Origin: Deltaproteobacteria bacterium
Lineage (GTDB): Bacteria; Desulfobacterota; GWC2-55-46
NCBI GenBank assembly: GCA_020846435.1
Contig: JADLDY010000009.1
Location: forward strand, 1-64,000
Direction: 5' to 3'
Length of the DNA stretch: 64,000 bases
This document shows positions 1 to 64,000 of this stretch, piece after piece. The stretch's first letter is position 1. Each line of letters begins with the position of its first letter. The notes under the pieces were generated by a model. That model saw only the letters and a program-made list of their open reading frames with translations, did no database searches and was not told the DNA's origin. The translations under genes were made by a program, and so were the position numbers.

Positions 1-18
1 CACTTTAACCAAAATGGT

Positions 19-140
19 CAGGCCGATTAAAAAGCTCCAGATGCGAGGAGACGAGAAGCGAGGAATGAGGCGTACTCTTCATGTACGCCGCAATGACAAG
101 CTTTGAAGACGACAAAGCAGATGGACTTTTTAGCGGCCTG
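19..140. repeat. Dispersed ~120-bp hairpin element, copy A
   Basis: First of five copies of a structured intergenic repeat (others at 20778, 22392, 46111 and 47140). The ends are inverted: CAGGCCG plus AAAAAG on the left pairs with CTTTTTA plus CGGCCTG on the right. The centre is a perfect 7-bp stem, GGCGTAC (69-75) and GTACGCC (83-89), around a 7-nt loop. The right arm runs into the 3' end of rpe and contains its stop codon (130-132). The element could act as an RNA 3' structure or be a MITE-like sequence; neither is shown. Confidence 0.85.
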
Positions 141-789
141 ACAGGGCCTGCTTCTTGAGTTCCGCTATGGTCTTCCCATAATCCGGCGTCGAAAACACGC
201 CTGAGCCTGAAACAAAGACATCAGCGCCGGCCGCGGCCGCTTCCTTTATGTTCGAGGTCTTTATCCCGCCGTCTACCTGCAGCTCTATTTTCCTGCCTGA
301 GGCGTCTATCATCTTGCGCACTTCCCTTATCTTCCTCAAGCTCGAAGGAATGAAACCCTGGCCGGAGAAGCCCGGGTTCACGGACATGACGAGTATCAAA
401 TCCGCGTCGTCAATGACAGGCTCGAGCATGACGGCCGGAGTGCCGGGGTTGAGCGTGACGCCAGCCTTGAGGCCGTGCCCCTTTATCGCCTGCATCACCT
501 TGTGAAGGTGCCTTGTCGCTTCGACATGTACGGTTATTATGGAGCTCCCCGCCTTGGCGAAGTCGTCTATGTACCTCTCAGGCTCCTCTATCATAAGGTG
601 CACATCAAGAGGGACAGTTGTCGCCCTTTTTATGGCCTCGACGATGGACGGGCCTATTGTTATGTTCGGCACGAACCTGCCGTCCATGACATCTACATGA
701 ATGTAATCGGCCCCGCCTTTTTCAAGGGCGGCAAGCTCCCCGGTAAGTTTCGTGAAATCAGCCGAGAGTATCGATGGGGATATTTTCAT
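130..789 (-). CDS. rpe: Ribulose-phosphate 3-epimerase
   Basis: This cytosolic TIM-barrel enzyme interconverts ribulose 5-phosphate and xylulose 5-phosphate in the pentose phosphate pathway. The 219-residue protein has the usual family length. Visible motifs are SILSADF at the N-terminus, HVDVMDGRFVPN around residues 32-43 with metal and catalytic His/Asp, DVHLMIEEPE near 62-71, the MSVNPGFSGQ loop, and VDGGI near 173 with the second catalytic Asp. An AAGGAAGG ribosome-binding site lies upstream of the ATG. The last codons and the stop overlap the right arm of the hairpin element at 19-140, so the transcript would end inside that structure. Confidence 0.95.
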   Translation of the reverse strand: MKISPSILSADFTKLTGELAALEKGGADYIHVDVMDGRFVPNITIGPSIVEAIKRATTVPLDVHLMIEEPERYIDDFAKAGSSIITVHVEATRHLHKVMQAIKGHGLKAGVTLNPGTPAVMLEPVIDDADLILVMSVNPGFSGQGFIPSSLRKIREVRKMIDASGRKIELQVDGGIKTSNIKEAAAAGADVFVSGSGVFSTPDYGKTIAELKKQALSGR

Positions 790-860
790 TTGGGACGCCT
801 TCCTTTTTTATAGTAGGAAGGGATTTTTTAACAGATTTCCGTTTCGTTGTCCATACCTCA

Positions 861-1002
861 GGGTGCCTCTAAAAATTAGATATTTTTTCCGAGGTCGAGG
901 AAGGGTGGAAATAAAAAGCGCAGCATATATGACAATATGTGAGCATTTTTATTTCCACTCTGACGAAAAGATCTGGAAAAAGAGCAATTTTTAGCGGCAC
1001 CC
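861..1002. repeat. 142-bp near-perfect palindrome at nrdJ-like 3' end
   Basis: The sequence folds on itself over its whole length. GGGTGCC (861-867) pairs with GGCACCC (996-1002), the CTAAAAATT segment pairs with AATTTTTAG, and GTGGAAATAAAAA (905-917) pairs with TTTTTATTTCCAC (945-957). A small inner CATAT/ATATG stem sits at the centre. The right end carries GGAAAAAGAGC-ATTTTTAG, a motif that recurs at 25033, 30327 and 33351 next to other genes. It ends 1 nt from the stop codon of the RNR-like gene (1004). No coding potential is seen; a non-autonomous palindromic element or very long terminator-like hairpin is most likely. Confidence 0.85.
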
Positions 1003-1003
1003 C

Positions 1004-2734
1004 TCAACAGTAAAGCGGACTCCTGCATGTCAGCACCTGACCCGCCCTTGTCCCTGACCTGTAAACCGTAATCCCCTTGCAGCCGAGTTTCCACGCGAGA
1101 AGGAAAGCCTCCATCACATCAAGCACGGAAGCCTCAGGAGGCAGGTTTATGGTCTTGGAGACGGCGTTGTCAGTATATTTCTGGAACGCGGCCTGCATCC
1201 TTATGTGCCCTTCAGGCTTGATATCAAAGGCCGTGACAAAGACCTCCCTTATCCGCTCAGGAACCTCCGTCCTCTCCCTTAGTGAGCCTCCGGCAGATAT
1301 GTGCTCCATGAGCCCCTCGCTGAAAAAGCCCTCTTCTTTGGCGACCTCGGCGACGAGCGGGTTCACCTCGTGGAAACGCTCGTTGTTTAAAACCTTTCTG
1401 GTGTAGCTCAGCGAGAAAAACGGCTCTATGCCGGATGAGCACCCTGCTATGATGGAGAGGGTGCCGGTCGGCGCGATAGTCGTTACTGTCGCGTTCCTCA
1501 CAGGAGGGACTCCCGGCCTGTCAAAGACCGAGCCTTTGATATTCGGGAAAGGGCCCCTTTCAGCCGCAAGCGCTCTGGACGCGCCCCACGCCTCTTCACT
1601 TATGAACTTCATCAGCTCTTCGGCCACTTCGAAGCTCTCATCAGAGCCGTAGCGCACCCTGAGCCGCACGAGGAGGTCGGCGAAGCCCATTACGCCGAGC
1701 CCGATTTTCCTATTGCCCCTTGCCATTGCCTCGATCTCGGGAAGAGGGTATCTGCACGCCTCGATGACGTCGTCGAGAAACCTCACGGAGACCCTTACCG
1801 CATGAGCGAGAGCGGACCAATCGACTGTGCGACCGCCAAAAGTATCCTTTACCATCTTTCCCAGGTTTACTGAGCCGAGGTTGCAGGGCTCATAGGCAAG
1901 AAGGGGCTGCTCGCCGCACGGGTTCGTAGCTTCGATCCTGCCGAGGCGCGGCGTAGGGTTGGCCCTGTCTATCCTGTCTATGAAAACCGCTCCAGGCTCG
2001 CCCGAGCGCCACGCGCACGCGGCTATCTTTTCAAATACCTCTTTGGCTCTCATGCGGCCTGTCTCAAGGCCAGTCCTGGGGTTTATGAGCGAATAGTCCG
2101 CGCCCTTTTCAAGGGCTGACATGAACTCGTCGGTCAGCGCGACCGAGAGGTTGAAGTTGGTGAACTCGGAAGGGTCTTCCTTGGCGGTTATGAACCGGAT
2201 TATGTCCGGGTGGTCGACACGCAATATCCCCATGTTCGCCCCGCGCCTCGTGCCTCCCTGGGTTATCGCCTCTGTCGCGGCGTTAAAGACGCGCATGAAT
2301 GATACCGGGCCGCTCGCCTCCCCGCCCGTCGACGAGACAGTATCGAGGGCCGGCCGCAGCTTCGAGAACGAAAAGCCCGTTCCCCCGCCCGACTGGTGTA
2401 TGAGGGCAGTGTTCTTGACCGCCGTGAATATCGATTCGAGGGAGTCTTCCACCGGAAGGACAAAGCAGGCGGCAAGCTGCTGGAGCTTTCTGCCGGCGTT
2501 AATGAGCGTCGGGGAATTCGGGAGGAACACAAGGGAAGTCATGAGGGAGAAAAACTCTTCTTCAATGGCGGCTTTCATCCGGCCGTTGTTGAAGAGCGAC
2601 TCAGAGACGGCGACATTCGAGGCGACCCGCCTGAACATCTCCTCCGGGCTCTCCGCTATCCGGCCCAGGTCGTCGCGTTTCAGATAGCGCCTCTCGAGCA
2701 CGGCCATGGCGCCGGGGGTAAGCTTCATTGACAT
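1004..2734 (-). CDS. nrdJ: Compact adenosylcobalamin-dependent (class II) ribonucleotide reductase
   Basis: Class II enzymes reduce ribonucleotides to deoxyribonucleotides with a B12-generated thiyl radical. The 576-residue protein carries the barrel core: AACFVLPVEDS (Cys90), the SGGGTGFSFSKLRP nucleotide loop, NPCGE (Cys273, Glu275) with the presumed thiyl Cys, and a second redox Cys at 284 in CNLGSVNL. It aligns closely with the 788-residue paralogue at 30343-32709 but stops about 200 residues earlier, soon after the GITVYR motif, and lacks the C-terminal zinc-ribbon domain. Its last residues hold a Cys570-x5-Cys576 pair that could serve as the C-terminal redox shuttle. An intact compact paralogue is therefore more likely than a truncated relic. 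An in-frame ATG at 2728 is a better start by spacing from the GGAGG. Confidence 0.9.
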   Translation of the reverse strand: MSMKLTPGAMAVLERRYLKRDDLGRIAESPEEMFRRVASNVAVSESLFNNGRMKAAIEEEFFSLMTSLVFLPNSPTLINAGRKLQQLAACFVLPVEDSLESIFTAVKNTALIHQSGGGTGFSFSKLRPALDTVSSTGGEASGPVSFMRVFNAATEAITQGGTRRGANMGILRVDHPDIIRFITAKEDPSEFTNFNLSVALTDEFMSALEKGADYSLINPRTGLETGRMRAKEVFEKIAACAWRSGEPGAVFIDRIDRANPTPRLGRIEATNPCGEQPLLAYEPCNLGSVNLGKMVKDTFGGRTVDWSALAHAVRVSVRFLDDVIEACRYPLPEIEAMARGNRKIGLGVMGFADLLVRLRVRYGSDESFEVAEELMKFISEEAWGASRALAAERGPFPNIKGSVFDRPGVPPVRNATVTTIAPTGTLSIIAGCSSGIEPFFSLSYTRKVLNNERFHEVNPLVAEVAKEEGFFSEGLMEHISAGGSLRERTEVPERIREVFVTAFDIKPEGHIRMQAAFQKYTDNAVSKTINLPPEASVLDVMEAFLLAWKLGCKGITVYRSGTRAGQVLTCRSPLYC

Positions 2735-2839
2735 ACGCCTCCGTCGGCCTCTTTGTCAAAGGCTCACAAGTACAGTCTATCAGCCAGCAACAGGCGGCGC
2801 AACAGGGCGCGTTTTTATCTTTAGCGTATTACCGGAAAA

Positions 2840-2965
2840 ACCGCCTCAGCGGCGGGCCGCTCAAAAAAAACAAGGATGCGGGAGAGCGAAGAGAGGAATG
2901 AGACGCTAACGCGCTACTCCTGGCGAACAACAAAGACAACGGCGCGGATACAAAGCTTGAGGCAG
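2840..2965. repeat. Degenerate copy of the dispersed hairpin element
   Basis: The 236-bp gap between the RNR-like gene and the TlpA gene holds a diverged relative of the 19-140 element. Recognisable pieces are GCTCAAAAAA, GAGGAATGAGACGC, GACAACGGCGC and a right end TTGAGGCAGCC, the last shared with the copy near glnB. The central GTAC stem is lost. Nothing else is evident in the gap apart from the ribosome-binding site of the downstream gene. Confidence 0.5.
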
Positions 2966-2970
2966 CCTGC

Positions 2971-3516
2971 TTAAAGGGCGCGCTTGATGGCCGCGTCGAG
3001 TATATCCTTCGTTATGACACCGGAATGCTCGTACAGGACCATGCCTGTTCTGTCGATGATGTAGGTCCTGGGTATGGCGTAGATGTTGTAGGCCTTCGCT
3101 ATCTCGCCGTCCGCGTCAAGGCCGGCTGTGAACTCGAGCTTGAAGTCCCTTACAAAGCCCCGTGCCCCTTCCTCGCTGTCGTCGATGGCGACCGCCACGA
3201 ACTCGACCCTGTCACCGAACTCAGCCCAGGCGTCGCGGAGCGCGGGGGCTTCCAGCTGGCACGGGCCGCACCAGCTCGCGAAGAAGTTGACTACGACAGG
3301 CTTTCCCCTGAGCCCCTCTAAAAAGAACTCTTTGCCGTCAAAGCTCCTCATGCCAAAAGGTACGGCCTGCTGCGATTGAACTGCCAAAGGGGCTTGCGAA
3401 GTCTCGCGGACCCCGGGCTTTTCAGCCTCGCCTGCCTTCTTGCAGCCGGCGAGAAGAAAGCCCGCGGCAAATATGGTTATAATGAGCGTCAGACCTTTAA
3501 ATGACCGCATGCGCAC
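2971..3516 (-). CDS. TlpA-type thiol:disulfide lipoprotein
   Basis: This is a thioredoxin-fold protein of the TlpA/ResA group with 181 residues. The N-terminus has a hydrophobic signal and lipobox LLAGC (Cys25), so it should be a periplasmic lipoprotein. The catalytic motif is WCGPC (Cys83, Cys86), followed by DSEEGARGF and the cis-Pro loop AIPRTYIIDR. Such proteins reduce disulfides for cytochrome c maturation or protect extracytoplasmic thiols; a CcsB-type cytochrome c assembly protein is encoded at 46315. It lies downstream of the thioredoxin gene on the same strand, but a strong terminator separates them (3562-3596), so it is likely transcribed on its own. The substrate is not visible from sequence. 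Confidence 0.88.
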   Translation of the reverse strand: MRMRSFKGLTLIITIFAAGFLLAGCKKAGEAEKPGVRETSQAPLAVQSQQAVPFGMRSFDGKEFFLEGLRGKPVVVNFFASWCGPCQLEAPALRDAWAEFGDRVEFVAVAIDDSEEGARGFVRDFKLEFTAGLDADGEIAKAYNIYAIPRTYIIDRTGMVLYEHSGVITKDILDAAIKRAL

Positions 3517-3561
3517 CTCGCTTATCGATGTATTTTACATTAACGGGCGCGCCATTTGAAA

Positions 3562-3596
3562 TAAAAAAAGGGGCGGCACCAAAGGTGCCGCCCCTT
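3562..3596 (-). terminator. Rho-independent terminator of trxA
   Basis: A 13-bp perfect stem, AAGGGGCGGCACC (3568-3580) and GGTGCCGCCCCTT (3584-3596), with a 3-nt loop. On the minus strand it is followed by a run of seven T. It sits 18 bp past the trxA stop codon. Confidence 0.92.
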
Positions 3597-3614
3597 AACG
3601 CGTCGAAGAAAATA

Positions 3615-3941
3615 TCAGAAGCCCTTTTCTATGAGCTCTTTTATCTGGGTCTTGGGAACGGCCCCAACGAGCTGGTCTACCACCTTGCCGCCCTTGAACA
3701 GGATGAGCGTGGGTATGCCCCTTACGCCGAACTTGCCCGGGGTCGCCGGGTTGTCGTCAACGTTGACCTTTACGACGCGAAGCTTGCCGGCATACTCCTG
3801 AGCCATCTCGTCCACTATGGGAGCGATCGCCCTGCAAGGAGCGCACCAGCTCGCCCAGAAATCAACGAGGGCCGGCATCTCGGAGTTCAGCACCAGGGAC
3901 TCGAAAGTCGAATCAGTCACGTTAATGATATTCTCACCCAT
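3615..3941 (-). CDS. trxA: Thioredoxin
   Basis: A cytosolic 108-residue thioredoxin of standard length. The active site WCAPC has Cys33 and Cys36, the buried Asp lies in ALVDFWA, and the cis-proline is in RGIPTLI (Pro77). It reduces protein disulfides with electrons from thioredoxin reductase and is a plausible reductant for the class II ribonucleotide reductases in this window. It is monocistronic by appearance, with a good hairpin terminator immediately after it. Confidence 0.95.
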
Positions 3942-4143
3942 TTATGTATAGCTCCTTTCAGACTTCAACTATCCGATTTTTAAGGACAAGCACCCGATTA
4001 AACGCCGCCGTTCACAACAGAGGCGCTAAATACTCTATGAAATATAATCCAACCCGGGGAAGCTGTCAACATCTTTGGGCCCTCGACCTCGCGGCTTTTC
4101 TTTTAACTTGACTCTAAAATGGCTTTACTGGAAAATATACACC

Positions 4144-4437
4144 ATGAAAGACGAAGCCATTCTCCAGGCCCTTGAAGAAGCAGCCGCCAGCCTCGGCATA
4201 AAATTGAGCTACGAAGACCTCCTGAAAGGCGTTGTCGCGACCCACGGCGGCATGTTCCTTCTGCGCGGCGAAAAACGCATAATCATCCACAAGGGGCTGC
4301 ACGTCAAGGACAAGATAGACCTTCTCGCCGAGATCCTCGCCGGAGTCGACACCGAAGAGATACATCTCGCCCCAGAGGTGCGCGGCAGGATAGAGAAAGC
4401 AAAGCTCAAGGCCGCTCCAAAACAGGCCCAGGCCTGA
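4144..4437 (+). CDS. Conserved small protein of unknown function
   Basis: A 97-residue soluble protein starting MKDEAILQAL. The open frame extends upstream to 4075, but the ATG at 4144 gives a sensible N-terminus. The middle has GGMFLLRGEKRIIIHKGLHVKDKIDLL followed in the same region by a short helix; the end is Lys/Ala rich and probably disordered. The pattern of a glycine-rich turn, a hydrophobic strand with IIIHK, then a helix ending in a P-x-VRGRI segment resembles uncharacterised short proteins I recall from deltaproteobacteria and Bacteroidetes; no name or function is known to me. No catalytic signature such as HExxH is present. It is a lone gene on this strand. Confidence 0.7.
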   Translation: MKDEAILQALEEAAASLGIKLSYEDLLKGVVATHGGMFLLRGEKRIIIHKGLHVKDKIDLLAEILAGVDTEEIHLAPEVRGRIEKAKLKAAPKQAQA

Positions 4438-4634
4438 AAAAAGCTCAATGGGCTCAACGGCGACGTCCAGCCAGTCGCTGTCACGCCATCAACCGGCACC
4501 CCTTTCCAGAGACGCCTCTTCCCTGAAATTCTCGATAAATCGCAACCCCCTCTAAGAGGCTCATAACGCTCTGATTTACAAAGGCTTTGTGAGCGCCCTC
4601 GCGCCAGAGTGCCCTCGACAATCCGGCATTTAGT

Positions 4635-4664
4635 TTGACTATTGTAATTGGTTGATGGTATCAT
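4635..4664 (+). promoter_or_regulatory. Sigma70-type promoter for the TPR operon
   Basis: TTGACT (4635-4640), an 18-bp spacer and TATCAT (4659-4664). Each box matches five of six consensus positions. It lies about 115 bp upstream of the TTG start of the TPR gene. The rest of the 340-bp gap (4438-4777) shows no gene or repeat. Confidence 0.55.
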
Positions 4665-4777
4665 AACATCTGCACGAGTCTGCCCAAAGCAAGGCTCTTA
4701 TCACAGCTTTCCTGCAAATCAGGCGACCATACAACCGTTCAACAGGCACTACCAGGGCAGATTCCGGAGGAGCAGTC

Positions 4778-6499
4778 TTGAAAGATTCGGCATACCTAAA
4801 GAAGCTTGCGATACCAGCGCTCGCCGCGGCCCTTCTCCTCGCGCCGCAGTTTGCGCAAGAGCCCGTCGCTAAAGAGACAAGGCCGGGCATCAGCAGGAGA
4901 TCGGGCGAATCATACTATTACTACTCGGCCGCGCAGATGCTCAGAAAAAGCGGCAACATCAAGGGCGCGATAGAGCTTTACGCCAAGGCCGTCTCCCTTG
5001 ACCCTGAATCCGCGGTCCTTTACGCCGACCTCGGCCTGCTGCACCTTGGCGCCGGCGACATCGCAAGCGCGAAGACCGCCCTTGAGACCGCGATAGAAAA
5101 AGACCCGGCCTACGCCCCGCCCTACGCGACCCTCGCCGAGGTCTTCTCCGTGATGAAGGACGACAAGACCGCGGCCTACTACTTCAACAAGGCGATAGAG
5201 CTTGACAGGGAGAACGTCAAGAACTACCTCCTCCTCGGCCTTCTTCACATGAGGGGCAGGGACTACGACAAGGGCGCCGAGACATTGAGAAAGCTCCTTG
5301 CCGTCAACCCCGACTCGGTGATGGCATACTACTACCTGGCCAAGATAGAGTTCGACAGGACCGATTACGCGAAAGCGGCCGAGTACTATAACCAGGCATT
5401 GAACGCCAACCCCGGCTTCGGCGCGGTCTACTTCGAGCTTGGAGTCACCTACGAGCTCGACAAGAAGATCGACAAGGCCATAGAAGTTTACAAAAAAGGG
5501 CTCGAGTTCATGCCCCACGACGCCGGCATAATGACGCGCCTCGGCACCCTCTACATACAGCAGGGCAAACTCGACGAGGCGCTCTCGCAGTTCACGGCCC
5601 TCGAGAAGATAGAGGAAGCCAGGCTCGACGCCATGGTGAAGATCGGCCTCATACACTTCGAGAGGAAGAACTACGAGATGGCCGCCGCGAAGTTCGAGGA
5701 GATATTGAAGTCAAACCCTGATTTCCACAGGGCCCGCTACTACCTGGGCTCGGCGTACGAGGAAAAAGGCGACCTCGCGAAGGCCGAGGCCGAGTTCAAG
5801 AAGATTCCCGACAAGGACACGAGCTATATCGACTCCAAGATACACCTCGCGTACATATACGAGCGCCAGGGCAGGGTCGACGACACCATAACCGAGATAA
5901 AGGAAGCCCTGAAGGCCAAGGGCGAGAACGTCGAGCTCCTCCGCCTCCTCGCCTCGGTTTACAGGGACGCGAAGAAGTACAATGAGGCCATAGAGACGCT
6001 CGAGAGGGCCATTAACGTGAGCCCGAAAGACCCTGAGCTACACTTCCTCCTCGGGGTAGTCTTTGATGAGGCGAAGATGCACGAGAAGGTCATCTCGTCG
6101 ATGAAAAAGGTCCTCGAGCTCGACCCTGAGCACACCAACGCGCTCAATTACATAGGCTACTCGTACGCCGAGCGCGGGATAGAGCTCGACGCGGCCGAGG
6201 CCTTCGTCAAAAAAGCCCTCGCCTTGAAGCCGGAGAGCGGCCACATACTCGACAGCCTCGGGTGGGTCTACTACAAAAAGGGCGAGTTCGCCAAGGCCGT
6301 AAAGGAACTTGAACGGGCCATGAAGCTCCTGCCCGAAGACCCGATTGTCAATGAGCACCTCGGGGACGCATACCTCAAGAACAACGACAAGAAAAAGGCG
6401 CTTTCAGCCTATGAGAACGCCCTGAAGATGAGCCCTGGCAACAGGGAGCTCACGGAAAAGATCGACCGCCTCAAAGACGAGTTGAAGGCCAGCAAGTGA
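4778..6499 (+). CDS. Large TPR-repeat protein, exported or membrane-anchored
   Basis: A 573-residue protein made almost wholly of tetratricopeptide repeats, about fifteen by eye from residue 45 to the end, with recurrent A-x-x-x-Y, L-P and A-x-x-x-F/L positions. It begins with a hydrophobic stretch (LAIPALAAALLLAPQFA) that looks like a signal peptide or anchor, so the repeats should face the periplasm. The start is a TTG with GGAGG 7 nt upstream. Its stop overlaps the start of the next gene, a lipoprotein, by 4 bp (GTGA). TPR scaffolds mediate protein-protein contacts; pairing with a LolB-like lipoprotein suggests an envelope assembly or lipoprotein function, which is inference. Confidence 0.85.
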   Translation: MKDSAYLKKLAIPALAAALLLAPQFAQEPVAKETRPGISRRSGESYYYYSAAQMLRKSGNIKGAIELYAKAVSLDPESAVLYADLGLLHLGAGDIASAKTALETAIEKDPAYAPPYATLAEVFSVMKDDKTAAYYFNKAIELDRENVKNYLLLGLLHMRGRDYDKGAETLRKLLAVNPDSVMAYYYLAKIEFDRTDYAKAAEYYNQALNANPGFGAVYFELGVTYELDKKIDKAIEVYKKGLEFMPHDAGIMTRLGTLYIQQGKLDEALSQFTALEKIEEARLDAMVKIGLIHFERKNYEMAAAKFEEILKSNPDFHRARYYLGSAYEEKGDLAKAEAEFKKIPDKDTSYIDSKIHLAYIYERQGRVDDTITEIKEALKAKGENVELLRLLASVYRDAKKYNEAIETLERAINVSPKDPELHFLLGVVFDEAKMHEKVISSMKKVLELDPEHTNALNYIGYSYAERGIELDAAEAFVKKALALKPESGHILDSLGWVYYKKGEFAKAVKELERAMKLLPEDPIVNEHLGDAYLKNNDKKKALSAYENALKMSPGNRELTEKIDRLKDELKASK

Positions 6500-7149
6500 G
6501 TCTTGGAAAAAGGCTTCTCCCCATTTTCACGGCCATGCTCCTTGTAACCGGCTGCGCCGGCGTTAAGCCCTACGGCGAGGAGGCTCCCGCCAAGGTCGAG
6601 ACAACGGCCTCGTCCATACGGGCAAGGGGCGTGGTCGAGATGAAAAAAGACTCTTCCTCGGCAAGCGGGCGCGCGGTGATCCTCGCGCAGGCCCCGGGGT
6701 CTTTCAGGATAGAGGTCTTCGGACCGTTCGGCCAGGTTGCCGCCCTCGTCGCCAGCGACGGGGAAAGGCTCCTCGTCAACTCGGAAGGCAAGACCAGCGT
6801 ATTCATCTGGGGAGACCCGGCGATACCCTACACCTTCAAGCCGGAGGAGGCGGTCTCATTCCTGACCGGCGGCATTATAGCGCAGGAGACGGGAGCCCTC
6901 GCGAAGACGGACGAAAAAGGGCGCCTCGTCGAGTACGCGAGGCCGATTGAAGGCAGGCCAGGCCTCAGGGTGACTCTCTCGGATTACAGGCCGGTTCATG
7001 GAGCGCCTGTGCCTTTCAGGATAAACCTCGAGGACGGCACGCGCGTCCTTACCATAAAATACACGGAAGTGGAAATAAACCATCCCTTTGAAAACGGCTT
7101 TTTCAAGGTGGAAGCCCCCTCGGAGCAGGGCGCCAAAGAAGTTGACTGA
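6496..7149 (+). CDS. DUF4292-type, LolB-like outer-membrane lipoprotein
   Basis: The 217-residue protein has a signal peptide with lipobox LLVTGC (Cys20), then a beta-rich domain beginning SSIRARGVVEM and including SFRIEVFGPFGQVAALVASDGERL-type strands, the pattern of the DUF4292/LolB superfamily. LolB-like proteins form an open beta-barrel that carries lipids or lipoproteins at the outer membrane. The GTG start overlaps the TPR gene stop, so the pair is probably translationally coupled. It precedes the CarD gene by about 55 bp. Confidence 0.78.
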   Translation: MSLGKRLLPIFTAMLLVTGCAGVKPYGEEAPAKVETTASSIRARGVVEMKKDSSSASGRAVILAQAPGSFRIEVFGPFGQVAALVASDGERLLVNSEGKTSVFIWGDPAIPYTFKPEEAVSFLTGGIIAQETGALAKTDEKGRLVEYARPIEGRPGLRVTLSDYRPVHGAPVPFRINLEDGTRVLTIKYTEVEINHPFENGFFKVEAPSEQGAKEVD

Positions 7150-7204
7150 AAAGCCCCTGATATGGTATAAATATACTACCCGCACCCCTAACCGAAAGGC
7201 TTTC

Positions 7205-7711
7205 ATGTCTAAAACTATCTGTGATGTTTTCAAGTCTGGCGAACTGGCAGTCTATCCGGCACATGGCGTGGGAATGATCATGGGGGTTGAGGCAAGGGAA
7301 GTCTCCGGCCTCAACAAGAGCTTCTACATCATCAAGATCCTCGACACCGAAGCCACGATAATGGTCCCCACTGACACGGCGTCATCCGTCGGCCTCAGGA
7401 AGATCGTTAAGAAGTCGATGGTGCCCAAGATATACGACATCCTCAAGGACCGCACCGAAGTGGCCCTCGACAATCAGACCTGGAACAGGCGTTACAGGGA
7501 CTATACCGACAAGATCAAGAGCGGCTGCGTAATGGAAGTGGCCAGGGTCCTGCGCGACCTGTTCATTCTCAAATACGACAAGGAACTTTCCTTCGGCGAG
7601 CGCAGGATGCTCGACACCGCCAAAAACCTCCTCGTAAAAGAACTTTCCATCGCAAGGAACGTAAAAGAACAAAAAGTAGAGGAAGAACTTTTCCGCCTCA
7701 TGGAAAGGTAA
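7205..7711 (+). CDS. carD: CarD/CdnL family RNA polymerase-binding regulator
   Basis: A 168-residue protein with the N-terminal CarD/TRCF RNA-polymerase-interaction Tudor-like fold (FKSGELAVYPAHGVGMI) followed by a helical C-terminal DNA-binding domain with LSFGERRMLDTAKNLLVKEL. CarD proteins stabilise open complexes at promoters, commonly those for ribosomal and stress genes. The ATG at 7205 gives the canonical N-terminus; the frame is open further upstream but overlaps the previous gene. It leads directly into the PIN/TRAM gene, the same order found in many deltaproteobacteria. Confidence 0.92.
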   Translation: MSKTICDVFKSGELAVYPAHGVGMIMGVEAREVSGLNKSFYIIKILDTEATIMVPTDTASSVGLRKIVKKSMVPKIYDILKDRTEVALDNQTWNRRYRDYTDKIKSGCVMEVARVLRDLFILKYDKELSFGERRMLDTAKNLLVKELSIARNVKEQKVEEELFRLMER

Positions 7712-7726
7712 AAGGAGGGGTACTTT

Positions 7727-8770
7727 TTGTTCCTTTTGATGAGGTCGCTTCTTGTAATATTCGCTTCTGCCAGCGGATATTTCATCGTTTACGAGATCGC
7801 CGGGACCAACCTCGCCATAATCGGGCTCATAAGCGGGCTGCTGATCTCCATCCTCGCGCTCCTGTTCGAGGACAGGGTCAAGCGCACTCCCTTGCGCATC
7901 GTACTTGGCGGGGCGGCAGGGCTCATCATCGGCCTCATAGTCGCCAATCTGCTAACGTACCCGATAATGCTCAACTTCAATGACAGGTACATCGAGCTCG
8001 CCGCCTATCTCCTCACCAACATCATCATCGGCTACATAGGCCTGTCCATCGGCATGAAAAAGGGGGACGAGTTCAACTCCGAATGGCTCGCCAGCCTCTT
8101 CGCCGACCGCGGCAGAGGCTCCTCTGAGAAACCAGCGGGCAAGGCCCCTGTCCTGGCCCCGCTCATAGTCGACACGAGCGTCATAATAGACGGCAGGATA
8201 GCCGAGGTCTGCGAGACAGGCTTTCTCGAAGGCTCTCTCATGGTGCCGCAGTTCGTGCTCCAGGAGCTCCAGTACATCGCCGACTCAGGAGACCCGATCA
8301 AAAGGGCGAGGGGCAAAAGAGGGCTCGACGTCTTAAAGCAGATACAAACGAACAGGAAGACGACCGTCGAGATAACCGACAGGGACTTCCCAGAGATACG
8401 CGAGGTCGACAGCAAGCTCGTGGCCCTTGCCAAGGAAATCGAAGGCAGGATAATAACGAACGACGCCAACCTCAACAAGGTAGCCGAGCTCCACGGCGTG
8501 AAGGTATTAAACCTCAACAAGCTCGCCACAGCCATGAAGCCGGTCGTGCTCCCGGGCGAGATAATGAACATCCTCGTCCTTAAAGAGGGCAAGGAGCACG
8601 GACAGGGCGTCGGTTACCTCGAGGACGGCACGATGGTCGTCATCGACAACGGCAGGGAATTTGTCGGCAAATCCATAGACGTCAACATAACGAGCGTATT
8701 GCAGACGACAGGCGGCAGGATGATATTCTCGAAGACGAAAGAAGACCTCCGCCGGGCCGCTTTCCAGTAA
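7727..8770 (+). CDS. PIN/TRAM-domain membrane protein (YacL-like)
   Basis: A 347-residue protein with four N-terminal transmembrane helices (about residues 1-110), a PIN nuclease-like domain (about 145-265: IVDTSVIIDGR, LQYIADS, ITNDANLNKVA with the acidic metal-binding residues), and a C-terminal TRAM RNA-binding domain (about 285-345). Family members such as Bacillus YacL are thought to be membrane-tethered RNases, but their substrate is not established. The start is a TTG preceded by AAAGGAGGGG; an internal ATG follows at 7739. It lies between carD and ispD. Confidence 0.9.
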   Translation: MFLLMRSLLVIFASASGYFIVYEIAGTNLAIIGLISGLLISILALLFEDRVKRTPLRIVLGGAAGLIIGLIVANLLTYPIMLNFNDRYIELAAYLLTNIIIGYIGLSIGMKKGDEFNSEWLASLFADRGRGSSEKPAGKAPVLAPLIVDTSVIIDGRIAEVCETGFLEGSLMVPQFVLQELQYIADSGDPIKRARGKRGLDVLKQIQTNRKTTVEITDRDFPEIREVDSKLVALAKEIEGRIITNDANLNKVAELHGVKVLNLNKLATAMKPVVLPGEIMNILVLKEGKEHGQGVGYLEDGTMVVIDNGREFVGKSIDVNITSVLQTTGGRMIFSKTKEDLRRAAFQ

Positions 8771-8836
8771 CCTGCCCTCTCCCCCAGAAATCCCTTTAAA
8801 TATCTCTGTTTTTCCATTAAACTGTCATTTTTCAGA

Positions 8837-8861
8837 GCCTGCCGGTTTTATCCCGGCAGGC
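8837..8861. terminator. Stem-loop between the PIN/TRAM gene and ispD
   Basis: A 9-bp perfect inverted repeat, GCCTGCCGG (8837-8845) and CCGGCAGGC (8853-8861). No U-tract follows on the plus strand, so it may be an attenuator-like or processing hairpin rather than a strong terminator. Confidence 0.45.
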
Positions 8862-8893
8862 CTTACGCTTCCAACTCACGCTCAAGCCGGAAG

Positions 8894-9604
8894 ATGACGA
8901 ACCCCACAAAAAAAACAGTCGCGATAATACCGTCTGCAGGCATGGGCCGCAGGATGGGCTCGAGGAAGAAGAACTATCTTGCTCTCCTCGACAGGCCGGT
9001 CCTCGCCCACACGCTCGAGGCCTTTGAAAAGGCGGCCTCTGTCCATTCGATCGTGGTCGTCGTCCAGGCCGGGGACGAAGAGTTCTGCCGTGACGGGATA
9101 GTCTCAAAGTACGGCTTCAAGAAAGTCATCGCTATTATCGCTGGAGGGGCCGAGCGGCAGGACTCCGTTCAAAACGGCATAAAGGCCGCGGGTAGTGGCT
9201 TCGACATAATCGCCGTGCACGACGGCGCGCGCCCTCTCGTGACCGCGGAGATAATAGAGCGCACGATCGCGGCCGCCATCGAGGATGGCGCCGCGATAGC
9301 CGCCGTGCCCGTCAAAGACACGATCAAGGAGGCCTCAAACGGTTTTGTGCGGCGAACAGTCCCGAGGGATGCACTCCTTTCGGTGCAGACCCCGCAAGCC
9401 TTCTCAACCGATCTGCTCTGCAAGGCGTTCAAAAAAGCTCTCGAGGATAATTTTACCGGAACCGACGAGAGCTCGCTTGTCGAGAGGACTGGCGCGCCGG
9501 TAAGGGTAGTCGAAGGCTCCTACGAGAACATGAAGATTACAACCCCTGAAGACATGGCCTTTGCCGAGTGCGTGCTCAGCGAAAGACCTGGAGCGAAACG
9601 ATGA
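8894..9604 (+). CDS. ispD: 2-C-methyl-D-erythritol 4-phosphate cytidylyltransferase
   Basis: IspD transfers CMP from CTP to methylerythritol phosphate in the non-mevalonate isoprenoid pathway. The 236-residue protein shows the nucleotide-binding start [34 protein letters not shown] near 107 and the C-terminal [12 protein letters not shown]. The stop overlaps the ispF ATG by 4 bp (ATGA), so the two consecutive pathway enzymes are translationally coupled. Confidence 0.96.
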
Positions 9605-10080
9605 TAAGGACGGGTTTCGGATACGATGTCCACAGGCTTGTGGAAGGCAGGAAGCTGATACTCGGCGGGGTCGAGGTGCCTTTTGAAAAAGGGCTCCTCG
9701 GACACTCTGACGCTGATGTGCTCCTCCACGCCGTCATCGACGCGCTCATAGGAGCCGCCGGCCTCGGTGACATCGGCAAGCACTTCCCGCCGACTGACAA
9801 CGCCTTCAAGGACATATCGAGCATCGACCTGCTTGAACGCACAAAGGCATTGATAGAGGCGAAGGGGTTTACAATCGGCAACATAGACTCGACGATAGTC
9901 TGCCAGGCCCCGAAACTCCTCGGCTACATACCCGGCATGGTAAAGAAGATAGCGGCGTCCCTCGGCTGCGGCGAAGACCGCGTAAATATAAAAGCCAAGA
10001 CCGAAGAAGGGCTCGGCTTCACCGGCCGGGGAGAAGGCATAAAGGCTTACGCCGTCGCGCTCCTCGTGGAAGGAAGATAA
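9601..10080 (+). CDS. ispF: 2-C-methyl-D-erythritol 2,4-cyclodiphosphate synthase
   Basis: IspF cyclises the CDP-methylerythritol 2-phosphate product with loss of CMP. The 159-residue protein has the zinc ligands in GFGYDVHRL (Asp8, His10) and [20 protein letters not shown], then [10 protein letters not shown], and ends with the [13 protein letters not shown] motif. The ATG at 9601 is chosen because it overlaps the ispD stop and gives the standard family length. Its TAA overlaps the gltX ATG (TAATG). Confidence 0.96.
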
Positions 10081-11468
10081 TGACTGTCATTCGAACCAGG
10101 TTCGCCCCCAGCCCCACCGGACGATTGCACATTGGTAATGTCCGCACAGCCCTTTTCAACTGGCTCTTCGCGAAAGCCATGGGCGGGAGCTTTATCCTCC
10201 GCATAGAGGACACGGACACGGCGAGGAGCCTTTTCGAGCACGAGCTCTCGATCTACGAAGACCTCAAGTGGCTCGGCCTGGAGTGGGCCGAGGGCCCGGA
10301 CAAAGGCGGCGACTTCAGCCCCTACCGCCAGTCAGAGCGCAAATCAGTGCACAAAGCCGCGGCTTTAAGGCTCGTCACAGAGGGCAAGGCGTACAAGTGC
10401 TATTGCACGAAAGAACAACTGGAAGACCTCAAGGCAGCTCAGGTCTCTTCCGGCATGCCGCCGAGGTATGACGGCAGGTGCAGAGGCCTCGGACCGAATG
10501 ACGGGCCAAAAAACGCGCCTTTCACCGTCCGCTTCCATGTGCCTGAAAAAGACGTACGCATAGAGGACGGAGTGCACGGCCTCCTTGCCTTTGATTCGCG
10601 GGTCATAGGCGACTTCGTCATAATCGGCTCAGACGGCATAGCCTCCTACAACTTCGGCGCGGTCGTCGACGACGCGCTGATGGCGATAACGCATGTCATA
10701 AGGGGAGACGACCATCTCTCGAACACGCCGAGACAGCTCCTCATTTTCGAGGCCTTGGGTCTGCACGCGCCAAAGTACACGCACATACCTCTTGTCGTAG
10801 GCCCTGACAAGACACCTTTAAGCAAGCGCCACGGCTCGTTTTCCATCGAGGAGATAAGGGCGCAGGGCTTTTTGCCTGAGGCCGTTGTCAACGCCATCGC
10901 AAGGCTCGGTTGGAACCCCGGGGAAGGCCTCCTCACTCTTGATGAACTCGCGGCCCGGTTTTCGATAGAAAAACTCTCGGCAAGCCCCTCTGAGTTCGAC
11001 GCTGAGCGGCTTAGGTCCTTCAACAAGGCGGCAATACAAAAGAGCACTACTGAAAGGCTAATCGAGCTCTCTTCCCTTTCGACGGCGGCATCCCCTGAAG
11101 AAGCCGCCCGCGTGCTCGACGCGGTAAAAGGTAACGCTTCGGATTTAAATGAGCTCAAAGAGCTCGCAACCCCATTTCTCACAGAACCCGTGCTCGGCGT
11201 GGAGGAAACGAAAGAGCTTTCCGAGCCCTACGCGAAGGCGGTCGTGAAGGCCTTCAGGCAAGCGCTTGAAGGTATAGACGAGATAGACGCTGACGCGTAC
11301 AAGGCGATGGTCGAGGCGGTCAAGGCCAGCACGAATGAAAAGGGAAAACGCCTGCTGCTGCCGCTGCGCCTCGCTCTCACCGGCAGCCACGCGGGGATAG
11401 AGCTCGCTGGCGTATTAAGTCTTCTCGGAAAAGAACGGACGATCGAACGCCTGAAAAGATACGAATAA
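10080..11468 (+). CDS. gltX: Glutamyl-tRNA synthetase
   Basis: A 462-residue class I aminoacyl-tRNA synthetase that charges tRNA-Glu. The HIGH region is APSPTGRLHIGNVRTALFNW and the KMSKS-like loop is PLSKRHG. A Cys-rich CYCTKEQL segment lies in the tRNA-binding subdomain. Whether it also charges tRNA-Gln cannot be decided from this window, since no gatCAB or glnS is present. It is coupled to ispF by a 1-base overlap and followed 11 bp later by cysS. Confidence 0.96.
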   Translation: MTVIRTRFAPSPTGRLHIGNVRTALFNWLFAKAMGGSFILRIEDTDTARSLFEHELSIYEDLKWLGLEWAEGPDKGGDFSPYRQSERKSVHKAAALRLVTEGKAYKCYCTKEQLEDLKAAQVSSGMPPRYDGRCRGLGPNDGPKNAPFTVRFHVPEKDVRIEDGVHGLLAFDSRVIGDFVIIGSDGIASYNFGAVVDDALMAITHVIRGDDHLSNTPRQLLIFEALGLHAPKYTHIPLVVGPDKTPLSKRHGSFSIEEIRAQGFLPEAVVNAIARLGWNPGEGLLTLDELAARFSIEKLSASPSEFDAERLRSFNKAAIQKSTTERLIELSSLSTAASPEEAARVLDAVKGNASDLNELKELATPFLTEPVLGVEETKELSEPYAKAVVKAFRQALEGIDEIDADAYKAMVEAVKASTNEKGKRLLLPLRLALTGSHAGIELAGVLSLLGKERTIERLKRYE

Positions 11469-11479
11469 GGAAGGTACAG

Positions 11480-12925
11480 ATGAGCATAAAAGTCTACAAC
11501 TCCCTCACCAGAAAAAAAGAAGATTTTGAACCGGCAATCCCGGGCAAGGTCACGATGTATGTCTGCGGGCCGACGGTCTACGCCATGAGCCACATAGGAC
11601 ACGCCCGGAGCGCGGTCTCATTCGATTCGATCCAAAGATACCTCCGTTACAAGGGCTTTGAAGTGAAGTACGCCCGCAACTACACCGATGTCGACGACAA
11701 GATAATAAACAAGGCCAACGAAGAGGGCGTGCCCCCTCAGGAGCTCGCTGAAAGGTATATCAGGGAATTCGACTTTGACATGAACGCCCTGCATGTCCAG
11801 CTGCCGGACATAAGGCCCAAGGCTACCGAATCGATCAAAAAGATAATCGAGGTCACCGAATCGCTCATCAAAAAAGGCGCGGCTTACGCTATCGACGGCG
11901 ATGTCTATTACTCTGTACGGAGCAAAAAAGATTACGGCAAGCTCTCCGGCAAGAACATAGACGACCTTGAAAGCGGCGCGAGGGTCGACGTAGACGAGAG
12001 GAAGAACGACCCGCTGGACTTCGCCCTGTGGAAGTCCAGCAAGCCCGGAGAGCCTTTCTGGGAGAGCCCCTGGGGAGGTGGCAGGCCGGGCTGGCACATA
12101 GAGTGCACGGCCATGGTCATGGAGTGGCTTGGCGAGACGATAGACATTCACGGCGGCGGCAAGGACCTCATCTTCCCGCACCATGAGAACGAGATAGCGC
12201 AGTCTGAGGCCGCGACCGGAAAGACGCCCTATGTGAAGTACTGGCTCCACAACGGCTTCGTGAACATCGAAAAAGAGAAGATGAGCAAGTCCCTCGGCAA
12301 CATCCTGAACATCAGGGACGCGCTTGTTGACCACACCGCCGAGGCGATAAGGCTCTTCTTGCTCTCGAGCCATTACAGGTCGCCGATCGATTACACGAGG
12401 GACTCGCTCAGGGACGCGGAGGCCGGAGTAGAAAGGTTCTACAAGACCGTGCAGAGGGTGGCCGCTGAGTGCCCAACCGCGCTTGAAGCCATCTCCTGCC
12501 ATTCGTGCGTGCAGGAGAGGCTCGATGAGGCCTTCTCGCCGATGGAGGACGACTTCAACACAGCCGAGGTCGTGGGAAACCTCTTCAAGGAGATGAGCCG
12601 CATGAACAGGGCCCTCGACGACGCCAAAGCAGGCAAAGGCCCGAAGGGCCACAAAGAAGAGCTTTCATATTCTCTCGCGATAATAAACGAGGCGTCGAAG
12701 TTCCTCGGCATATTCGACCGCACGCCGGAAGAGTACTTCAGCGACAAGAACTCGAGAACGAGCGTGCCTGCGGAAGAGATCGAAAAGCTCATAGCCGAGC
12801 GCATCGCGGCCCGCGCCAGCAAGGACTTCGCGAGGGCCGACGCAATAAGGAAAGAGCTCCTCGACAAGGGCATCGTGCTTGAAGACTCACCAAAAGGCAC
12901 GACCTGGAGCGTGAAAACGCAGTGA
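11480..12925 (+). CDS. cysS: Cysteinyl-tRNA synthetase
   Basis: A 481-residue class I synthetase that charges tRNA-Cys. It has the zinc and HIGH region YVCGPTVYAMSHIGHAR, GWHIECTAM with zinc ligands, FPHHENEIAQ, and the KMSKS loop EKMSKSLGN. It ends the run ispD-ispF-gltX-cysS. AAGGAAGG precedes the ATG. A GGTGGGC/GCCCACC palindrome starts 3 nt after the stop and may help end transcription. Confidence 0.96.
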   Translation: MSIKVYNSLTRKKEDFEPAIPGKVTMYVCGPTVYAMSHIGHARSAVSFDSIQRYLRYKGFEVKYARNYTDVDDKIINKANEEGVPPQELAERYIREFDFDMNALHVQLPDIRPKATESIKKIIEVTESLIKKGAAYAIDGDVYYSVRSKKDYGKLSGKNIDDLESGARVDVDERKNDPLDFALWKSSKPGEPFWESPWGGGRPGWHIECTAMVMEWLGETIDIHGGGKDLIFPHHENEIAQSEAATGKTPYVKYWLHNGFVNIEKEKMSKSLGNILNIRDALVDHTAEAIRLFLLSSHYRSPIDYTRDSLRDAEAGVERFYKTVQRVAAECPTALEAISCHSCVQERLDEAFSPMEDDFNTAEVVGNLFKEMSRMNRALDDAKAGKGPKGHKEELSYSLAIINEASKFLGIFDRTPEEYFSDKNSRTSVPAEEIEKLIAERIAARASKDFARADAIRKELLDKGIVLEDSPKGTTWSVKTQ

Positions 12926-12927
12926 TT

Positions 12928-12944
12928 GGTGGGCACAGCCCACC
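12928..12944. repeat. Short palindrome after cysS (GGTGGGC type)
   Basis: GGTGGGC-aca-GCCCACC, a perfect 7-bp stem with a 3-nt loop, followed by CTACCC. The same class occurs at 29984-30000 and a variant at 13807-13823. These palindromes border the two AT-richer accessory patches in the window. Confidence 0.75.
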
Positions 12945-13006
12945 CTACCCAACTAAACAATCGCGTGGAGCCAACTGCGAGAATGCAGCGACGCACAACG
13001 ACCATC

Positions 13007-13792
13007 ATGACTCTATACCGAATCAAGCTGCGAATTACTGAGCCTTCACCAGAAAAACTTGGTGAAAAGAAGCTCTCACTAAATGGAAGCGAAGTGACTG
13101 TCACTACGTGGAGGGAACCTCCTAGTATCGAGATCTTTCCAATCCAGTCTGACAACCATGAAATTGCAATGCTCATTGCGAGGCGAGCCATTAACAATCT
13201 ACTCAACTATTTCGCATCGGTTGTCCAGTTTAGGGGTACGCTGGAAACTGGCTATGAATATGCCTCCTTAGACCATTCCAATAAAGGTGGCACTGTAATC
13301 CAAGTAGGGACTGGATTTGCTTACTGCACGAAGGTCGACGTGCCAGATGGGTTTTCACTGAATACCGAGCGACGGGCTGCCGCTTTTTTAAGACAAGGCG
13401 ACTCCTCAAACAACCCTTTTGAGAGTTTCCGCAACTACTACCTATCTGTCGATTCTATAGGAAAAGCCATTAAACCAGCACTCAAAGATTCTGAGGTTAT
13501 CCTTAAAACCCTCACTGATGTAGCATCGACTAAAGTAATTAGTGAGCTTGAAACCAAGCTGAACCTAATATTGCCGGAATTATGCCCGTCATCACTTTCT
13601 CCTGTGGAGACTATAAACCTGGTTATTTACAAATCCTTCAGGTGTTCACTTATGCATTCTGGCTCCACCAATGACTTTACACCCTTTAATCCAGAAGACG
13701 AACTACAAGTTATAAGAGCTTTGCCTATCATGCGCGGCATCGCATGGCAGTATGTAAAATACGAGCGAGATAAACTCATAAAAACTGTCTAA
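13007..13792 (+). CDS. Hypothetical protein with candidate HEPN motif
   Basis: A 261-residue cytosolic protein I cannot assign to a named family. The second half is helical; FRNYYLSVDSIGKAI followed about 70 residues later by FRCSLMHSG gives an R-x4-H motif, the signature of HEPN-fold RNases seen in toxin and antiviral proteins such as ApeA-type families. That assignment is a pattern inference only. The reading frame is open back to 12926, but that stretch is a palindromic repeat, so the ATG at 13007 is chosen; no good ribosome-binding site is seen. Its base composition is clearly AT-richer than its neighbours, and palindromes flank it on both sides, suggesting acquisition by transfer. Confidence 0.65.
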   Translation: MTLYRIKLRITEPSPEKLGEKKLSLNGSEVTVTTWREPPSIEIFPIQSDNHEIAMLIARRAINNLLNYFASVVQFRGTLETGYEYASLDHSNKGGTVIQVGTGFAYCTKVDVPDGFSLNTERRAAAFLRQGDSSNNPFESFRNYYLSVDSIGKAIKPALKDSEVILKTLTDVASTKVISELETKLNLILPELCPSSLSPVETINLVIYKSFRCSLMHSGSTNDFTPFNPEDELQVIRALPIMRGIAWQYVKYERDKLIKTV

Positions 13793-13806
13793 TATCAGCC
13801 TCGTAG

Positions 13807-13823
13807 GGTGCGCTGTGCGCACC
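13807..13823. repeat. Short palindrome after the HEPN-like gene
   Basis: GGTGCGC-tgt-GCGCACC, a perfect 7-bp stem just past the stop codon, preceded by TAG. It is a sequence variant of the GGTGGGC palindrome on the other side of the gene. Confidence 0.7.
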
Positions 13824-13889
13824 AGCCTCATTAGAAAAGGCTCAGTCAGCTCAGACACTTGAGGGCCAATCTACAAATGGAGCTCTAAA

Positions 13890-14210
13890 ATGAAACTCAC
13901 ACTCATCATCACCCAGACAAATCCGGAAGTGGTCTTCAACGCCTTTCGTCTCGCCAACTTCAGCTTGAAAGAAGGGGACACAGTCAAGGTGTTCCTTCTG
14001 GCCGCAGGAGTGGAACTTGAGCAGGTCGACAACACGAAATTCGATGTGCGCGGGCAGGCTAAAAGCTTTCTGGCTTCAGGCGGAGAGATACTCGCCTGCG
14101 GCACATGCCTGAAGCTCCGCAACTCCACTGGAACAGAGCTCTGCCCTATCTCCACCATGAAAGACCTTTACACCCTGGTCAAGGAATCTGACCGCGTCCT
14201 GACTTTTTAG
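13890..14210 (+). CDS. DsrE/DsrF-like small sulfur-relay family protein
   Basis: A 106-residue protein with the DsrE-like alpha/beta fold: a first strand LTLIITQTNPEVVFNAF, a second strand KVFLLAAGVELEQV, and a Cys motif ACGTC near residue 71 followed by another Cys in ELCPIST. DsrE-family proteins bind or transfer sulfur through a conserved Cys in sulfur oxidation, sulfite reduction and tRNA thiolation; many stand-alone members have no known role. No dsr genes are nearby, so the pathway is unknown. Confidence 0.75.
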   Translation: MKLTLIITQTNPEVVFNAFRLANFSLKEGDTVKVFLLAAGVELEQVDNTKFDVRGQAKSFLASGGEILACGTCLKLRNSTGTELCPISTMKDLYTLVKESDRVLTF

Positions 14211-14293
14211 GAAGCAGAACGCGCTTAGTACACCAGTTTCGCCACAGCCCCTCTTCCCTGCCCTCTCCTACAAGGGGAGAGGGAGAAACGCCT

Positions 14294-14493
14294 GTCATTC
14301 TGAGTGAAGCGCGGAATCTGCTTTTGAAGGACAAGATTCTTCGTCGCTTCGCTCCTCAGAATGACATGTATTTACCCCTCTTTTCTAAAGAGGGGCATGG
14401 GGAGATTAACTTAACTCCGATAATCCCCCTCAGTCCCCCTTTAGAAAGGGGGAAGCAAAAGCAGATTCTTCGTCGCTTCGCTCCTCAGAAAGA
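14294..14493. repeat. REP-like CTCAGAATGAC repeats
   Basis: GTCATTCTGAG (14294-14304) and its inverse CTCAGAATGAC (14355-14365) bracket copies of TTCTTCGTCGCTTCGCTCCTCAG. A second partial copy lies at about 14463-14493. Another inverted pair is at 24848-25015. With the terminator at 14515 these repeats fill the 357-bp gap 14211-14567, where no gene is seen. Confidence 0.75.
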
Positions 14494-14514
14494 CAAACAA
14501 AAAACTGAAATAAA

Positions 14515-14548
14515 AAAAGGCTGGCGGTCTTTCGACTGCCAGCCTTTT
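14515..14548. terminator. Bidirectional terminator between DsrE-like and PilZ genes
   Basis: The stem AAAAGGCTGGC (14515-14525) pairs with GCCAGCCTTTT (14538-14548), with an inner GTC/GAC extension. A-rich and T-rich flanks let it work in both directions. It lies 19 bp past the PilZ gene stop. Confidence 0.85.
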
Positions 14549-14567
14549 GACTTTACGCCTGACGCCG

Positions 14568-14948
14568 TTACCGGCGGGTCGCTATCCACGCGTCTATCTC
14601 GTCTTTTACGCTCTCGTCCAGGCCGATGAACTTTATGCCCATGCCCGGCTCCTGCTTTATGAGCGTGTCGTACTCCCTTATCCAGACGACCACAGCCTTG
14701 CATTTTATCTCGGGGCCCTTGTCATCGAGCTTGAAGGTTATCTCGAACTCCTCACTCATCTTCTTCGGGTTCACGGAGGAGATGAACATCCCTCCCCTGC
14801 TGATGGTCTTTGCGTACCCGAAAAAGACCCCTTTGTTGTCCTCGCCCTTTATCTTGAGGACCAGGAGCTGCGTTCTGAGGTTCTTCCTCCTCTCGGAACG
14901 GAGGAGCACGTACTGGTCTTCGGGCTGCTGCTTCTTACCATTTGCCAT
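14568..14948 (-). CDS. PilZ-domain protein
   Basis: A 126-residue PilZ protein, the c-di-GMP receptor fold. LLRSERRKNLRTQLLVLKI carries the R-x3-R switch region and AKTISRGGMFISS is the D/N-x-S-x-x-G region, here as ISRGG. PilZ proteins control motility, polysaccharide or secretion outputs. The ATG overlaps the end of the nitroreductase gene by 14 bp, so it is the last gene of an ftsY-nitroreductase-pilZ operon. A GGDEF response regulator at 38979 could supply c-di-GMP, though no direct link is visible. Confidence 0.85.
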   Translation of the reverse strand: MANGKKQQPEDQYVLLRSERRKNLRTQLLVLKIKGEDNKGVFFGYAKTISRGGMFISSVNPKKMSEEFEITFKLDDKGPEIKCKAVVVWIREYDTLIKQEPGMGIKFIGLDESVKDEIDAWIATRR

Positions 14949-15468
14949 GATGGATTATCTCCGCGAGAGGTTTTCTGGCCTTATCCTCTACGACAAGTTC
15001 CTTTTCAGGATAGCCGATGGCTATTATCGCCACTATGTCTATCTGCCCGGGTATCCCGAGCTTCTCTCTAACGAGTTCCGGCTCTATGGCCGCCACCCAG
15101 CAGCTCCCGAGCCCTTCGGCCGTCGCCACCTCTATCATCTCGGTCACGGCGATGGTCGTGTCGACCCAGGCGTAGTTGACCTTGTCGGCCCGCCTTGTCC
15201 ATGCCTGAGCTGGGTCGGCGCAGGCGACGATGAGGAGCGGGGCCTTCCTGAAGCCTTCCTTAGTGAAGACTTCGTCAAGAGGTGCCCTGCCCTCCCTGTC
15301 CGAGATGACGATGAAGTGCCAGGGCTGGCGGTTTGCCGCGCTCTGAGACCTCCGCAAGGCCTCAAGGAGCCTTTCTATCTTCTCAGGCTCGACGAGCCTG
15401 CCGGAAAACTCCCTTATGCTCTTTCTGCGCCGGTGCAGTTCATAAAAGTCTTTGAGCTTATCGTCCAC
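14935..15468 (-). CDS. Nitroreductase-family flavoprotein
   Basis: A 177-residue NAD(P)H-dependent FMN oxidoreductase. The FMN-binding start RRKSIREFSGRLVE, the RRSQSAANRQPWHFIVI loop, and the glycine-rich AEGLGSCWVAAIEPELVREKLG segment are diagnostic. Such enzymes form dimers with two FMN and reduce nitro compounds, quinones or flavins; the physiological substrate cannot be read from sequence. It lies between ftsY (22 bp) and pilZ (overlap). Confidence 0.9.
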   Translation of the reverse strand: MDDKLKDFYELHRRRKSIREFSGRLVEPEKIERLLEALRRSQSAANRQPWHFIVISDREGRAPLDEVFTKEGFRKAPLLIVACADPAQAWTRRADKVNYAWVDTTIAVTEMIEVATAEGLGSCWVAAIEPELVREKLGIPGQIDIVAIIAIGYPEKELVVEDKARKPLAEIIHHGKW

Positions 15469-15489
15469 TTTCGCGCGCCTCCTCCGCCG

Positions 15490-16395
15490 TCAGATAAGGG
15501 CGTCGACAAAGTCTTTCGCGTCGAATACCTTGAGGTCATCTATCGTCTCGCCAACGCCGATAAAGCGTATGGGAATCTTTAATTCCCTGGCTATGGCGAT
15601 TATTATACCGCCCTTTGCCGTGCCATCTAACTTGGTGAGGACTATTCCGGTGACCCCCACGGCCTCGTTGAAGAGCCTCGCCTGGTTGACGGCGTTCTGC
15701 CCGGTCGAAGCATCGAGCACCAGGAGCCTTTCATGCGGCGCGCCAGGCAGTTCGCGCGCGGCCACCCTCTGGACCTTCTTGAGCTCCTCCATAAGGTTTA
15801 CCTTAGTATGGAGCCTCCCGGCAGTGTCAAGAATCACAATGTCAGACCTTCTCGCCTCGGCGGCCCTCATGGCGTCGAAGATGACGGCTCCAGGGTCCCC
15901 GCCGTGCGCCTGGCGAATTACCGGGCAGTTTGCCCTCTGGCCCCAGCCTTCAAGCTGTTCAATGGCGGCGGCCCTGAAGGTGTCTCCGGCCGCCAGCAGG
16001 ACTGATTTGCCCTCTGAAGAGAACTTCGAGGCAAGCTTGCCGATGGTCGTCGTCTTGCCGACCCCGTTGACGCCTAACACCATTATGACAAACGGGGTGT
16101 TCGTTATCTCGAGCGGCCGTTCGACTTCCCTCAATATAGAATATATCGAGTCTTTCAGGTAATTCTTTAATTTTTCCGGGTCGTTGCCTATGAGCCTGGC
16201 CCTGAGGCCGTCGACAATGTCGGTCGCGGCCGCAACGCCGACGTCAGAAAGGATGAGCGCCTCTTCGAGCCTCTCGAGCTGGTCCTCCCTTGACTCGCCC
16301 GTAAATACAGCTTCAACGTTCCCCATTATGGCGTTATGGGTCCTGGCCAGACCGGCTTTAAGGCTCTCAAAACCGGCTTTGAGCTTCTTGAACAT
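15490..16395 (-). CDS. ftsY: Signal recognition particle receptor FtsY
   Basis: FtsY is the membrane-associated GTPase that docks SRP-ribosome complexes at the Sec translocon. The 301-residue protein holds the NG domain only, without the long acidic A domain of E. coli. Motifs are GVNGVGKTTTIGKLA (G1), DTFRAAAIEQL (G2), DTAGRLH (G3), TKLDGTAKGG (G4) and FIGVGETIDDL (G5). It heads a three-gene minus-strand operon. The 276-bp gap upstream (16396-16671) is divergent promoter space with no obvious element. Confidence 0.96.
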   Translation of the reverse strand: MFKKLKAGFESLKAGLARTHNAIMGNVEAVFTGESREDQLERLEEALILSDVGVAAATDIVDGLRARLIGNDPEKLKNYLKDSIYSILREVERPLEITNTPFVIMVLGVNGVGKTTTIGKLASKFSSEGKSVLLAAGDTFRAAAIEQLEGWGQRANCPVIRQAHGGDPGAVIFDAMRAAEARRSDIVILDTAGRLHTKVNLMEELKKVQRVAARELPGAPHERLLVLDASTGQNAVNQARLFNEAVGVTGIVLTKLDGTAKGGIIIAIARELKIPIRFIGVGETIDDLKVFDAKDFVDALI

Positions 16396-16671
16396 CTTGT
16401 CCCCTTTTTTCCTGGTTATCGTCTTTGTAGCATAAAAGCCAATACATTTGTAGTTTTTTTAAATATGGCGCCATCTTATCAATGGCCTGTTTCATCAATG
16501 AGCGCGCCTCACCCTCCCCACAAAAAACCTGCTGGAGAAATTTGCGCTTGCGCCAGACAACGAAAAGTGGTAAATAAACAGTTAATCAATACAAGGGCCC
16601 TTTATAAACAGCAACCTCAAAGGCCTCCTCCTCGTCGAACCACATCCAGTCTCCGGCCACCACTAAAACCG

Positions 16672-17523
16672 ATGTCAATACCAAAACTTACAAGCGCTAT
16701 GGCGCTGGCGCTTATTTTGCCGACAGCCGCGCTGCTGGCCCTGTGCGTCTATTACGCTGGCGGCCTGAACCTTACCGTCGCTGGCGCGGGAGCGATAGCG
16801 CTCGCGCTGCACGCCTCGGCATATCTTTTCTTCTCGTTCATAGTCGTAAAGCCGCTCACAGCGCTCGCCTCAGCCTCCTCCGGCACAGGCCCCGAGCTTC
16901 CGGCCCCCGGACGCTGGCTTCCGTCTGAGATCGAATCGATAAAATCGTATGTCATAAGCGCGGGCGCGCTGCTCGATGAGTACAGGGAGCAGCACAGGGA
17001 CCTCCTGACCAGCATCCCGGACATACTCCTTGAGCTCGACAAAACAGGGCTGATAATCTTCGCCAACAAAACGGCTCTTGAGACTACCGGATACTCGGAA
17101 GACGACATGCTGGGAAGGCCCTTCCTCGATTTCGTGACGCTCGAATGGAAAGCTGCCGCCCACTCGACGCTCTCAACGCTCAAGCAGGGGGAGGCCGTAA
17201 ACAACGCGGACTTAAAACTCGTCCTGAAAAACAAGGCTGAGAGCTTCTTCGAATTCAACGCCGTCCCGCTCTGGAAGGACGGGGCAATGGCTGGCTGCTG
17301 CTGCATAGGGCGCGACATAGAAGAGCGCAGGAAGATAATGAGCGAGCTGGAAACGGCCAGGAGCCACGCGGAAGAGGCTACAGCGAAGCTCAAGAAAACG
17401 GTGAACGACCTCGAAGAGTTCTCCCTTCTGGCGGTCCGGCGCGAGCTGAAGATGCAGGAGCTCAGAGAGATGTTCGTGAGGCTCAAGGAGGAACATGCGA
17501 TTAACAAGGACTTCCCTGCCTGA
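16672..17523 (+). CDS. Membrane-bound PAS-domain sensor protein
   Basis: A 283-residue protein with two transmembrane helices near the N-terminus (about residues 8-28 and 33-60), a PAS domain (about 105-225: SIPDILLELDKTGLIIFANK, GRPFLDFV, CIGRDIEERRK) and a C-terminal coiled coil (about 225-275). It has no kinase domain. The ATG at 16672 is chosen because the open frame upstream overlaps low-complexity sequence. Its last 29 bp overlap the start of the next gene, a soluble PAS histidine kinase, whose AAGGAGG lies inside this gene. The two are likely subunits of one sensing system, or halves of one split kinase. Confidence 0.8.
   Translation: MSIPKLTSAMALALILPTAALLALCVYYAGGLNLTVAGAGAIALALHASAYLFFSFIVVKPLTALASASSGTGPELPAPGRWLPSEIESIKSYVISAGALLDEYREQHRDLLTSIPDILLELDKTGLIIFANKTALETTGYSEDDMLGRPFLDFVTLEWKAAAHSTLSTLKQGEAVNNADLKLVLKNKAESFFEFNAVPLWKDGAMAGCCCIGRDIEERRKIMSELETARSHAEEATAKLKKTVNDLEEFSLLAVRRELKMQELREMFVRLKEEHAINKDFPA
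17485..17497 (+). promoter_or_regulatory. Ribosome-binding site within the overlap of the two PAS genes
   Basis: AAGGAGG (17485-17491), a 3-nt spacer and ATG (17495-17497), inside the 3' end of the upstream PAS gene and in a different frame. This favours separate, coupled translation over a sequencing frameshift. Confidence 0.7.
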
Positions 17524-18694
17524 CGCGCAGATCTCGAAGACGCGCCCTTTAGCCATCCCGGACATCTCCATGATAGGCGCGCCTGTCGCCGTCGTCGGCG
17601 ACGGCGCGGGTATATGCCGTGTAAACAGGGCGTTCACCGAACTAACCGGCTTTTTCGAACCGGAACTCAAGGGCACGCCTGTTGTCTTCATGCTCAAGGA
17701 CTTCAAGCCGGGCAAAAGCGCTCTCAGGGGAAAAAGCGCCCTTGCCGCGAAGAACGGCCATGACATCCCTGTCTCCTATTCCATCTCATCAATGCCAGGG
17801 TCGTTGTTCCAGGTCTTCACGATAATCCCCAGGGTCGAAGCCGAAAAGCTCCTGAAGGAGCTCTCTGAAAAACAATCCGAGCTGGAGAGGCGCGAGCGTT
17901 ACATAGAGTGCTTCAGGGAAGGCGTGCTCAAGATGACAAACGACCTCGACAGGAGCGAAACAGAGCTCAAAGGCGCGCTCAGAAACCTTCAGGAGACCCA
18001 GGTCCAGCTCATCCAGTCGAGCAAGATGACTGCCCTGGGCGAGCTTTCGGCCTCCCTCGTCCATGAGATAAGCCAGCCGCTGACCGTCATAAGAGGGCTC
18101 ACGCACGGCATGCTCCGCACAACAGATGAAAACGCGGAGTACCACTCCAAAATCCGCATTATAGGGGACGCGGCGGCCAGGATGGAGAAGATCGTAAAAC
18201 ACCTGAGGACCTTTTCAAGGTCAGAAGCCCCGGCGCTCTATCCGCTCGACATCAACTCAGTCGTAAAAGACGCCCTCCTCATCCTTAACGACCACCTGCT
18301 CTCGCACTCGATAGAGACGGTCCTCGACCTCTCTCCTGTCCCCCTTGCCCTCGGCAACCCGAACCGCCTCGAACAGGTCATAATAAACCTCGTCACCAAC
18401 GCGCGGGACGCGATGCCCAATGGCGGGGTGCTGACGATGTCCACGCGGGACGAGGCAATGGACGGCAGGCGGCTCATACGGCTCATGGTCAAGGATTCCG
18501 GCATCGGCATACCAGAAGAGATCATCGACAGGGTCTTTGACCCGTTTTTCACCACCAAGGATACAGGCAAGGGCACGGGGCTCGGCCTTTCCATCAGCCT
18601 CGGCATTGTCAGGGAGCACAAGGGCGAGATAAAGATCGAAAGCACGAGGGGCTTTGGAACGGCCTTTCATGTCATCATCCCGGCGTTGAGCTGA
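17495..18694 (+). CDS. PAS sensor histidine kinase
   Basis: A 399-residue kinase with an N-terminal PAS domain (about residues 22-110: DISMIGAPVAVVGDGAGICR), a coiled coil (about 118-175), a HisKA domain with ELSASLVHEISQPLTVIRG holding the phospho-accepting His, and a HATPase_c domain with the N box INLVTNARDAMPNGG, G1 DSGIGIP, the F box FDPFFTTK and G2 GTGLGLSIS. There is no transmembrane segment, so membrane attachment may come from the overlapping upstream protein. No response regulator gene is adjacent. The signal is unknown. Confidence 0.92.
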   Translation: MRLTRTSLPDAQISKTRPLAIPDISMIGAPVAVVGDGAGICRVNRAFTELTGFFEPELKGTPVVFMLKDFKPGKSALRGKSALAAKNGHDIPVSYSISSMPGSLFQVFTIIPRVEAEKLLKELSEKQSELERRERYIECFREGVLKMTNDLDRSETELKGALRNLQETQVQLIQSSKMTALGELSASLVHEISQPLTVIRGLTHGMLRTTDENAEYHSKIRIIGDAAARMEKIVKHLRTFSRSEAPALYPLDINSVVKDALLILNDHLLSHSIETVLDLSPVPLALGNPNRLEQVIINLVTNARDAMPNGGVLTMSTRDEAMDGRRLIRLMVKDSGIGIPEEIIDRVFDPFFTTKDTGKGTGLGLSISLGIVREHKGEIKIESTRGFGTAFHVIIPALS

Positions 18695-18701
18695 CCCCTG
18701 A

Positions 18702-18730
18702 TTGAAGCCTTCAAACACCTGTGATATCCT
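18702..18730 (+). promoter_or_regulatory. Promoter predicting a leaderless comF transcript
   Basis: TTGAAG (18702-18707), a 17-bp spacer and TATCCT (18725-18730). The -10 ends only 6 nt before the ATG of the next gene (18737), and no ribosome-binding site lies in between, so transcription would start at or near the start codon. Confidence 0.5.
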
Positions 18731-18736
18731 TTACAT

Positions 18737-19438
18737 ATGCTCAAGGCCCTCCTTGACATAGTCTTTCCGCCCGTGTGCCTCCTTTGCGGCGAGAGGTCCC
18801 TGAAAAAGGGCTTCTGCGAAGTTTGCCTTGTACTCATCGAAAAAGAGCGCATAACAACGCCGATATGCTCGACATGCGGCACTCCATTCCCGTCGCCAAA
18901 GGGCGTTGACCACGAGTGCGGCAGGTGTCTTAAAGAACGCCCGCATTTCAAGGCCGCGAGGAGCGCCTTTGTCTTCGACGGCCGCCTTCTCGACGCCATA
19001 CACAGGTTCAAGTACGGCGGAGACACCTCCCTTGCCGGCCCACTCGCCAGAAGCGCGCTTAACGCGCTTGACCAGTCAAGCGGCTGTATTATCGTCCCTG
19101 TGCCGCTCCACTCGGCGAAGCTCAGGGCGCGCGGCTTCAACCAATCTCTCCTCATAGCCAGGGAACTCGCGCGCCTTACGGCCTTTCCCCTCTCATACAA
19201 CAACCTCAAGAGGGCAAGGGACACTGGCCAGCAGGTCGGCCTCAAATCAGACGAACGGAACAAAAACGTCGCTGGCGCGTTCATATTACAGGACCCAGCC
19301 GCGTTCAAGGGCAAAAAGGCACTCCTGATAGACGACGTCATAACTACCGGGGCAACGATCAACGAATGCGCGAGGCTCCTCAAGCTCGCAGGGGCTGAAG
19401 TCTTCGCCCTCACGGTTGCCAGGACTGTGAAGGTATGA
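18737..19438 (+). CDS. comF: ComF-family amidophosphoribosyltransferase-like protein
   Basis: A 233-residue protein with an N-terminal zinc-finger region (CLLCGERS, CEVC, CSTCGTPF, CGRC) and a C-terminal phosphoribosyltransferase domain ending in the PRPP loop LLIDDVITTGATINEC. The family includes ComF of competence systems, which helps load DNA uptake and recombination machinery, but many bacteria that are not known to be competent carry it. No other com gene is in this window. Confidence 0.9.
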   Translation: MLKALLDIVFPPVCLLCGERSLKKGFCEVCLVLIEKERITTPICSTCGTPFPSPKGVDHECGRCLKERPHFKAARSAFVFDGRLLDAIHRFKYGGDTSLAGPLARSALNALDQSSGCIIVPVPLHSAKLRARGFNQSLLIARELARLTAFPLSYNNLKRARDTGQQVGLKSDERNKNVAGAFILQDPAAFKGKKALLIDDVITTGATINECARLLKLAGAEVFALTVARTVKV

Positions 19439-19501
19439 TAGCTTTAATTCATGGGCCCAGGCGGCCCGCGTGAATTTATTTACAGAAACGGAGAACCCTT
19501 G

Positions 19502-19987
19502 ATGGGCAGGACAATTTCCCTGAACAGGCTCAAGAGCGAGCTTGCCTCAAGCAGGAAAAAAAAGAAGGTGGTCTTCACCAACGGTTGCTTCGACATACTG
19601 CACGCCGGGCATGTGAGGTATCTCAAGAAGGCGAGGTCCCTCGGCGACCTGCTCATAGTGGGGCTTAACAGCGACAGCTCGGTGCGCCGCATCAAGGGCT
19701 CGACTCGCCCCATCGTCCCTCAAAAAGAGCGCGCCGAGGTTCTCTCGGCGCTCGAATGCGTGGACTTCGTGGTCATATTCAACGACGAGACACCATTGAA
19801 ACTCATCGAAGCGATAAAGCCGGGCGTGCTTGCCAAGGGCGCTGACTGGGCCGCAAAGGACATCGTCGGGGCCGGGGCCGTAAAAAATGGCGGCGGACGG
19901 GTCGCCAGGATAACCCTCGTCAAGGGCAGGTCAACGACGAACATCATAAGAAGGGTGCTTGAACTGCACAAGGAGCACGGCAAATAA
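19502..19987 (+). CDS. rfaE2: D-glycero-beta-D-manno-heptose 1-phosphate adenylyltransferase
   Basis: The enzyme makes ADP-heptose precursor for the lipopolysaccharide inner core. The 161-residue protein is the stand-alone cytidylyltransferase-fold half of HldE. It has VVFTNGCFDILHAGHVRYL with the HxGH site, RPIVPQKERAEVL, and AKGADW near the C-terminus, followed by GRSTTNIIRR. The kinase half (RfaE1) is not in the window. The ATG at 19502 matches the family start. Confidence 0.92.
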   Translation: MGRTISLNRLKSELASSRKKKKVVFTNGCFDILHAGHVRYLKKARSLGDLLIVGLNSDSSVRRIKGSTRPIVPQKERAEVLSALECVDFVVIFNDETPLKLIEAIKPGVLAKGADWAAKDIVGAGAVKNGGGRVARITLVKGRSTTNIIRRVLELHKEHGK

Positions 19988-20083
19988 GCGCTCCATGAGC
20001 CCAACCTCCTGAATGTGCCTTTTGTCACATATTTACCCTGACTGTCAGGATAGATTTTAACAACCAACTCAAGGAGATCACAA

Positions 20084-20683
20084 ATGAAAAGATATCTTAC
20101 AGCTCTCGCAGCAGGAATTCTTTTTGCGGCCTTCACCGCGTCTCCAATAAACGCCGAAGTCAGCATCAGCATCGGCATTGGCATACCGCCGATCGTCCTG
20201 TCAGTCCCTCCGGCGGTAGTCGTCATCCCCGGCACCTATGTCTACATCGCTCCCGACCTTCAGGAAGACGTCTTTTTCTACCGTGGATACTGGTGGAGAA
20301 ACCACCAGCATAACTGGTACAGGGCAAAGAGACTTGACGGCCGCTGGTCGCACATAAGGCGTGACAGGACCCCGTCGGCTCTCGTTTACCTGCCTCCCGG
20401 CTACAGGGACCACCACCCGGGCCTCGACAGGATTGAAAACGATCGCGTAAGAAGAGACTGGCAAAAGTGGGAAAGAGAGAGGCGCTGGGACAGGCACGCG
20501 GCCTGGAAACAGCACAAGCGTGACAGAAGAGAGTACAGGGAACACTACAGGGAAGAAAAAAGAGACGACAGACGGGATTCCAGACAGGAACGGGATTACA
20601 GGCAGGATGACAGAAGGGATGACGGAAAAGACAACAGAAAAGACAATAGAAAAGGCAATCAACACGGGCGCGACAGGGATTAA
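20084..20683 (+). CDS. Secreted protein with Arg/Asp-rich C-terminal tail
   Basis: A 199-residue protein with a clear signal peptide (MKRYLTALAAGILFAAFTASPINA). The mature N-terminal half has an aromatic region with FFYRGYWWRN and WYRAKRLDGRWSHI followed by LVYLPPGY, a pattern seen in small periplasmic proteins of unknown function. The C-terminal 85 residues are an extreme low-complexity run of R, D, E, K, Q and N, surely disordered. AAGGAG precedes the ATG. A strong terminator follows. Function unknown; binding of polyanions or metals is speculation. Confidence 0.8.
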   Translation: MKRYLTALAAGILFAAFTASPINAEVSISIGIGIPPIVLSVPPAVVVIPGTYVYIAPDLQEDVFFYRGYWWRNHQHNWYRAKRLDGRWSHIRRDRTPSALVYLPPGYRDHHPGLDRIENDRVRRDWQKWERERRWDRHAAWKQHKRDRREYREHYREEKRDDRRDSRQERDYRQDDRRDDGKDNRKDNRKGNQHGRDRD

Positions 20684-20707
20684 AGCCCGCTGAAGCGATA
20701 AATATAA

Positions 20708-20744
20708 AGAGCCCCGCTGCCGGATGGCAGCGGGGCTCTTTATT
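20708..20744 (+). terminator. Rho-independent terminator
   Basis: A 14-bp perfect stem, AGAGCCCCGCTGCC (20708-20721) and GGCAGCGGGGCTCT (20726-20739), with a GGAT loop, followed by TTATT. It ends the transcript of the secreted Arg/Asp-rich protein. Confidence 0.92.
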
Positions 20745-20777
20745 GTCCGCAGTTCATCTGAGAACCGGCTTCGTCAA

Positions 20778-20895
20778 GGCGTCTTAAAAAGCTCCAGATG
20801 CAAGGCGTCGAGGAGCGAGGAATGAGGCGTACTTTTCTTGTACGCCGCAATAACTCGCGACACTGACACGACGCAGATGGACTTTTCAAGACGCC
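20778..20895. repeat. Dispersed hairpin element, copy B
   Basis: The outer arms GGCGTCTT (20778-20785) and AAGACGCC (20888-20895) pair perfectly and differ in sequence from the arms of other copies. The core GAGGCGTAC-N7-GTACGCCGCA is conserved. It ends 8 bp from the glnA stop codon. Confidence 0.88.
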
Positions 20896-20903
20896 GTTCT
20901 TAC

Positions 20904-22316
20904 TTAGCAGTCGTAATAGAGGTAGAACTCATACGGCACCGGGCGCATCCTTATGGGGTCGAGCTCGGCCTTCTTCTTGTACTCTATCCAGGTGTCAATG
21001 ACGTCCTGCGTGAAGACGTCGCCCTTCATGAGGAACTCGTGGTCAGCCTTCAAGGCGTCGAGCGCCTCTTCAAGAGAACCGCAGGCTGAAGGTATCTTGG
21101 CGAGCTCTTCAGGAGCCAGCCCGTAGATGTCCTTGTCCATGGGCTCGCCCGGATGGATCTTGTTCTGTATGCCGTCGAGGCCGGCCATGAGCATGGCCGC
21201 GCAGGCAAGGTAGCCGTTGCAGGACGGGTCAGGGAACCTCACCTCGATCCTCTTGGACTTGGGCGACGGAGAGTACATCGGTATCCTCACGGAAGCAGAA
21301 CGGTTCCTGCTGGAGTACGCAAGGTTAATGGGCGCTTCGTAGCCGGGCACCAGACGCCTGTAAGAGTTCGTGCCGGGGTTGCAGAAAGCGTTCAGGGCCC
21401 TGGCGTGCTTCAATATGCCGCCTATGTAGTAAAGGGCCATCTCACTCATGCCGCCGTACTCGTTGCCGGCAAAGAGGGGCTTGCCGCCCTTCCATATCGA
21501 CTGATGGACGTGCATGCCGCTGCCGTTGTCGCCGAATATCGGCTTGGGCATGAAGGTGACGGTCTTGCCCCACTTCTTCGCGACGTTCTTCACGATGTAC
21601 TTGAACCACATGAGATTGTCGCCCATCTTGACGAGGCTTTCGAACCTTATGTCTATCTCGGCCTGACCGGCGGTTGCGACCTCGTGGTGCTGCCTTTCAA
21701 CGCGTATGCCTACGGACTCCATGACCATGCTCATCTCGGAACGGATGTCTTCCTGGCTGTCAGTCGGGGGTACGGGAAAGTAGCCTTCCTTGTGCTTGGG
21801 CTTGTAGCCGAGGTTAGGGCACTCTTCCCTGCCGGTGTTCCAGGTGCCTTCGATGGAGTCTATGTGGTAGTAGCCGTGGTTCGCGCCCTGGCTGTACCTG
21901 ATGTCGTCGAATATGAAGAACTCGGGCTCAGGGCCGAAGTAGGCGACGTCTCCTATGCCGGTGGACTTCAGGTACGCCTCGGCCTTTATGGCGATGTTCC
22001 TGGGGTCCCTTGAGTAGGGCTCCTTGGTTATGGGGTCGACGATGTTGCATATGATGCTCAAGGATGGCGTCTCATGGAACGGGTCCATGATGGCGGTCGA
22101 CGGGTCGGGCATGACGAGCATGTCGCTGGCGTGGATAGGCTGCCAGCCCCTTATCGAGGAGCCGTCAAAGCCGAGGCCCTCTTCGAAGACATCCTCGGAG
22201 AGCTCGCCCACGGGCACCGAGAAATGCTGCCAGATGCCAACGAAGTCGAGGAACTTGAAGTCGACCATCTTGGCGTTTTTTTCCTTTGAAAGCTTGAGTA
22301 CGTCCTTCGGCGTCAT
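20904..22316 (-). CDS. glnA: Glutamine synthetase, type I
   Basis: GlnA forms glutamine from glutamate, ammonia and ATP and is the main ammonia-assimilating enzyme. The 470-residue length fits GSI dodecamers. Motifs include [21 protein letters not shown], the ATP site [12 protein letters not shown], and [12 protein letters not shown], whose Tyr fits the adenylylation site of GSI-beta enzymes. AAGGAGG precedes the ATG. It lies downstream of glnB on the same strand, but hairpin element C separates them and element B follows the stop, so glnA is bracketed by repeats. Confidence 0.96.
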
Positions 22317-22391
22317 TACAAAACCTCCTTATTATGTATCCGGTATGGAATAGACTGCTTGGCAGTTGCTGAAACAAAACCAATTTAGTTA

Positions 22392-22514
22392 AGGCTGCTC
22401 AAAAAGGTCCAGATGCCAGGAGTCGAGGCGCGAGGAATGAGGCGTACTTTTGTAGTACGCCGCAATTAACTCGCGCCGAAGACGACAACGCAGATGGGCA
22501 GCTTGAGGCAGCCT
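22392..22514. repeat. Dispersed hairpin element, copy C
   Basis: The outer arms AGGCTGCTCAA and TTGAGGCAGCCT are complementary with one bulge and differ from other copies. The core GAGGCGTAC-N7-GTACGCCGCA is conserved. It fills the space between glnA and glnB and ends 1 nt from the glnB stop. Confidence 0.88.
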
Positions 22515-22515
22515 G

Positions 22516-22872
<357 letters not shown>

Positions 22873-23112
22873 CTAAGTATCCCAAAAAACTAACACACGG
22901 GACAATGCTTGTAAAGCTGTTTAAGGAGGCGGACCGGGCCGCTTCATCCGCCACTGCTGGAGATATTTAAAAGCAATAACCGTGCCGTCCATTTCCCAGG
23001 CAAAACATTCATTTTTTTACCCTGAAAGAGCCTGTTTCGCCTAAAAAAAAGGCACCCGGCCGGACTCCTGCACATAAAAACGGCACAATGGCATACAAAG
23101 CCCCTGCTCTGT

Positions 23113-23118
23113 TATAAT
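23113..23118 (+). promoter_or_regulatory. Extended -10 promoter of the MBL-fold gene
   Basis: TGTTATAAT includes a perfect TATAAT (23113-23118) preceded by TGn. No good -35 is seen. The -10 ends 10 nt from the ATG at 23129, so the leader would be very short. The rest of the gap 22855-23112 shows nothing clear. Confidence 0.45.
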
Positions 23119-23128
23119 ATTGGAAATC

Positions 23129-24139
23129 ATGTTCATAAGAGCTCTGTTCATCATAATAATAGTCCTTCTTGTCCCGTTCAACGCCCTCTCGGATGAACCG
23201 GCCCTGAGGAAGGCGCCTGTCGACAACGATGGCAGGTTCTACAACCCGTGGACCGGCGAGGAGGGGAGATCCTTCCTCGACCTCCTCAAATGGAAGTTCT
23301 CGGATAACCCCTACGAAGAGGAGAAGAAGCGCAGGCCCGACTTCAAGATAACAAGACCCGACTTCAAGGCCCTCGATAAACAAAAAGGCGACTGGTTCGT
23401 CTGGCTCGGCCACTCGACCGTCCTTATGCGGGTGGGCGGCCTCAAGATAATAACCGACCCCGTGCTCTGGGATGTAAACTTCCTCGTCAAGCGCGCGGCC
23501 TTGCTTCCTGTCAGACCAGAAGAGCTGCCCAGGGTCGACATCGTCCTTATCTCGCACGGCCACTACGACCACCTTGACACGAAGAGTATAAAATTTCTGA
23601 AGGAACGGTTCGACCCTGTCTTCGTAACCGGGCCTGGCTATTGGAACTACTTCAGGTCATTAGGCGCTAAACACGCCTCGATCAACTGGTCTGAGAAATA
23701 CTCTCTCTCCGGAGTGGATATAACTTCGCTCCCAGTGCAGCACTGGTCAAAGAGGACATTCTCTGACGGCAACAAGATGCTCTGGTGCAGCTTCCTTGTT
23801 GAGCACGCCGGGCGCAAGTACTACTGGGCCGGAGACACCGGCTACTTCAGCGGCTTCAAGGAGATAGGAGAGAAGTACGGGCCAATCGACATATTCTTCG
23901 GGCCAATCGGGGCTTATGAGCCGAGATGGTTCATGAAGGAGAACCACATGAACCCGGAGGAGGCGCTACAGGCCGCGAAAGACCTGAGGACAAAAGTCTT
24001 CGTGCCTATACACTGGGGCACATTCGACCTTTCTGACGAGCCCCTGGACCTGCCGCCGAAAAAGGTGGAAGAGCTATACAAGCCGGAATACGGGTTTGAG
24101 CTGAAGATGTTGGGACACGGGGGCAGCTTCATCCCCTGA
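23129..24139 (+). CDS. Exported metallo-beta-lactamase-fold hydrolase (UlaG/NAPE-PLD-like)
   Basis: The 336-residue protein has an N-terminal hydrophobic signal (ALFIIIIVLLVPFNALS) and an MBL fold: FVWLGHSTVLMRVGG, the metal-binding LISHGHYDHLDT (HxHxDH), AGDTGYFSG and IHWGTFDLSDEP. The closest pattern is the group of YtnP/UlaG/NAPE-hydrolysing phospholipase D-like proteins, which in bacteria are often lipid-anchored and have no fixed substrate. The first possible start is a TTG at 23120; the ATG at 23129 is preferred. It converges with plsY, whose stop is 1 bp away. Confidence 0.85.
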   Translation: MFIRALFIIIIVLLVPFNALSDEPALRKAPVDNDGRFYNPWTGEEGRSFLDLLKWKFSDNPYEEEKKRRPDFKITRPDFKALDKQKGDWFVWLGHSTVLMRVGGLKIITDPVLWDVNFLVKRAALLPVRPEELPRVDIVLISHGHYDHLDTKSIKFLKERFDPVFVTGPGYWNYFRSLGAKHASINWSEKYSLSGVDITSLPVQHWSKRTFSDGNKMLWCSFLVEHAGRKYYWAGDTGYFSGFKEIGEKYGPIDIFFGPIGAYEPRWFMKENHMNPEEALQAAKDLRTKVFVPIHWGTFDLSDEPLDLPPKKVEELYKPEYGFELKMLGHGGSFIP

Positions 24140-24140
24140 G

Positions 24141-24746
24141 CTATTTTTTTTGTCCGCCGATTTTGTTCTCCGTTCCCGCCACAAGCCTCTTTATATTGTC
24201 CTTGTGCTTTATTATGACGAGGACCGCGACGAGAACGGCCATGCCTACATAATTTCTTCCCCTCGGAAAAAACGACATGAATACCGGCAGCATGGCGGCG
24301 GCTATGATGGAAGCGAGAGAAACATACTTCTTGAGGTACGCAACGACAGCGAAGACGGCCGCGCTCAAAAGGGTCGCTATCGGGCAGATGACGACCATGA
24401 CGCCAAGGCCTGTTGCCACGCCCTTGCCCCCCTTGAAACCGAGATAAACGGGAAAGAGGTGCCCAAGAAAAGCGGCGAGCCCGACGAGGCTCACGAACAG
24501 GCTTTCCGGATAGTACTGGAACGCGAGAAATACCGGCACGCCGCCCTTGAGTGCGTCTCCAAGGAGAGTCAATATCCCGGCGAGTTTGCCTGAAGTGCGC
24601 CCGACATTGGTCGCGCCGATGTTTCCGCTCCCGGCTTTTCTCGGGTCGCCCTTACCCATGAGCCTGGAGATGACGATACCGGTCGGTATCGAGCCGATAA
24701 GGTAAGATGCGATTATGAAAACAATATAAACAGAAGTGCGGTCCAT
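24141..24746 (-). CDS. plsY: Acyl-phosphate:glycerol-3-phosphate acyltransferase
   Basis: PlsY is an integral membrane enzyme that acylates glycerol 3-phosphate from acyl-phosphate, the first step of phospholipid synthesis. The 201-residue protein has about five transmembrane helices and the loop motifs SYLIGSIPTGIV, GSGNIGATNVGRTSG and GFKGGKGVATGLG. The partner PlsX is not in this window. Confidence 0.95.
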   Translation of the reverse strand: MDRTSVYIVFIIASYLIGSIPTGIVISRLMGKGDPRKAGSGNIGATNVGRTSGKLAGILTLLGDALKGGVPVFLAFQYYPESLFVSLVGLAAFLGHLFPVYLGFKGGKGVATGLGVMVVICPIATLLSAAVFAVVAYLKKYVSLASIIAAAMLPVFMSFFPRGRNYVGMAVLVAVLVIIKHKDNIKRLVAGTENKIGGQKK

Positions 24747-24847
24747 AGTTTGCCTGCCGGTCGAATTAGATAAACCGGGGCATTATATCACTCGTGTGCG
24801 GGATTAGGCAAATGAATAGGATGGGATAGGGAGAGGCCGCACTGCAT

Positions 24848-25015
24848 GTCATTCTGAGCGAAGCGACAATTTTTGCAGGATAGCAAAAATTGAACTTTGA
24901 GCTTTAGCGAGAAGGCCCGAAGGGTCGAGCCCCAGGGATGGGGCGAGATAAAAATCTCTGTGCCATTCAACTCAACAAAAGCAGATTCTTCGTCGCTAAA
25001 GCTCCTCAGAATGAC
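24848..25015. repeat. REP-like inverted pair in a gene-free gap
   Basis: GTCATTCTGAG (24848-24858) and CTCAGAATGAC (25005-25015) form the ends of an inverted unit with TTCTTCGTCGCTAAAGCTC inside. The same ends occur at 14294-14365. This unit fills most of the 302-bp gap between plsY and glmS, where no gene is seen. Confidence 0.75.
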
Positions 25016-25032
25016 AGAAAAAAAATACAGCA

Positions 25033-25051
25033 GGAAAAAGAGCGATTTTTA
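25033..25051. repeat. GGAAAAAGAGCGATTTTT motif at the glmS stop
   Basis: This repeat end motif also occurs at the 3' ends of both RNR genes and crcB. The glmS stop codon (25049-25051) lies within the motif. Confidence 0.7.
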
Positions 25052-26869
25052 TTCCACCGTAACGCTCTTCGCCAGATTCCTCGGCTGGTCTACATCAGTG
25101 CCTTTGAGGACCGCCACATGATAAGCAAGGAGCTGCAACGGCACTGACATGACTATCGGCATGAGGTGGGAAGACGCCTCAGGCACATATATTATGTCGT
25201 CCGCCTTCTGGCAGGCCTCGGTGTCTCCATCGTTCACTATGGCGATGAGGCGGCCGCCTCTTGCCTTTACCTCTTCCATGTTGCCGAGCATCTTGGGGTA
25301 GCTCGCGTCATGAGGGGCCATCGCGACGACAGGCATGTTCTCGTCGATTAACGCTATGGGGCCGTGCTTCATCTCTCCGGCGGCGTAGCCTTCGGCGTGT
25401 ATGTAGGATATCTCCTTGAGCTTCAGCGCGCCCTCCAAGGCTATGGGGTAGTTGAGCCCACGGCCCAGGTAAATGAAGTCTCTCAAGTGGAAGTACTTCT
25501 TCGCGAGCGTCTCGATGGCCTGAGCCTGCTCCAACACCTGATCTATCTTCTTCGGGAGCCTCACAAGCTCCTGCACGAGGGCAACTGCCGCCGCTGAGTC
25601 TATCTTGCCGGAGCGTCTGCCCATGTACAGCGCGAGCAGGTAGAAAGCCGTAAGCTGTGTCGTGAAGGCCTTTGTCGAGGCTACTCCTATCTCAGGGCCG
25701 GCGTGCGTCATGAACGACCAGTCAGTCTCCCTCGTGAGGCTCGATTCCATCACGTTGCAGATCGCTATGGTGCGGGCGCCCTTCCTCTTGCACTCTTTGA
25801 CGGCCGCGAGCGTGTCCGCCGTCTCGCCTGACTGCGAAACAGAGATGACGAGGCAGTCCTTGCCGACGAGCGGGTTCCTGTAACGGAACTCGGAAGCGAG
25901 GTCGACCTCGGTAGGGACCTTGAAGAACTCTTCTATGAGGAACTTGCCGACGAGGGCCGCGTGCCATGAAGTGCCGCACGCGACGATGTAAATCCTTTTT
26001 ATCTCTTCGAGCGGTATCTCGAACTTGTTGAGGAAGACATCTCCTGTCTCTTCGGTGATGAGCCCGCGGAAAGTGTCGGTTATGGCCCTGGGCTGCTCGA
26101 AAATCTCCTTGAGCATGAAGTGCCTGTAACCGCCCTTTTCAGCCATGACAGGCGACCAATTGACGACTGTCGGAGCCCTGTCTACCTTCACGCCCTCGAA
26201 AGTCTCGAGCGCGACGCCCTTTCTGGTGATGGTGACCATCTCGCCGTCTTTCAAAAAGATGGCGTTCCTCGTAACATTGAGTATGGCCGGTATGTCGGAG
26301 GACAAGATGAACTCTTTATCCGCGATGCCGAGTATCATCGGGCATTCCATGCGCGCGCCGACTATCTTGTCAGGCTCGCTCTCGCTCATCGCGGCAAGGG
26401 CGTACGTGCCCTTCACGAGCTTCACCGACTCCCTCACGGCCTCGGCAAGAGACCTGCCCCGCTTCATCTCCCTGCTGACGAGGTGGCTCAGTATCTCGGT
26501 ATCCGTCTCAGACTTGAACTTCGCGCCCTCATTGATGAGCTCTTCCTTCAAGGCGAGGTAATTCTCTATTATGCCATTGTGCACGACAGCCACGCCGCCT
26601 TCGACATGCGGGTGCGCGTTCTGCTCGGAAGGCCTGCCGTGGGTCGCCCAGCGGGTGTGCCCGATGCCGATGTTGCCTTCGAGCGGCTTTTTCTCAAGCT
26701 CCGTGCACAGCTTATGGAGCTTGCCGACGCTCCTTCTGAGTTCTATCTTGTCGCCCTTGAAAACGGCGATGCCGGATGAGTCGTACCCCCTGTACTCGAG
26801 CCTTTTAAGGCCGTCTACGAGTACCCCTACCGTGTCCCTGGGGCCGACGTAAGCTACGATACCGCACAT
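25049..26869 (-). CDS. glmS: Glutamine-fructose-6-phosphate aminotransferase
   Basis: GlmS makes glucosamine 6-phosphate for peptidoglycan and lipopolysaccharide. The 606-residue protein has the N-terminal glutaminase domain with nucleophile Cys2 (MCGIVAYVG), HTRWATHG and the EIETD-like SETDTEI, and two SIS domains (SQSGETADTL; STKAFTTQ). It ends PRNLAKSVTVE, the typical C-terminus. It begins 5 bp after glmU, so the two cooperating UDP-GlcNAc pathway genes form one operon. The TAA lies inside a repeat motif. Confidence 0.97.
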   Translation of the reverse strand: MCGIVAYVGPRDTVGVLVDGLKRLEYRGYDSSGIAVFKGDKIELRRSVGKLHKLCTELEKKPLEGNIGIGHTRWATHGRPSEQNAHPHVEGGVAVVHNGIIENYLALKEELINEGAKFKSETDTEILSHLVSREMKRGRSLAEAVRESVKLVKGTYALAAMSESEPDKIVGARMECPMILGIADKEFILSSDIPAILNVTRNAIFLKDGEMVTITRKGVALETFEGVKVDRAPTVVNWSPVMAEKGGYRHFMLKEIFEQPRAITDTFRGLITEETGDVFLNKFEIPLEEIKRIYIVACGTSWHAALVGKFLIEEFFKVPTEVDLASEFRYRNPLVGKDCLVISVSQSGETADTLAAVKECKRKGARTIAICNVMESSLTRETDWSFMTHAGPEIGVASTKAFTTQLTAFYLLALYMGRRSGKIDSAAAVALVQELVRLPKKIDQVLEQAQAIETLAKKYFHLRDFIYLGRGLNYPIALEGALKLKEISYIHAEGYAAGEMKHGPIALIDENMPVVAMAPHDASYPKMLGNMEEVKARGGRLIAIVNDGDTEACQKADDIIYVPEASSHLMPIVMSVPLQLLAYHVAVLKGTDVDQPRNLAKSVTVE

Positions 26870-26874
26870 GTTTT

Positions 26875-28272
26875 TTATCCCTTCCCCTTGCCTTTGAGCT
26901 TTCTTCCGGTCCAGCCTTCTATGACCTTTTCAGGGGCCCTTGTAACAACCAGCGACCCAGGCGGCACATCCTTCGTGACGGTCGTGCCGGAGCCGACATA
27001 AGCGCCCTTGCCTATGGTGACAGGCGCGATAAGCTGGGAGTCGCTCCCCACGAACACGCCGTCTTCTATCGTCGTGACGGACTTGTTTACTCCGTCGTAG
27101 TTGCAGGTAATGGTTCCGGCCCCGATGTTGACTCCCTCGCCGATGATGGAATCCCCGAGATAAGTCAAGTGGTTGGCCTTGCTTCCCTTGCCAATGGTGC
27201 TTTTTTTGACCTCGACGAAGTTGCCTATTCTTACCTTATCGGCAAGAATGGTCCTGGGCCTTAGCCTCGCGAAGGGTCCTATCGCATTTTCTTTTCCGAC
27301 CTCTGAATCCTCTATCACGGAATAGCTCTTTATCGCGGTACCGTCGCCAACTTTCGATGAGGTTATTACAGAACCTTCCTCAATTACGCACTTTTTACCG
27401 ACAACAGTCGCCCCGGAGAGGCGCACTCCGGGGTATATGACAGTATCATTGCCGACAATCACGCCTGAGTCTATGTAGGTCGAGAGCGGGTCTATGATGG
27501 TGACGCCAGAGACCATGTGCTCTTCATTAATACGTGCTCTCATGTGGGAAGCGGCCTTCGCGAGCTCGACCCTGTTGTTGACGCCCATGACTTCCGTAGC
27601 GTCAGTAATCGATATCGAATCAACGCGCAAGGCCTGCGAAACAGCCATGTGGATGAGGTCGGGCAGATAATATTCGCCCTGCGCGTTCTCCTTGCCGAGC
27701 TTTTTGATGTTGGAGTGGAGGAAGTCAGCTGAAAAGAGGTATATGCCCGTGTTTACCTCTTTGATCTTCTTCTGGTGGGAGTCGCAGTCCTTCTCCTCGA
27801 CTATGCTCGTTATGGCCCCGTGCTCATTCCTTACTATCCTGCCGTAGCCTTTGGGGTTCTCCTCGATGGTAGTGACGATCGAGATAACCGCCTTGTCCTT
27901 ATTGCCCTTCCTGTGGTGCTCGAGGAGTGTTTTTACAGTCTCTTCCCTTATGAGCGGGACATCTCCGGAGAGGACAAGGACATCGCCAGTAAAACCCGCA
28001 AGCTCTTTGAGGGCGCACATGACCGCGTGCCCTGTGCCGAGCTGCTCTTCCTGGGTGACGAACGAGAGCCCCTGGTCAGAGAAAGCCTCAACTACGGCCT
28101 CTGAGCCGAAGCCCACGACAAGGACTATTCTGCCAGCGCCTGAGTTTTTGAGGAGGTTGACCGGGAAAAAGAGCATCGGCTTCCCGGCTATTTCGTGGAG
28201 GACTTTCGGCTTTTCCGACTTCATCCTTGTGCCCTTGCCTGCCGCAAGGACAACCGCTGCGAGATTTTTCAT
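26875..28272 (-). CDS. glmU: Bifunctional GlcN-1-P acetyltransferase / GlcNAc-1-P uridylyltransferase
   Basis: GlmU acetylates glucosamine 1-phosphate and couples it to UTP, giving UDP-GlcNAc. The 465-residue protein has the N-terminal nucleotidyltransferase start VVLAAGKGTRMKSEKPKVLH, EEQLGTGHAV, and VNTGIYLF, then the left-handed beta-helix of hexapeptide repeats from about residue 250, with GPFARLRP and NFVEVKKSTIG. It is the first gene of glmU-glmS. The promoter at 28280-28308 suggests a leaderless mRNA. Confidence 0.97.
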   Translation of the reverse strand: MKNLAAVVLAAGKGTRMKSEKPKVLHEIAGKPMLFFPVNLLKNSGAGRIVLVVGFGSEAVVEAFSDQGLSFVTQEEQLGTGHAVMCALKELAGFTGDVLVLSGDVPLIREETVKTLLEHHRKGNKDKAVISIVTTIEENPKGYGRIVRNEHGAITSIVEEKDCDSHQKKIKEVNTGIYLFSADFLHSNIKKLGKENAQGEYYLPDLIHMAVSQALRVDSISITDATEVMGVNNRVELAKAASHMRARINEEHMVSGVTIIDPLSTYIDSGVIVGNDTVIYPGVRLSGATVVGKKCVIEEGSVITSSKVGDGTAIKSYSVIEDSEVGKENAIGPFARLRPRTILADKVRIGNFVEVKKSTIGKGSKANHLTYLGDSIIGEGVNIGAGTITCNYDGVNKSVTTIEDGVFVGSDSQLIAPVTIGKGAYVGSGTTVTKDVPPGSLVVTRAPEKVIEGWTGRKLKGKGKG

Positions 28273-28279
28273 AGTTTCA

Positions 28280-28308
28280 AAGATATATTAAAAGGCGGAT
28301 TTCGTCAA
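28280..28308 (-). promoter_or_regulatory. Promoter predicting a leaderless glmU transcript
   Basis: On the minus strand TTGACG (28308-28303), a 17-bp spacer and TATCTT (28285-28280). The -10 ends 7 nt before the ATG (28272) and no ribosome-binding site is present in between. Confidence 0.5.
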
Positions 28309-28375
28309 GAGGGTTGGGGAGGAGGCGGAAAAAGGCCACCATAAAGATTTCATAACAAAAACAGGCAAATTCGCC

Positions 28376-28834
28376 TTATTTTTTCCAGAGAAGCTCTCCG
28401 ATTGATTTGAACTTACTCACTGAAAGAGCGCCACGCTCATTTCTCGCTTTAGAACCAGGCTTCTTAAGGGCCTCAGTAATTTCATTACGCCAAGCCCTGT
28501 ATATTTCTATCGGTTCAAAGTCGGCATTTAGTAAAACCAGAACAACACCATCCCATTCCTTATCAAGTTTGATGGCACCTATACGTTGCCCTGGTTTCGT
28601 AGATAAAATGCAACGCCCCTTTATCTGATATTTTTTTAAATCTTTTGAAACCGCATCAAAGCCCGCTTACCTGACTTCGGCGAGATCAAGCCCGAGCAAG
28701 CGTACGGCCTCATATTCAGCAATCTCACCTGTTATGCCAAGAGGCCTACCAGTCAGCTTATAATAACGCCTTGCCAGTTCCTTAACAGAACTAATTATAC
28801 GCCCAACTTCGTCTATGTTCAGTATTTTTTGCAT
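28376..28834 (-). pseudogene. DUF6998-like gene interrupted by one in-frame TAA
   Basis: This minus-strand frame reads MQKILNIDEVGRIISSVKEL, continues through GEIAEYEAVRLLGLDLAEVR (codons 36-55), meets TAA at codon 56 (28669-28667), then resumes in the same frame as AGFDAVSKDLKKYQIKGRCI and runs to the natural stop at 28378-28376, 153 codons in all. The conserved order of a helix, AEYEAxRLLGL, QIKGR and a late PGSKARNERGAL segment matches a family I recall as DUF6998; its function is unknown. A single CAA-to-TAA change would explain the break. Base composition is AT-richer than the neighbours. Either a recent pseudogene or a sequencing error. Confidence 0.75.
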
Positions 28835-28853
28835 ATTTTTTTTGCCTTTGGTA

Positions 28854-28876
28854 GGTTCAGGGTTGCACCCTGAACC
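28854..28876. repeat. GGTTCAGG palindrome, copy 1
   Basis: GGTTCAGGGT-tgc-ACCCTGAACC, a perfect 10-bp stem with a 3-nt loop, 20 bp upstream of the interrupted DUF6998-like gene. Confidence 0.8.
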
Positions 28877-28912
28877 TTTTAGTTCAAACTGGCAACAGAT
28901 CCGAAATATTCA

Positions 28913-28935
28913 GGTTCAGGTTACAAACCTGAACC
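28913..28935. repeat. GGTTCAGG palindrome, copy 2
   Basis: GGTTCAGGTT-aca-AACCTGAACC, a perfect 10-bp stem with a 3-nt loop. The two copies differ at compensating stem positions. It lies between two broken accessory genes. Confidence 0.8.
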
Positions 28936-28992
28936 CGCCAAAATCCCTCGGGGCCTTTGGGCAGTGTGGCATGGATTAAAGACTTATTTATG

Positions 28993-29861
28993 TCAAATGT
29001 GAGGCGATTTGCGTAGGATGGACAGCTTGTATTTTGATTTGTGCTGGCCAGCAAAATAGAGTTTGAGAGGGGGCAATTTTGCGCCAAGTCTTTCTTGCAA
29101 GATATCTTTAAGTATATTTTCATAATCTGAAAGCATTCGACACCCAGTTATTATCCCTACCACGCCTGCGGATTAATAGTTAAATAAGTATGAGCTTCTC
29201 CGGGACGTACAATTCTATATTCTTTTTCATAACGCCAACCTTCATGTTTGTTTAGCATTGTTTTAGCAAATATATTACGGAAGTTTTTCTTTCCCCAGGT
29301 TACTTCCGGATACACAGAAGAATAATCAACCGATACGGCAGAGCACAACATCGGGAAATCACGTGCCAGTTCGAACTGGATACATATCCCGGTGTGGTGC
29401 TGGGCGTAATGGCTCCACATTAGAATGTTTTTAGGGTCAGCAGAGAATGAAAATATGCCTACTTCTTCAATGTTTTTTCGATAAGAACTCGCCCAAATAT
29501 CGGTGAGTTCATCGATAGGTTTTCTGGTAAATTTTTTGACCAGCTTTTCTCTTTCACTAAATCTCAAGCCCAATTCTTTAAGCAAAGTCTTGACGCGTTC
29601 ACGTCGTTCACGTGGGTCATCACTCACAATCATATTTGCGGACATGTCAAACGGGTCATTAAAGTCAATAGGCGAACTAAGCCACAATCGAGCCTTTACC
29701 AATATATCTCGCAGCCGATCTGCTGATTTTTCTTTTTCTGGGTCAATCGACATGTATTTATACAGAAAACGTTTTCGCTTGGGATTTATTCGTGCGAGCT
29801 CGAGCCTTCGCTCAAAGTATGGGAGGTTGCTTATGTGTTGTATTAAATCCTTAAATGACAT
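28993..29861 (-). pseudogene. DUF2971-family gene with a 3' frameshift
   Basis: The first 234 codons (29861 to the TAG at 29159) encode a DUF2971 protein: FLYKYMSI, LSSPIDFNDPFDM, VGIFSFSADPKNILMWSHYA, HTGICIQFE and EKEYRIV. Family members normally continue with an L-x-x-IIxG strand and a C-terminal region. Here that region is present in another frame: GTA GGG ATA ATA ACT GGG at 29160-29143, reading VGIITGCRML and on to a stop at 28993-28995. Loss of one base near 29161-29163 restores the join. DUF2971 function is unknown; it is often found in accessory and phage-related regions. The intact open frame alone spans 29157-29861. Confidence 0.75.
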
Positions 29862-29909
29862 ATTTATGATAGTATGAGTAACCTTTTATAGTGTAGTTTG
29901 GTTTTGTAG

Positions 29910-29935
29910 GTTGGGTTAGCGAAGCGTAACCCAAC
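29910..29935. repeat. GTTGGGTTA palindrome
   Basis: GTTGGGTTA (29910-29918) pairs with TAACCCAAC (29927-29935) around GCGAAGCG. It lies upstream of the DUF2971 gene. Confidence 0.75.
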
Positions 29936-29983
29936 ACAGTCTTGTAGTGTTGGCCTTGCCCAAAAAAACTTCATCTCCATAAT

Positions 29984-30000
29984 GGTGGGCGCTGCCCACC
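29984..30000. repeat. GGTGGGC palindrome, second copy
   Basis: GGTGGGC-gct-GCCCACC followed by CTACC, the same element type as after cysS (12928-12944). Confidence 0.75.
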
Positions 30001-30041
30001 CTACCAAACTGCGCTAGCCACGGCTACTCATTTAAAAACTT

Positions 30042-30071
30042 AGCGGGGCATCCCTTTCGAGAGGCCCCGCT
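30042..30071 (-). terminator. Terminator of the nrdJ/zinc-ribbon transcript
   Basis: AGCGGGGC (30042-30049) and GCCCCGCT (30064-30071) form an 8-bp perfect stem; on the minus strand TTTTTAAA follows. It lies 4 bp past the stop of the zinc-ribbon gene. Confidence 0.85.
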
Positions 30072-30075
30072 TCTC

Positions 30076-30294
30076 TTACAGCTTTATCTTGCTCATTACC
30101 GATATCCGTTCGCCCGGCGTCGGCTCAGGCAGATCCGTCTCCATCACCTCGTCGGTGGCTGTCTCGCTCTTTATGAAAACGGACGCCCCGAAGCAGAACG
30201 GGCATTTCAACGACTTGCCGTGCTCAAGCGCCAGAAAACTCCTCTCGAACACCAGACCGCACTCGCGGCACTCAAACTCTATCGCTATGTCCAA
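30076..30294 (-). CDS. Small zinc-ribbon protein
   Basis: A 72-residue protein whose first half is a zinc ribbon, FECRECGLVFER then LKCPFCFG (two CxxC knuckles), followed by an acidic tail. It resembles small FmdB-like regulatory zinc ribbons but lacks a clear family match. It begins 48 bp after the full-length nrdJ and ends at a terminator, so it is probably co-transcribed with nrdJ. The role is unknown. Confidence 0.65.
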   Translation of the reverse strand: MDIAIEFECRECGLVFERSFLALEHGKSLKCPFCFGASVFIKSETATDEVMETDLPEPTPGERISVMSKIKL

Positions 30295-30310
30295 AAGGTA
30301 TCCCCTTTCA

Positions 30311-30345
30311 AGAAGCTTTTTTTTCGGGAAAAAGAGCGATTTTTA
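30311..30345. repeat. GAAAAAGAGCGATTTTT hairpin at the nrdJ stop
   Basis: On the minus strand the sequence just past nrdJ is AAAAATCGCTCTTTTTCCCG followed by AAAAAAAAGC, so GCTCTTTTTC pairs with GAAAAAAAAGC. The nrdJ stop (30345-30343) is inside the motif. Related copies lie at 974-993, 25033 and 33351. Confidence 0.7.
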
Positions 30346-32709
30346 GCCGCACTCGCTGTATCCGCAACCCCTGCACACCAAACACCCGTCAGCGTGTTCG
30401 ACCGCGCTGCCGCAGTCAGGACATGCCCCGCGCTTCAGAACTTCGTGGCTCATGGTGAAGTTTTTGGGCAGGCTGTTGAGGTAGCCGGTGTCGGTCACGG
30501 CCCCGCCGGACTGAAGCTTGTAACCGAGGTACCAGTCCATGGCCTGCGCCATCGCGTCGGCGCACGAAGCGACCTTGCCCGCGCCGAAGCCGACCGGAAG
30601 ATGACAGCTTATGCCGCGCATCTGCTTTACTATCTCCTGAGGCTCGATCCCGCTCCTCAAGGCAAGAGATGTCATCCTGCCCATCGCCTCGCACTGGGAA
30701 GCCACGCACCCTCCGGCCTTGCCTATCTGCGTGAATATCTCGAACGGGCGGCCCTCTTCATCTTCGTTGATTGTTATATAGAGGTTGCCGCAGCCTGTCT
30801 TCATCTTGCGGGTGATGCCGAAGGCGACCTCGCCCCTCTCTCTGGGCTTGGCCACAGCGTGGTCGACGAGGGCCGGCGTTGACTCGGCCTCTATCGCGGC
30901 CTTTGCCTGCTTCTCGCTCCCGATGTTAAGGACCTGCGCGTCCCTCGATCCGTCCCTGTAAACGGTCACGCCCTTGCAGCCGAGCTTGTACGCGAGCAAG
31001 TAGACGGAAGCGACGTCCTCGACGGTCGCTTCGTTCGAGAAGTTCACGGTCTTGCTGACGGCGTTGTCCGTGTACTTCTGGAAGGCGGCCTGCATCTTGA
31101 TGTGCCACTCGGGTGATATGTCGTGCGAGGTGACGAAGACGCGGCTTACGTCGTCCGGTATGCCCTCCACGTCATGGAGGCTCCCCTTTTTGGCCACTTC
31201 CTTCATTATCTCAGGGCTGTCAAAGCCCCTTTCCTTCGCGTACTCCTCGAATATGGGGTTGACCTCGATGAGCTCGGTCCCTTCCATGACGTTCCTCGTG
31301 AAGGCCAGAGCGAAAAGAGGCTCGATGCCGGAAGAACAGCCGGATATTATGGAGATGGTGCCTGTGGGGGCGATTGTTGTTACTGTCGCGTTCCTCACCG
31401 GCTCGCCCTTGCCGTCGTAGATGGAGCCCTTGAAGTTGGGGAAAGCGCCCCTGTCGGATGCCAGCTCCCTCGTTGCCTCTCTGCCCTTCCTCTGTATGAA
31501 GGACATGAGCTCTTCGGCGATGTCGACAGCCTCTTCCGAGTTGTAGGGTATGCCGAGGCGGATGAGCATGTCGGCGAAACCCATGACGCCGAGGCCTATC
31601 TTCCTGTTGGATTTGGTGACCTTCTCTATCTGATCGATGGGGTACTTGTTCATCTCGATGACATTGTCGAGGAAATGGACGGCCTTGCCAACGGTAGATT
31701 CAAGCCTTGCCCAGTTGATCTCGTAGCCTTCAGCTGTACGGGTGAGCATGCGGCTCAGGTTTATGGAGCCGAGGTTGCAGGACTCGTACGGAAGAAGGGG
31801 CTGTTCGCCGCACGGGTTGGTCGACTCTATCTGGCCGACATTGGGCGTCGGGTTGTTCTCGTTCATCTTGTCTATGAATATGATGCCCGGCTCGCCATTT
31901 CTCCAGGCCATCTTCACTATCTTGTCGAAGATCTCTCTTGCGTTCCTTGAGCCGACGGGCTTTTTGTCCCTGGGGCTTATTATGTCGTACTCTTCGTTAT
32001 TCTCGACGGCCTTCATGAAGTCCTCGGTGATGTTGACCGAGATGTTGAAGTTGTTGAGCTTGGAGTTGTCCTCTTTGCAGGTGATGAAGTTCATGATGTC
32101 CGGGTGGTCAACGCGCAGGATGCCCATGTTGGCGCCCCTTCTCGTGCCGCCCTGCTTTATGGCTTCGGTCGCGCTGTCAAAGACGGTCATGAAGGATATC
32201 GGGCCTGAGGAAATTCCAGAGGTCGAACCGACCGAGTCGCCCGAGGGACGGAGCTTCGAGAACGAAAACCCGGTGCCGCCGCCTGACTTGTGGATGAGCG
32301 CGGTGTGCTTTACAGCCTCGAAAATGGATTCCATCGAGTCTTCGACAGGCAGGACAAAGCAGGCTGAAAGCTGCTGGAGTTCCCTTCCGGCGTTCATGAG
32401 GGTCGGCGAGTTGGGCATGAACTCGAGGGAGGCCATCATGGCGTAGAACTCCTTTGCCACTGCCTCGACGTCCGCGTTCTTGTCGAACTTCCTGTCACCT
32501 TCGGCTATATTGGAGGCGACCCTCCAGTACATCTCCTCTATCGTTTCGAGGGTGGTGCCCTCGGCGTCTCTCTTCAGGTACCGCTTTTCAAGAACCCTGC
32601 GCCCGTTCTCATTTACATCGATCTTGGGCAAGCTCTCGGCTCCGGTCTTTTGAACCGCCTTTTTGGCCGGCTCCGTCTTCAGTAAACGGCTGTACATGTC
32701 TTGGTCCAT
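30343..32709 (-). CDS. nrdJ: Adenosylcobalamin-dependent ribonucleotide reductase, full length
   Basis: The 788-residue class II enzyme makes deoxyribonucleotides with adenosylcobalamin and works with or without oxygen. Key pieces are SACFVLPVEDS, SGGGTGFSFSKLRP, NPCGEQPLLPYESCNLGS with the thiyl Cys and redox Cys, TVTTIAPTGTISIISGCSSG, and GVTVYRDGSRDAQVL. After about residue 575 come a linker and a C-terminal domain (RKMKTGCGNLYITINEDE onward) ending in a zinc ribbon with CPDCG and CLVCRGCGYSEC, which carries the final redox Cys. Its upstream region holds a promoter overlapped by two NrdR-like boxes. A compact paralogue sits at 1004-2734. Confidence 0.96.
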   Translation of the reverse strand: MDQDMYSRLLKTEPAKKAVQKTGAESLPKIDVNENGRRVLEKRYLKRDAEGTTLETIEEMYWRVASNIAEGDRKFDKNADVEAVAKEFYAMMASLEFMPNSPTLMNAGRELQQLSACFVLPVEDSMESIFEAVKHTALIHKSGGGTGFSFSKLRPSGDSVGSTSGISSGPISFMTVFDSATEAIKQGGTRRGANMGILRVDHPDIMNFITCKEDNSKLNNFNISVNITEDFMKAVENNEEYDIISPRDKKPVGSRNAREIFDKIVKMAWRNGEPGIIFIDKMNENNPTPNVGQIESTNPCGEQPLLPYESCNLGSINLSRMLTRTAEGYEINWARLESTVGKAVHFLDNVIEMNKYPIDQIEKVTKSNRKIGLGVMGFADMLIRLGIPYNSEEAVDIAEELMSFIQRKGREATRELASDRGAFPNFKGSIYDGKGEPVRNATVTTIAPTGTISIISGCSSGIEPLFALAFTRNVMEGTELIEVNPIFEEYAKERGFDSPEIMKEVAKKGSLHDVEGIPDDVSRVFVTSHDISPEWHIKMQAAFQKYTDNAVSKTVNFSNEATVEDVASVYLLAYKLGCKGVTVYRDGSRDAQVLNIGSEKQAKAAIEAESTPALVDHAVAKPRERGEVAFGITRKMKTGCGNLYITINEDEEGRPFEIFTQIGKAGGCVASQCEAMGRMTSLALRSGIEPQEIVKQMRGISCHLPVGFGAGKVASCADAMAQAMDWYLGYKLQSGGAVTDTGYLNSLPKNFTMSHEVLKRGACPDCGSAVEHADGCLVCRGCGYSECG

Positions 32710-32810
32710 TCGTTCCCCCCCCTGCTCCTAATATAGCTGTTGCCGCGAATAATTAAAAAATAAAAACGCCCGAAAGGCGAGTAGAAGTAACCCGTTGATT
32801 TAATTGCGAA

Positions 32811-32858
32811 ATGGACTATATTGTGTTGTGAGAGTAAGTAAACCACAACATGTTGTGC
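32811..32858 (-). promoter_or_regulatory. nrdJ promoter with paired NrdR-like boxes
   Basis: On the minus strand TTTACT (32842-32837), a 16-bp spacer and TATAGT (32820-32815) form a promoter. A perfect 14-bp palindrome CACAACATGTTGTG (32844-32857) and a second box reading TATTGTGT on the plus strand (32819-32826) have centres 32 bp apart, about three helical turns, and overlap the -35 and -10. Each matches about 12 of 16 positions of the NrdR consensus acaCwAtATaTwGtgt as I recall it. Confidence 0.65.
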
Positions 32859-32952
32859 GGTGTCAAGGAAAAACAGGGTTGGTTTAAAAAATAAATCTTT
32901 GGTTGGATAAGCCGTTGGCAGGAGGGTTGACAGGGCGTCAACCCCCGGTTTT

Positions 32953-33279
32953 TTACCTGCCGGATATAACCCTTACTTTCTCGATTGTTACAAGTCCGTC
33001 CCCCGCCATGCGCTTGAGTAGCGGAAGGAACGCCTCGATCTTCTCAGGGCTGTCGACTATCTCGACGACCATCGGCAGGTCTTCCGAAATTCTCAGCACC
33101 TTTATCGTATGGAGGCGGCTCGTCGCGCCAAAGCCCATGAGCCCCCTCAGGACTGTCGCGCCGGATAAGCCTGAGGCCTTTGCCTCTTCGACTATCGCCT
33201 GATAAAGCGGGCGTCCTTCGAATTTGTCGCTCTCGCCCACAAAGACTCTCAAGAGGTCTGATTCTTCCGGGAGTTTCAT
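32953..33279 (-). CDS. DUF190 (PII-like) protein
   Basis: A 108-residue DUF190 protein with a ferredoxin-like PII fold: LLRVFVGESDKFEGRPLYQA, the ASGLSGATVLRGLMGFG signature, and PMVVEIVDSPEKIEAFL. The family commonly sits next to crcB fluoride channels and may regulate them, though the ligand is unknown. It follows crcB by 87 bp on the same strand, with a palindromic repeat in the gap. Confidence 0.92.
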   Translation of the reverse strand: MKLPEESDLLRVFVGESDKFEGRPLYQAIVEEAKASGLSGATVLRGLMGFGATSRLHTIKVLRISEDLPMVVEIVDSPEKIEAFLPLLKRMAGDGLVTIEKVRVISGR

Positions 33280-33310
33280 ACAAGTCCTCCTATATGACCT
33301 TGGGATACTT

Positions 33311-33367
33311 CTAAAAATCAGCTGTTTTTTCTTAAGATCAAGGAAGGTCAGGAAAAAGAGCGATTTT
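33311..33367. repeat. 57-bp inverted repeat between crcB and DUF190
   Basis: CTAAAAATCAGCTGTTTTTTC on the left pairs imperfectly with GGAAAAAGAGCGATTTT on the right. It resembles a short version of the palindrome at 861-1002, sharing CTAAAAAT, TTTTTTC, GTC and AAGGAAGG pieces. Its last base is the first base of the crcB stop codon. Confidence 0.7.
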
Positions 33368-33744
33368 CATATTAACCGCCCGATGGCAAAACCGATGAAC
33401 AGAAAGAGTATGCCTGTCAGGTTCTGCAGTGCGATGTTGCCGAAGGCAAGCGCCCATTGGGAGTCTCTCATGAGCTCGCCGGTTTCGAACATGAAGCTCG
33501 AAAAGGTCGTAAACGCGCCCATGAACCCCACGAGTATGATCGTCCTCACCTCAGAGCTTATGACGAGCTTTTCCTCGGCCAGCGACCAGACGAGCCCGAA
33601 AAGGAGCGTCCCGGTCATGTTGACCGCGAATGTGCCCCAGGGGAAAGCTCCTCCTGAGAGCCTCTGGACGGCCCCGCCGAGAAAATACCGTGCCAGAGTG
33701 CCGGTTGCACCGGCAAAAGCCAGTAAAAGTAGTTTTGTCGCCAA
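33367..33744 (-). CDS. crcB: Fluoride-specific ion channel CrcB/Fluc
   Basis: A 125-residue four-helix membrane protein that exports fluoride as an antiparallel dimer. It has GATGTLARYFLGG, GTFAVNMTGTLLFG with the pore Asn, and GFMGAFTTFSSFMFE with the phenylalanine box. A single gene suggests a dual-topology homodimer. No fluoride riboswitch is recognised upstream. It is followed by DUF190. Confidence 0.94.
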   Translation of the reverse strand: MATKLLLLAFAGATGTLARYFLGGAVQRLSGGAFPWGTFAVNMTGTLLFGLVWSLAEEKLVISSEVRTIILVGFMGAFTTFSSFMFETGELMRDSQWALAFGNIALQNLTGILFLFIGFAIGRLI

Positions 33745-33820
33745 CGGAAACCTCTGATTTTGTGAGAAGATATTCTATTTGAAAGCGCCTTTTTTATCAA
33801 ACTCTTTTTTAGTGCCGCGG

Positions 33821-33849
33821 TTGACTAAGACGCGCAATGATGTTACCTT
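33821..33849 (+). promoter_or_regulatory. Possible tol operon promoter
   Basis: TTGACT (33821-33826), a 17-bp spacer and TACCTT (33844-33849); the -10 is weak. An ACGATA-tttt-TATCGT hairpin follows in the leader at about 33851-33868. The start codon of tolQ is about 100 nt downstream. Confidence 0.35.
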
Positions 33850-33960
33850 TAACGATATTTTTATCGTCGATAAAAGTCACGGAACGCGCCATTCAGATGG
33901 GTTACATTGTGCCCTCGGCAAAGAGCGGTTCCGGCAATTTCATGAAAGAGGAGATCTTCT

Positions 33961-34650
33961 TTGGATATACACCAAACCGGGCTCTGGGGCATGGTCTGGG
34001 GCGCTGGCCCCATGGTCAAATTCGTGCTCCTCACCCTGCTCGTCTTCTCGGTAGTCTCATGGGCGATAATCGCCTACAAGGTGCTCCTCCTCATGAAAGT
34101 CGAGAAGGAGACTTCCGCCTTCTACGACCTGTTCTGGGAAAAACGCCAGTTCGCGCTTGTCCACGCCGCGTCCAAGGGGTTCTCCTCTACGCCTCTCGTT
34201 GCCATCTTCAACGCCGCGTTCAACGAGCTCTCGACCCAGATGAAGTCGGCGGAGAGCGGGACAGCCTGGCTCCAGAGGGAAGACCTCGACAGGTTCCACC
34301 GGATAATAAAAAAAGCCTCTGACATCGAAGCCGCAAAGCTCGAGTACGCTGTCGGCTTTCTCGCCACCACCGGCAACACGGCCCCGTTCATAGGCCTGTT
34401 CGGCACTGTCTGGGGCATAATGACCTCTTTCAGGGACATCGGCGCCAAAGGCGCGGCAAGCCTTGCTGTCGTCGCGCCCGGCATATCGGAAGCGCTCGTC
34501 GCGACGGCCATGGGGCTCTTGGCGGCGATACCGGCGGTCATGGGCTACAACCACATAATCACGAGGATAGGGCGCATCACGACAGAGATGAACAACTTCT
34601 CGTCTGACCTCATGAACGTCATCGAAAAGCAGGCCGGCAAAAAGGGCTGA
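33961..34650 (+). CDS. tolQ: TolQ/ExbB-type proton channel subunit
   Basis: TolQ forms the inner-membrane stator with TolR and uses the proton gradient to drive Tol-Pal during outer-membrane constriction. The 229-residue protein has three transmembrane helices: VLLTLLVFSVVSWAIIAYKV (about 21-40), a second near 130-150 (FLATTGNTAPFIGLFGTVWG) and a third near 170-195 (ISEALVATAMGLLAAIPAV). The start is a TTG with GAGGAG upstream; an internal ATG lies at 33991. It opens a six-gene operon with tolR, a TonB/TolA gene, tolB, pal and cpoB. Confidence 0.93.
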   Translation: MDIHQTGLWGMVWGAGPMVKFVLLTLLVFSVVSWAIIAYKVLLLMKVEKETSAFYDLFWEKRQFALVHAASKGFSSTPLVAIFNAAFNELSTQMKSAESGTAWLQREDLDRFHRIIKKASDIEAAKLEYAVGFLATTGNTAPFIGLFGTVWGIMTSFRDIGAKGAASLAVVAPGISEALVATAMGLLAAIPAVMGYNHIITRIGRITTEMNNFSSDLMNVIEKQAGKKG

Positions 34651-34654
34651 GCAA

Positions 34655-35068
34655 ATGGAAACAGGGAACCAGAAAAACAGGGTCCTCATGTCCCAGATAA
34701 ACGTCACGCCGCTTGTCGACGTCATGCTGGTGCTCCTCATCATATTCATGGTCACGGCCCCGATGATGCAGGAGGGTCTTGACGTAAACCTGCCGCAGGT
34801 CGAGGCCTCGGCGGTAGACTCGAGCGGAGAGCCGCTCATCGTCACGATCGACAGGGGACGGCGGGTGTACATAAACGGACGGCAGTTCAGGCGCGCCGAG
34901 CTCAGGGAAAAGTTGGCGGCCATAGCCGCGGCCAACAAGGGCAAGTCTGTCCTCCTGAGGGCTGACGAAGCCGTCCCTTACGGAGCGGTTGTCGAGACGA
35001 TGGCCGACATAAGGAAAGCGGGCATAAGCAAGGTTGGGATGATGACCGAGCCCGTCGGAGACAGATGA
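34655..35068 (+). CDS. tolR: TolR/ExbD-type stator protein
   Basis: A 137-residue single-pass protein. A short cytoplasmic N-terminus is followed by INVTPLVDVMLVLLIIFMVTAPMM, whose buried Asp is the proton-binding residue. The rest is the periplasmic domain with the GVVETMADIRKAG-like end. It starts 4 bp after tolQ and its stop overlaps the next ATG (ATGA). Confidence 0.94.
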   Translation: METGNQKNRVLMSQINVTPLVDVMLVLLIIFMVTAPMMQEGLDVNLPQVEASAVDSSGEPLIVTIDRGRRVYINGRQFRRAELREKLAAIAAANKGKSVLLRADEAVPYGAVVETMADIRKAGISKVGMMTEPVGDR

Positions 35069-35919
35069 ACGGCCTTTCCATGAACGGGTTTGGGAAGACC
35101 CTCGCGGGCTCCATTGTCCTGCACGTGGCACTCATCGGCGCGGCCGCCCTACTTTACGCCTCAGGCGCGAACAGGGTCTTCATAACTCCGGTCTACACCG
35201 TTGACCTCGTCTCCCAGGGCCCTAAACAGGCCATGCAGGCCGCTCCTCCCGCCCCACCGGCCGCCGCACCGGAAATCGAGCCGGTGAAAATAGAGACGCC
35301 TGAGCCTGTCAAGCCGGCAGCGCAAAAAACCGCAGCGGCCGTCGAGACGGTGAAGATAAAAACAAAGCCGTCGGTCAACGAGGCTTTGAAGAAGATAGAA
35401 AAAAAGGTCGAGAAGAGGAATGAGGAAAGACTCGTCGCCTCGAGCATAGACAACCTGAAAAAGAAGATGGAGGCCGAGCGCCGCTCAAGGAACGACCGGG
35501 TAGCGAAGCTCAAGGATGAGATAAGCTCGCGGAACTCGACGGCAAGCCCGGTTCAGGCGATAAAGCCGGCCGTTCCCGTTGCCGCCGCGAACACGGCGAC
35601 AGGCGCCGGGGCGCCGAAGGCGAGCCTCGAAGCGAAGTACCCGGCCTACTACGGGCTCATAAGGGACAAGGTCCAGGACGGCTGGATTTACCCCGAGGGG
35701 CTGAAAGACAACAGGATATCGGTAATAGTCTCCATAAAAATAGCGAGAACAGGCAGGCTCCTCGACGTCTCAGTTGAAAAGAGCTCCGGAGACGCGGCCT
35801 TCGACATCTCTCTTCTGAAGGCCGTGAAAAAAGCGGCCCCGTTCCCTCCCCTTCCGGTCGACATGGAAGGGAGCTTTCTTGAAACAGGCCTGAGGTTCTG
35901 CCCGGGCTGCGCGCAATAA
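35065..35919 (+). CDS. TonB/TolA-type energy-transducing protein
   Basis: A 284-residue protein with one N-terminal transmembrane helix (about residues 11-31), a Pro/Ala-rich stretch (45-95), a charged helical region (95-155) and a C-terminal TonB/TolA domain (about 190-284) with YYGLIRDKVQDGWIYP and VSIKIARTGRLLDVSVEKSSG. By position it is the TolA of this Tol-Pal system, linking the inner-membrane motor to TolB and Pal. Confidence 0.88.
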   Translation: MNGLSMNGFGKTLAGSIVLHVALIGAAALLYASGANRVFITPVYTVDLVSQGPKQAMQAAPPAPPAAAPEIEPVKIETPEPVKPAAQKTAAAVETVKIKTKPSVNEALKKIEKKVEKRNEERLVASSIDNLKKKMEAERRSRNDRVAKLKDEISSRNSTASPVQAIKPAVPVAAANTATGAGAPKASLEAKYPAYYGLIRDKVQDGWIYPEGLKDNRISVIVSIKIARTGRLLDVSVEKSSGDAAFDISLLKAVKKAAPFPPLPVDMEGSFLETGLRFCPGCAQ

Positions 35920-35927
35920 GGGGCTTG

Positions 35928-37244
35928 ATGAAAAAGAAACTGATCCTATTTCTCCTCATGCTGTTCACGGCCTTTTGCGCGCCGGCATGGTCCAAGGTCT
36001 ACATAGACCTCGCCGCCCCGTCCCAGAAGGCTCTCCCAGTTGCCGTGCAGGAGTTTCGCGACCTGAGCACTGCGCCAGCCAGGGACAAGGCCGAGCGTGA
36101 GACCATAAAAAAAGAGCTCTACGACGCCATCACGACAGACCTGCGCTTCTCCGGCTTTTTTTCGGTCATAGACAAGAAGGCCAACCTCGAAGACCCGTTG
36201 AAATCAGGGCTCACGGAGACCTCGACGGACTTCAGGAGCTGGCGCGCGATCGGCGCCGACGCCCTTGTAAAGGGCGGCTTCACAGTCGAGGGTAACAGGC
36301 TCACGGTCGAGGTAAGGTTCTTCGACTGCGTAACTGAAAGGCTCGTCATCGGAAAGAAGTTCTCAGGCTCGGTAAAGAACCCGAGGAGGATAATCCACTA
36401 CTTCTCCGACACGGTCTACGAGGAACTGACCGGCAAAAAAGGCGTCTTCACCACGAAGATACTCTTTGTCTCGGGAAGCGGCGGCAACAAGGAGATATAC
36501 GCCGCTGACTACGACGGCAGGAACGCCGTGAAGCTCACGAGGAACAGGTCGATAAACCTCGCCCCGCAGTGGTCGCCCGACGGCAGGAAAATGCTCTACG
36601 TCTCCTACAAGAAGGGCACCCCGGCGATGTACTCTCTCGACCTCGTGACCGGAAAGGATGAAGCTATTTCAGCCAGGCCCGGCATCAACATCGGCGGCAT
36701 GTACTCGCCAGACGGAAAAAAGCTCGCGCTGACCCTGAGCACGGAAAAGTCCCCTGAGCTCTTCGTCCTCGACCTGGCCGCAAGAGAGTACAGAAAGCTC
36801 ACTGACAACAACGGCATAGACGTCTCGCCGACGTGGTCTCCGGACTCCGGCAAGATAGCCTATGTGTCAGATACGGCTGGAAATCCGCACATCCATGTGT
36901 TAGAGTTGTCGACCGGGAAGTCCAAGCGCGTAACCTTCAAGGGCAAGTACAACTCCAGCCCATCCTGGTCCCCTGACGGCAGTAAAATAGCTTTTGCCCG
37001 TTCCGACGGCGGCAGGTTCAACATATGGACCATGAGGCCGGACGGTGAAGGCCTTGTCCAGCTCACCTTCGACGGAGACAACAGGCACCCTTCATGGTCG
37101 CCTGACGGCAGGTACATAGTATACAGCTCGTCTGACAAAGGCGGCTCGCTCAGGATAATGAGCTCGGACGGCACAAGAGTCACGAAGATCGACACCGGCA
37201 TAAGGGGCGAGAAAGCCCCGGCGTGGTCCCCGTTCCTGAAATAA
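35928..37244 (+). CDS. tolB: Tol-Pal system beta-propeller protein TolB
   Basis: A periplasmic protein of about 438 residues. It has a signal peptide (KKKLILFLLMLFTAFCAPAWS), an N-terminal alpha/beta domain (PVAVQEFRDL) and a C-terminal six-blade propeller whose blades carry W-SPDG repeats. It shuttles between TolA and Pal. The ATG at 35928 is better spaced from AAGGGG than the TTG at 35925. Confidence 0.95.
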   Translation: MKKKLILFLLMLFTAFCAPAWSKVYIDLAAPSQKALPVAVQEFRDLSTAPARDKAERETIKKELYDAITTDLRFSGFFSVIDKKANLEDPLKSGLTETSTDFRSWRAIGADALVKGGFTVEGNRLTVEVRFFDCVTERLVIGKKFSGSVKNPRRIIHYFSDTVYEELTGKKGVFTTKILFVSGSGGNKEIYAADYDGRNAVKLTRNRSINLAPQWSPDGRKMLYVSYKKGTPAMYSLDLVTGKDEAISARPGINIGGMYSPDGKKLALTLSTEKSPELFVLDLAAREYRKLTDNNGIDVSPTWSPDSGKIAYVSDTAGNPHIHVLELSTGKSKRVTFKGKYNSSPSWSPDGSKIAFARSDGGRFNIWTMRPDGEGLVQLTFDGDNRHPSWSPDGRYIVYSSSDKGGSLRIMSSDGTRVTKIDTGIRGEKAPAWSPFLK

Positions 37245-37322
37245 CGCCTGAGCTTCAGATGCCGGTCAAAAAAACAATAACGCGCTCATCATGCGCCTCA
37301 ACTGCAAGGAGGACATAACTTC

Positions 37323-37937
37323 ATGAAAAGGAAACTTCTGGCTATATTCCCGGTACTCTTTTTGAGCCTCGTCCTCGCGACCGGCTGCCAAAAGAGGGTC
37401 GAGACCGAAGACCTCTCGGCCGGGACCCAGGCAACGCAGGCTCAGGAGACGGCTCCCGCAGAGACAATCACGCCTGAGGAGAAGGTCGAAAGCGAAGTCA
37501 TCACTTCGGAAGACATACAGAACACGGCTGACGCGAAGCTCGGCGGACAGTACTCCGCGGCAAACACGCCAGCCGACCTCACGGAGAAGGCAGTTGAAAA
37601 AGGCCACCTTTACACCATCTACTTCGACTTCGACAAGTACTCGATAAGGGAGGCAGACATGGACCTCCTCACTAAGAACGCCAAGTGGCTCGGGGCCAAC
37701 ACGAGGACAAAGGTGCGCATCGAGGGGCACGCTGACGAGCGCGGCGAGACCGACTACAACCTCGCACTCGGCGACAAGAGGGCCAGGAGCATAAAGAAGT
37801 ACCTCTCTGACATGGGAATCGCCGCCGACAGGCTCGACGTCGTGAGCTACGGCGAGGAGAAGCCCGCTGTTGAAGGCCACGACGAAGAGGCCTGGTCCAA
37901 GAACAGAAGGGCCGAGTTCGTCATAACGGCAAACTGA
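37323..37937 (+). CDS. pal: Peptidoglycan-associated lipoprotein
   Basis: A 204-residue outer-membrane lipoprotein with lipobox LVLATGC (Cys near 22), a Thr/Glu-rich linker and a C-terminal OmpA domain (TIYFDFDKYSIREADMDLL; VRIEGHADERGETDYNLALGDKRA) that binds diaminopimelate in peptidoglycan. The linker is longer than in E. coli Pal. Its TGA overlaps the next start (TGATG). Confidence 0.95.
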   Translation: MKRKLLAIFPVLFLSLVLATGCQKRVETEDLSAGTQATQAQETAPAETITPEEKVESEVITSEDIQNTADAKLGGQYSAANTPADLTEKAVEKGHLYTIYFDFDKYSIREADMDLLTKNAKWLGANTRTKVRIEGHADERGETDYNLALGDKRARSIKKYLSDMGIAADRLDVVSYGEEKPAVEGHDEEAWSKNRRAEFVITAN

Positions 37938-38902
37938 TGGGCGCCATGAATAAAAAGACCTTCTTCATGGCCGCGGCCCTGTCGGCCATCATACTTTCCG
38001 GCTGCGGTCCCGGCTTCCCCATAATGACAAGGGAGCAGGAAGACCTGATAACGAACGTCGAGAAGCTCATGAAGGACAATGACTCTCTCAGGGCCAGGAT
38101 GGACAGGATCGAAGGCTCGGGCGGCTTAGTGTCCCTCAACAGGGACATGGAGAGCGTAAAAAGGTCGGTCGCCGAGGCGAATATCGGGGTCGAGAGGCTA
38201 GGCCAGGAGATAGCGGCCGTCAAGGGCGGCATTGAAGAGGGCGGCAGCGACAGGGAAGCGATAAAAAGCGCGGCCAAAGAAGCCGGAGACACGGCCGCCT
38301 CTCTCAAGGACAAGCTCGCCTCCATCGAATCGGCTATCGCCTCAGGCCAGCAGAGGCTCTCCGAGCTCGAGACCTCGGACCAGGGGCAGGGCCAGAGGTT
38401 TCTTGACCTTAAAGACACCGTAATGCAGATAGAAGCCAGGACAATTGCACTCGAAAAGAAGATAACCGCGGCGACCGAAGAGGCTTCAAGCCTCAAGGAG
38501 CGGTCAAAAGAAGCTTCTCTCGACCCTGAAGCGCTCTACCAGAAGGGCTACAAGGAGACGACCTCCAAGAACTACCCTGACGCCATAACGACCTTCCAGC
38601 AGTTCCTCTCATCCTTCCCGGAGCACAAGCTCGCGGTGAACGCCCAGTACTGGCTCGGGGAGATCTACTACGCCAAGGGCGACTGGGAGATGGCCATACT
38701 CGAGTTCGACAAGGTCATAAAGAAGTACCCCAACGCCGAGAAAGCCCCTGCCTCGCTCCTCAAGCAGGGCTTTGCCTTCGAGAAGCTCGGCAGCACGAAA
38801 GAGGCAACAGTCCTCCTTCGTGAGGTCATTGACAAGTACCCCAAGAGCTCTGAAGCCACTATCGCGAAAAAGCGCCTCGCCGCCATAAGCAAAACCAGAT
38901 AA
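37937..38902 (+). CDS. cpoB: CpoB/YbgF cell-division coordinator, lipoprotein form
   Basis: CpoB links outer-membrane constriction by Tol-Pal to peptidoglycan synthesis. The 321-residue protein has a signal with lipobox ILSGC, a long coiled coil (about residues 30-185) and C-terminal TPR repeats (ALYQKGYKETTSKNYPDAI, AQYWLGEIYYAKGDWEMAI). A lipobox is a difference from E. coli CpoB, which is soluble. An alternative ATG lies at 37946. Confidence 0.92.
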   Translation: MGAMNKKTFFMAAALSAIILSGCGPGFPIMTREQEDLITNVEKLMKDNDSLRARMDRIEGSGGLVSLNRDMESVKRSVAEANIGVERLGQEIAAVKGGIEEGGSDREAIKSAAKEAGDTAASLKDKLASIESAIASGQQRLSELETSDQGQGQRFLDLKDTVMQIEARTIALEKKITAATEEASSLKERSKEASLDPEALYQKGYKETTSKNYPDAITTFQQFLSSFPEHKLAVNAQYWLGEIYYAKGDWEMAILEFDKVIKKYPNAEKAPASLLKQGFAFEKLGSTKEATVLLREVIDKYPKSSEATIAKKRLAAISKTR

Positions 38903-38978
38903 AACCCGTCCTTACCCCTTCAGTTTTCATGGGCAGGAGCCGATAGAGAATTAATTGGCACCCTATCCCCGAGAAGAG

Positions 38979-39917
38979 ATGAAAGAGAAAGTCCTATTAG
39001 TCGATGACTCGCGCCAGGCGAGGGAAGCCATAAAAGCGGCCCTTGCCGGGCTTTTTTCCGTTTTTATCGAGGCTGATGACGGACTGGCCGCGATCAAGTC
39101 GTTTGTCGAGGAAAAACCGGGCTTTATCGTCACGGACATCGAGATGCCGTCCATCAACGGCTACCGTTTCATCTCGACCATCAGGAACATGGACGACGGC
39201 CGCGACGTGCCTATAATCCTCCTTTCAGGCTCCAAGGACTCCCTCAAGAAAAAACTTACCGGCTTCAACCTCGGGGCTTCCGATTTCCTGATGAAGCCCT
39301 TTGAGAACGAGGAGCTCATCGCCAGGGTAAAGTCCCTCCTAAGGGTGAGAAACCTCATGGAGGAGCTCAAGGAGAAGAACACACTCCTGGAAAAGCTCGC
39401 GGTCACCGACGAGCTCACCGGATTGAACAACAGGCGCCATTTTTTCGAGTCGACCCACTCGCAGATGGCCCTGGGGCTCAGGCACCACTTCAAGATAGCC
39501 TGCCTCCTCATGGACATCGACCACTTCAAGAAGATAAACGACACCTACGGACACATGGCCGGAGACGAGGTCTTGAGGAAAATGGGCTCACTCCTCAAGG
39601 CGTGCAAAAGAGACGGCGAGGAGCTCGCCAGGTTCGGCGGCGAAGAGTTCGTGATGTGCCTTTTCAACACCGACTCCGAGAGCGCGGTGCTCGCGGCTGA
39701 AAGGTTCCGCCGTCTTGTCGGCGAACATGACTTCTCGAGCGTGGCCCAGGGCCTGAAGATAACCCTCAGCATAGGGGTCGCGGTCTGGCCGCAGGAGCGC
39801 GTGACCTCGATAGACGAGCTTGTCAGGGCCGCTGACAAGGCCCTCTACAAGTCAAAGTCCCTTGGCAGGGACATGGTGACCCTCTTCGAATGGACTCCCG
39901 GCATAAAACTCGCCTGA
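38979..39917 (+). CDS. Response regulator with GGDEF domain
   Basis: A protein of about 312 residues. The receiver domain (1-125) has VLLVDDSRQ and the phospho-acceptor Asp in VTDIEMPSINGY. A short coiled linker leads to a GGDEF domain with DELTGLNNRRHF, the substrate-binding DIDHFKKINDTYGH and an active-site GGEEF. The product should be c-di-GMP. The inhibitory-site position that is usually RxxD reads RDGE, so product inhibition may be altered. The ATG at 38979 gives the standard receiver start; a TTG at 38955 is possible. No cognate kinase is adjacent. Confidence 0.9.
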   Translation: MKEKVLLVDDSRQAREAIKAALAGLFSVFIEADDGLAAIKSFVEEKPGFIVTDIEMPSINGYRFISTIRNMDDGRDVPIILLSGSKDSLKKKLTGFNLGASDFLMKPFENEELIARVKSLLRVRNLMEELKEKNTLLEKLAVTDELTGLNNRRHFFESTHSQMALGLRHHFKIACLLMDIDHFKKINDTYGHMAGDEVLRKMGSLLKACKRDGEELARFGGEEFVMCLFNTDSESAVLAAERFRRLVGEHDFSSVAQGLKITLSIGVAVWPQERVTSIDELVRAADKALYKSKSLGRDMVTLFEWTPGIKLA

Positions 39918-39997
39918 ACCCCCTCTTCACTGGCGAAAAACCCTCCCCCGTGAGATAATACCAGCAAGTCAAAATCATCCTTTCCGCGCGTACACCC

Positions 39998-41131
39998 ATG
40001 TCCACAGTCGCCATAAAAAAATGCTCCTCCTATGAAAAAAAGGCTCTCCTCGAAGCCGTAGCCAACTGCCTTGCCCTCCTGGGCGGCATGGAAAAGTTTG
40101 TCAAACGGGGCGAGGCCGTCCTCGTCAAGCCGAACCTGCTCGCCCCGAAGCCGCCTGAAGCGGCGGTGACGACCCACCCTGAGGTCGTAAGGGCCGTCCT
40201 CGCGCTCCTCAAGGACGCCGGGGCCTGCCCTGTCGTCGGGGACAGCCCGGGGCTCGGGAGCGCCCGCAAGGCGGCTGAAAAAAGCGGCATACTCGAAGTC
40301 TGCTCCGGGATGGGCGTCGAGCTCATAGAGCTCAAGGACCTTATCGTCGCTGACAACCCCAAAGGCCGCACCTTCAGGAAGCTCGAGGTAGCGAGGGAAG
40401 CGCTGGAAGCCGGCTGCATAATAAATGTCCCCAAGCTCAAGACCCACGCGCAGATGTACCTGACGATGGCAGTCAAGAACATGTTCGGGTGCGTCCCGGG
40501 CAAATTGAAGGCGCAGTGGCACCTGTCGGCTGGCGTCGAGAGCCATCATTTCGCCTCCATGCTCCTTGAGCTGTGCCTGTTCCTCTCTCCCAGGCTTTCG
40601 ATAATGGACGCCATAACCGCCATGGAAGGCAACGGCCCGGGCAGCGGCGACCCGCGACACCTCGGCCTCATCTTCGCCAGCGAGAACCCTGTCGCTCTCG
40701 ACGCGGTAGCTTCCGCGGTCGTCGGCGCATCCACTGACGACGTCCCTCTCCTCAGGGCGGCGCGAGAGGCAGGCTTGTCTGAGGCCATTGCGACGAACAA
40801 CCTCGTTCTTGGAGAGACCGTAGAAAGCGTGCGGGTGCGCGGCTTCAAGTTCCCTCCCTTGAGCTCAACGAACTTCACCGACCACCTACCCTGGTTCATA
40901 GACCGGCCACTAAGGAAGGCCCTTACAGCCAGGCCTCACATAGAGAACGGCAAATGCACGCTCTGCGGCGTCTGCGTGGCCGTCTGCCCGGCCGGGGTAA
41001 TGGAGAAGACCGGCAGGATTGAGATAACCTATGACAGGTGCATAAGGTGTTACTGCTGCCAGGAGATGTGCCCTGAGGGCGCGATCTCGGCGAAAAACGG
41101 CTGGCTTAAAAGGCTCCTCCCCGGACTCTGA
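39998..41131 (+). CDS. DUF362 protein with two 4Fe-4S clusters
   Basis: A 377-residue protein. The first 300 residues are a DUF362 domain (VLVKPNLLAPKPPEAAVTTHPEVVRAV, VGDSPGLGS, NVPKLKTHAQMYLTMAVKNMFG). The C-terminus is a bacterial ferredoxin domain with CTLCGVCVAVCP and CIRCYCCQEMCP, binding two 4Fe-4S clusters. DUF362 proteins are common in anaerobes and have no settled reaction. No signal peptide is seen. Confidence 0.9.
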   Translation: MSTVAIKKCSSYEKKALLEAVANCLALLGGMEKFVKRGEAVLVKPNLLAPKPPEAAVTTHPEVVRAVLALLKDAGACPVVGDSPGLGSARKAAEKSGILEVCSGMGVELIELKDLIVADNPKGRTFRKLEVAREALEAGCIINVPKLKTHAQMYLTMAVKNMFGCVPGKLKAQWHLSAGVESHHFASMLLELCLFLSPRLSIMDAITAMEGNGPGSGDPRHLGLIFASENPVALDAVASAVVGASTDDVPLLRAAREAGLSEAIATNNLVLGETVESVRVRGFKFPPLSSTNFTDHLPWFIDRPLRKALTARPHIENGKCTLCGVCVAVCPAGVMEKTGRIEITYDRCIRCYCCQEMCPEGAISAKNGWLKRLLPGL

Positions 41132-41141
41132 CCCATTTGCC

Positions 41142-41170
41142 TTGCCCCTTGAGGCTTTCTGCTATATACT
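41142..41170 (+). promoter_or_regulatory. Promoter of the DUF3047 gene
   Basis: TTGCCC (41142-41147), a 17-bp spacer and TATACT (41165-41170). It lies right after the DUF362 stop and upstream of the plausible starts of the DUF3047 gene. Confidence 0.4.
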
Positions 41171-41238
41171 TATCGGGTAACCTCCTTTTTCGTCTACTAA
41201 AACACCTCATGCGACCGTTATTTGAACGCCAAAAACAT

Positions 41239-41925
41239 ATGCCCATGAACAACCCCGTAGGCCTCCTCAGGAGCCTTGCTCTCATAACGCCGTTTCTTGC
41301 CGTTGTCTTTCTATTACTGCCCCTTTTACCGGCCCTCGCGGACGAGACAGTAAAGGTGCACATACCGCCTGGAGAGAGCCCGCCCAAGGGCTGGACAGTC
41401 AAGGAGTGGCGCGGCAAGGCCGACATAGGCGTTGTAAAGACCCAGTTCGGCAACGCCATCCACATGAAGAGCGCGGGCACTTCCTCGGCCGTATACAAGG
41501 AAATCTCCTTTGACCTCAGGGAGTTTCCCCACCTCAACTGGCGCTGGAAGGCCGTGAAGCTGCCCAGGGGCGCTGACGTGCGCAAGAAGACGACGGATGA
41601 TCAGGCAGTCCAGGTCTACGTCGTCTTCCCGAGGTGGCCGGAGCAGGTCAACAGCAGGCTCGTCGGGTACATATGGGACTCATCCGCTCCAGAGGGGCTG
41701 GCGATAAGGAGCGCGAAGTCCAAGAACACGCGCTATATCGTCCTCAAGAGCGGCGGGGAAGGGCTCGGCAGCTGGTTCCAGGAAAAAAGGAACGTCTACG
41801 ATGATTACAGGGCCCTTTTCAATGAAGAGCCGCCAAAGGCCGGCAGCGTCTCGATAATGATAGACTCCGACGACACGAAGAGCACTGCCGAGGCCTTTGT
41901 AAGCGACATTTACTTCTCGAAGTAG
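41239..41925 (+). CDS. DUF3047 exported protein
   Basis: A protein of about 228 residues with a hydrophobic signal (LALITPFLAVVFLLLPLLPALA) and a beta-sandwich DUF3047 domain: YKEISFDLREFPHLNWRWKA, DQAVQVYVVFPRW, GLGSWFQEKRNVYDDYRALF and VSIMIDSDDTKSTAEAFVSDIYF. The family is found in Gram-negative envelopes; its function is unknown. The reading frame opens at 41137, but the ATG at 41239 puts the signal peptide at the N-terminus. Confidence 0.8.
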   Translation: MPMNNPVGLLRSLALITPFLAVVFLLLPLLPALADETVKVHIPPGESPPKGWTVKEWRGKADIGVVKTQFGNAIHMKSAGTSSAVYKEISFDLREFPHLNWRWKAVKLPRGADVRKKTTDDQAVQVYVVFPRWPEQVNSRLVGYIWDSSAPEGLAIRSAKSKNTRYIVLKSGGEGLGSWFQEKRNVYDDYRALFNEEPPKAGSVSIMIDSDDTKSTAEAFVSDIYFSK

Positions 41926-41957
41926 GCCCTGGGCCTTCTCACAGATAGAGCTCAGGG

Positions 41958-44900
41958 GTGCGATCCTTGGAAAACGAAACCGGGAAAAAAAGACGTATCC
42001 TGGCGTGGACCCTTATCCCGCTCGCCGCTATCGGCACAGGGGCGGCCATCATCCTCCTTTCCACACCGATCGACCTCACGAGATACGGCGGCCGCATAGA
42101 ATCGGCCATAGAAGCCCGCGTCAACGGGGATGTCGAGCTTGGGAGCATCCTGCTCAAGGCTCTCCCCGCTCCTGAGATAACCCTTACCGGTATCAAGGCC
42201 AGACACGAGGACAGGACGCTCTTCTCGGCCGACAGGCTCTACGCGAGGCTGAGGCTCTTCCCGCTCCTGACCGGCAGTACATCTTTCGAGGCGATAGAAG
42301 CGAAGAACCCGGCCCTATTTCTCTTGAGAGACCGCGAGGGCAACCTCAACCTCAACGAGTTCCTGAAAAAACAACCCGCTGAGGCGTCTTCCACGCCCGA
42401 AAAAAACGGAACAGTATCGATTGACTCCCTAAACGTCGAAGGCGGACGGCTCGACTTCCTGGACCGCTTCCCCATGCAGACCGCTTTTTTCAGCCTGACC
42501 GGCATAAAAGCCTCGTCGACCATGACCGGCAGAGGCACCGGCTTTACGGCCACGGCCACTCTCGAGCCGTCAACGCCCGTCTCGATGTACGGACTGGTCG
42601 ACGGCGCCGTGATAGAAGGGCAGGCGTTGATCGAAAATTTAAGCCTCTCGGCCTTCAACCAGTACATAAGGCCGCCGAGCGCCAGAGTCAAAGGGCTCCT
42701 CGATCTTGACCTCTCATACAGATTCGACAAAGTGCTCGTAACAAAGGGCTCTATCGAGTACAGGGGCCTCGAAGCCTCCTACCCTTCGACATGGGAAAAG
42801 CCGCTTGTATCTCCGTCAGGCTCCGGGCAGATGACGCTCAAGACCGCCAGGGGGCTCTTCGACCTCGCAGTCGATGATATCGTCATCAACATGAAGGGCT
42901 TTTCCGCGATGGGCTCCCTGAGGCTCGTCGGGCCAAAGAACCAGAAGATGATGGACCTCAAGGCCTCGTCAACGCCTGTCGACGCTGACGACTTCCTCGA
43001 CCTGCTGCCGACAAGGAAGATGTCGCCTCCTGTCGCGAAGAGAGTGCGGGCCATAAAGCCGGATGGCGGCGCCGTCACAGTAAAAGACCTGCATCTGGCC
43101 GGCAAGGTCAGGGAGATGAAGGGTGCGGGCCTGCTCAAGAACCCCGACATCTCCGCCAGACTATTCGTGAACAACGCGTCATTTACCTACAACGACTTCC
43201 AGCACCCCTTCACGAATGTCTCAGGCGGCCTTGAGTTCAAGGGCGGCGCCCTGAAGTTCTCCGGCCTGACCGGCAGATACAGCAGGCAGACCGTCGAGAG
43301 CCTGAGCGGCTATATAAAAGACCTCTCAGGCGACGGAGCCTTTGATCTCGAAGCGAAAAGCTCGCTCGACGTCAGGGAATCACTCGGCATGGCGGCCATG
43401 AACGCGACCGGCACATTGAAGGAGAGCCTCTCGGCCATTGACGCCGACGGGTTCGCTACGATAAACGCCAGAGTCTCCGGGTCGTTAAAGCGCCCTTCCC
43501 AGCTAAGATACTCAGGCAGCACCGTCCTCTCAAACGGCTCGGCATATTACAGGGGCCTCCCGATAGGCTTTGAATCGATAGACGCGGCAGTTGACTTCAA
43601 CAACGACCGCCTGACGGTCAAGGACGCCAGGGTGAGGACAGACTCTTCGTCCATCCACCTCACCGGCTCCATCGACAACTACAAGGGCGAGGACCGGCAC
43701 TTCAAGTTCCAGTCTGAGGGCAGCCTCACCGCCGAGACCCTTAGCAAGGCTATCGGCAAAGGCCCCGGAGAGATAAACATAGCCGGCTCAGTGCCGTTCA
43801 CGCTCTCGGCCGAAGGCAGGAGGGACGACTTCCACGCGAAAGCCTCGGCTGACGCGACAGGAGCCGGGCTGTTCATAGACAAGTTCCTTGACAAGGCCCC
43901 GGGCTTTGCCATGAAGGCTGAGGCGCAAGGGAGCCTTAAAGGGCAGTTTGCGACAGTTGAGAGCGCCACGGTCTCTTTCGGAAGCTCAAACATAACGGGC
44001 TCAGGGACAAAAAAACTCGGCGCGCCTGATTTCAGCGTATCAGCCGCTTCCGAACGGGTCCTCATAGCCGACATCGACTCTCTCTCGCAGCGCCTCGGCG
44101 GCCGCGACCTCTCCTCCGGCACCCTCGCCTTCGACGTCAAGGCCGTGAAGGGGCCGGGCCAGGAGAGCGCCCTTTACGCAGGCCGCGTGAGCGTCAGCGA
44201 CGGCAGCTTCAGTACCGGCGTCATAGCGAACCCGATAAGGAACGCGAACGCCAGGGCCGAGTTTGACGGCAACTCCGGGACCCTTATCATAGACCGCCTG
44301 GAGACCGGCTCGACCGTCCTTACAGGCCGGGTAAACGTGCTCGACATGACGGGCAGAGTCCTCCGGTTCGACCTTGATTTCCCGAGGCTCCACGCCGAAG
44401 ACCTCCTGCCCGTAAAGCGCGAAAAGGAGACGGCGACGGCAAGCTGGCTCGATGAGGAGGAGCTCGAAGACAAGGAGCCCAAAAAGAAAAAACCCATTAC
44501 AGGCTACGGCTCGATAAGGGCCGCTGAAGGCGACCTCTGGCGCCACGAGTTCACCTCCCTTTCAGCCGACGCGCGCATAAGCGCCGACACCATCGTGATA
44601 GAGCCTGTAAGCCTCGACATAGACGGCGGCAAGGCCGAGGGGGCCGCGACGATTTTCCTGAACGATGGAGACCCCCGTGTCTTCATCGCCGACGTGAACG
44701 CCAGCGGCATCCTCCTCGAAAGGCTGACCAGCGCGAGGACCGCGCGCAAGGTCCTCAACGGCACGGCGCGGGCGAGAATATCGCTCGTCGGAATGAAAGG
44801 GGACGGCCCCCTTATGAGGAGGCTCAACGGCAAGGCCTCTGTCGTTGTAAAAGGCGGCAGGCTCTGGAAGTTCGGCTTCATAACCGACATATTCTCGTTC

Positions 44901-45305
44901 GTGAACATCATCTCCCTTGACGAGCTCTTCAAAAAAGGGCTCCCTTACAAGGACATAACAGGCGAGTTCACCATGGACAGGGGCATCATCTCCACCAGCG
45001 AGCTGACATTCGACAGCGACAGCCTGCGCATGTCCGGCATAGGCACGCTCAGGCTGCCCGAGAGCGAGATAGACCTCACGCTCGCGCTCCACCCGTTCGT
45101 CACGATAGACAAGATAATCTCCAACATACCGCTTCTCGGCTGGATAATAACCGGCAAGGAAGAGAGCACCGTCAGCTTCTACTTCGACGTACAGGGCCCG
45201 GCCGCTGACCCGGACATCACGCCTCTGCCGGTCAAGACAATTGAAAAAAGCGTCTTCGGCATACTCGAGAGGCTTCTGAAGGCGCCGTTCAGGCTGTTCA
45301 AATAG
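41958..45305 (+). CDS. AsmA-family giant envelope protein
   Basis: An 1115-residue protein with one N-terminal transmembrane helix (about residues 14-36) followed by a long beta-groove region typical of AsmA/YhdP/TamB-like proteins, ending with a conserved AsmA C-terminal block (LNGKASVVVKGG, FTMDRGIISTSELTFDSDS, LPLLGWIITGKEE-like). These proteins span the periplasm and are thought to move phospholipids to the outer membrane. The start is a GTG (41958) or, better spaced from AGGGG, a TTG (41967). The methyltransferase gene follows after 10 bp. Confidence 0.88.
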   Translation: MRSLENETGKKRRILAWTLIPLAAIGTGAAIILLSTPIDLTRYGGRIESAIEARVNGDVELGSILLKALPAPEITLTGIKARHEDRTLFSADRLYARLRLFPLLTGSTSFEAIEAKNPALFLLRDREGNLNLNEFLKKQPAEASSTPEKNGTVSIDSLNVEGGRLDFLDRFPMQTAFFSLTGIKASSTMTGRGTGFTATATLEPSTPVSMYGLVDGAVIEGQALIENLSLSAFNQYIRPPSARVKGLLDLDLSYRFDKVLVTKGSIEYRGLEASYPSTWEKPLVSPSGSGQMTLKTARGLFDLAVDDIVINMKGFSAMGSLRLVGPKNQKMMDLKASSTPVDADDFLDLLPTRKMSPPVAKRVRAIKPDGGAVTVKDLHLAGKVREMKGAGLLKNPDISARLFVNNASFTYNDFQHPFTNVSGGLEFKGGALKFSGLTGRYSRQTVESLSGYIKDLSGDGAFDLEAKSSLDVRESLGMAAMNATGTLKESLSAIDADGFATINARVSGSLKRPSQLRYSGSTVLSNGSAYYRGLPIGFESIDAAVDFNNDRLTVKDARVRTDSSSIHLTGSIDNYKGEDRHFKFQSEGSLTAETLSKAIGKGPGEINIAGSVPFTLSAEGRRDDFHAKASADATGAGLFIDKFLDKAPGFAMKAEAQGSLKGQFATVESATVSFGSSNITGSGTKKLGAPDFSVSAASERVLIADIDSLSQRLGGRDLSSGTLAFDVKAVKGPGQESALYAGRVSVSDGSFSTGVIANPIRNANARAEFDGNSGTLIIDRLETGSTVLTGRVNVLDMTGRVLRFDLDFPRLHAEDLLPVKREKETATASWLDEEELEDKEPKKKKPITGYGSIRAAEGDLWRHEFTSLSADARISADTIVIEPVSLDIDGGKAEGAATIFLNDGDPRVFIADVNASGILLERLTSARTARKVLNGTARARISLVGMKGDGPLMRRLNGKASVVVKGGRLWKFGFITDIFSFVNIISLDELFKKGLPYKDITGEFTMDRGIISTSELTFDSDSLRMSGIGTLRLPESEIDLTLALHPFVTIDKIISNIPLLGWIITGKEESTVSFYFDVQGPAADPDITPLPVKTIEKSVFGILERLLKAPFRLFK

Positions 45306-45315
45306 GAGAGGTCGG

Positions 45316-46074
45316 ATGCAGATAAAAGGCTTCTGGAACAGACACAAGGCCGAGTGGTACCAAAAGGGGCTCGAGCATTCGGGCTTCCCAAAGGCGGCGA
45401 TGGGCGTGATACTGCCGAGGGCCGAGAGGTGCAAAAGCTTCCTCGACGTAGGCTCCGGCTGCGGCTCGCTTGCCATACCACTGGCAAAGGCCGGAAAGAC
45501 AGTCACCGCCCTGGACGCGTCTGGGGCGATGATAAACATCCTCAACGAGGAAGTTAAAAAACTCAAGCTCAAGGGCATAAAGCCGCTCGTCTCTGAATGG
45601 GACAAGGCAGAGCTCAAGGCCCATGACGCGGTCCTTTGCGCCAATGTGCCCACCCTCCTGAGCGAGCCTGAAAAAACCATAAAACGCATGGACAGCCTCG
45701 CCAGAAAGGCCGTCTTCATAATAGAGAACGCCGACCCCAAGGGCGACAAGTTCTACTACAACGAGCTCTACCCCCTGCTCTTCAACAAGCCCTTCGGGGA
45801 GCGGGCCGACTACTTCAGGACTTACTCGGCGCTCCACTCGCTCGGCATATACGCCAACGTGGAGATAATCGAGTATGACTTTGACCAGCCGTTCGCTGAC
45901 CTGGACGAGGCGATGGAGTTCTGGAAAGAGTACATAGGCATAGTCACCGGAGAGCACGACAGGAAACTGAGAGACTTCCTCGACAAAAAGCTCGTCAGGA
46001 AAAAAGGCACCCTGCTCGCCAAATTTCACAAGAAGTCAGCGGTCATGTGGTGGGTGAAGGGAAAGAAGGCATAG
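45316..46074 (+). CDS. SAM-dependent methyltransferase
   Basis: A 252-residue class I methyltransferase. SFLDVGSGCGSLAIPLA is motif I, VTALDASGAMINIL is motif II and DAVLCANVP is the post-II region. The substrate is not evident. It begins 10 bp after the AsmA-like gene with GGAGAGG upstream, so is likely co-transcribed. The N-terminal FWNRHKAEWYQKGLE segment is typical of small-molecule methyltransferases in Desulfobacterota-type genomes, by memory. Confidence 0.82.
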   Translation: MQIKGFWNRHKAEWYQKGLEHSGFPKAAMGVILPRAERCKSFLDVGSGCGSLAIPLAKAGKTVTALDASGAMINILNEEVKKLKLKGIKPLVSEWDKAELKAHDAVLCANVPTLLSEPEKTIKRMDSLARKAVFIIENADPKGDKFYYNELYPLLFNKPFGERADYFRTYSALHSLGIYANVEIIEYDFDQPFADLDEAMEFWKEYIGIVTGEHDRKLRDFLDKKLVRKKGTLLAKFHKKSAVMWWVKGKKA

Positions 46075-46110
46075 ACCTTCTGACTGGAACACCCAATAAC
46101 GGCAGGTTGC

Positions 46111-46218
46111 TCAAAAAGTTCCAGATGCGAGGAGACGAGGAGCGAGGAATGAGGCGTACTTTTTCTGTACGCCGCAATGACGGGCGACGTTGACGACAAA
46201 GCAGATGGTGCTTTTTGA
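46111..46218. repeat. Dispersed hairpin element, copy D
   Basis: The core GAGGCGTAC-N7-GTACGCCGCA is conserved and TCAAAAAG pairs with CTTTTTGA at the ends; outer pairing is weaker than in other copies. It lies between the convergent methyltransferase and ccsB genes. Nothing else is evident in the 240-bp gap. Confidence 0.82.
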
Positions 46219-46314
46219 AGCTCCCAGCGGCAAGCCTCGGGAGCTTCGAAACCTAAGGAAGTCTCGATTTCTATTCGCTCGCTTTGCGCTCGCTATGGGT
46301 TTTCAGCAGCCTGT

Positions 46315-47097
46315 TCAGAAGCTGTGGCTGCTTTTCATGAGAAGGGAAACGCCGAGGTAGGTAAACAGGACTATGATGAAACCTATTATGGTCGCTATGG
46401 CAAGCCCGGTGCCGCGCCACTGTTTTACATACCACGCGTGCATGGCTCCGGCGAAATAAAACCAGACTATGAACGACCAGATGACCTTCGGCTCCCAGAG
46501 CCAGTAGGCCCCCCACGCGAGATAGGCCCACACCGCGCCCGCGAACATCGAGGCGGAGAAGAAGAAAAAACCCCAGAGTATGCTCTTTCCGGCTATATCC
46601 TGAAACTTCCTCAGTTCATCGTCTTCCCGTCCCCTCCACTTCTTTATGAGGTATACGAGCGCTCCGGCGAAAGCGAGCGTAAAGAGGGCGTAGCCCGCGA
46701 AAGAAGCCGTAACATGGGTTTCAAACCAGCGGGTCCTGAGGATGAGCGTGAGCGGGCCGCCGGGCTTCTCGTTGACTAAGGCGAAGACTATCGCAAGGAC
46801 CGAGACCGGCACTGTAACAAGCTCGGTCTCCCTTTCGGAGTACCTGAAAATGACTATCGCGCTGACGAGTATTGTTGTCCAGCTGAAAAAGACGAGCGTT
46901 TCGTACATCGAGGCCATCGGGGCGTGTCCAGTCGACCAGACCCTTTCCACGAGAGCCCCTGTGTGCGCGAGCAGGCCGAGCATGAGGAGCCAGCGCGATG
47001 CGGACTCAAGCGGCCTTGACTTTGAAATGTGGTGCGCTATTACCGTAACGAAGCTGAGGCTGTAGAGCGCTATTGCGGCGAAAAGGAACGGCTTCAT
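46315..47097 (-). CDS. ccsB: Cytochrome c biogenesis protein CcsA/CcsB-like heme handler
   Basis: A 260-residue membrane protein with about seven helices, of the CcsA/CcsB/ResC family that moves heme across the membrane and presents it for attachment to apocytochrome c. The tryptophan-rich heme motif reads WGAYWLWEPKVIWSFIVW, followed by His in FAGAMHAWY. The partner Ccs1/ResB protein is not in the window. The TlpA-like lipoprotein at 2971 may belong to the same pathway. Confidence 0.88.
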   Translation of the reverse strand: MKPFLFAAIALYSLSFVTVIAHHISKSRPLESASRWLLMLGLLAHTGALVERVWSTGHAPMASMYETLVFFSWTTILVSAIVIFRYSERETELVTVPVSVLAIVFALVNEKPGGPLTLILRTRWFETHVTASFAGYALFTLAFAGALVYLIKKWRGREDDELRKFQDIAGKSILWGFFFFSASMFAGAVWAYLAWGAYWLWEPKVIWSFIVWFYFAGAMHAWYVKQWRGTGLAIATIIGFIIVLFTYLGVSLLMKSSHSF

Positions 47098-47139
47098 CTG
47101 CGGCTACTTTATCTCCGGATAATATTATTGCTGAAATCG

Positions 47140-47259
47140 GGTTGCTCAAAAAGTCACAGTTGCGAGGAGACAAGGAGCAACGAGGGAGGCGTACTTTTTC
47201 AGTACGCCGCACTGAGGCGCGACGATTACGACAACGCAGATGGGACTTTTTCAGCGACC
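47140..47259. repeat. Dispersed hairpin element, copy E
   Basis: The arms GGTTGCTCAAAAAGTC and GACTTTTTCAGCGACC pair with few mismatches and differ from other copies. The core GAGGCGTAC-N7-GTACGCCGCA is conserved. It lies upstream of ccsB and 43 bp past the queE stop. Confidence 0.86.
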
Positions 47260-47302
47260 TGCAAGACAGAATTTTACCGTTCAGCAAGCCTAAAGTAAAG
47301 GA

Positions 47303-47941
47303 CTACCTGCCCCTCTCGCCAGGCCAGATATAGGAATGGAGCTGGAGCTGGAGCCTCACCCTGAGGCCGTCCTTCAATATCCACCCTGAAAGCTCGGCCG
47401 GGCTTAGAGCCGTCCTCACGGGAGCGAAGAGCACCTTTTGAGTCCTGCCCATGAGAAACTCCTCGAGGAACCGCACGGCTGAGTCGTAGTCCTCCCGGCT
47501 GCCTATGACGAACTTCAACTCGTCCTCCGCGGATATGTGCTCAAGATTTTCCATGAGGAACGACCCGGCGTGTCCGCTCGAAGGGCACTTGACGTCGACT
47601 ATCTTCACGACCCTCGGGTCGACCCTGGAGAGCGGCACTGAGCCGTTCGTCTCGATGAGCACGCGGTGTCCGCTCTCGAGGAGCTCGACCGCGAGCTCGA
47701 GCGCCTCTTCCTGCAAAAGCGGCTCTCCGCCGGTTATCTCGACAAGGGGGCACTCGAAGCCACCCACCTCCTCGAAGACCTCGGCTATCGTCATCTCGAT
47801 CGCCTCGTCAGGGACCCGCGCGTAGGGCGTGTCGCACCATGAGCAGCTCAGGTTGCACCCGGCAAGCCTCACGAAGACGCACGGGAGGCCGGCGAAGGTC
47901 GACTCTCCCTGTATGCTCTTGAATATCTCGGAAACTAACAT
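47303..47941 (-). CDS. queE: 7-carboxy-7-deazaguanine synthase
   Basis: QueE is a radical-SAM enzyme that forms 7-carboxy-7-deazaguanine for queuosine. The 212-residue protein has the cluster motif AGCNLSCSWCDT (CX3CX2C), an EITGGEPLLQ loop and LIETNGSVPL. QueC, QueD and QueF are not in the window. It starts 3 bp after the Lon-like protease gene and is likely co-transcribed with it. Confidence 0.93.
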   Translation of the reverse strand: MLVSEIFKSIQGESTFAGLPCVFVRLAGCNLSCSWCDTPYARVPDEAIEMTIAEVFEEVGGFECPLVEITGGEPLLQEEALELAVELLESGHRVLIETNGSVPLSRVDPRVVKIVDVKCPSSGHAGSFLMENLEHISAEDELKFVIGSREDYDSAVRFLEEFLMGRTQKVLFAPVRTALSPAELSGWILKDGLRVRLQLQLHSYIWPGERGR

Positions 47942-47944
47942 GCT

Positions 47945-50410
47945 CTACCCTTTTTTCTTCTCTCCGCCTTCTCCAACCGGGAGGGCGTTGTTGGAGGCGC
48001 CCTTTTTCTGCTCAACCGGAGGCTTGCCAAACTCTTTCAAGCCTCTGGCGAGCTCCGAGAGCCTCTTCTCGGCGAGGAAGTTGATCGTGCCCTCGGCGAA
48101 GTTTCCGTCAGCGCCCCTTTCGCCGGCGACCATGCCAGTCAGTATCTCAAGGCCCTCGTCCATGCGCTCTATCGGATAGATGGCGAACTTGCCGCCGCGC
48201 ACCGCCTCTATCACCTCTTTTTTGAGCATGAGGTTCCTGACGTTCCTTCTGGGGATGATGACGCCCTGGCTTCCGGTCAACCCCTTGGCCTTGCATATCT
48301 CGAAGAAACCCTCTATCTTTTCGTTGACGCCGCCTATGGGCTGCACCTCTCCGGCCTGGTTCATGGAGCCTGTGACAGCGAAGCCCTGGTCAAGGGGCAC
48401 ACCGGTCAACGCGGAGTACAGGGCGTAGAGCTCCGTGCAGGTGGCGCTGTCGCCCTCTATCTCTTCGTAGAGCTGCTCGAAGGTGATGGTTGCCGAGAGA
48501 GTGAGAGGGAACTTCCTCGCGAACCTCTCGCCAAGGAAGCTCGTGAATATCATGAGCGCCTTGTTGTGTATCCTGCCGCTCATCTTCACTTCCCGCTCGA
48601 TGTTCACGACACCTGAGTCGCCCATGAATACCTTCGCGGAGACGCGCGAGGGCTTGCCAAAGGCGTAGTCGCCCGGGTCGAGGACCGCCAGGCCGTTGAC
48701 CTGGCCTACTGCGGAACCCTCGGTCGCTATCAGTATGGTGTCATCTTTTATGTAGTCGCGGAGCTTGTCAGATATCTTCGAGTTCCTGTAAACGCGCTCG
48801 GCGTCGGCGCGCTCGACGTGGGCCGCGGTGACGGCCTTTGAGCCCTCAACAGAGGCCCAGTAACTCGCCTCGACAATGATGTTGGTTATCTCGTTGAACC
48901 TCGCGGAGAGCTTCTCCTTGTCACCGGAGAGCCTCACGCCAAGCTCGATAGTCCTGCTGACGCCGCTCCTGTCAAACGGGACGAGCTTCTCTTCCCTGCA
49001 CCGCGTGGCGATGAAGTGGGCGTACTTCTCTATGTTCTCATCACTCCGGGGCATGACCGCGTCGAAGTCTGCCTTCACCTTGAAGAGCTTCCTGTATTCG
49101 GTGTCCATGTTGTGGAGGAGGTAGTATATGAACGGCTCGCCCATGATGATGAGCTTTATGTTTACCGGTATCGGCGCGGCCTTGAGCGTGATAGACGAGA
49201 TTATCCGGTACTGCTCCCAGGGGTCCTCTATCCTGACCTCCCTGTTCTTTATCATCCTCTTCAAAGATTCGTATACGAATATGTTCCGCAGGATGTCCAT
49301 GGCGTTCACGACGAGGTACCCGCCGTTGGCCTTGTGCGCGCTCCCGGCCTTTATCATCGTGAAGTCGGTCGTCGCGACCCCTAACTGGACCCTGAACTCT
49401 ATCCTGCCGAAGAGGTTCGAGTAGGTCGGGTTAGTCTCGAATATGACCGGGGCGCCCTTTGCGTCCTTATTGCTTACGATGAGGTTGACCTTGAAGCGCT
49501 CGAACGTGGGCTCAGGCCTCTGGAGCCTTATTCCGCCTATGGAAAGCGGCATGTCTTCCTTTGGCCTGAAGTCATCGATGCTGTCGAAGATATTGTCCTT
49601 CACCCTCTCAAGGTAATCAAGGACGCTCTTGAACTCTTTGTACTTCTCGAGGAGCTCGCCAACCGCCGGGTTGACCACGTACTGGACGACCTCCCTGTCA
49701 AGGGCCGTTATCCTGTCCTTGGTCTCCTTTTCAATAGCTCTCGCCTCGCGCACGACATCGGAGAGCTTCTCCTGCATGACCTGCAGGTCCTGCTCTATCT
49801 CGGCGCGCCTGGCGGCGGGGAGGGAGTCGAACTCCTCCTGCCCCATCGGCTTACCACCCTTGGCGGGCACAACCGCCAGCCCGCTTACGGTCTTCTTTAA
49901 TATCAGCCCCTTTTCAACTGCCTTCTGCTCGAACCTGAAGAAAAGGTTCTTTGTCCTCTCCTGCTGGCCTTCAAGGATCTCGTCCCTGTGCTTCTCGTAA
50001 TCCTTTGACTCAAAGACCCTGGGGATGTCGCGCTTCAACGAATCAATGAGCTCGTCCATGTCGCCGGAGAACTCTGAGCCGCTCCCCGGCGGCAGGTTCA
50101 ATGCCATCGGTGAGTCCGGGTCCCCGAAGTTGAAGACATAACACCAGTCGTCTGGGACAGGCTCGTCCTTGGCCTTTCTCTCGAGAAGGTCCTTGACCGT
50201 GGTCTCCTTGCCGACCCCGCTCTCGCCGAGGACAAAGACGTTGTAGTTATGGTTCGTTATGCCAAGCCCGAACTCTATCGAGCGAAGGGCCCTGTCCTGG
50301 CCTATTATCTCGGACAGGGAGGCCACTTCATCGGTTGTAGCGAAAGAAAACCTCTCGGCGGCGCACCTCCAGCTCAACTCCTCCGGAGGCAGCGGATTTA
50401 TTTTAGCCAT
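47945..50410 (-). CDS. Lon-like ATP-dependent protease (AAA_32/S16 type)
   Basis: An 821-residue protein of the LonH/YcbZ-like group: an N-terminal domain, an AAA core with GESGVGKETTVKDLL (Walker A) and an inserted coiled coil, and a C-terminal S16 protease domain. The catalytic Ser is in EGDSATCTELYAL and the Lys in GGVNEKIEGFFEI. These enzymes degrade misfolded or specific proteins; E. coli YcbZ homologues are poorly understood. It lies upstream of queE. Confidence 0.9.
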   Translation of the reverse strand: MAKINPLPPEELSWRCAAERFSFATTDEVASLSEIIGQDRALRSIEFGLGITNHNYNVFVLGESGVGKETTVKDLLERKAKDEPVPDDWCYVFNFGDPDSPMALNLPPGSGSEFSGDMDELIDSLKRDIPRVFESKDYEKHRDEILEGQQERTKNLFFRFEQKAVEKGLILKKTVSGLAVVPAKGGKPMGQEEFDSLPAARRAEIEQDLQVMQEKLSDVVREARAIEKETKDRITALDREVVQYVVNPAVGELLEKYKEFKSVLDYLERVKDNIFDSIDDFRPKEDMPLSIGGIRLQRPEPTFERFKVNLIVSNKDAKGAPVIFETNPTYSNLFGRIEFRVQLGVATTDFTMIKAGSAHKANGGYLVVNAMDILRNIFVYESLKRMIKNREVRIEDPWEQYRIISSITLKAAPIPVNIKLIIMGEPFIYYLLHNMDTEYRKLFKVKADFDAVMPRSDENIEKYAHFIATRCREEKLVPFDRSGVSRTIELGVRLSGDKEKLSARFNEITNIIVEASYWASVEGSKAVTAAHVERADAERVYRNSKISDKLRDYIKDDTILIATEGSAVGQVNGLAVLDPGDYAFGKPSRVSAKVFMGDSGVVNIEREVKMSGRIHNKALMIFTSFLGERFARKFPLTLSATITFEQLYEEIEGDSATCTELYALYSALTGVPLDQGFAVTGSMNQAGEVQPIGGVNEKIEGFFEICKAKGLTGSQGVIIPRRNVRNLMLKKEVIEAVRGGKFAIYPIERMDEGLEILTGMVAGERGADGNFAEGTINFLAEKRLSELARGLKEFGKPPVEQKKGASNNALPVGEGGEKKKG

Positions 50411-50481
50411 TCAAGACCCTCCCTGCGGCGATTTTAGGAAGGCGGGATAGACCGCCTGAATCGAGTATATCACAACAATTC

Positions 50482-51447
50482 TCAGTGCTGGTGGCCGTGG
50501 TGGCCCCTGTCCACATGCGCTATTCTGCCGAAGGTATCGTTCGGGTTGCAGCCCGAGCACTCGGCCTGGAGAGTCGTGTAGTGTATGTGGTAATCGTGGG
50601 CGAGCGCATCGTTTATCTCGGCGAATATCTCGCCCATCCGCCACCTCTCGGTCGGCGTTATGTCGAGGTGGGCCGAGAGAGCGTAGACGTTGTGGCAAAT
50701 GGACCAGACATGGAGGCTGTGCACGCTCACAACGCCCTTTGGCGCGAGGATCGCCTCCTTGACCAGTTTGAGGTCTACATCCCTGGGCACGCCCTCAAGG
50801 AGTATGTGCGAGGACTCCCAGACAATCCTCACCGCGCCGCCGACTATTACGAAGCAGATCAGCATGCTTATCAGAGGGTCAGCCCTGTACCAGCCGGTAT
50901 AATAGATGATGATTGCGCCTATTATGACCCCGACAGAGGCCGCGGCGTCGCCTACGACGTGCAAAAAAGCGCTCTTGACGTTGAGGTCCTTCTCAGCGAA
51001 CTTGTGGAGCCACGCCGCGACGATGAGGTTTACGACAAGGCCGATCGAGGCGACGAAAAGCACGCCGACGCTCTCGACAGGCTCAGGGTTGAGGAGCCTC
51101 AAGGCAGACTTGTAGAAGATGAAAGCCGTTATCAGGAGGAGTACGAAGCTGTTTATGAAGGAGACGAAGACCTCGACCCTGTGCAGCCCGTAGGTCCTCT
51201 TTTCGGTCGGCGGCATCTCGGCTATGTATATGGCGAAAAAGGAGAGAGAAAGAGCGAAGACGTCCATGAAGACATGGGCCGCGTCAGACATGAGGGCGAG
51301 GCTGTTCGTGTATATGCCGCCAAGGAGCTCCGCGAGGAAGATGACCCCTGTGAGGAAGATGGAGACGAGGAGCCTTCTTTTTACCTTCGCGTCGAGCTCG
51401 CGGCTGTGCGCGGGAGCATCATGCGAGCAATGTTCGTGGACTGCCAT
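50482..51447 (-). CDS. Cation diffusion facilitator (CzcD-like)
   Basis: A 321-residue metal efflux protein. It has six transmembrane helices, with metal-site motifs SDAAHVFMDVFAL (HxxxD) in helix II and FLHVVGDAAASVG (HxxxD) in helix V. His-rich tails at both ends (MAVHEHCSHD; HHGHQH) and a Cys pair near the C-terminus support zinc or similar divalent metal. It follows modC by 25 bp, so might be co-transcribed with the molybdate operon, which is unexpected. Confidence 0.9.
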   Translation of the reverse strand: MAVHEHCSHDAPAHSRELDAKVKRRLLVSIFLTGVIFLAELLGGIYTNSLALMSDAAHVFMDVFALSLSFFAIYIAEMPPTEKRTYGLHRVEVFVSFINSFVLLLITAFIFYKSALRLLNPEPVESVGVLFVASIGLVVNLIVAAWLHKFAEKDLNVKSAFLHVVGDAAASVGVIIGAIIIYYTGWYRADPLISMLICFVIVGGAVRIVWESSHILLEGVPRDVDLKLVKEAILAPKGVVSVHSLHVWSICHNVYALSAHLDITPTERWRMGEIFAEINDALAHDYHIHYTTLQAECSGCNPNDTFGRIAHVDRGHHGHQH

Positions 51448-51472
51448 GACACCACCTTCTCAGGCGTTGGAT

Positions 51473-52558
51473 TCAGGGAATGACCCAGATATTCTCTTTC
51501 TTTAATGATACCTTGACTCGTCTGCCGACCGCAAGTTCAAGTTTCCTCACCACGAAGTTCGGCAGCTCCACTTTAAGCGGCGTCCTTCCGTGCCCTGTCT
51601 CAAGATAGAGTATGTGTGTCGAGCCCTTGCCTATGGAGCCTGTTATATCGCACTCAAGGATGTTGTCCTGAACCCTGCCCAGGACCCTGTCCGGCCTTAT
51701 GACGAGGATCTCTTCCGGACGGATGCAAAATGACGCCTCAGCCCCTATTGCGAGGCTTGAGGCCTTCGGGTGCGGTGCCTTTATGACGCCTATGTCCGGG
51801 GTGTCGATAAGGACGCTCGCGTCTTCGAAGCCTGAGACAACACCGGCGAATATATTGCGCACGCCCATGAACCTCGCGACGTTCCTTGTCCCGGGCCTGT
51901 AAAAAACATCCTCCCTCGTGCCTGACTGCTCGATCACGCCGTTGTTTATGACGGCTATCTTTTTACCGAGCATGAACGCCTCTTCGAGGTCGTGGGTCAC
52001 AAGGACGGTCGTTATCGGGTATATCCTGTGGATGTTGATAAGGTCGGCCCTGAGCTTTTCCCTTACCTGGTAGTCGAGCGCGGAGAAAGGCTCGTCAAGA
52101 AGGAGCACCCTCGGCTCGGCGGCAAGGGTCCTTGCCAGAGCCGTCCTCTGCTTCTGGCCGCCTGAGAGCTCGTGCGGATATCTCTTCTCAAGGCCAGCGA
52201 GGCGCATGAGGCTGAGGAGCTCATTGACCTTCTTCCCTGCGGCCTCCCTGGCGCCTTCTATGCCGTAGGCTATGTTCTCTTCGACCGTCATGTGCGGAAA
52301 AAGGGCGTAGTCCTGAAAAAGGTAGCCTACCTTCCTTTTCCTCACTGGCAGGTTTACGCCCTTTGCCGAATCAAAGAGGACTTCACCGCCTGCCGCGACC
52401 CTGCCTTCATCAGGCGCGACGATGCCTGAGATCATCCTGAGCGCCATGGTCTTGCCTGCCCCGGAGGGGCCGAAAAGGACGAGGAGCTCCTCGTCGAGCC
52501 GGAGGTCGATCTTTATCTCGATATCTTCGAGCTGTTTTTTGAGAGATATCTCAAGCAT
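51473..52558 (-). CDS. modC: Molybdate ABC transporter ATPase
   Basis: A 361-residue ATPase of the MolC/ModC type. Walker A is GPSGAGKT, the signature LSGGQKQRTALARTL, Walker B LLLDEPFSALD and the switch His in VLVTHDLEEAF. The C-terminal 130 residues form a TOBE/regulatory domain. It energises import through ModB. It overlaps closely with modB (7 bp gap). Confidence 0.93.
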   Translation of the reverse strand: MLEISLKKQLEDIEIKIDLRLDEELLVLFGPSGAGKTMALRMISGIVAPDEGRVAAGGEVLFDSAKGVNLPVRKRKVGYLFQDYALFPHMTVEENIAYGIEGAREAAGKKVNELLSLMRLAGLEKRYPHELSGGQKQRTALARTLAAEPRVLLLDEPFSALDYQVREKLRADLINIHRIYPITTVLVTHDLEEAFMLGKKIAVINNGVIEQSGTREDVFYRPGTRNVARFMGVRNIFAGVVSGFEDASVLIDTPDIGVIKAPHPKASSLAIGAEASFCIRPEEILVIRPDRVLGRVQDNILECDITGSIGKGSTHILYLETGHGRTPLKVELPNFVVRKLELAVGRRVKVSLKKENIWVIP

Positions 52559-52565
52559 CTGTCTG

Positions 52566-53219
52566 TTAAAGCCTTCCCCGGCTTATCTTCCCCGCGGCAA
52601 ACAGGACCATAAAGGAAAAGAGCGTTATTATGAGCACAAGCAGGTTGGCCGCGTTGCTGTCGCCGGACTGGACCGCGTCATATATGGCGATGGGGAGAGT
52701 CTGCGTGACGCCGGGGATATTTCCGGCTACCATGAGGGTCGCGCCGAACTCGCCGGTAGCCCTCGCGAAGGCCATGACAGCTCCTGCGAGCAACCCTCTC
52801 CATGCAAGCGGCAGGGTTATCGTCCTTATCACCTGCCACTCGGTCTTGCCTAGGAGACGGGCCGCGTTCTCCAGGTCGGCTCCCACGCCCTCTAACGCGG
52901 CCCTCGCAGGTTTCACGAAGAGAGGGAGAGAAGAGATAAAAGCCGCCAGAACCGCGCCTTTCCACGTGAAGACTATCTCGATCCCCAAAGAGTCGAGCAC
53001 GCCGCCCAGCCAGCCAGACCTGCCAAAAAACGCGAGGAGGTAGTAGCCAAGAACAGTGGGCGGTATCACGAGCGGCTGCATTATTACGACATCAAGGAGC
53101 CCCTTGCCCCAGAAATCTTTTTTCGCCATGACCCAGGCAAGCGTGAGCCCGACCGCGATGGTAAGGACGGTCGCAACAAAAGAGACTTTGATTGTAAGGA
53201 AAAGAGGGAACAAATCCAT
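52566..53219 (-). CDS. modB: Molybdate ABC transporter permease
   Basis: A 217-residue permease with about five transmembrane helices and the EAA-type coupling loop ENAARLLGKTEWQVIRTITLPLAWRGLLAG. FARATGEFGATLMVAGNIPG is the typical ModB motif. It is adjacent to modA (0 bp) and modC. Confidence 0.94.
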   Translation of the reverse strand: MDLFPLFLTIKVSFVATVLTIAVGLTLAWVMAKKDFWGKGLLDVVIMQPLVIPPTVLGYYLLAFFGRSGWLGGVLDSLGIEIVFTWKGAVLAAFISSLPLFVKPARAALEGVGADLENAARLLGKTEWQVIRTITLPLAWRGLLAGAVMAFARATGEFGATLMVAGNIPGVTQTLPIAIYDAVQSGDSNAANLLVLIITLFSFMVLFAAGKISRGRL

Positions 53220-54002
53220 CTATCGCGCACCCGGCGGGAGAAAACCGTATTTTTTCATGATCAAAGCGCCTTTCGGGCCATTGACGAATTTAATGAACGC
53301 CCTCGCCCCTTCTTTCTCTTTTGATGAGCTGACCACTCCGGCTGCCTGGATTATAGGCCGGTGACGGTTCAACGGGACCTCTGAATACTCTATTCCGGGG
53401 ATATTGGCAATAGAAAGGGCCACAATCCCGGCCTGAGCGTTTCCGGCCTGGACGAACTGGAGGGTCTGTCTTATGTTCTCTCCGTAGACGAGCCTGGGTT
53501 TAAGCTCCTCCCAGAGCCCTGCCGACTTCAAGGCCTCCATCGCGGCCATGCCGTAAGGCGCATGCTCCGGGTTCGCAATGGCTATCTTCGCGATCCTGCC
53601 GTCCCTGAGGCCATCGAGACTTGTTATCTTAAGGCCGAAGCCGCTGTTGACGGCGATGACTATCCTGCCCTGTGCGTAAAGCTCAACAGTACCAGGCAGT
53701 ATGTGGCCTCCCTTTTCAAGGTCTTCGACGAATTTTCTGTTAGCGCCGAAAAAAGCGTCAAAAGGCGCGCCCTGCTCTATCTGTTTGGCAAGCATGCCGG
53801 TCGAGCCGAGCGACAATACCACTTTATAGCCTGTCTCCTTCTCGAACTCAGCCGCTATCTCCTTGAAGGCCAGTGATAAGTCTGCGGCCCCGGCAACTGT
53901 CAACTTCCTGTCCGCCGCAAAAGAACTTTCATGGAATGTAAAAAGCAGCATGAAAACGGCGGCAAGCAGACATAGAATCTGTACGGTTTTTTTTACGATC
54001 AT
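53220..54002 (-). CDS. modA: Molybdate-binding periplasmic protein
   Basis: A protein of about 260 residues with a signal peptide (VQILCLLAAVFMLLFTFHESSFA) and the ModA fold: VAGAADLSLAFKEIAAEFE, LGSTGMLAKQIEQGAPFDAFF, IANPEHAPYGMAAMEAL. It binds molybdate or tungstate and delivers it to ModBC. The AGAGGAG immediately precedes the first ATG (54008), so the second in-frame ATG at 54002 is the better start. It follows the porin gene by 52 bp. Confidence 0.94.
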   Translation of the reverse strand: MIVKKTVQILCLLAAVFMLLFTFHESSFAADRKLTVAGAADLSLAFKEIAAEFEKETGYKVVLSLGSTGMLAKQIEQGAPFDAFFGANRKFVEDLEKGGHILPGTVELYAQGRIVIAVNSGFGLKITSLDGLRDGRIAKIAIANPEHAPYGMAAMEALKSAGLWEELKPRLVYGENIRQTLQFVQAGNAQAGIVALSIANIPGIEYSEVPLNRHRPIIQAAGVVSSSKEKEGARAFIKFVNGPKGALIMKKYGFLPPGAR

Positions 54003-54054
54003 GACCATCTCCTCTAATTTATTAGATAAAGCATCCTGATGTCAAAGCAAAAGC

Positions 54055-55164
54055 CTAAAACGAGATAAGCGCCTGAAGCAGGAAGAGGTCGCTTATGGCG
54101 GCCCCGGTCGCGTTCGTCTCCTGAGCAGTAATAATATTGCTTTGTCCCGGCTCCCTGAAAAGGTAATTGGCGGTAATCCTTGTCTTGCCTTTCAGGTAAT
54201 AAGTCGCTCCCACTGTCGTCACTTCAAGGCCGCTGTCAACGGTGTTGCTGTCCTTCTCGAAATATTCATACCTGCCCAAGACCTCGACTTTTTCGAAAAA
54301 AGGCAGCCTGTATGAACCCTGAGCGTACCAGCCCCAGGGCTCCTGGATTTTTGAGAGAGAGGCGGCCGAGGTTGCCGCGCCCCAGTTCTCCCACCTGGCA
54401 GCTACATACTCGGCCCTGAATTTAACGCCCTTGACCGCGTACTGCGCCTCTACGCCCCAGGCGCTCTCGTCTACATCAAAAGCATCTCCTTCGTTCCCAG
54501 ACCTCCCCTTGTAACCGGAGGCCCCGACAACAAGGCCGGACAGAGGCTCAACCGTTATCCTGCCCACAATGTCCTTATATCCGTTGTTGTCGGTAAGGTT
54601 CATGCCGTTTCCGTTTATCACGGCCGCGGAATACCTGAGCCCTTTTGCCTTCTTTACCGCCCCGCTCACCTTGATTCCGATGTCCCTGAAAGTGCCGCCC
54701 ACTGTGCCGAGTTTTCCGGAGAGCTCGTTTGTGACCTCAGACCTCAGAACGGGGAGCCTGTCGGGCGTTGACTCCGCCCCTTCGAGAGTGAACTCATATT
54801 TGAACTGGCCAATAGCAGCCCGAAGCGCGTCGTTCGCCTTGTACTCCATCCAGGCATCGAGGAGTCTTACCGTTGACGAAGCCGCGCCATTGGCCGGGCC
54901 GTCGAGCCCCGCGCCGACCTTGTACGCAAGGCCTTCTCCAATCTCGCCAGAAGCCGCGAGCCTGGCCCGCCTGACCCGGAAGCCGTTATCAACTTTTTTC
55001 GCCGAAGTCTGGGACGACAGGTCAGAAGAGTCTGAATAGAACCAACTCTCCACATAGCCGCTCACCTTCGGGACAGGGAGCTGGGACAGCGAAGGCGGCC
55101 CGTCGGCGGCGCACTCCGCGCCAAAAACAAGAATTGCAAGCAAAACAGCGGAACTCATCTTCAC
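54055..55164 (-). CDS. Phosphate-selective porin O/P-like outer-membrane porin
   Basis: A protein of about 369 residues with a signal peptide (AVLLAILVFGAECAA) and a beta-barrel with alternating residues, FRVRRARLAASGEIGEGLAYKVG near the start and a C-terminal Phe (ALISF), as in OprO/OprP porins. OprP-type porins take up phosphate or pyrophosphate. Here the gene sits directly upstream of modABC and behind ModE-like boxes, so an oxyanion role for molybdate or tungstate is plausible. The GTG at 55164 lies 9 nt after AGGAGG; the longer frame begins at 55182. Confidence 0.85.
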   Translation of the reverse strand: MKMSSAVLLAILVFGAECAADGPPSLSQLPVPKVSGYVESWFYSDSSDLSSQTSAKKVDNGFRVRRARLAASGEIGEGLAYKVGAGLDGPANGAASSTVRLLDAWMEYKANDALRAAIGQFKYEFTLEGAESTPDRLPVLRSEVTNELSGKLGTVGGTFRDIGIKVSGAVKKAKGLRYSAAVINGNGMNLTDNNGYKDIVGRITVEPLSGLVVGASGYKGRSGNEGDAFDVDESAWGVEAQYAVKGVKFRAEYVAARWENWGAATSAASLSKIQEPWGWYAQGSYRLPFFEKVEVLGRYEYFEKDSNTVDSGLEVTTVGATYYLKGKTRITANYLFREPGQSNIITAQETNATGAAISDLFLLQALISF

Positions 55165-55185
55165 AGCACGGTTCCTCCTCACAAG

Positions 55186-55209
55186 CGTTATTTTATTTGA
55201 TATACAACG
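55186..55209. promoter_or_regulatory. ModE-like operator, box 1 (porin-modABC)
   Basis: CGTTAT-N12-ACAACG, 24 bp, just upstream of the porin start. The right half read on the other strand is CGTTGTATA; both halves are close to CGTTATATA. The length and arrangement match the E. coli ModE operator at modA as I recall it. Confidence 0.6.
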
Positions 55210-55252
55210 GTACGCGTTAAAAAAAACCTTCGCCAGCCTGAAGCCCCTGAGG

Positions 55253-55276
55253 CGTTATTCCCTGAGCAAGATAACG
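55253..55276. promoter_or_regulatory. ModE-like operator, box 2 / hairpin downstream of modE
   Basis: CGTTAT-N12-ATAACG, a perfect 6-bp inverted repeat in 24 bp, extended to 10 bp perfect arms by flanking GAGG/CCTC. It lies 15 bp past the modE-like stop. It could serve as an operator or as a terminator hairpin, or both. Confidence 0.55.
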
Positions 55277-55290
55277 CCTCTGAAAAAAAA

Positions 55291-55668
55291 TCAGGCTCCA
55301 TTATTGACCGTCCTGCTCATCTTCTCCCTGAACTTTCTGAACTCGGCGTCAAGTTCGCGAAAGAGCTTTATTGCCCGCCCCCCGGCCTCCGTAAGCACGG
55401 CACCTCCGCCGCCCTTGCCGCCGGTGGTCGCCACGACAAGTGGGGCTCCGGCCTGTCTGTTCATCGATTCGACAAGCTCCCAAGCCTTCCTGTACGACAT
55501 CTCAAGGGAGCCAGCCGCCCTCGTGATGGAGCCGTACTCTTTTATCTTCTCGAGAAGCAGCACGCGCCCTACGCCGAGGAACGTGCCCTCTGCGCCCTCG
55601 ACCCAGATATGCCCCTCGACGGTGTAGCGGGCCTCCAGTGACGGCCTCTTTGCTGGGATGCCTGACAT
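55291..55668 (-). CDS. ModE-type DNA-binding regulator without molbindin domain
   Basis: A 125-residue winged-helix protein of the ModE N-terminal/LysR-like class. IKEYGSITRAAGSLEMSYRKAWELVESM is the helix-turn-helix, followed by a VVATTGGKGGGGAVLTEAG wing. It has no C-terminal molybdate-binding (MopI-like) domain, which full-length E. coli ModE (about 262 residues) uses to sense molybdate. Three 24-bp ModE-like boxes flank it. It precedes the porin and modABC on the same strand. Confidence 0.88.
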   Translation of the reverse strand: MSGIPAKRPSLEARYTVEGHIWVEGAEGTFLGVGRVLLLEKIKEYGSITRAAGSLEMSYRKAWELVESMNRQAGAPLVVATTGGKGGGGAVLTEAGGRAIKLFRELDAEFRKFREKMSRTVNNGA

Positions 55669-55671
55669 GAG

Positions 55672-55695
55672 CGTAATATACTCCAGGGAATAACC
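55672..55695. promoter_or_regulatory. ModE-like operator, box 3 (modE upstream)
   Basis: CGTAAT-N12-ATAACC, 24 bp, a weaker relative of boxes 1 and 2, ending 3 bp from the regulator's ATG. It suggests autoregulation but has a mismatch in each half. Confidence 0.4.
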
Positions 55696-55849
55696 CTTGT
55701 CAAATAAAAAGCTACCCCGGGATGATGAAGGCGAAGGTCACGCCGCGGCCGCAGAACGAACGGCGCCCGGGTCTGTTGCCGTAATCGACCTGGTCCAGAA
55801 AAAAGAGGCGTTCAGGAGATAATATTGGGACGGCTGGCAGGCTTGCCTT

Positions 55850-57031
55850 TCACTGCCCGCTGGCGATATCCGCGAGGAACGAAGCGCCATTCGATATCTT
55901 TCCAGCGCCGAGCGCCTCGGCTATCGTCGCTCCAAGGTCAGCGAAGGTCGCCCTTGTGCCCAGGTCGACTCCCGGGAGAACAGCCTTGCCAAAGACCAGG
56001 AGAGGGACATACTCCCGCGAATGGTCGGTCGACGGCGTCGTCGGGTCGCAGCCGTGGTCGCCGGTTATGAAGAGGATATCCCGCGGGCCGAGCGCGGAAA
56101 AGACCTCAGGGAGCCTCGAGTCGAGGGCTTCCAGCGCCTTCGCGTACCCGGCCGCGTCATTCCTGTGTCCGTAGAGCGTGTCGAGCTCTACGAGGTTGGT
56201 GAAGATAAGGCCCTTCTCGACCTTTCCCATGGCGTCTATCGTCCTGTCGATGCCTTCGCTGTCAGAAGATGTGTGCGCCTCCTCGGTGAGCCCCCTGTGC
56301 GCGAAGATATCGCCTATCTTGCCTATGCCGACTGTCTCGAGCCCTGAGCGCTTCAGGAGATCGAGGAGAGTATCATGCGGAGGTGGTGTGGAAAAATCCC
56401 TTCTCGCGGCAATTCTCTTGAACGCTCCGGCGGCTCCGGTGAACGGCCTCGCTATGACCCTGCCGATGTTGTACTCGTCGGCCAGCATCCTTGTCTTCTC
56501 GCAGACCTCATAGAGTTCTTCGAGGGAGAGCACATCGTCGTGAGCCGCTATCTGTATCACGCTGTCAGCCGAGGTATAGACGATGAGCTTGCCGGTTTCA
56601 AGGTGCTCTTTGCCGAACATGTCGATTATCTCTGTGCCTGAGGCGGCCTTTGCCCACAGCCATCCATGGCCCGTGAGCCGGGTGAACTTGTCCATTATCT
56701 CAGGGGTGAAGCCCTCGGAGAAAACCGGGAACGGTCTCTCCAGTATTACTCCGGCCATCTCCCAATGGCCTGTCGCGGTGTCCTTGCCTGCTGAGGCCTC
56801 CTTCATGCGTCCGAAAGAGCCGCGCGGCTTCAAGGCCCTGTCTACCGAGTGTATCCCGTCGATAAGGCCGAGCCCGAGGGAAGAAAGGCAAGGCAGGCGC
56901 ACGCCGCCGCAAGCCTTCGCGAGGTTGTCGAGAGTGTGGCTTCCAGAGTCTCCGTAGCGGCCCGCGTCAGGAAGCTCTCCCACGCCCAGGCTGTCAAAGA
57001 CTATGACAACTGCCCTTTTGAACGCCGCCAT
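55850..57031 (-). CDS. deoB: Phosphopentomutase
   Basis: DeoB interconverts (deoxy)ribose 1-phosphate and 5-phosphate. The 393-residue protein of alkaline-phosphatase fold has VFDSLGVGELPDA with a metal Asp, GKDTATGHWEM with the phospho-accepting Thr, and FITGDHGCDPTTPSTDHSRE. It abuts the end of cbiH and is the last gene of the cobalamin operon. Ribose phosphates feed nucleotide salvage, and the reaction could also supply the nucleotide loop of B12, which is inference. Confidence 0.95.
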   Translation of the reverse strand: MAAFKRAVVIVFDSLGVGELPDAGRYGDSGSHTLDNLAKACGGVRLPCLSSLGLGLIDGIHSVDRALKPRGSFGRMKEASAGKDTATGHWEMAGVILERPFPVFSEGFTPEIMDKFTRLTGHGWLWAKAASGTEIIDMFGKEHLETGKLIVYTSADSVIQIAAHDDVLSLEELYEVCEKTRMLADEYNIGRVIARPFTGAAGAFKRIAARRDFSTPPPHDTLLDLLKRSGLETVGIGKIGDIFAHRGLTEEAHTSSDSEGIDRTIDAMGKVEKGLIFTNLVELDTLYGHRNDAAGYAKALEALDSRLPEVFSALGPRDILFITGDHGCDPTTPSTDHSREYVPLLVFGKAVLPGVDLGTRATFADLGATIAEALGAGKISNGASFLADIASGQ

Positions 57032-57832
57032 CTAACGGCCCTTCCCTTCCAGTTTGTATCCCCTCGGCGTTATCATGCGCCCGCCTGAGGAATAAGTCGA
57101 CGAGTTGCCTATTATGAGTATCGTGAGCATGTCTATCTTTCCGGCAAAGGAGAGCGCATCCGCGAGAGTAGTCACGATGACCTCCTCGTCTTTCCTCGAG
57201 GCGTTCCTTACGATGCCGACCGGGGTTGCGCCGGCGCGAGAGCGACCTATAACGTCTATCGCCCTTATAAGCCCCTCGATCCTCTTCGAGCTCTTCGGGT
57301 TATACAGGGCTATAACGAAGTCAGCCTTGGAGGCCGCTTCCAGCCTCGCCTCTATCAAGTCCCAGTCGGTCAAAAGGTCTGAAAGGGATATGGAGGCGAA
57401 GTCGTGCATCAAGGGCGCGCCAAGGAGGGAAGCCGCGGCTACAAAGGCCGGGACTCCGGGTATGACCTCGACCTCGACCGTGCCGTCGCCTGAAAGAAGT
57501 TCGAATATGAGGCCTGCCATGCCGTATATGCCGGAATCACCCGATGACACGACTGCCACCAGCTTACCCTCTTTCGCTATGGCGATGGCCTTCTCGCACC
57601 TTTCGACCTCATGTGTCATGCCGGTAGAGAAGACTTCCTTGCCCTTACCTTCGATTAGCGGCCTTACAAGGTCGACATACCTCGTATACCCGACTACGCA
57701 GTCGGCCGCCTCAAGGGCCGCCTTCGCCCTCAGCGTAAGGTCTTCGAGGCCGCCGGGCCCCAGGCCGACTACCTTGATGGCACTATGGCGGCGGCTATTG
57801 TCACGTGTCCTGTCTTTGTCTTTTTCAGGCAT
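57032..57832 (-). CDS. cbiH: Cobalt-precorrin-3 C17-methyltransferase (CbiH/CobJ)
   Basis: A protein of about 266 residues with the SAM-dependent precorrin-methylase fold. It has KVVGLGPGGLEDLTLRA, AVVSSGDSGIYGMAGLI, VEVIPGVPAFVAAASLLGAP, and ALYNPKSSKR, all typical of the C17 enzyme that contracts the ring. The ATG at 57832 overlaps the end of cbiG by 64 bp; the open frame extends further but into cbiG. Confidence 0.93.
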   Translation of the reverse strand: MPEKDKDRTRDNSRRHSAIKVVGLGPGGLEDLTLRAKAALEAADCVVGYTRYVDLVRPLIEGKGKEVFSTGMTHEVERCEKAIAIAKEGKLVAVVSSGDSGIYGMAGLIFELLSGDGTVEVEVIPGVPAFVAAASLLGAPLMHDFASISLSDLLTDWDLIEARLEAASKADFVIALYNPKSSKRIEGLIRAIDVIGRSRAGATPVGIVRNASRKDEEVIVTTLADALSFAGKIDMLTILIIGNSSTYSSGGRMITPRGYKLEGKGR

Positions 57833-58827
57833 AATTTTTTCGCTCCGGATGAAAGCAGGGCGGCGGGTTCGGCAACGGCATGCGCGCCGGTCGCTTTCCT
57901 GACCGCGGCAGAAGAGACAGAAGGGCACTTGACCCTGTTGAGCTCATCCGGCCCGTAGACCTCGACAGGCACGCCCATCTCTTTCGCGAGGGCCTTGAGC
58001 CCCCTTTCATTTTTCTTTATGTCTATCGTGGCAAAATTCCTGACTGACAGGGCAGAGAACCCGGAAGCCGCGAACGACTCGATGAGCGCCTTTTTTATCG
58101 ACGCCTTCGGCGTGCCCCTGCCGCACCCTACCCCGGCGACTATCTCGATCGGCCGCAACACGAGAGTCCTCTGAGCTAAATGAGCAGGCACTGGCTCTGT
58201 CCTGCTCGATATGAGCACGCAGGCATCCACAGGCCCGAGCTTTTTCGGAAAAGCACCCTGACAGGTGAATACGCCCTTGAACTTCCTCTTTACAACTTCA
58301 CGCCTCGATCTGCTGGCGTCTACTACAAAGACCTTCCCTGAGTTGAGTATGGCCGAGTTTACGGCCTTTATCTTCTTCGGGTCTTCTATCCTGAGGGTGA
58401 ACTCCCCGGCCAGCTCCTCGACAGACGGCAGGCCCCATATGTCGGTAGCCGTTGTTATCACAGGGGCCGCGCCAAGAGCCTTCGCGACCTTTTCGGCAAG
58501 CCTGTTCGCCCCGCCCATGTGCCCTGAAAGGAGGCTTATGGCAAACCTGCCTCTCTCGTCAACGACAACGACAGCCGGGTCAGAGAGCTTGCCCTTGAGA
58601 AGCGGGGCCACGCACCGGACGGCAATACCAGCGGCCGAGATGAAAACAAGCGCGCCAGCGGCACTGAACGACCTGGCAACCTCTTTTTTGAGCCCTCCGG
58701 ACACAAGAGCCCTCGGCTCGAAAACATCGACCGTGCCTAAAGAGAGGGCTATCTTCTCGGCAAGAGGAAGCCCCCTTTCAGTAAGCGCGAATACGACTGT
58801 CTTTGCTTTTTTATCTCGACCTTTCAA
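57769..58827 (-). CDS. cbiG: Cobalt-precorrin 5A hydrolase CbiG
   Basis: CbiG opens the delta-lactone in the anaerobic corrin pathway and releases acetaldehyde. The 352-residue protein has the N-terminal domain (VFISAAGIAVRCVAPLL; SGHMGGANRLAEKVA), the middle domain, and the C-terminal VAGVGCGRGTPKASIKKAL. Its presence, with CbiD, marks the oxygen-independent route. Confidence 0.93.
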   Translation of the reverse strand: MKGRDKKAKTVVFALTERGLPLAEKIALSLGTVDVFEPRALVSGGLKKEVARSFSAAGALVFISAAGIAVRCVAPLLKGKLSDPAVVVVDERGRFAISLLSGHMGGANRLAEKVAKALGAAPVITTATDIWGLPSVEELAGEFTLRIEDPKKIKAVNSAILNSGKVFVVDASRSRREVVKRKFKGVFTCQGAFPKKLGPVDACVLISSRTEPVPAHLAQRTLVLRPIEIVAGVGCGRGTPKASIKKALIESFAASGFSALSVRNFATIDIKKNERGLKALAKEMGVPVEVYGPDELNRVKCPSVSSAAVRKATGAHAVAEPAALLSSGAKKLCLKKTKTGHVTIAAAIVPSR

Positions 58828-59530
58828 GAGCGGCTGCCACCTCTTCGAGCTTTGAGACCATCACATTGAAAAGACGCTCTCCCTTGGAAGCCGTGGCTTT
58901 TCCAGGGTCTCCCCATACAGCGCCAGGCCAGTACTTCATCTTGTCCTTGAGTATAAGCGGCCTCGGGAAGTCCGGGTACTCTTCCTTTGACCTGCCGATG
59001 ACGAGGTGCGGCGCGAGGTAGAGGACAAGGGATGTCTCCAGCTCTCCTGCGTGAGAGTCGTTCTTTGTCTCGGCTATCTCGGCGCACTCCTTCCCGACGA
59101 CGTCGTATATCGAGAAGGCGGCCATCTTGAGCCCTTCGAGTACAGCGACGAGCTCTTCTGCCACTTCCTTCAGGGCAGACACGTGAATGGAGCCGCCGTG
59201 TCCTGAGACGAGCATTATGTTCCTGAAGCCCTGCGCATGGGCGCTCTTGACTATGTCGGAAGCAAGAAGCCTCAAGGCCGTAGCAGATATCCCGAGCGTT
59301 CCCGGGTGAGGGCCTGTCGAGGTACAGACGCCGTACTGTATCGGAGGGGCCATGAAGATACCGGTTTTTTTCGCCGCGGCCTTGCGGACAGCCTCGCGTA
59401 TGATGAGCGTATCTGTATTGAGCGGCAGGTGCGTCCCGTGCGCCTCCACGGTGCCGAAGGGCACTATGAGTACAGACGAGGCGCTGACGCCCTTTTTGAA
59501 GTCAGACATCGTTATCTCGCCTATGAGCAT
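58811..59530 (-). CDS. Creatininase-family amidohydrolase in the cobalamin operon
   Basis: A 239-residue metal-dependent amidohydrolase of the creatininase family. Metal and catalytic residues are in VPFGTVEAHGTHLPLNTDT, VSGHGGSIHV and DSHAGELETSLVL. Family members include creatininase, FAPy deformylase and MftE. Its reading frame overlaps both neighbours in the corrin operon (17 bp with cbiG, 10 bp with the VanZ gene), so co-translation is likely. The substrate is unknown and a role in corrin or side-chain metabolism is inference. Confidence 0.85.
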   Translation of the reverse strand: MLIGEITMSDFKKGVSASSVLIVPFGTVEAHGTHLPLNTDTLIIREAVRKAAAKKTGIFMAPPIQYGVCTSTGPHPGTLGISATALRLLASDIVKSAHAQGFRNIMLVSGHGGSIHVSALKEVAEELVAVLEGLKMAAFSIYDVVGKECAEIAETKNDSHAGELETSLVLYLAPHLVIGRSKEEYPDFPRPLILKDKMKYWPGAVWGDPGKATASKGERLFNVMVSKLEEVAAALERSR

Positions 59531-59892
59531 CTTTTCACCTCAGCCCTGTTTTTATAAAACCAGAAGGCCGCTATCCCCAAGACAGAGCCAAGGCCGTTGG
59601 CGAGCACGTCGCGGACGTCCGCGTGCCTCGTGGGAGTAAGCGACTGGACGAACTCGACTCCTATGCCGAAGAAAAGCACGGCGATGAAGACCCCGAAAGC
59701 CGTCAGAGCGAACGCCCTGCCCGGCGTTATCGCGGCCCTTATGAAAATAAACGACATGACAGCGTAGGCGATGAAGTGGTTGGCCTTGTCCCAGCCGTAG
59801 CCCTGCTCACCTGAGTCAGGCATGACGGAAAGGACAAAGACTGACGCCGCGTAAAGCACGGCGAGGGCCCTGTAAAAATAGACCCGCCTCAT
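59521..59892 (-). CDS. VanZ-family membrane protein
   Basis: A 123-residue protein with four transmembrane helices and the VanZ patterns DKANHFIAYAVMSFIF and LTPTRHADVRDVLANGLGSVLG. VanZ gives teicoplanin resistance in Gram-positives, but most homologues have no known role. It overlaps cbiF by 4 bp and the creatininase gene by 10 bp, an odd position in a corrin operon. Confidence 0.88.
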   Translation of the reverse strand: MRRVYFYRALAVLYAASVFVLSVMPDSGEQGYGWDKANHFIAYAVMSFIFIRAAITPGRAFALTAFGVFIAVLFFGIGVEFVQSLTPTRHADVRDVLANGLGSVLGIAAFWFYKNRAEVKRCS

Positions 59893-60662
59893 TCCCTGAA
59901 CCCGTGGCTGAAGAGCGCGTCATAGAGCTTCGAATTATCTCCGGGCAGATCGCCTATGGCCCGCCCCACTATTATCATGGCCTGACGGCTGATGCCGGAT
60001 GTCTTGACTTTCGCCGCTATGTCAGCGAGAGAGCCCTTGACTATTTTCTCGTCCTCCCATGAGGCCCTGTAAACTACGGCGACAGGAGTATCCATCGAGT
60101 AGCCTTCGGCAAGCTCTCTTACCACGTCGTCTATCATGGCTATGCTGAGGAATATGCAGATGGTCGCGCCGTGGCTGGCAAGCTTAGAGAGGCGCTCCTT
60201 CTCAGGCACAGGAGTCCTGCCCTCGACTCGCGTGAATATGACCGTCTGCGTGACGCCAGGGAGCGTGAGCTCTCTTTTGAGCGCGGCGGCCGAAGCGAAG
60301 GCCGAAGAGACGCCGGGGACTATCCCATAGGCAACGCCCTCTCTTTCCAGGATATCCGCCTGCTCGCGCAAAGCGCCGTAGAGCGACGGGTCGCCAGTGT
60401 GAAGGCGGACGACCTTTTTCCCCTGACGGGCGGCCTCGACCATGAGGGATGTTATCTCTTCAAGGCTCATGGACGCGCTGTTTCTTATCACAGGCCCCTT
60501 CTCGCAGTACTCGAGCACTTTTTCACGGACGAGAGAGCCGGCGTAGATGACGAGGTCAGCGTCCTTCAGGAGGCGCATGCCCTTGACGGTGATGAGTTCC
60601 GGGTCTCCGGGGCCGGTCCCGACGAAATAAACATTCACGGCAATATTTTCAGTGTCAGCCAT
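59889..60662 (-). CDS. cbiF: Cobalt-precorrin-4 C11-methyltransferase (CbiF/CobM)
   Basis: A 257-residue SAM-dependent methylase. VYFVGTGPGDPELITVKGMRLL, LHTGDPSLYGALREQ, GIVPGVSSAFASAAALKREL and TVIFTRVEGRTPVP are diagnostic for the C11 enzyme. It overlaps cbiL by 8 bp and the VanZ gene by 4 bp. Confidence 0.94.
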   Translation of the reverse strand: MADTENIAVNVYFVGTGPGDPELITVKGMRLLKDADLVIYAGSLVREKVLEYCEKGPVIRNSASMSLEEITSLMVEAARQGKKVVRLHTGDPSLYGALREQADILEREGVAYGIVPGVSSAFASAAALKRELTLPGVTQTVIFTRVEGRTPVPEKERLSKLASHGATICIFLSIAMIDDVVRELAEGYSMDTPVAVVYRASWEDEKIVKGSLADIAAKVKTSGISRQAMIIVGRAIGDLPGDNSKLYDALFSHGFRE

Positions 60663-61368
60663 TTTTCCTTATTATTATCATCGAGAAGTAGTCGGGCTTA
60701 GTGCCCTTCAATGTCCGCAGGTCGGTTACGACCTCTTCTTCGGGCCATCCGGCCCTCGATACGAAAAAGGCCTTTTCAATAAGTCCTGAGTCAACTATGA
60801 GGTCGGTTATGGCGTCTATCGCCTTGTTGACCTTCATGAGCACTATCGTCTCCGCGGCGGAAAGAGCCTGCTTCACCTTCTCAAGCTCATAGGCGGCGGG
60901 CACGATCAAGACCCGCTCGTCTGTTTCCGCGAGAGGAAGAGCGAGGAGAGACGCGGCGGCTGAAAACGACGTCACGCCGGGGACCGCCCTTATTGCGCAG
61001 CCCGCTGACAGCTCCCTGACGAACGGCACAAGGTAGCTGAAGGTCGAGAAGACGAGCGGGTCTCCGAGCGTGATGAAGGCGACGTTCTTGCCCTGGCTGA
61101 GCCTTTCTGCCACGAGGGAAGCTGCCTGCTTCCTCGAAGACTCGAGAACGGCCTTATCTTTTGTCATGGGGAATGGCAGCTCGAGTATCTCCTTGCCTTC
61201 GAGGCCGACGGTGCCCCTTATTATCTCAAGGGCGCGGCTCGAGCCCTTGTCGCTCGAGCGAGGCACCGCTATGACAGGGGATGCCTTGAGCACATTGACG
61301 GCCTTGAGCGTCATGAGTTCAGGGTCTCCGGGGCCGACCCCGACGCCGTAGAAAACTGCGGTTTTCAC
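60655..61368 (-). CDS. cbiL: Cobalt-factor II C20-methyltransferase (CbiL/CobI)
   Basis: A 237-residue methylase with GVGVGPGDPELMTLKAVNVL, VAFITLGDPLVFSTFSYL, and AVPGVTSFSAAASLLALPLA. It methylates C20 of cobalt-sirohydrochlorin. It overlaps cbiET by 4 bp. Confidence 0.93.
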   Translation of the reverse strand: MKTAVFYGVGVGPGDPELMTLKAVNVLKASPVIAVPRSSDKGSSRALEIIRGTVGLEGKEILELPFPMTKDKAVLESSRKQAASLVAERLSQGKNVAFITLGDPLVFSTFSYLVPFVRELSAGCAIRAVPGVTSFSAAASLLALPLAETDERVLIVPAAYELEKVKQALSAAETIVLMKVNKAIDAITDLIVDSGLIEKAFFVSRAGWPEEEVVTDLRTLKGTKPDYFSMIIIRKNG

Positions 61369-62576
61369 AGGGGCTTCCTCCCGGATATTATGAACAGAGG
61401 GTTGTTGGCCGAAAACATCGTAAGTTTTCCCGCCTTCTTTGACTTTGATACGCTTACCAGAAGGAGTTCCTTGTCCCAGCCCTTTTTCGAGAGAAACTCA
61501 AGCGCCTTCGACGCCGTCTCCATGGTGACGGCGTTCACGACGACACGGCCGCCCTTTTTGAGCCTCTTCGAGACGAAAGACAATATGCCGCTTATGCCTT
61601 CCCCGCCGCCGCCGACGAAAACCGCGTCAGGCGGCGGAAGGCCCTTCAAAGCGCCAGGGGCCTCGCCTTTTATTATGACGAGGTTTCCAACATTGAACCG
61701 CCTCGCGTTCTCTTCCATGTCCTTTACTCTGGCCGCTTCTTTCTCAATCGCGTAGACATCTCCTGAGGTGAGGCGGGCCGCCTCTATCGCGACCGACCCG
61801 GAGCATGCGCCTATGTCCCAGACGACCGAGTGCCTCGTTATGCATAGCTTGGAGAGCGCGATGACGCGGAACTCTTCCTTGGTTATCATGCCGCCAGAAT
61901 GACGGAAGAGGCTGTCAGGCAGGCCGAATCCGCTCTCCTGGGGACGACCCCTCTCGTTCATGATGATAAAGACATTGAGCGGGTCAAAAGATTTTTTCCC
62001 TGCTACCTCCTCAAGAGTGCCCTTGAAAACCTTCTCAGCCTTTGTGCCGAGCGCCTCACAGACAGCGGCCCGGCATGTGACGCCACGCTTCAGGAGCTCC
62101 TTTGCGAGCTTCGCCGGGCTGTTCTCCCTGTCGGTGAAGAGAGCGAGTTTTTTATTGGAAGCCACTTCGAGTGCCAGCCAGTCAAAGTCAGCCTCCCTGC
62201 CGTGGACGCTCAAGACCTTGACGCCGTTCATCTCTTCCTTGATTCTGGCGAAGGCCTCCTGCACGACGCTCACATTCGGGATGACTTCGACATTATCAGG
62301 TCCGAACTCTTTCAATATGAAAGAGCCTATGCCGTAAAGAAGCGGGTCGCCTGTGGCGAGCACCGCGACATGGCTTTTTTTTGCCTTGAGGTGGCCCCTT
62401 ATGGCGCTGGCCGCTCCCTTGAGCCCGGCGAAGGGCGACTTTCTGCCGCTCGCGTCAGGGAATTCATCGAGGTGGCGTCTGCCGCCGACGATGAGGCCTG
62501 CTTCCTCTATGAGGCGAAGCGCCCTCACAGCGAGGCTCGCTCTTCCATGTATGCCTATACCTATTACATATATCAT
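61365..62576 (-). CDS. cbiET: Bifunctional cobalt-precorrin-7 C5-methyltransferase / C15-methylase-decarboxylase
   Basis: A 403-residue fusion of CbiE (N-terminal, VIGIGIHGRASL; LATGDPLLYGIGSFI) and CbiT (C-terminal, from about residue 225: WDIGACSGSVAIEAARL). It methylates C5 and C15 and removes the C12 acetate carboxyl. It overlaps both neighbours by 4 bp. Confidence 0.94.
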   Translation of the reverse strand: MIYVIGIGIHGRASLAVRALRLIEEAGLIVGGRRHLDEFPDASGRKSPFAGLKGAASAIRGHLKAKKSHVAVLATGDPLLYGIGSFILKEFGPDNVEVIPNVSVVQEAFARIKEEMNGVKVLSVHGREADFDWLALEVASNKKLALFTDRENSPAKLAKELLKRGVTCRAAVCEALGTKAEKVFKGTLEEVAGKKSFDPLNVFIIMNERGRPQESGFGLPDSLFRHSGGMITKEEFRVIALSKLCITRHSVVWDIGACSGSVAIEAARLTSGDVYAIEKEAARVKDMEENARRFNVGNLVIIKGEAPGALKGLPPPDAVFVGGGGEGISGILSFVSKRLKKGGRVVVNAVTMETASKALEFLSKKGWDKELLLVSVSKSKKAGKLTMFSANNPLFIISGRKPL

Positions 62577-63643
62577 CTGGCGATCGAGGCCAGGTCGTTC
62601 TCATATCCAACGAGCATGGCGCGCACCTTTTTTCCGGCTATTTTTTCGGAATTTTTCCTGACAAGCCTGCAGACCTCGGCAATAACCTCCTGAGGCCCTT
62701 TTTCCCTCAATAATAAATATACCTCCCTGGCCGTGTTGGCCGAGAGGACCTTTTTCACAATAACGTCGCCAGCTGCAAACCGTCTGCAAAGCCCGGCGAG
62801 AAAATCAAACTCGACGGACGAATCAGAGCAGTGAGTCTCGAAGTGACCGGCGGCAAGCTTCGAGAACTTGCCGAACTGTCCGGCCACGATAATTTTTTTC
62901 AGCCCGGCCCGTTTGGCGGCGTCTCTGAGCGCAAATCCCATGTGGTCGCCGGTCAGGACGAAAGCGACTGCGGGGAGCCCGAGCTTTTTTTCAACCACCT
63001 TCTCGCTCGACCTGCCGGTAGAGAAGACCACCTCATCCACGCCGTTAGCGAGCGCGACGTCCACCCCGAGACTTATGGAATGCGTATAGGCCGCGAGCGA
63101 CATCGGCTCGACTATCCCGCTCGTGCCGAGAATGGAGATGCCGCCCGTGATGCCGAGCCTCGCGTTCATCGTCCTTTTAGCGAGCTCAGCGCCTTTCGGC
63201 ACCGAGATGGTGACGACAAAGGCGGCCCTGCTGGCATGGGCCCGGGCGACTTCAAACAACGCTGTCCGTATCATCTTGAGCGGTACGGGATTTATGGCTG
63301 GCCTGCCGGGCTGGACTTTTAGCCCCGGCCTCGTCACGACCCCGACCCCTTCGCCGCCCCTTATCCGGACGGAAGGGCGCGCAGCGTTATAGCCGGAGAT
63401 CTTTACCTCGGCAACGAACTCCGCGCCGTTGGTGACATCCGGGTCGTCTCCCGCGTCTTTTATGATGACGGCGCGCGCTCTATCCCCCTGAACCTCGACC
63501 GACTTCACAGGCACAGGCAACAGCTTTCCTGAAGGCAGCGAGACATCTACCGGGGAAAGCGGGGCGCCTCCCAGAAGCGCGTGTGCCGCTGCCTTGGCTC
63601 CGGCAGCGGCACACGTTCCAGTTGTATATCCTTTTCTAAGCAC
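62573..63643 (-). CDS. cbiD: Cobalt-precorrin-5B C1-methyltransferase CbiD
   Basis: A 356-residue protein specific to the anaerobic pathway. It begins RKGYTTGTCAAAGAKAAAHAL, the family signature, and has GGEGVGVVTRPGL and GTSGIVEPMSLAAY. It starts only 9 bp after the upstream porin gene and overlaps cbiET by 4 bp. Confidence 0.95.
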   Translation of the reverse strand: MLRKGYTTGTCAAAGAKAAAHALLGGAPLSPVDVSLPSGKLLPVPVKSVEVQGDRARAVIIKDAGDDPDVTNGAEFVAEVKISGYNAARPSVRIRGGEGVGVVTRPGLKVQPGRPAINPVPLKMIRTALFEVARAHASRAAFVVTISVPKGAELAKRTMNARLGITGGISILGTSGIVEPMSLAAYTHSISLGVDVALANGVDEVVFSTGRSSEKVVEKKLGLPAVAFVLTGDHMGFALRDAAKRAGLKKIIVAGQFGKFSKLAAGHFETHCSDSSVEFDFLAGLCRRFAAGDVIVKKVLSANTAREVYLLLREKGPQEVIAEVCRLVRKNSEKIAGKKVRAMLVGYENDLASIAR

Positions 63644-63652
63644 TCATGAGTC

Positions 63653-64000
63653 CTAAAAGTATGTCTGGAGCCTTATGCCGTAGATAAACGCGCTGTCCGC
63701 GTTCTTGTCGCCGCCGGGGTTCACTACATACTGGAAGTCCGGCGAAACATGGAAGCCCTCGTCAGGCCCGGCATTGTCTACCGCGTAATTGTAAAAGAGC
63801 TCCATGTAATGCTCAGGGGCAGACTCGAACGCCCCGAGGCCCTTGAGGTAGTCCTCATAATCCTGCCCCATGAAGCTCGCGCCGTAAGCCAGGCCCATGC
63901 TGTCGTTTTCCCTGCCGAAGCACCCGCCTGAGGAGTTGACGCCAGCGGAGATGAACCTGTCGAACTGCGCGACAGACTCCCTCTGCATGCCGGCCCTCAG
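63653..64000 (-). CDS. OprB-like outer-membrane porin, partial
   Basis: The C-terminal 115 residues of a porin whose 5' part lies beyond the window. Features are RENDSMGLAYGASFMG, EHYMELFYNYAV, HVSPDFQYVVNPGGD and a C-terminal YGIRLQTYF ending in Phe, as in carbohydrate-selective OprB porins. It lies 9 bp upstream of cbiD on the same strand, so it is probably part of the same transcript; a role in cobalt or corrinoid uptake is only inferred from position. Confidence 0.8.
   Translation of the reverse strand: MRAGMQRESVAQFDRFISAGVNSSGGCFGRENDSMGLAYGASFMGQDYEDYLKGLGAFESAPEHYMELFYNYAVDNAGPDEGFHVSPDFQYVVNPGGDKNADSAFIYGIRLQTYF

Follow-up and report, generated by a model that had tools for sequence, protein, structure and literature searches.

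Several described systems bear comparison with the DNA hairpin element analyzed here. REPINs, which are associated with RAYT, are dispersed intergenic 5′-tailed hairpins that show compensatory changes, reach many copies and prefer gene ends, and the terminus of GTAG REPs often provides a stop codon (PMC3733652). Bacterial MITEs, including ERIC, Correia, and RUP, are gene-free intergenic sequences of 100–250 bp with terminal repeats and a short target duplication. Insertion sequences of the IS5 group duplicate a 4-bp YTAR target (PMC10359306). IS200/IS605 elements have a replication-linked orientation and hairpins that are read on one strand. To our knowledge, these elements generate no target duplication. 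In Geobacter metallireducens, the published description of multicopy "class 4" sites interprets them as sites for IHF/HU (PMC2700814); this repeat, aligned in Figure S6 of that work, may be related to the present element.

The element is a gene-free DNA of ~150 bases that occurs at dozens to more than 100 sites per genome in many uncultured bacteria, including the one that contributed the 64-kb stretch of DNA analyzed in full (the window). The family is probably a non-autonomous mobile DNA hairpin, MITE- or REPIN-like, that enters YTAR sites in an orientation set by replication and uses an enzyme supplied in trans. In REPINs, two inverted REP units are conserved at the ends, whereas the present element has a conserved center and variable ends, carries 4-bp direct duplications, lacks a consistent RAYT, and is found in many phyla; the RAYTs examined carry other REPs. 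It differs from MITEs in terminal repeats that vary by lineage around a conserved core, in its replication-fixed orientation, and in that no parent IS was found. In contrast to IS200/IS605, it is flanked by target duplications, and on the nascent lagging strand it has the strand that folds better. These tiny mobile elements form a large and apparently little-described family; a literature search by sequence returned unrelated papers only, and no description of the element was found in the literature on MITEs, REPs, and replication.

Anatomy and Fold of the Element

The full unit is ~152 bp and comprises a ~28-nt 5′ tail, which contains a terminal repeat, and a ~124-nt hairpin, with 4-bp YTAR target duplications flanking the unit. 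Its terminal repeat is followed by a spacer of ~9 nt, an imperfect copy of the repeat that forms the left arm of the hairpin, the conserved core (GAGGCGTAC-loop-GTACGCC), and the right arm, which constitutes the other terminal repeat. The 124-nt hairpin was obtained by aligning 42 full copies from the window's genome. In the closed relative G008, the left flanks add 28 nt, CAGCTTGCTGAAAAACTCCGTTTTTATT, which begin with the terminal repeat; the right end is its complement. The original prediction had set the left edge at the hairpin itself, a boundary that is 28 nt too short and conceals the target duplication. Long copies keep the short terminal inverted repeats of G008 (CAGSTTGCTGAAAAA.../...TTTTTCAGCAGCCTG) at their actual termini, and a similar tail repeat lies at −26 to −28 in many copies from Desulfobacterota despite quite different arms (for example, tail GATGGACTCGTAAAAAGTC with right end CTTTTTACGAAGCCATC). 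Alignments of copies from the window's genome and from other lineages have an invariant core and variable ends, which inverts the usual logic: the center is conserved and the ends are exchangeable.

The hairpin is a long stem with short internal loops, and in approximately half of the copies GA lies opposite GA at four of these loops. Calculated with DNA parameters, the folding energy of the plus strand is better than that of its complement in 40 of 42 copies from the window's genome, 79 of 106 from G008, and 64 of 65 from other lineages. Within paired cells, the excess of G·T over A·C is modest (41:25 and 55:42), so the strand asymmetry rests mostly on loops and energy terms. The GTTRRRY/RYYYAAC core of integron attC sites, which lie in cassette arrays, is not visible in the element consensus, and the copies are scattered singly.

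Some departures from the full unit were also seen. Left-truncated copies that begin at approximately profile position 42–50, just before the core hairpin (L009, L022, L028, L030, L032, and L034), lie mostly in tandem to the left of intact ones. Direct tandem arrays of three elements, with a unit spacing of ~125–135 bp, occur at L041:4373–4744 and L123:6230–6615, and in other lineages small hairpin repeats reside inside the internal loops of the element (L092, L140, L151, L156, L176, and L178).

Copies in the Window

Five copies sharing a core had been predicted in the window, and all five cores (GAGGCGTAC-N7-GTACGCCGCA) are exact at the expected places, against a chance expectation of 0.01; with the covariance model these copies score 115–126 bits. 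All lie on the plus strand. The hairpin of copy A (19–140; arms CAGGCCG/CGGCCTG), identified by its core and the covariance-model match, overlaps at its right end the 3′ end of a minus-strand gene (130–789), and its tail is lost at the contig edge, as the contig begins at base 1. Copy B (hairpin 20777–20895; arms GGCGTCTT/AAGACGCC) is situated between the glnA stop codon and a conserved intrinsic terminator. Copy C occupies the glnK–glnA gap; the right end of its hairpin (22392–22516) adjoins the glnK stop codon, and comparison with G008 copies identifies its 5′ tail at 22363–22391 (CAGTTGCTGAAAC..., a degenerate terminal repeat). The hairpin of copy E (47140–47262) is also present at the orthologous site of G002, a genome of the same genus. 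A sixth, diverged copy had been proposed as well, and a decayed plus-strand copy F was found at 2853–2971, where the match is weak (19.7 bits, E 0.026) and the right end falls at the stop of a minus-strand gene (2971–3516). A search of the window with Rfam gave no match above the gathering score.

The right arm had been read as the complement of the left in copies A, B, C, and E. The pairing holds in all four, but copy E has one G·T pair and copy C a one-base bulge. Copy D appeared unpaired in that reading because it is a long form (46103–46312, plus strand), in which the hairpin is followed by a second module of ~85 nt and only then by the terminal repeat TTTTCAGCAGCCTG, ending at ~46312. Six other long copies are built likewise, with an extra module of ~85–110 nt yet the same terminal repeat at the end. 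The second module has a common form, GAAGCTCCC..GGGAGCTTCGAAACCTAAGGAAG..TTCGCTCGC (window 46219–46312; L004, L009, L021, L033, L036, and L037), and sometimes bears a further small hairpin insert.

Covariation of the Arms

Genome-wide, covariation of the arms was well above controls in the window's own genome and overwhelming across phyla, as the original prediction had anticipated. In the alignment of 42 copies of the window's genome, both sides had changed in 18 of 38 pairs, versus 5.7 on shuffling; the covariation score was 0.118 (shuffled, 0.072 ± 0.004; slid controls, at most 0.051). A set of 60 copies taken from other lineages had 330 doubly changed cells, compared with 90 in shuffles, and a score of 0.406 (0.119 shuffled, at most 0.069 slid); the alignment behind both figures was fitted to the covariance model and leans toward it.

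This covariation agrees with selection on structure, under which the arms would covary since the fold, rather than the sequence of the arms, has to be kept. Template switching within the hairpin, by which one arm is copied onto the other with no selection involved, is nevertheless a serious alternative or contributor, and we consider it a sizeable, if lesser, likelihood. Such arm-to-arm copying fits the replacement of whole arms together with near-perfect partners in some copies (L032, L019, and L015), as well as the orthologous copies at the glnA site, which differ in both arms. It fits less well with the short internal helices between the loops, which also covary, with the presence of G·U intermediates, or with the tail, which has only part of the arm changes.

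Copy Number, Site Polymorphism, and Distribution

The core with a loop of 4–12 nt occurs ~56 times in the 2.40-Mb genome of the window and 0 times in a reversed control. The covariance model returned 120 rows from this genome at E ≤ 0.01, a figure that includes reverse-strand self-matches and corresponds to ~75–85 distinct copies. Within the same family, the number per genome ranges from 0 (G005 and G022) to at least 87, with 80 in G007; the closed relative G008 has 111 copies.

Individual sites are polymorphic. Copies B and C of the glnA region are common to the window's genus. The copy that G008 holds in the glnK–glnA gap is independent and oppositely oriented, and G007 has a copy at the glnK stop; the gap is empty in G005, G006, G010, and G013–G015. 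At window positions 52558–52566, two genes are separated by 7 nt and the site is empty, whereas G002 has an element in that gap; conversely, copy D is absent from the orthologous site of G002. This variation in copy number and the empty and filled orthologous sites, together with the YTAR duplications and the insertions into other repeats described below, bear out the suggestion that the hairpin is mobile.

A scan of named genomes for the exact core identified at least 119 stretches, and among the matches listed most are from Desulfobacterota (Geobacteraceae, Desulfobacteraceae, Syntrophaceae, and Desulfobulbaceae), with others from Methylomirabilota, Nitrospirota, Omnitrophota, Bdellovibrionota, and more. 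Profile scores are lower beyond the window's family, and recognition is weaker in these lineages than in Desulfobacterota. Exact cores with no profile match (e.g., Streptomyces L173, Anaeromyxobacter L177, and Rokubacteria L158) were treated as due to chance or too diverged. No match was found in the plasmids and phages searched. Among IMG/VR viral contigs, 18 stretches (L362–L379) contain the core, some of them in two copies; proviral flanks and true carriage are both possible.

Target Sites and Stop Codons

In G008, the four bases outside the ends are YTAR in 39 of 73 copies on the left and 36 of 73 on the right, compared with 0.4% of genomic positions. Where YTAR is found on both sides, the two are identical in 15 of 22 copies and inverted in 1. 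The first and last bases of YTAR are correlated between the sides (Fisher p 0.027 and 0.0015), and the 15 exact flank matches compare with 6.4 in shuffles, the maximum in 2000 shuffles being 13. Six copies split another repeat, the intact form of which, AATTTTTAGAGGTTGCC, is uninterrupted in 28 copies; the copy at 1686123, for example, reads AATTTTTAG[element]TTAGAGGTTGCC. Taken statistically, these flanks show insertion with a 4-bp stagger at YTAR. Short terminal inverted repeats and a YTAR duplication with a fixed length of 4 bp are features of MITEs of the DDE type, although the duplication is imperfect in most copies, the least diverged included. Drift of stop codons (TTAG to TCAG and CTAA to CTGA, of the TAA-to-TGA type) would account for many of the flank differences, though not for all; conversion between copies may explain why the least diverged copies have no cleaner duplications.

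The sampled sequence of G008 contains at least 28 copies of the dispersed repeat ending in AATTTTTAGAGGTTGCC that serves as a target (e.g., L242 and L263). At G008 602225 (L264:3700–4060), the element is itself interrupted: a different repeat, which ends in GATACCCCGCAGCTTGCTGCGGGGAGGTTC, separates its tail from its hairpin.

Because a pyrimidine followed by TAA or TAG fits YTAR on either strand, insertion at such a site regenerates the stop codon, which explains why half of the G008 copies abut stop codons. Of the 69 G008 copies beside a minus-strand gene, 34 have their right end within −2 to 1 of its stop, and in 11 of 55 left flanks the distance to the stop of a plus-strand gene is 26–30 nt, which equals the length of the tail. 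Insertions at TAA and TAG stops do no harm, and they are over-represented for that reason.

Orientation Relative to Replication and Transcription

With the origin of G008 placed at ~0.04–0.13 Mb and the terminus at ~1.25–1.35 Mb, solely from GC skew and gene strand, 91 of the 111 copies point against the moving fork and the other 20 point with it. Gene direction does not cause this bias, which persists between convergent genes (20:4) and where genes are head-on (19:2). As the copies oppose the forks, the better-folding strand corresponds to the nascent lagging strand or, equivalently, the leading-strand template. Of 72 copies in the window's genome, 65 have the majority orientation of their own contig (shuffle mean 48, maximum 59); the skew of the window is −0.036 and all of its copies are on the plus strand, and loci of this genome have 45 negative and 11 positive skews. 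Orientation by skew is 52:22 for loci from other lineages. That orientation follows replication is, in statistical terms, shown by these counts.

Such a bias could arise by biased insertion or by later loss of copies whose stronger hairpin forms on the lagging-strand template. The stronger hairpin does stay off that template, as loss would have it. However, among the 96 G008 copies away from the origin and terminus, the 20 with the closest relatives already have a 20:0 orientation, a ranking by nearest-neighbor identity that may reflect conversion and not age, and the bias is no larger in more diverged copies. Biased insertion is therefore favored, and loss appears rather improbable.

The same data bear on the other branch of the original prediction, an RNA 3′ element, and on the related idea of a bidirectional transcription terminator, either of them maintained by selection on the transcript. 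Enrichment beside gene ends, symmetric A/T tracts, and the covariation of the arms would suit such an element; the left/right gene contexts are (−,−) 25, (+,−) 15, (+,+) 10, and (−,+) 1. These contexts, like the convergent and head-on ones above, come from a simple home-made gene caller; in the window its genes agree with the ORF list, although it omits some and places some starts differently. Orientation, however, tracks replication and not transcription, even at convergent or head-on genes, and relative to the adjoining gene it is mostly the antisense strand that folds better. Contact with stop codons was dropped as evidence for a terminator, given that YTAR targeting accounts for it. At one site, 3′ of glnA, relatives keep a canonical intrinsic terminator with the element before it; since this conserved terminator persists downstream of copy B, the element is not the glnA terminator. 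A role at the RNA level thus seems most unlikely. The case is a caution that a gene-end hairpin whose arms covary may be mistaken for an RNA element or terminator when DNA mobility accounts for it.

Search for a Mobilizing Enzyme

No mobilizer or autonomous partner of the element was found by the following searches. The transposase families covered were IS4/IS5 (PF01609), IS701 (PF13546), and IS1182 (PF13751). Transposases of the three families are absent from G008 and almost all relatives, and a parent IS of any of these types was rejected. The IS5 group shares the YTAR duplication with the element, but its transposase domain (DDE_Tnp_1, PF01609) is absent from both the window's genome (G000) and G008 and was found in 4 of the 40 genomes searched. 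Because IS5 is known to duplicate YTAR, an IS5-like enzyme that is now lost, or an enzyme of another family, is possible. A parent transposon with the same ends was also sought, and no IS-sized pair of ends was recognized among pattern matches with ≤2 mismatches in the closed G008 genome or among the candidates from 2.25 Mb of sequence.

A candidate enzyme acting in trans would insert the element at replication forks. It would treat the terminal repeats as the ends of the element, and the one-strand hairpin would serve it for recognition or to set the orientation. The element joins target duplications, a cut-and-paste trait, with a replication orientation bias best known from single-strand transposition, and its enzyme, once found, would test how the two coexist. 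A bolder and on balance unlikely proposal is a new class of mobile hairpin, in which a folded single strand would enter YTAR sites of the nascent lagging strand, at a stagger of 4 bp, through some enzyme, perhaps a housekeeping one, that does not come from a co-resident transposon, its terminal repeats being exchangeable between lineages while the core is kept.

Mobilization as a REPIN by RAYT, an HUH tyrosine transposase acting via single-stranded DNA, is very unlikely. The 5′-tailed hairpin has compensatory arm changes, as have been reported for REPINs (PMC3116915), its orientation is linked to replication, and RAYT genes are present in several genomes. The window's genome has a single RAYT (an NF047646 match), and G008 also has one; these are the only Y1 matches in the two genomes. 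Both adjoin other GTAG hairpins and not this element (RAYTs L051 and L196). Nor does the presence of RAYT track the element: no RAYT match was found in G009 (98% complete, 58 copies) or G001 (95%, 64 copies), and G006 and G010 each have one RAYT and 8–9 copies. HUH transposition is not known to produce 4-bp duplications. IS200-type elements use the lagging-strand template (PMC6006769), which is opposite to the strand that folds better in this element.

The RAYT gene of the window's genome is intact (L051:1370–2110; G000:C34), and the GTAG-tagged REPs that flank it (GGTGGGCACCGCCCACC) form a separate REP family. A further repeat, resembling GTCATTCTGAGCGAAGCGAAGAATCT, recurs in several genomes of the family (L004, L046, L233–L236, and L350).
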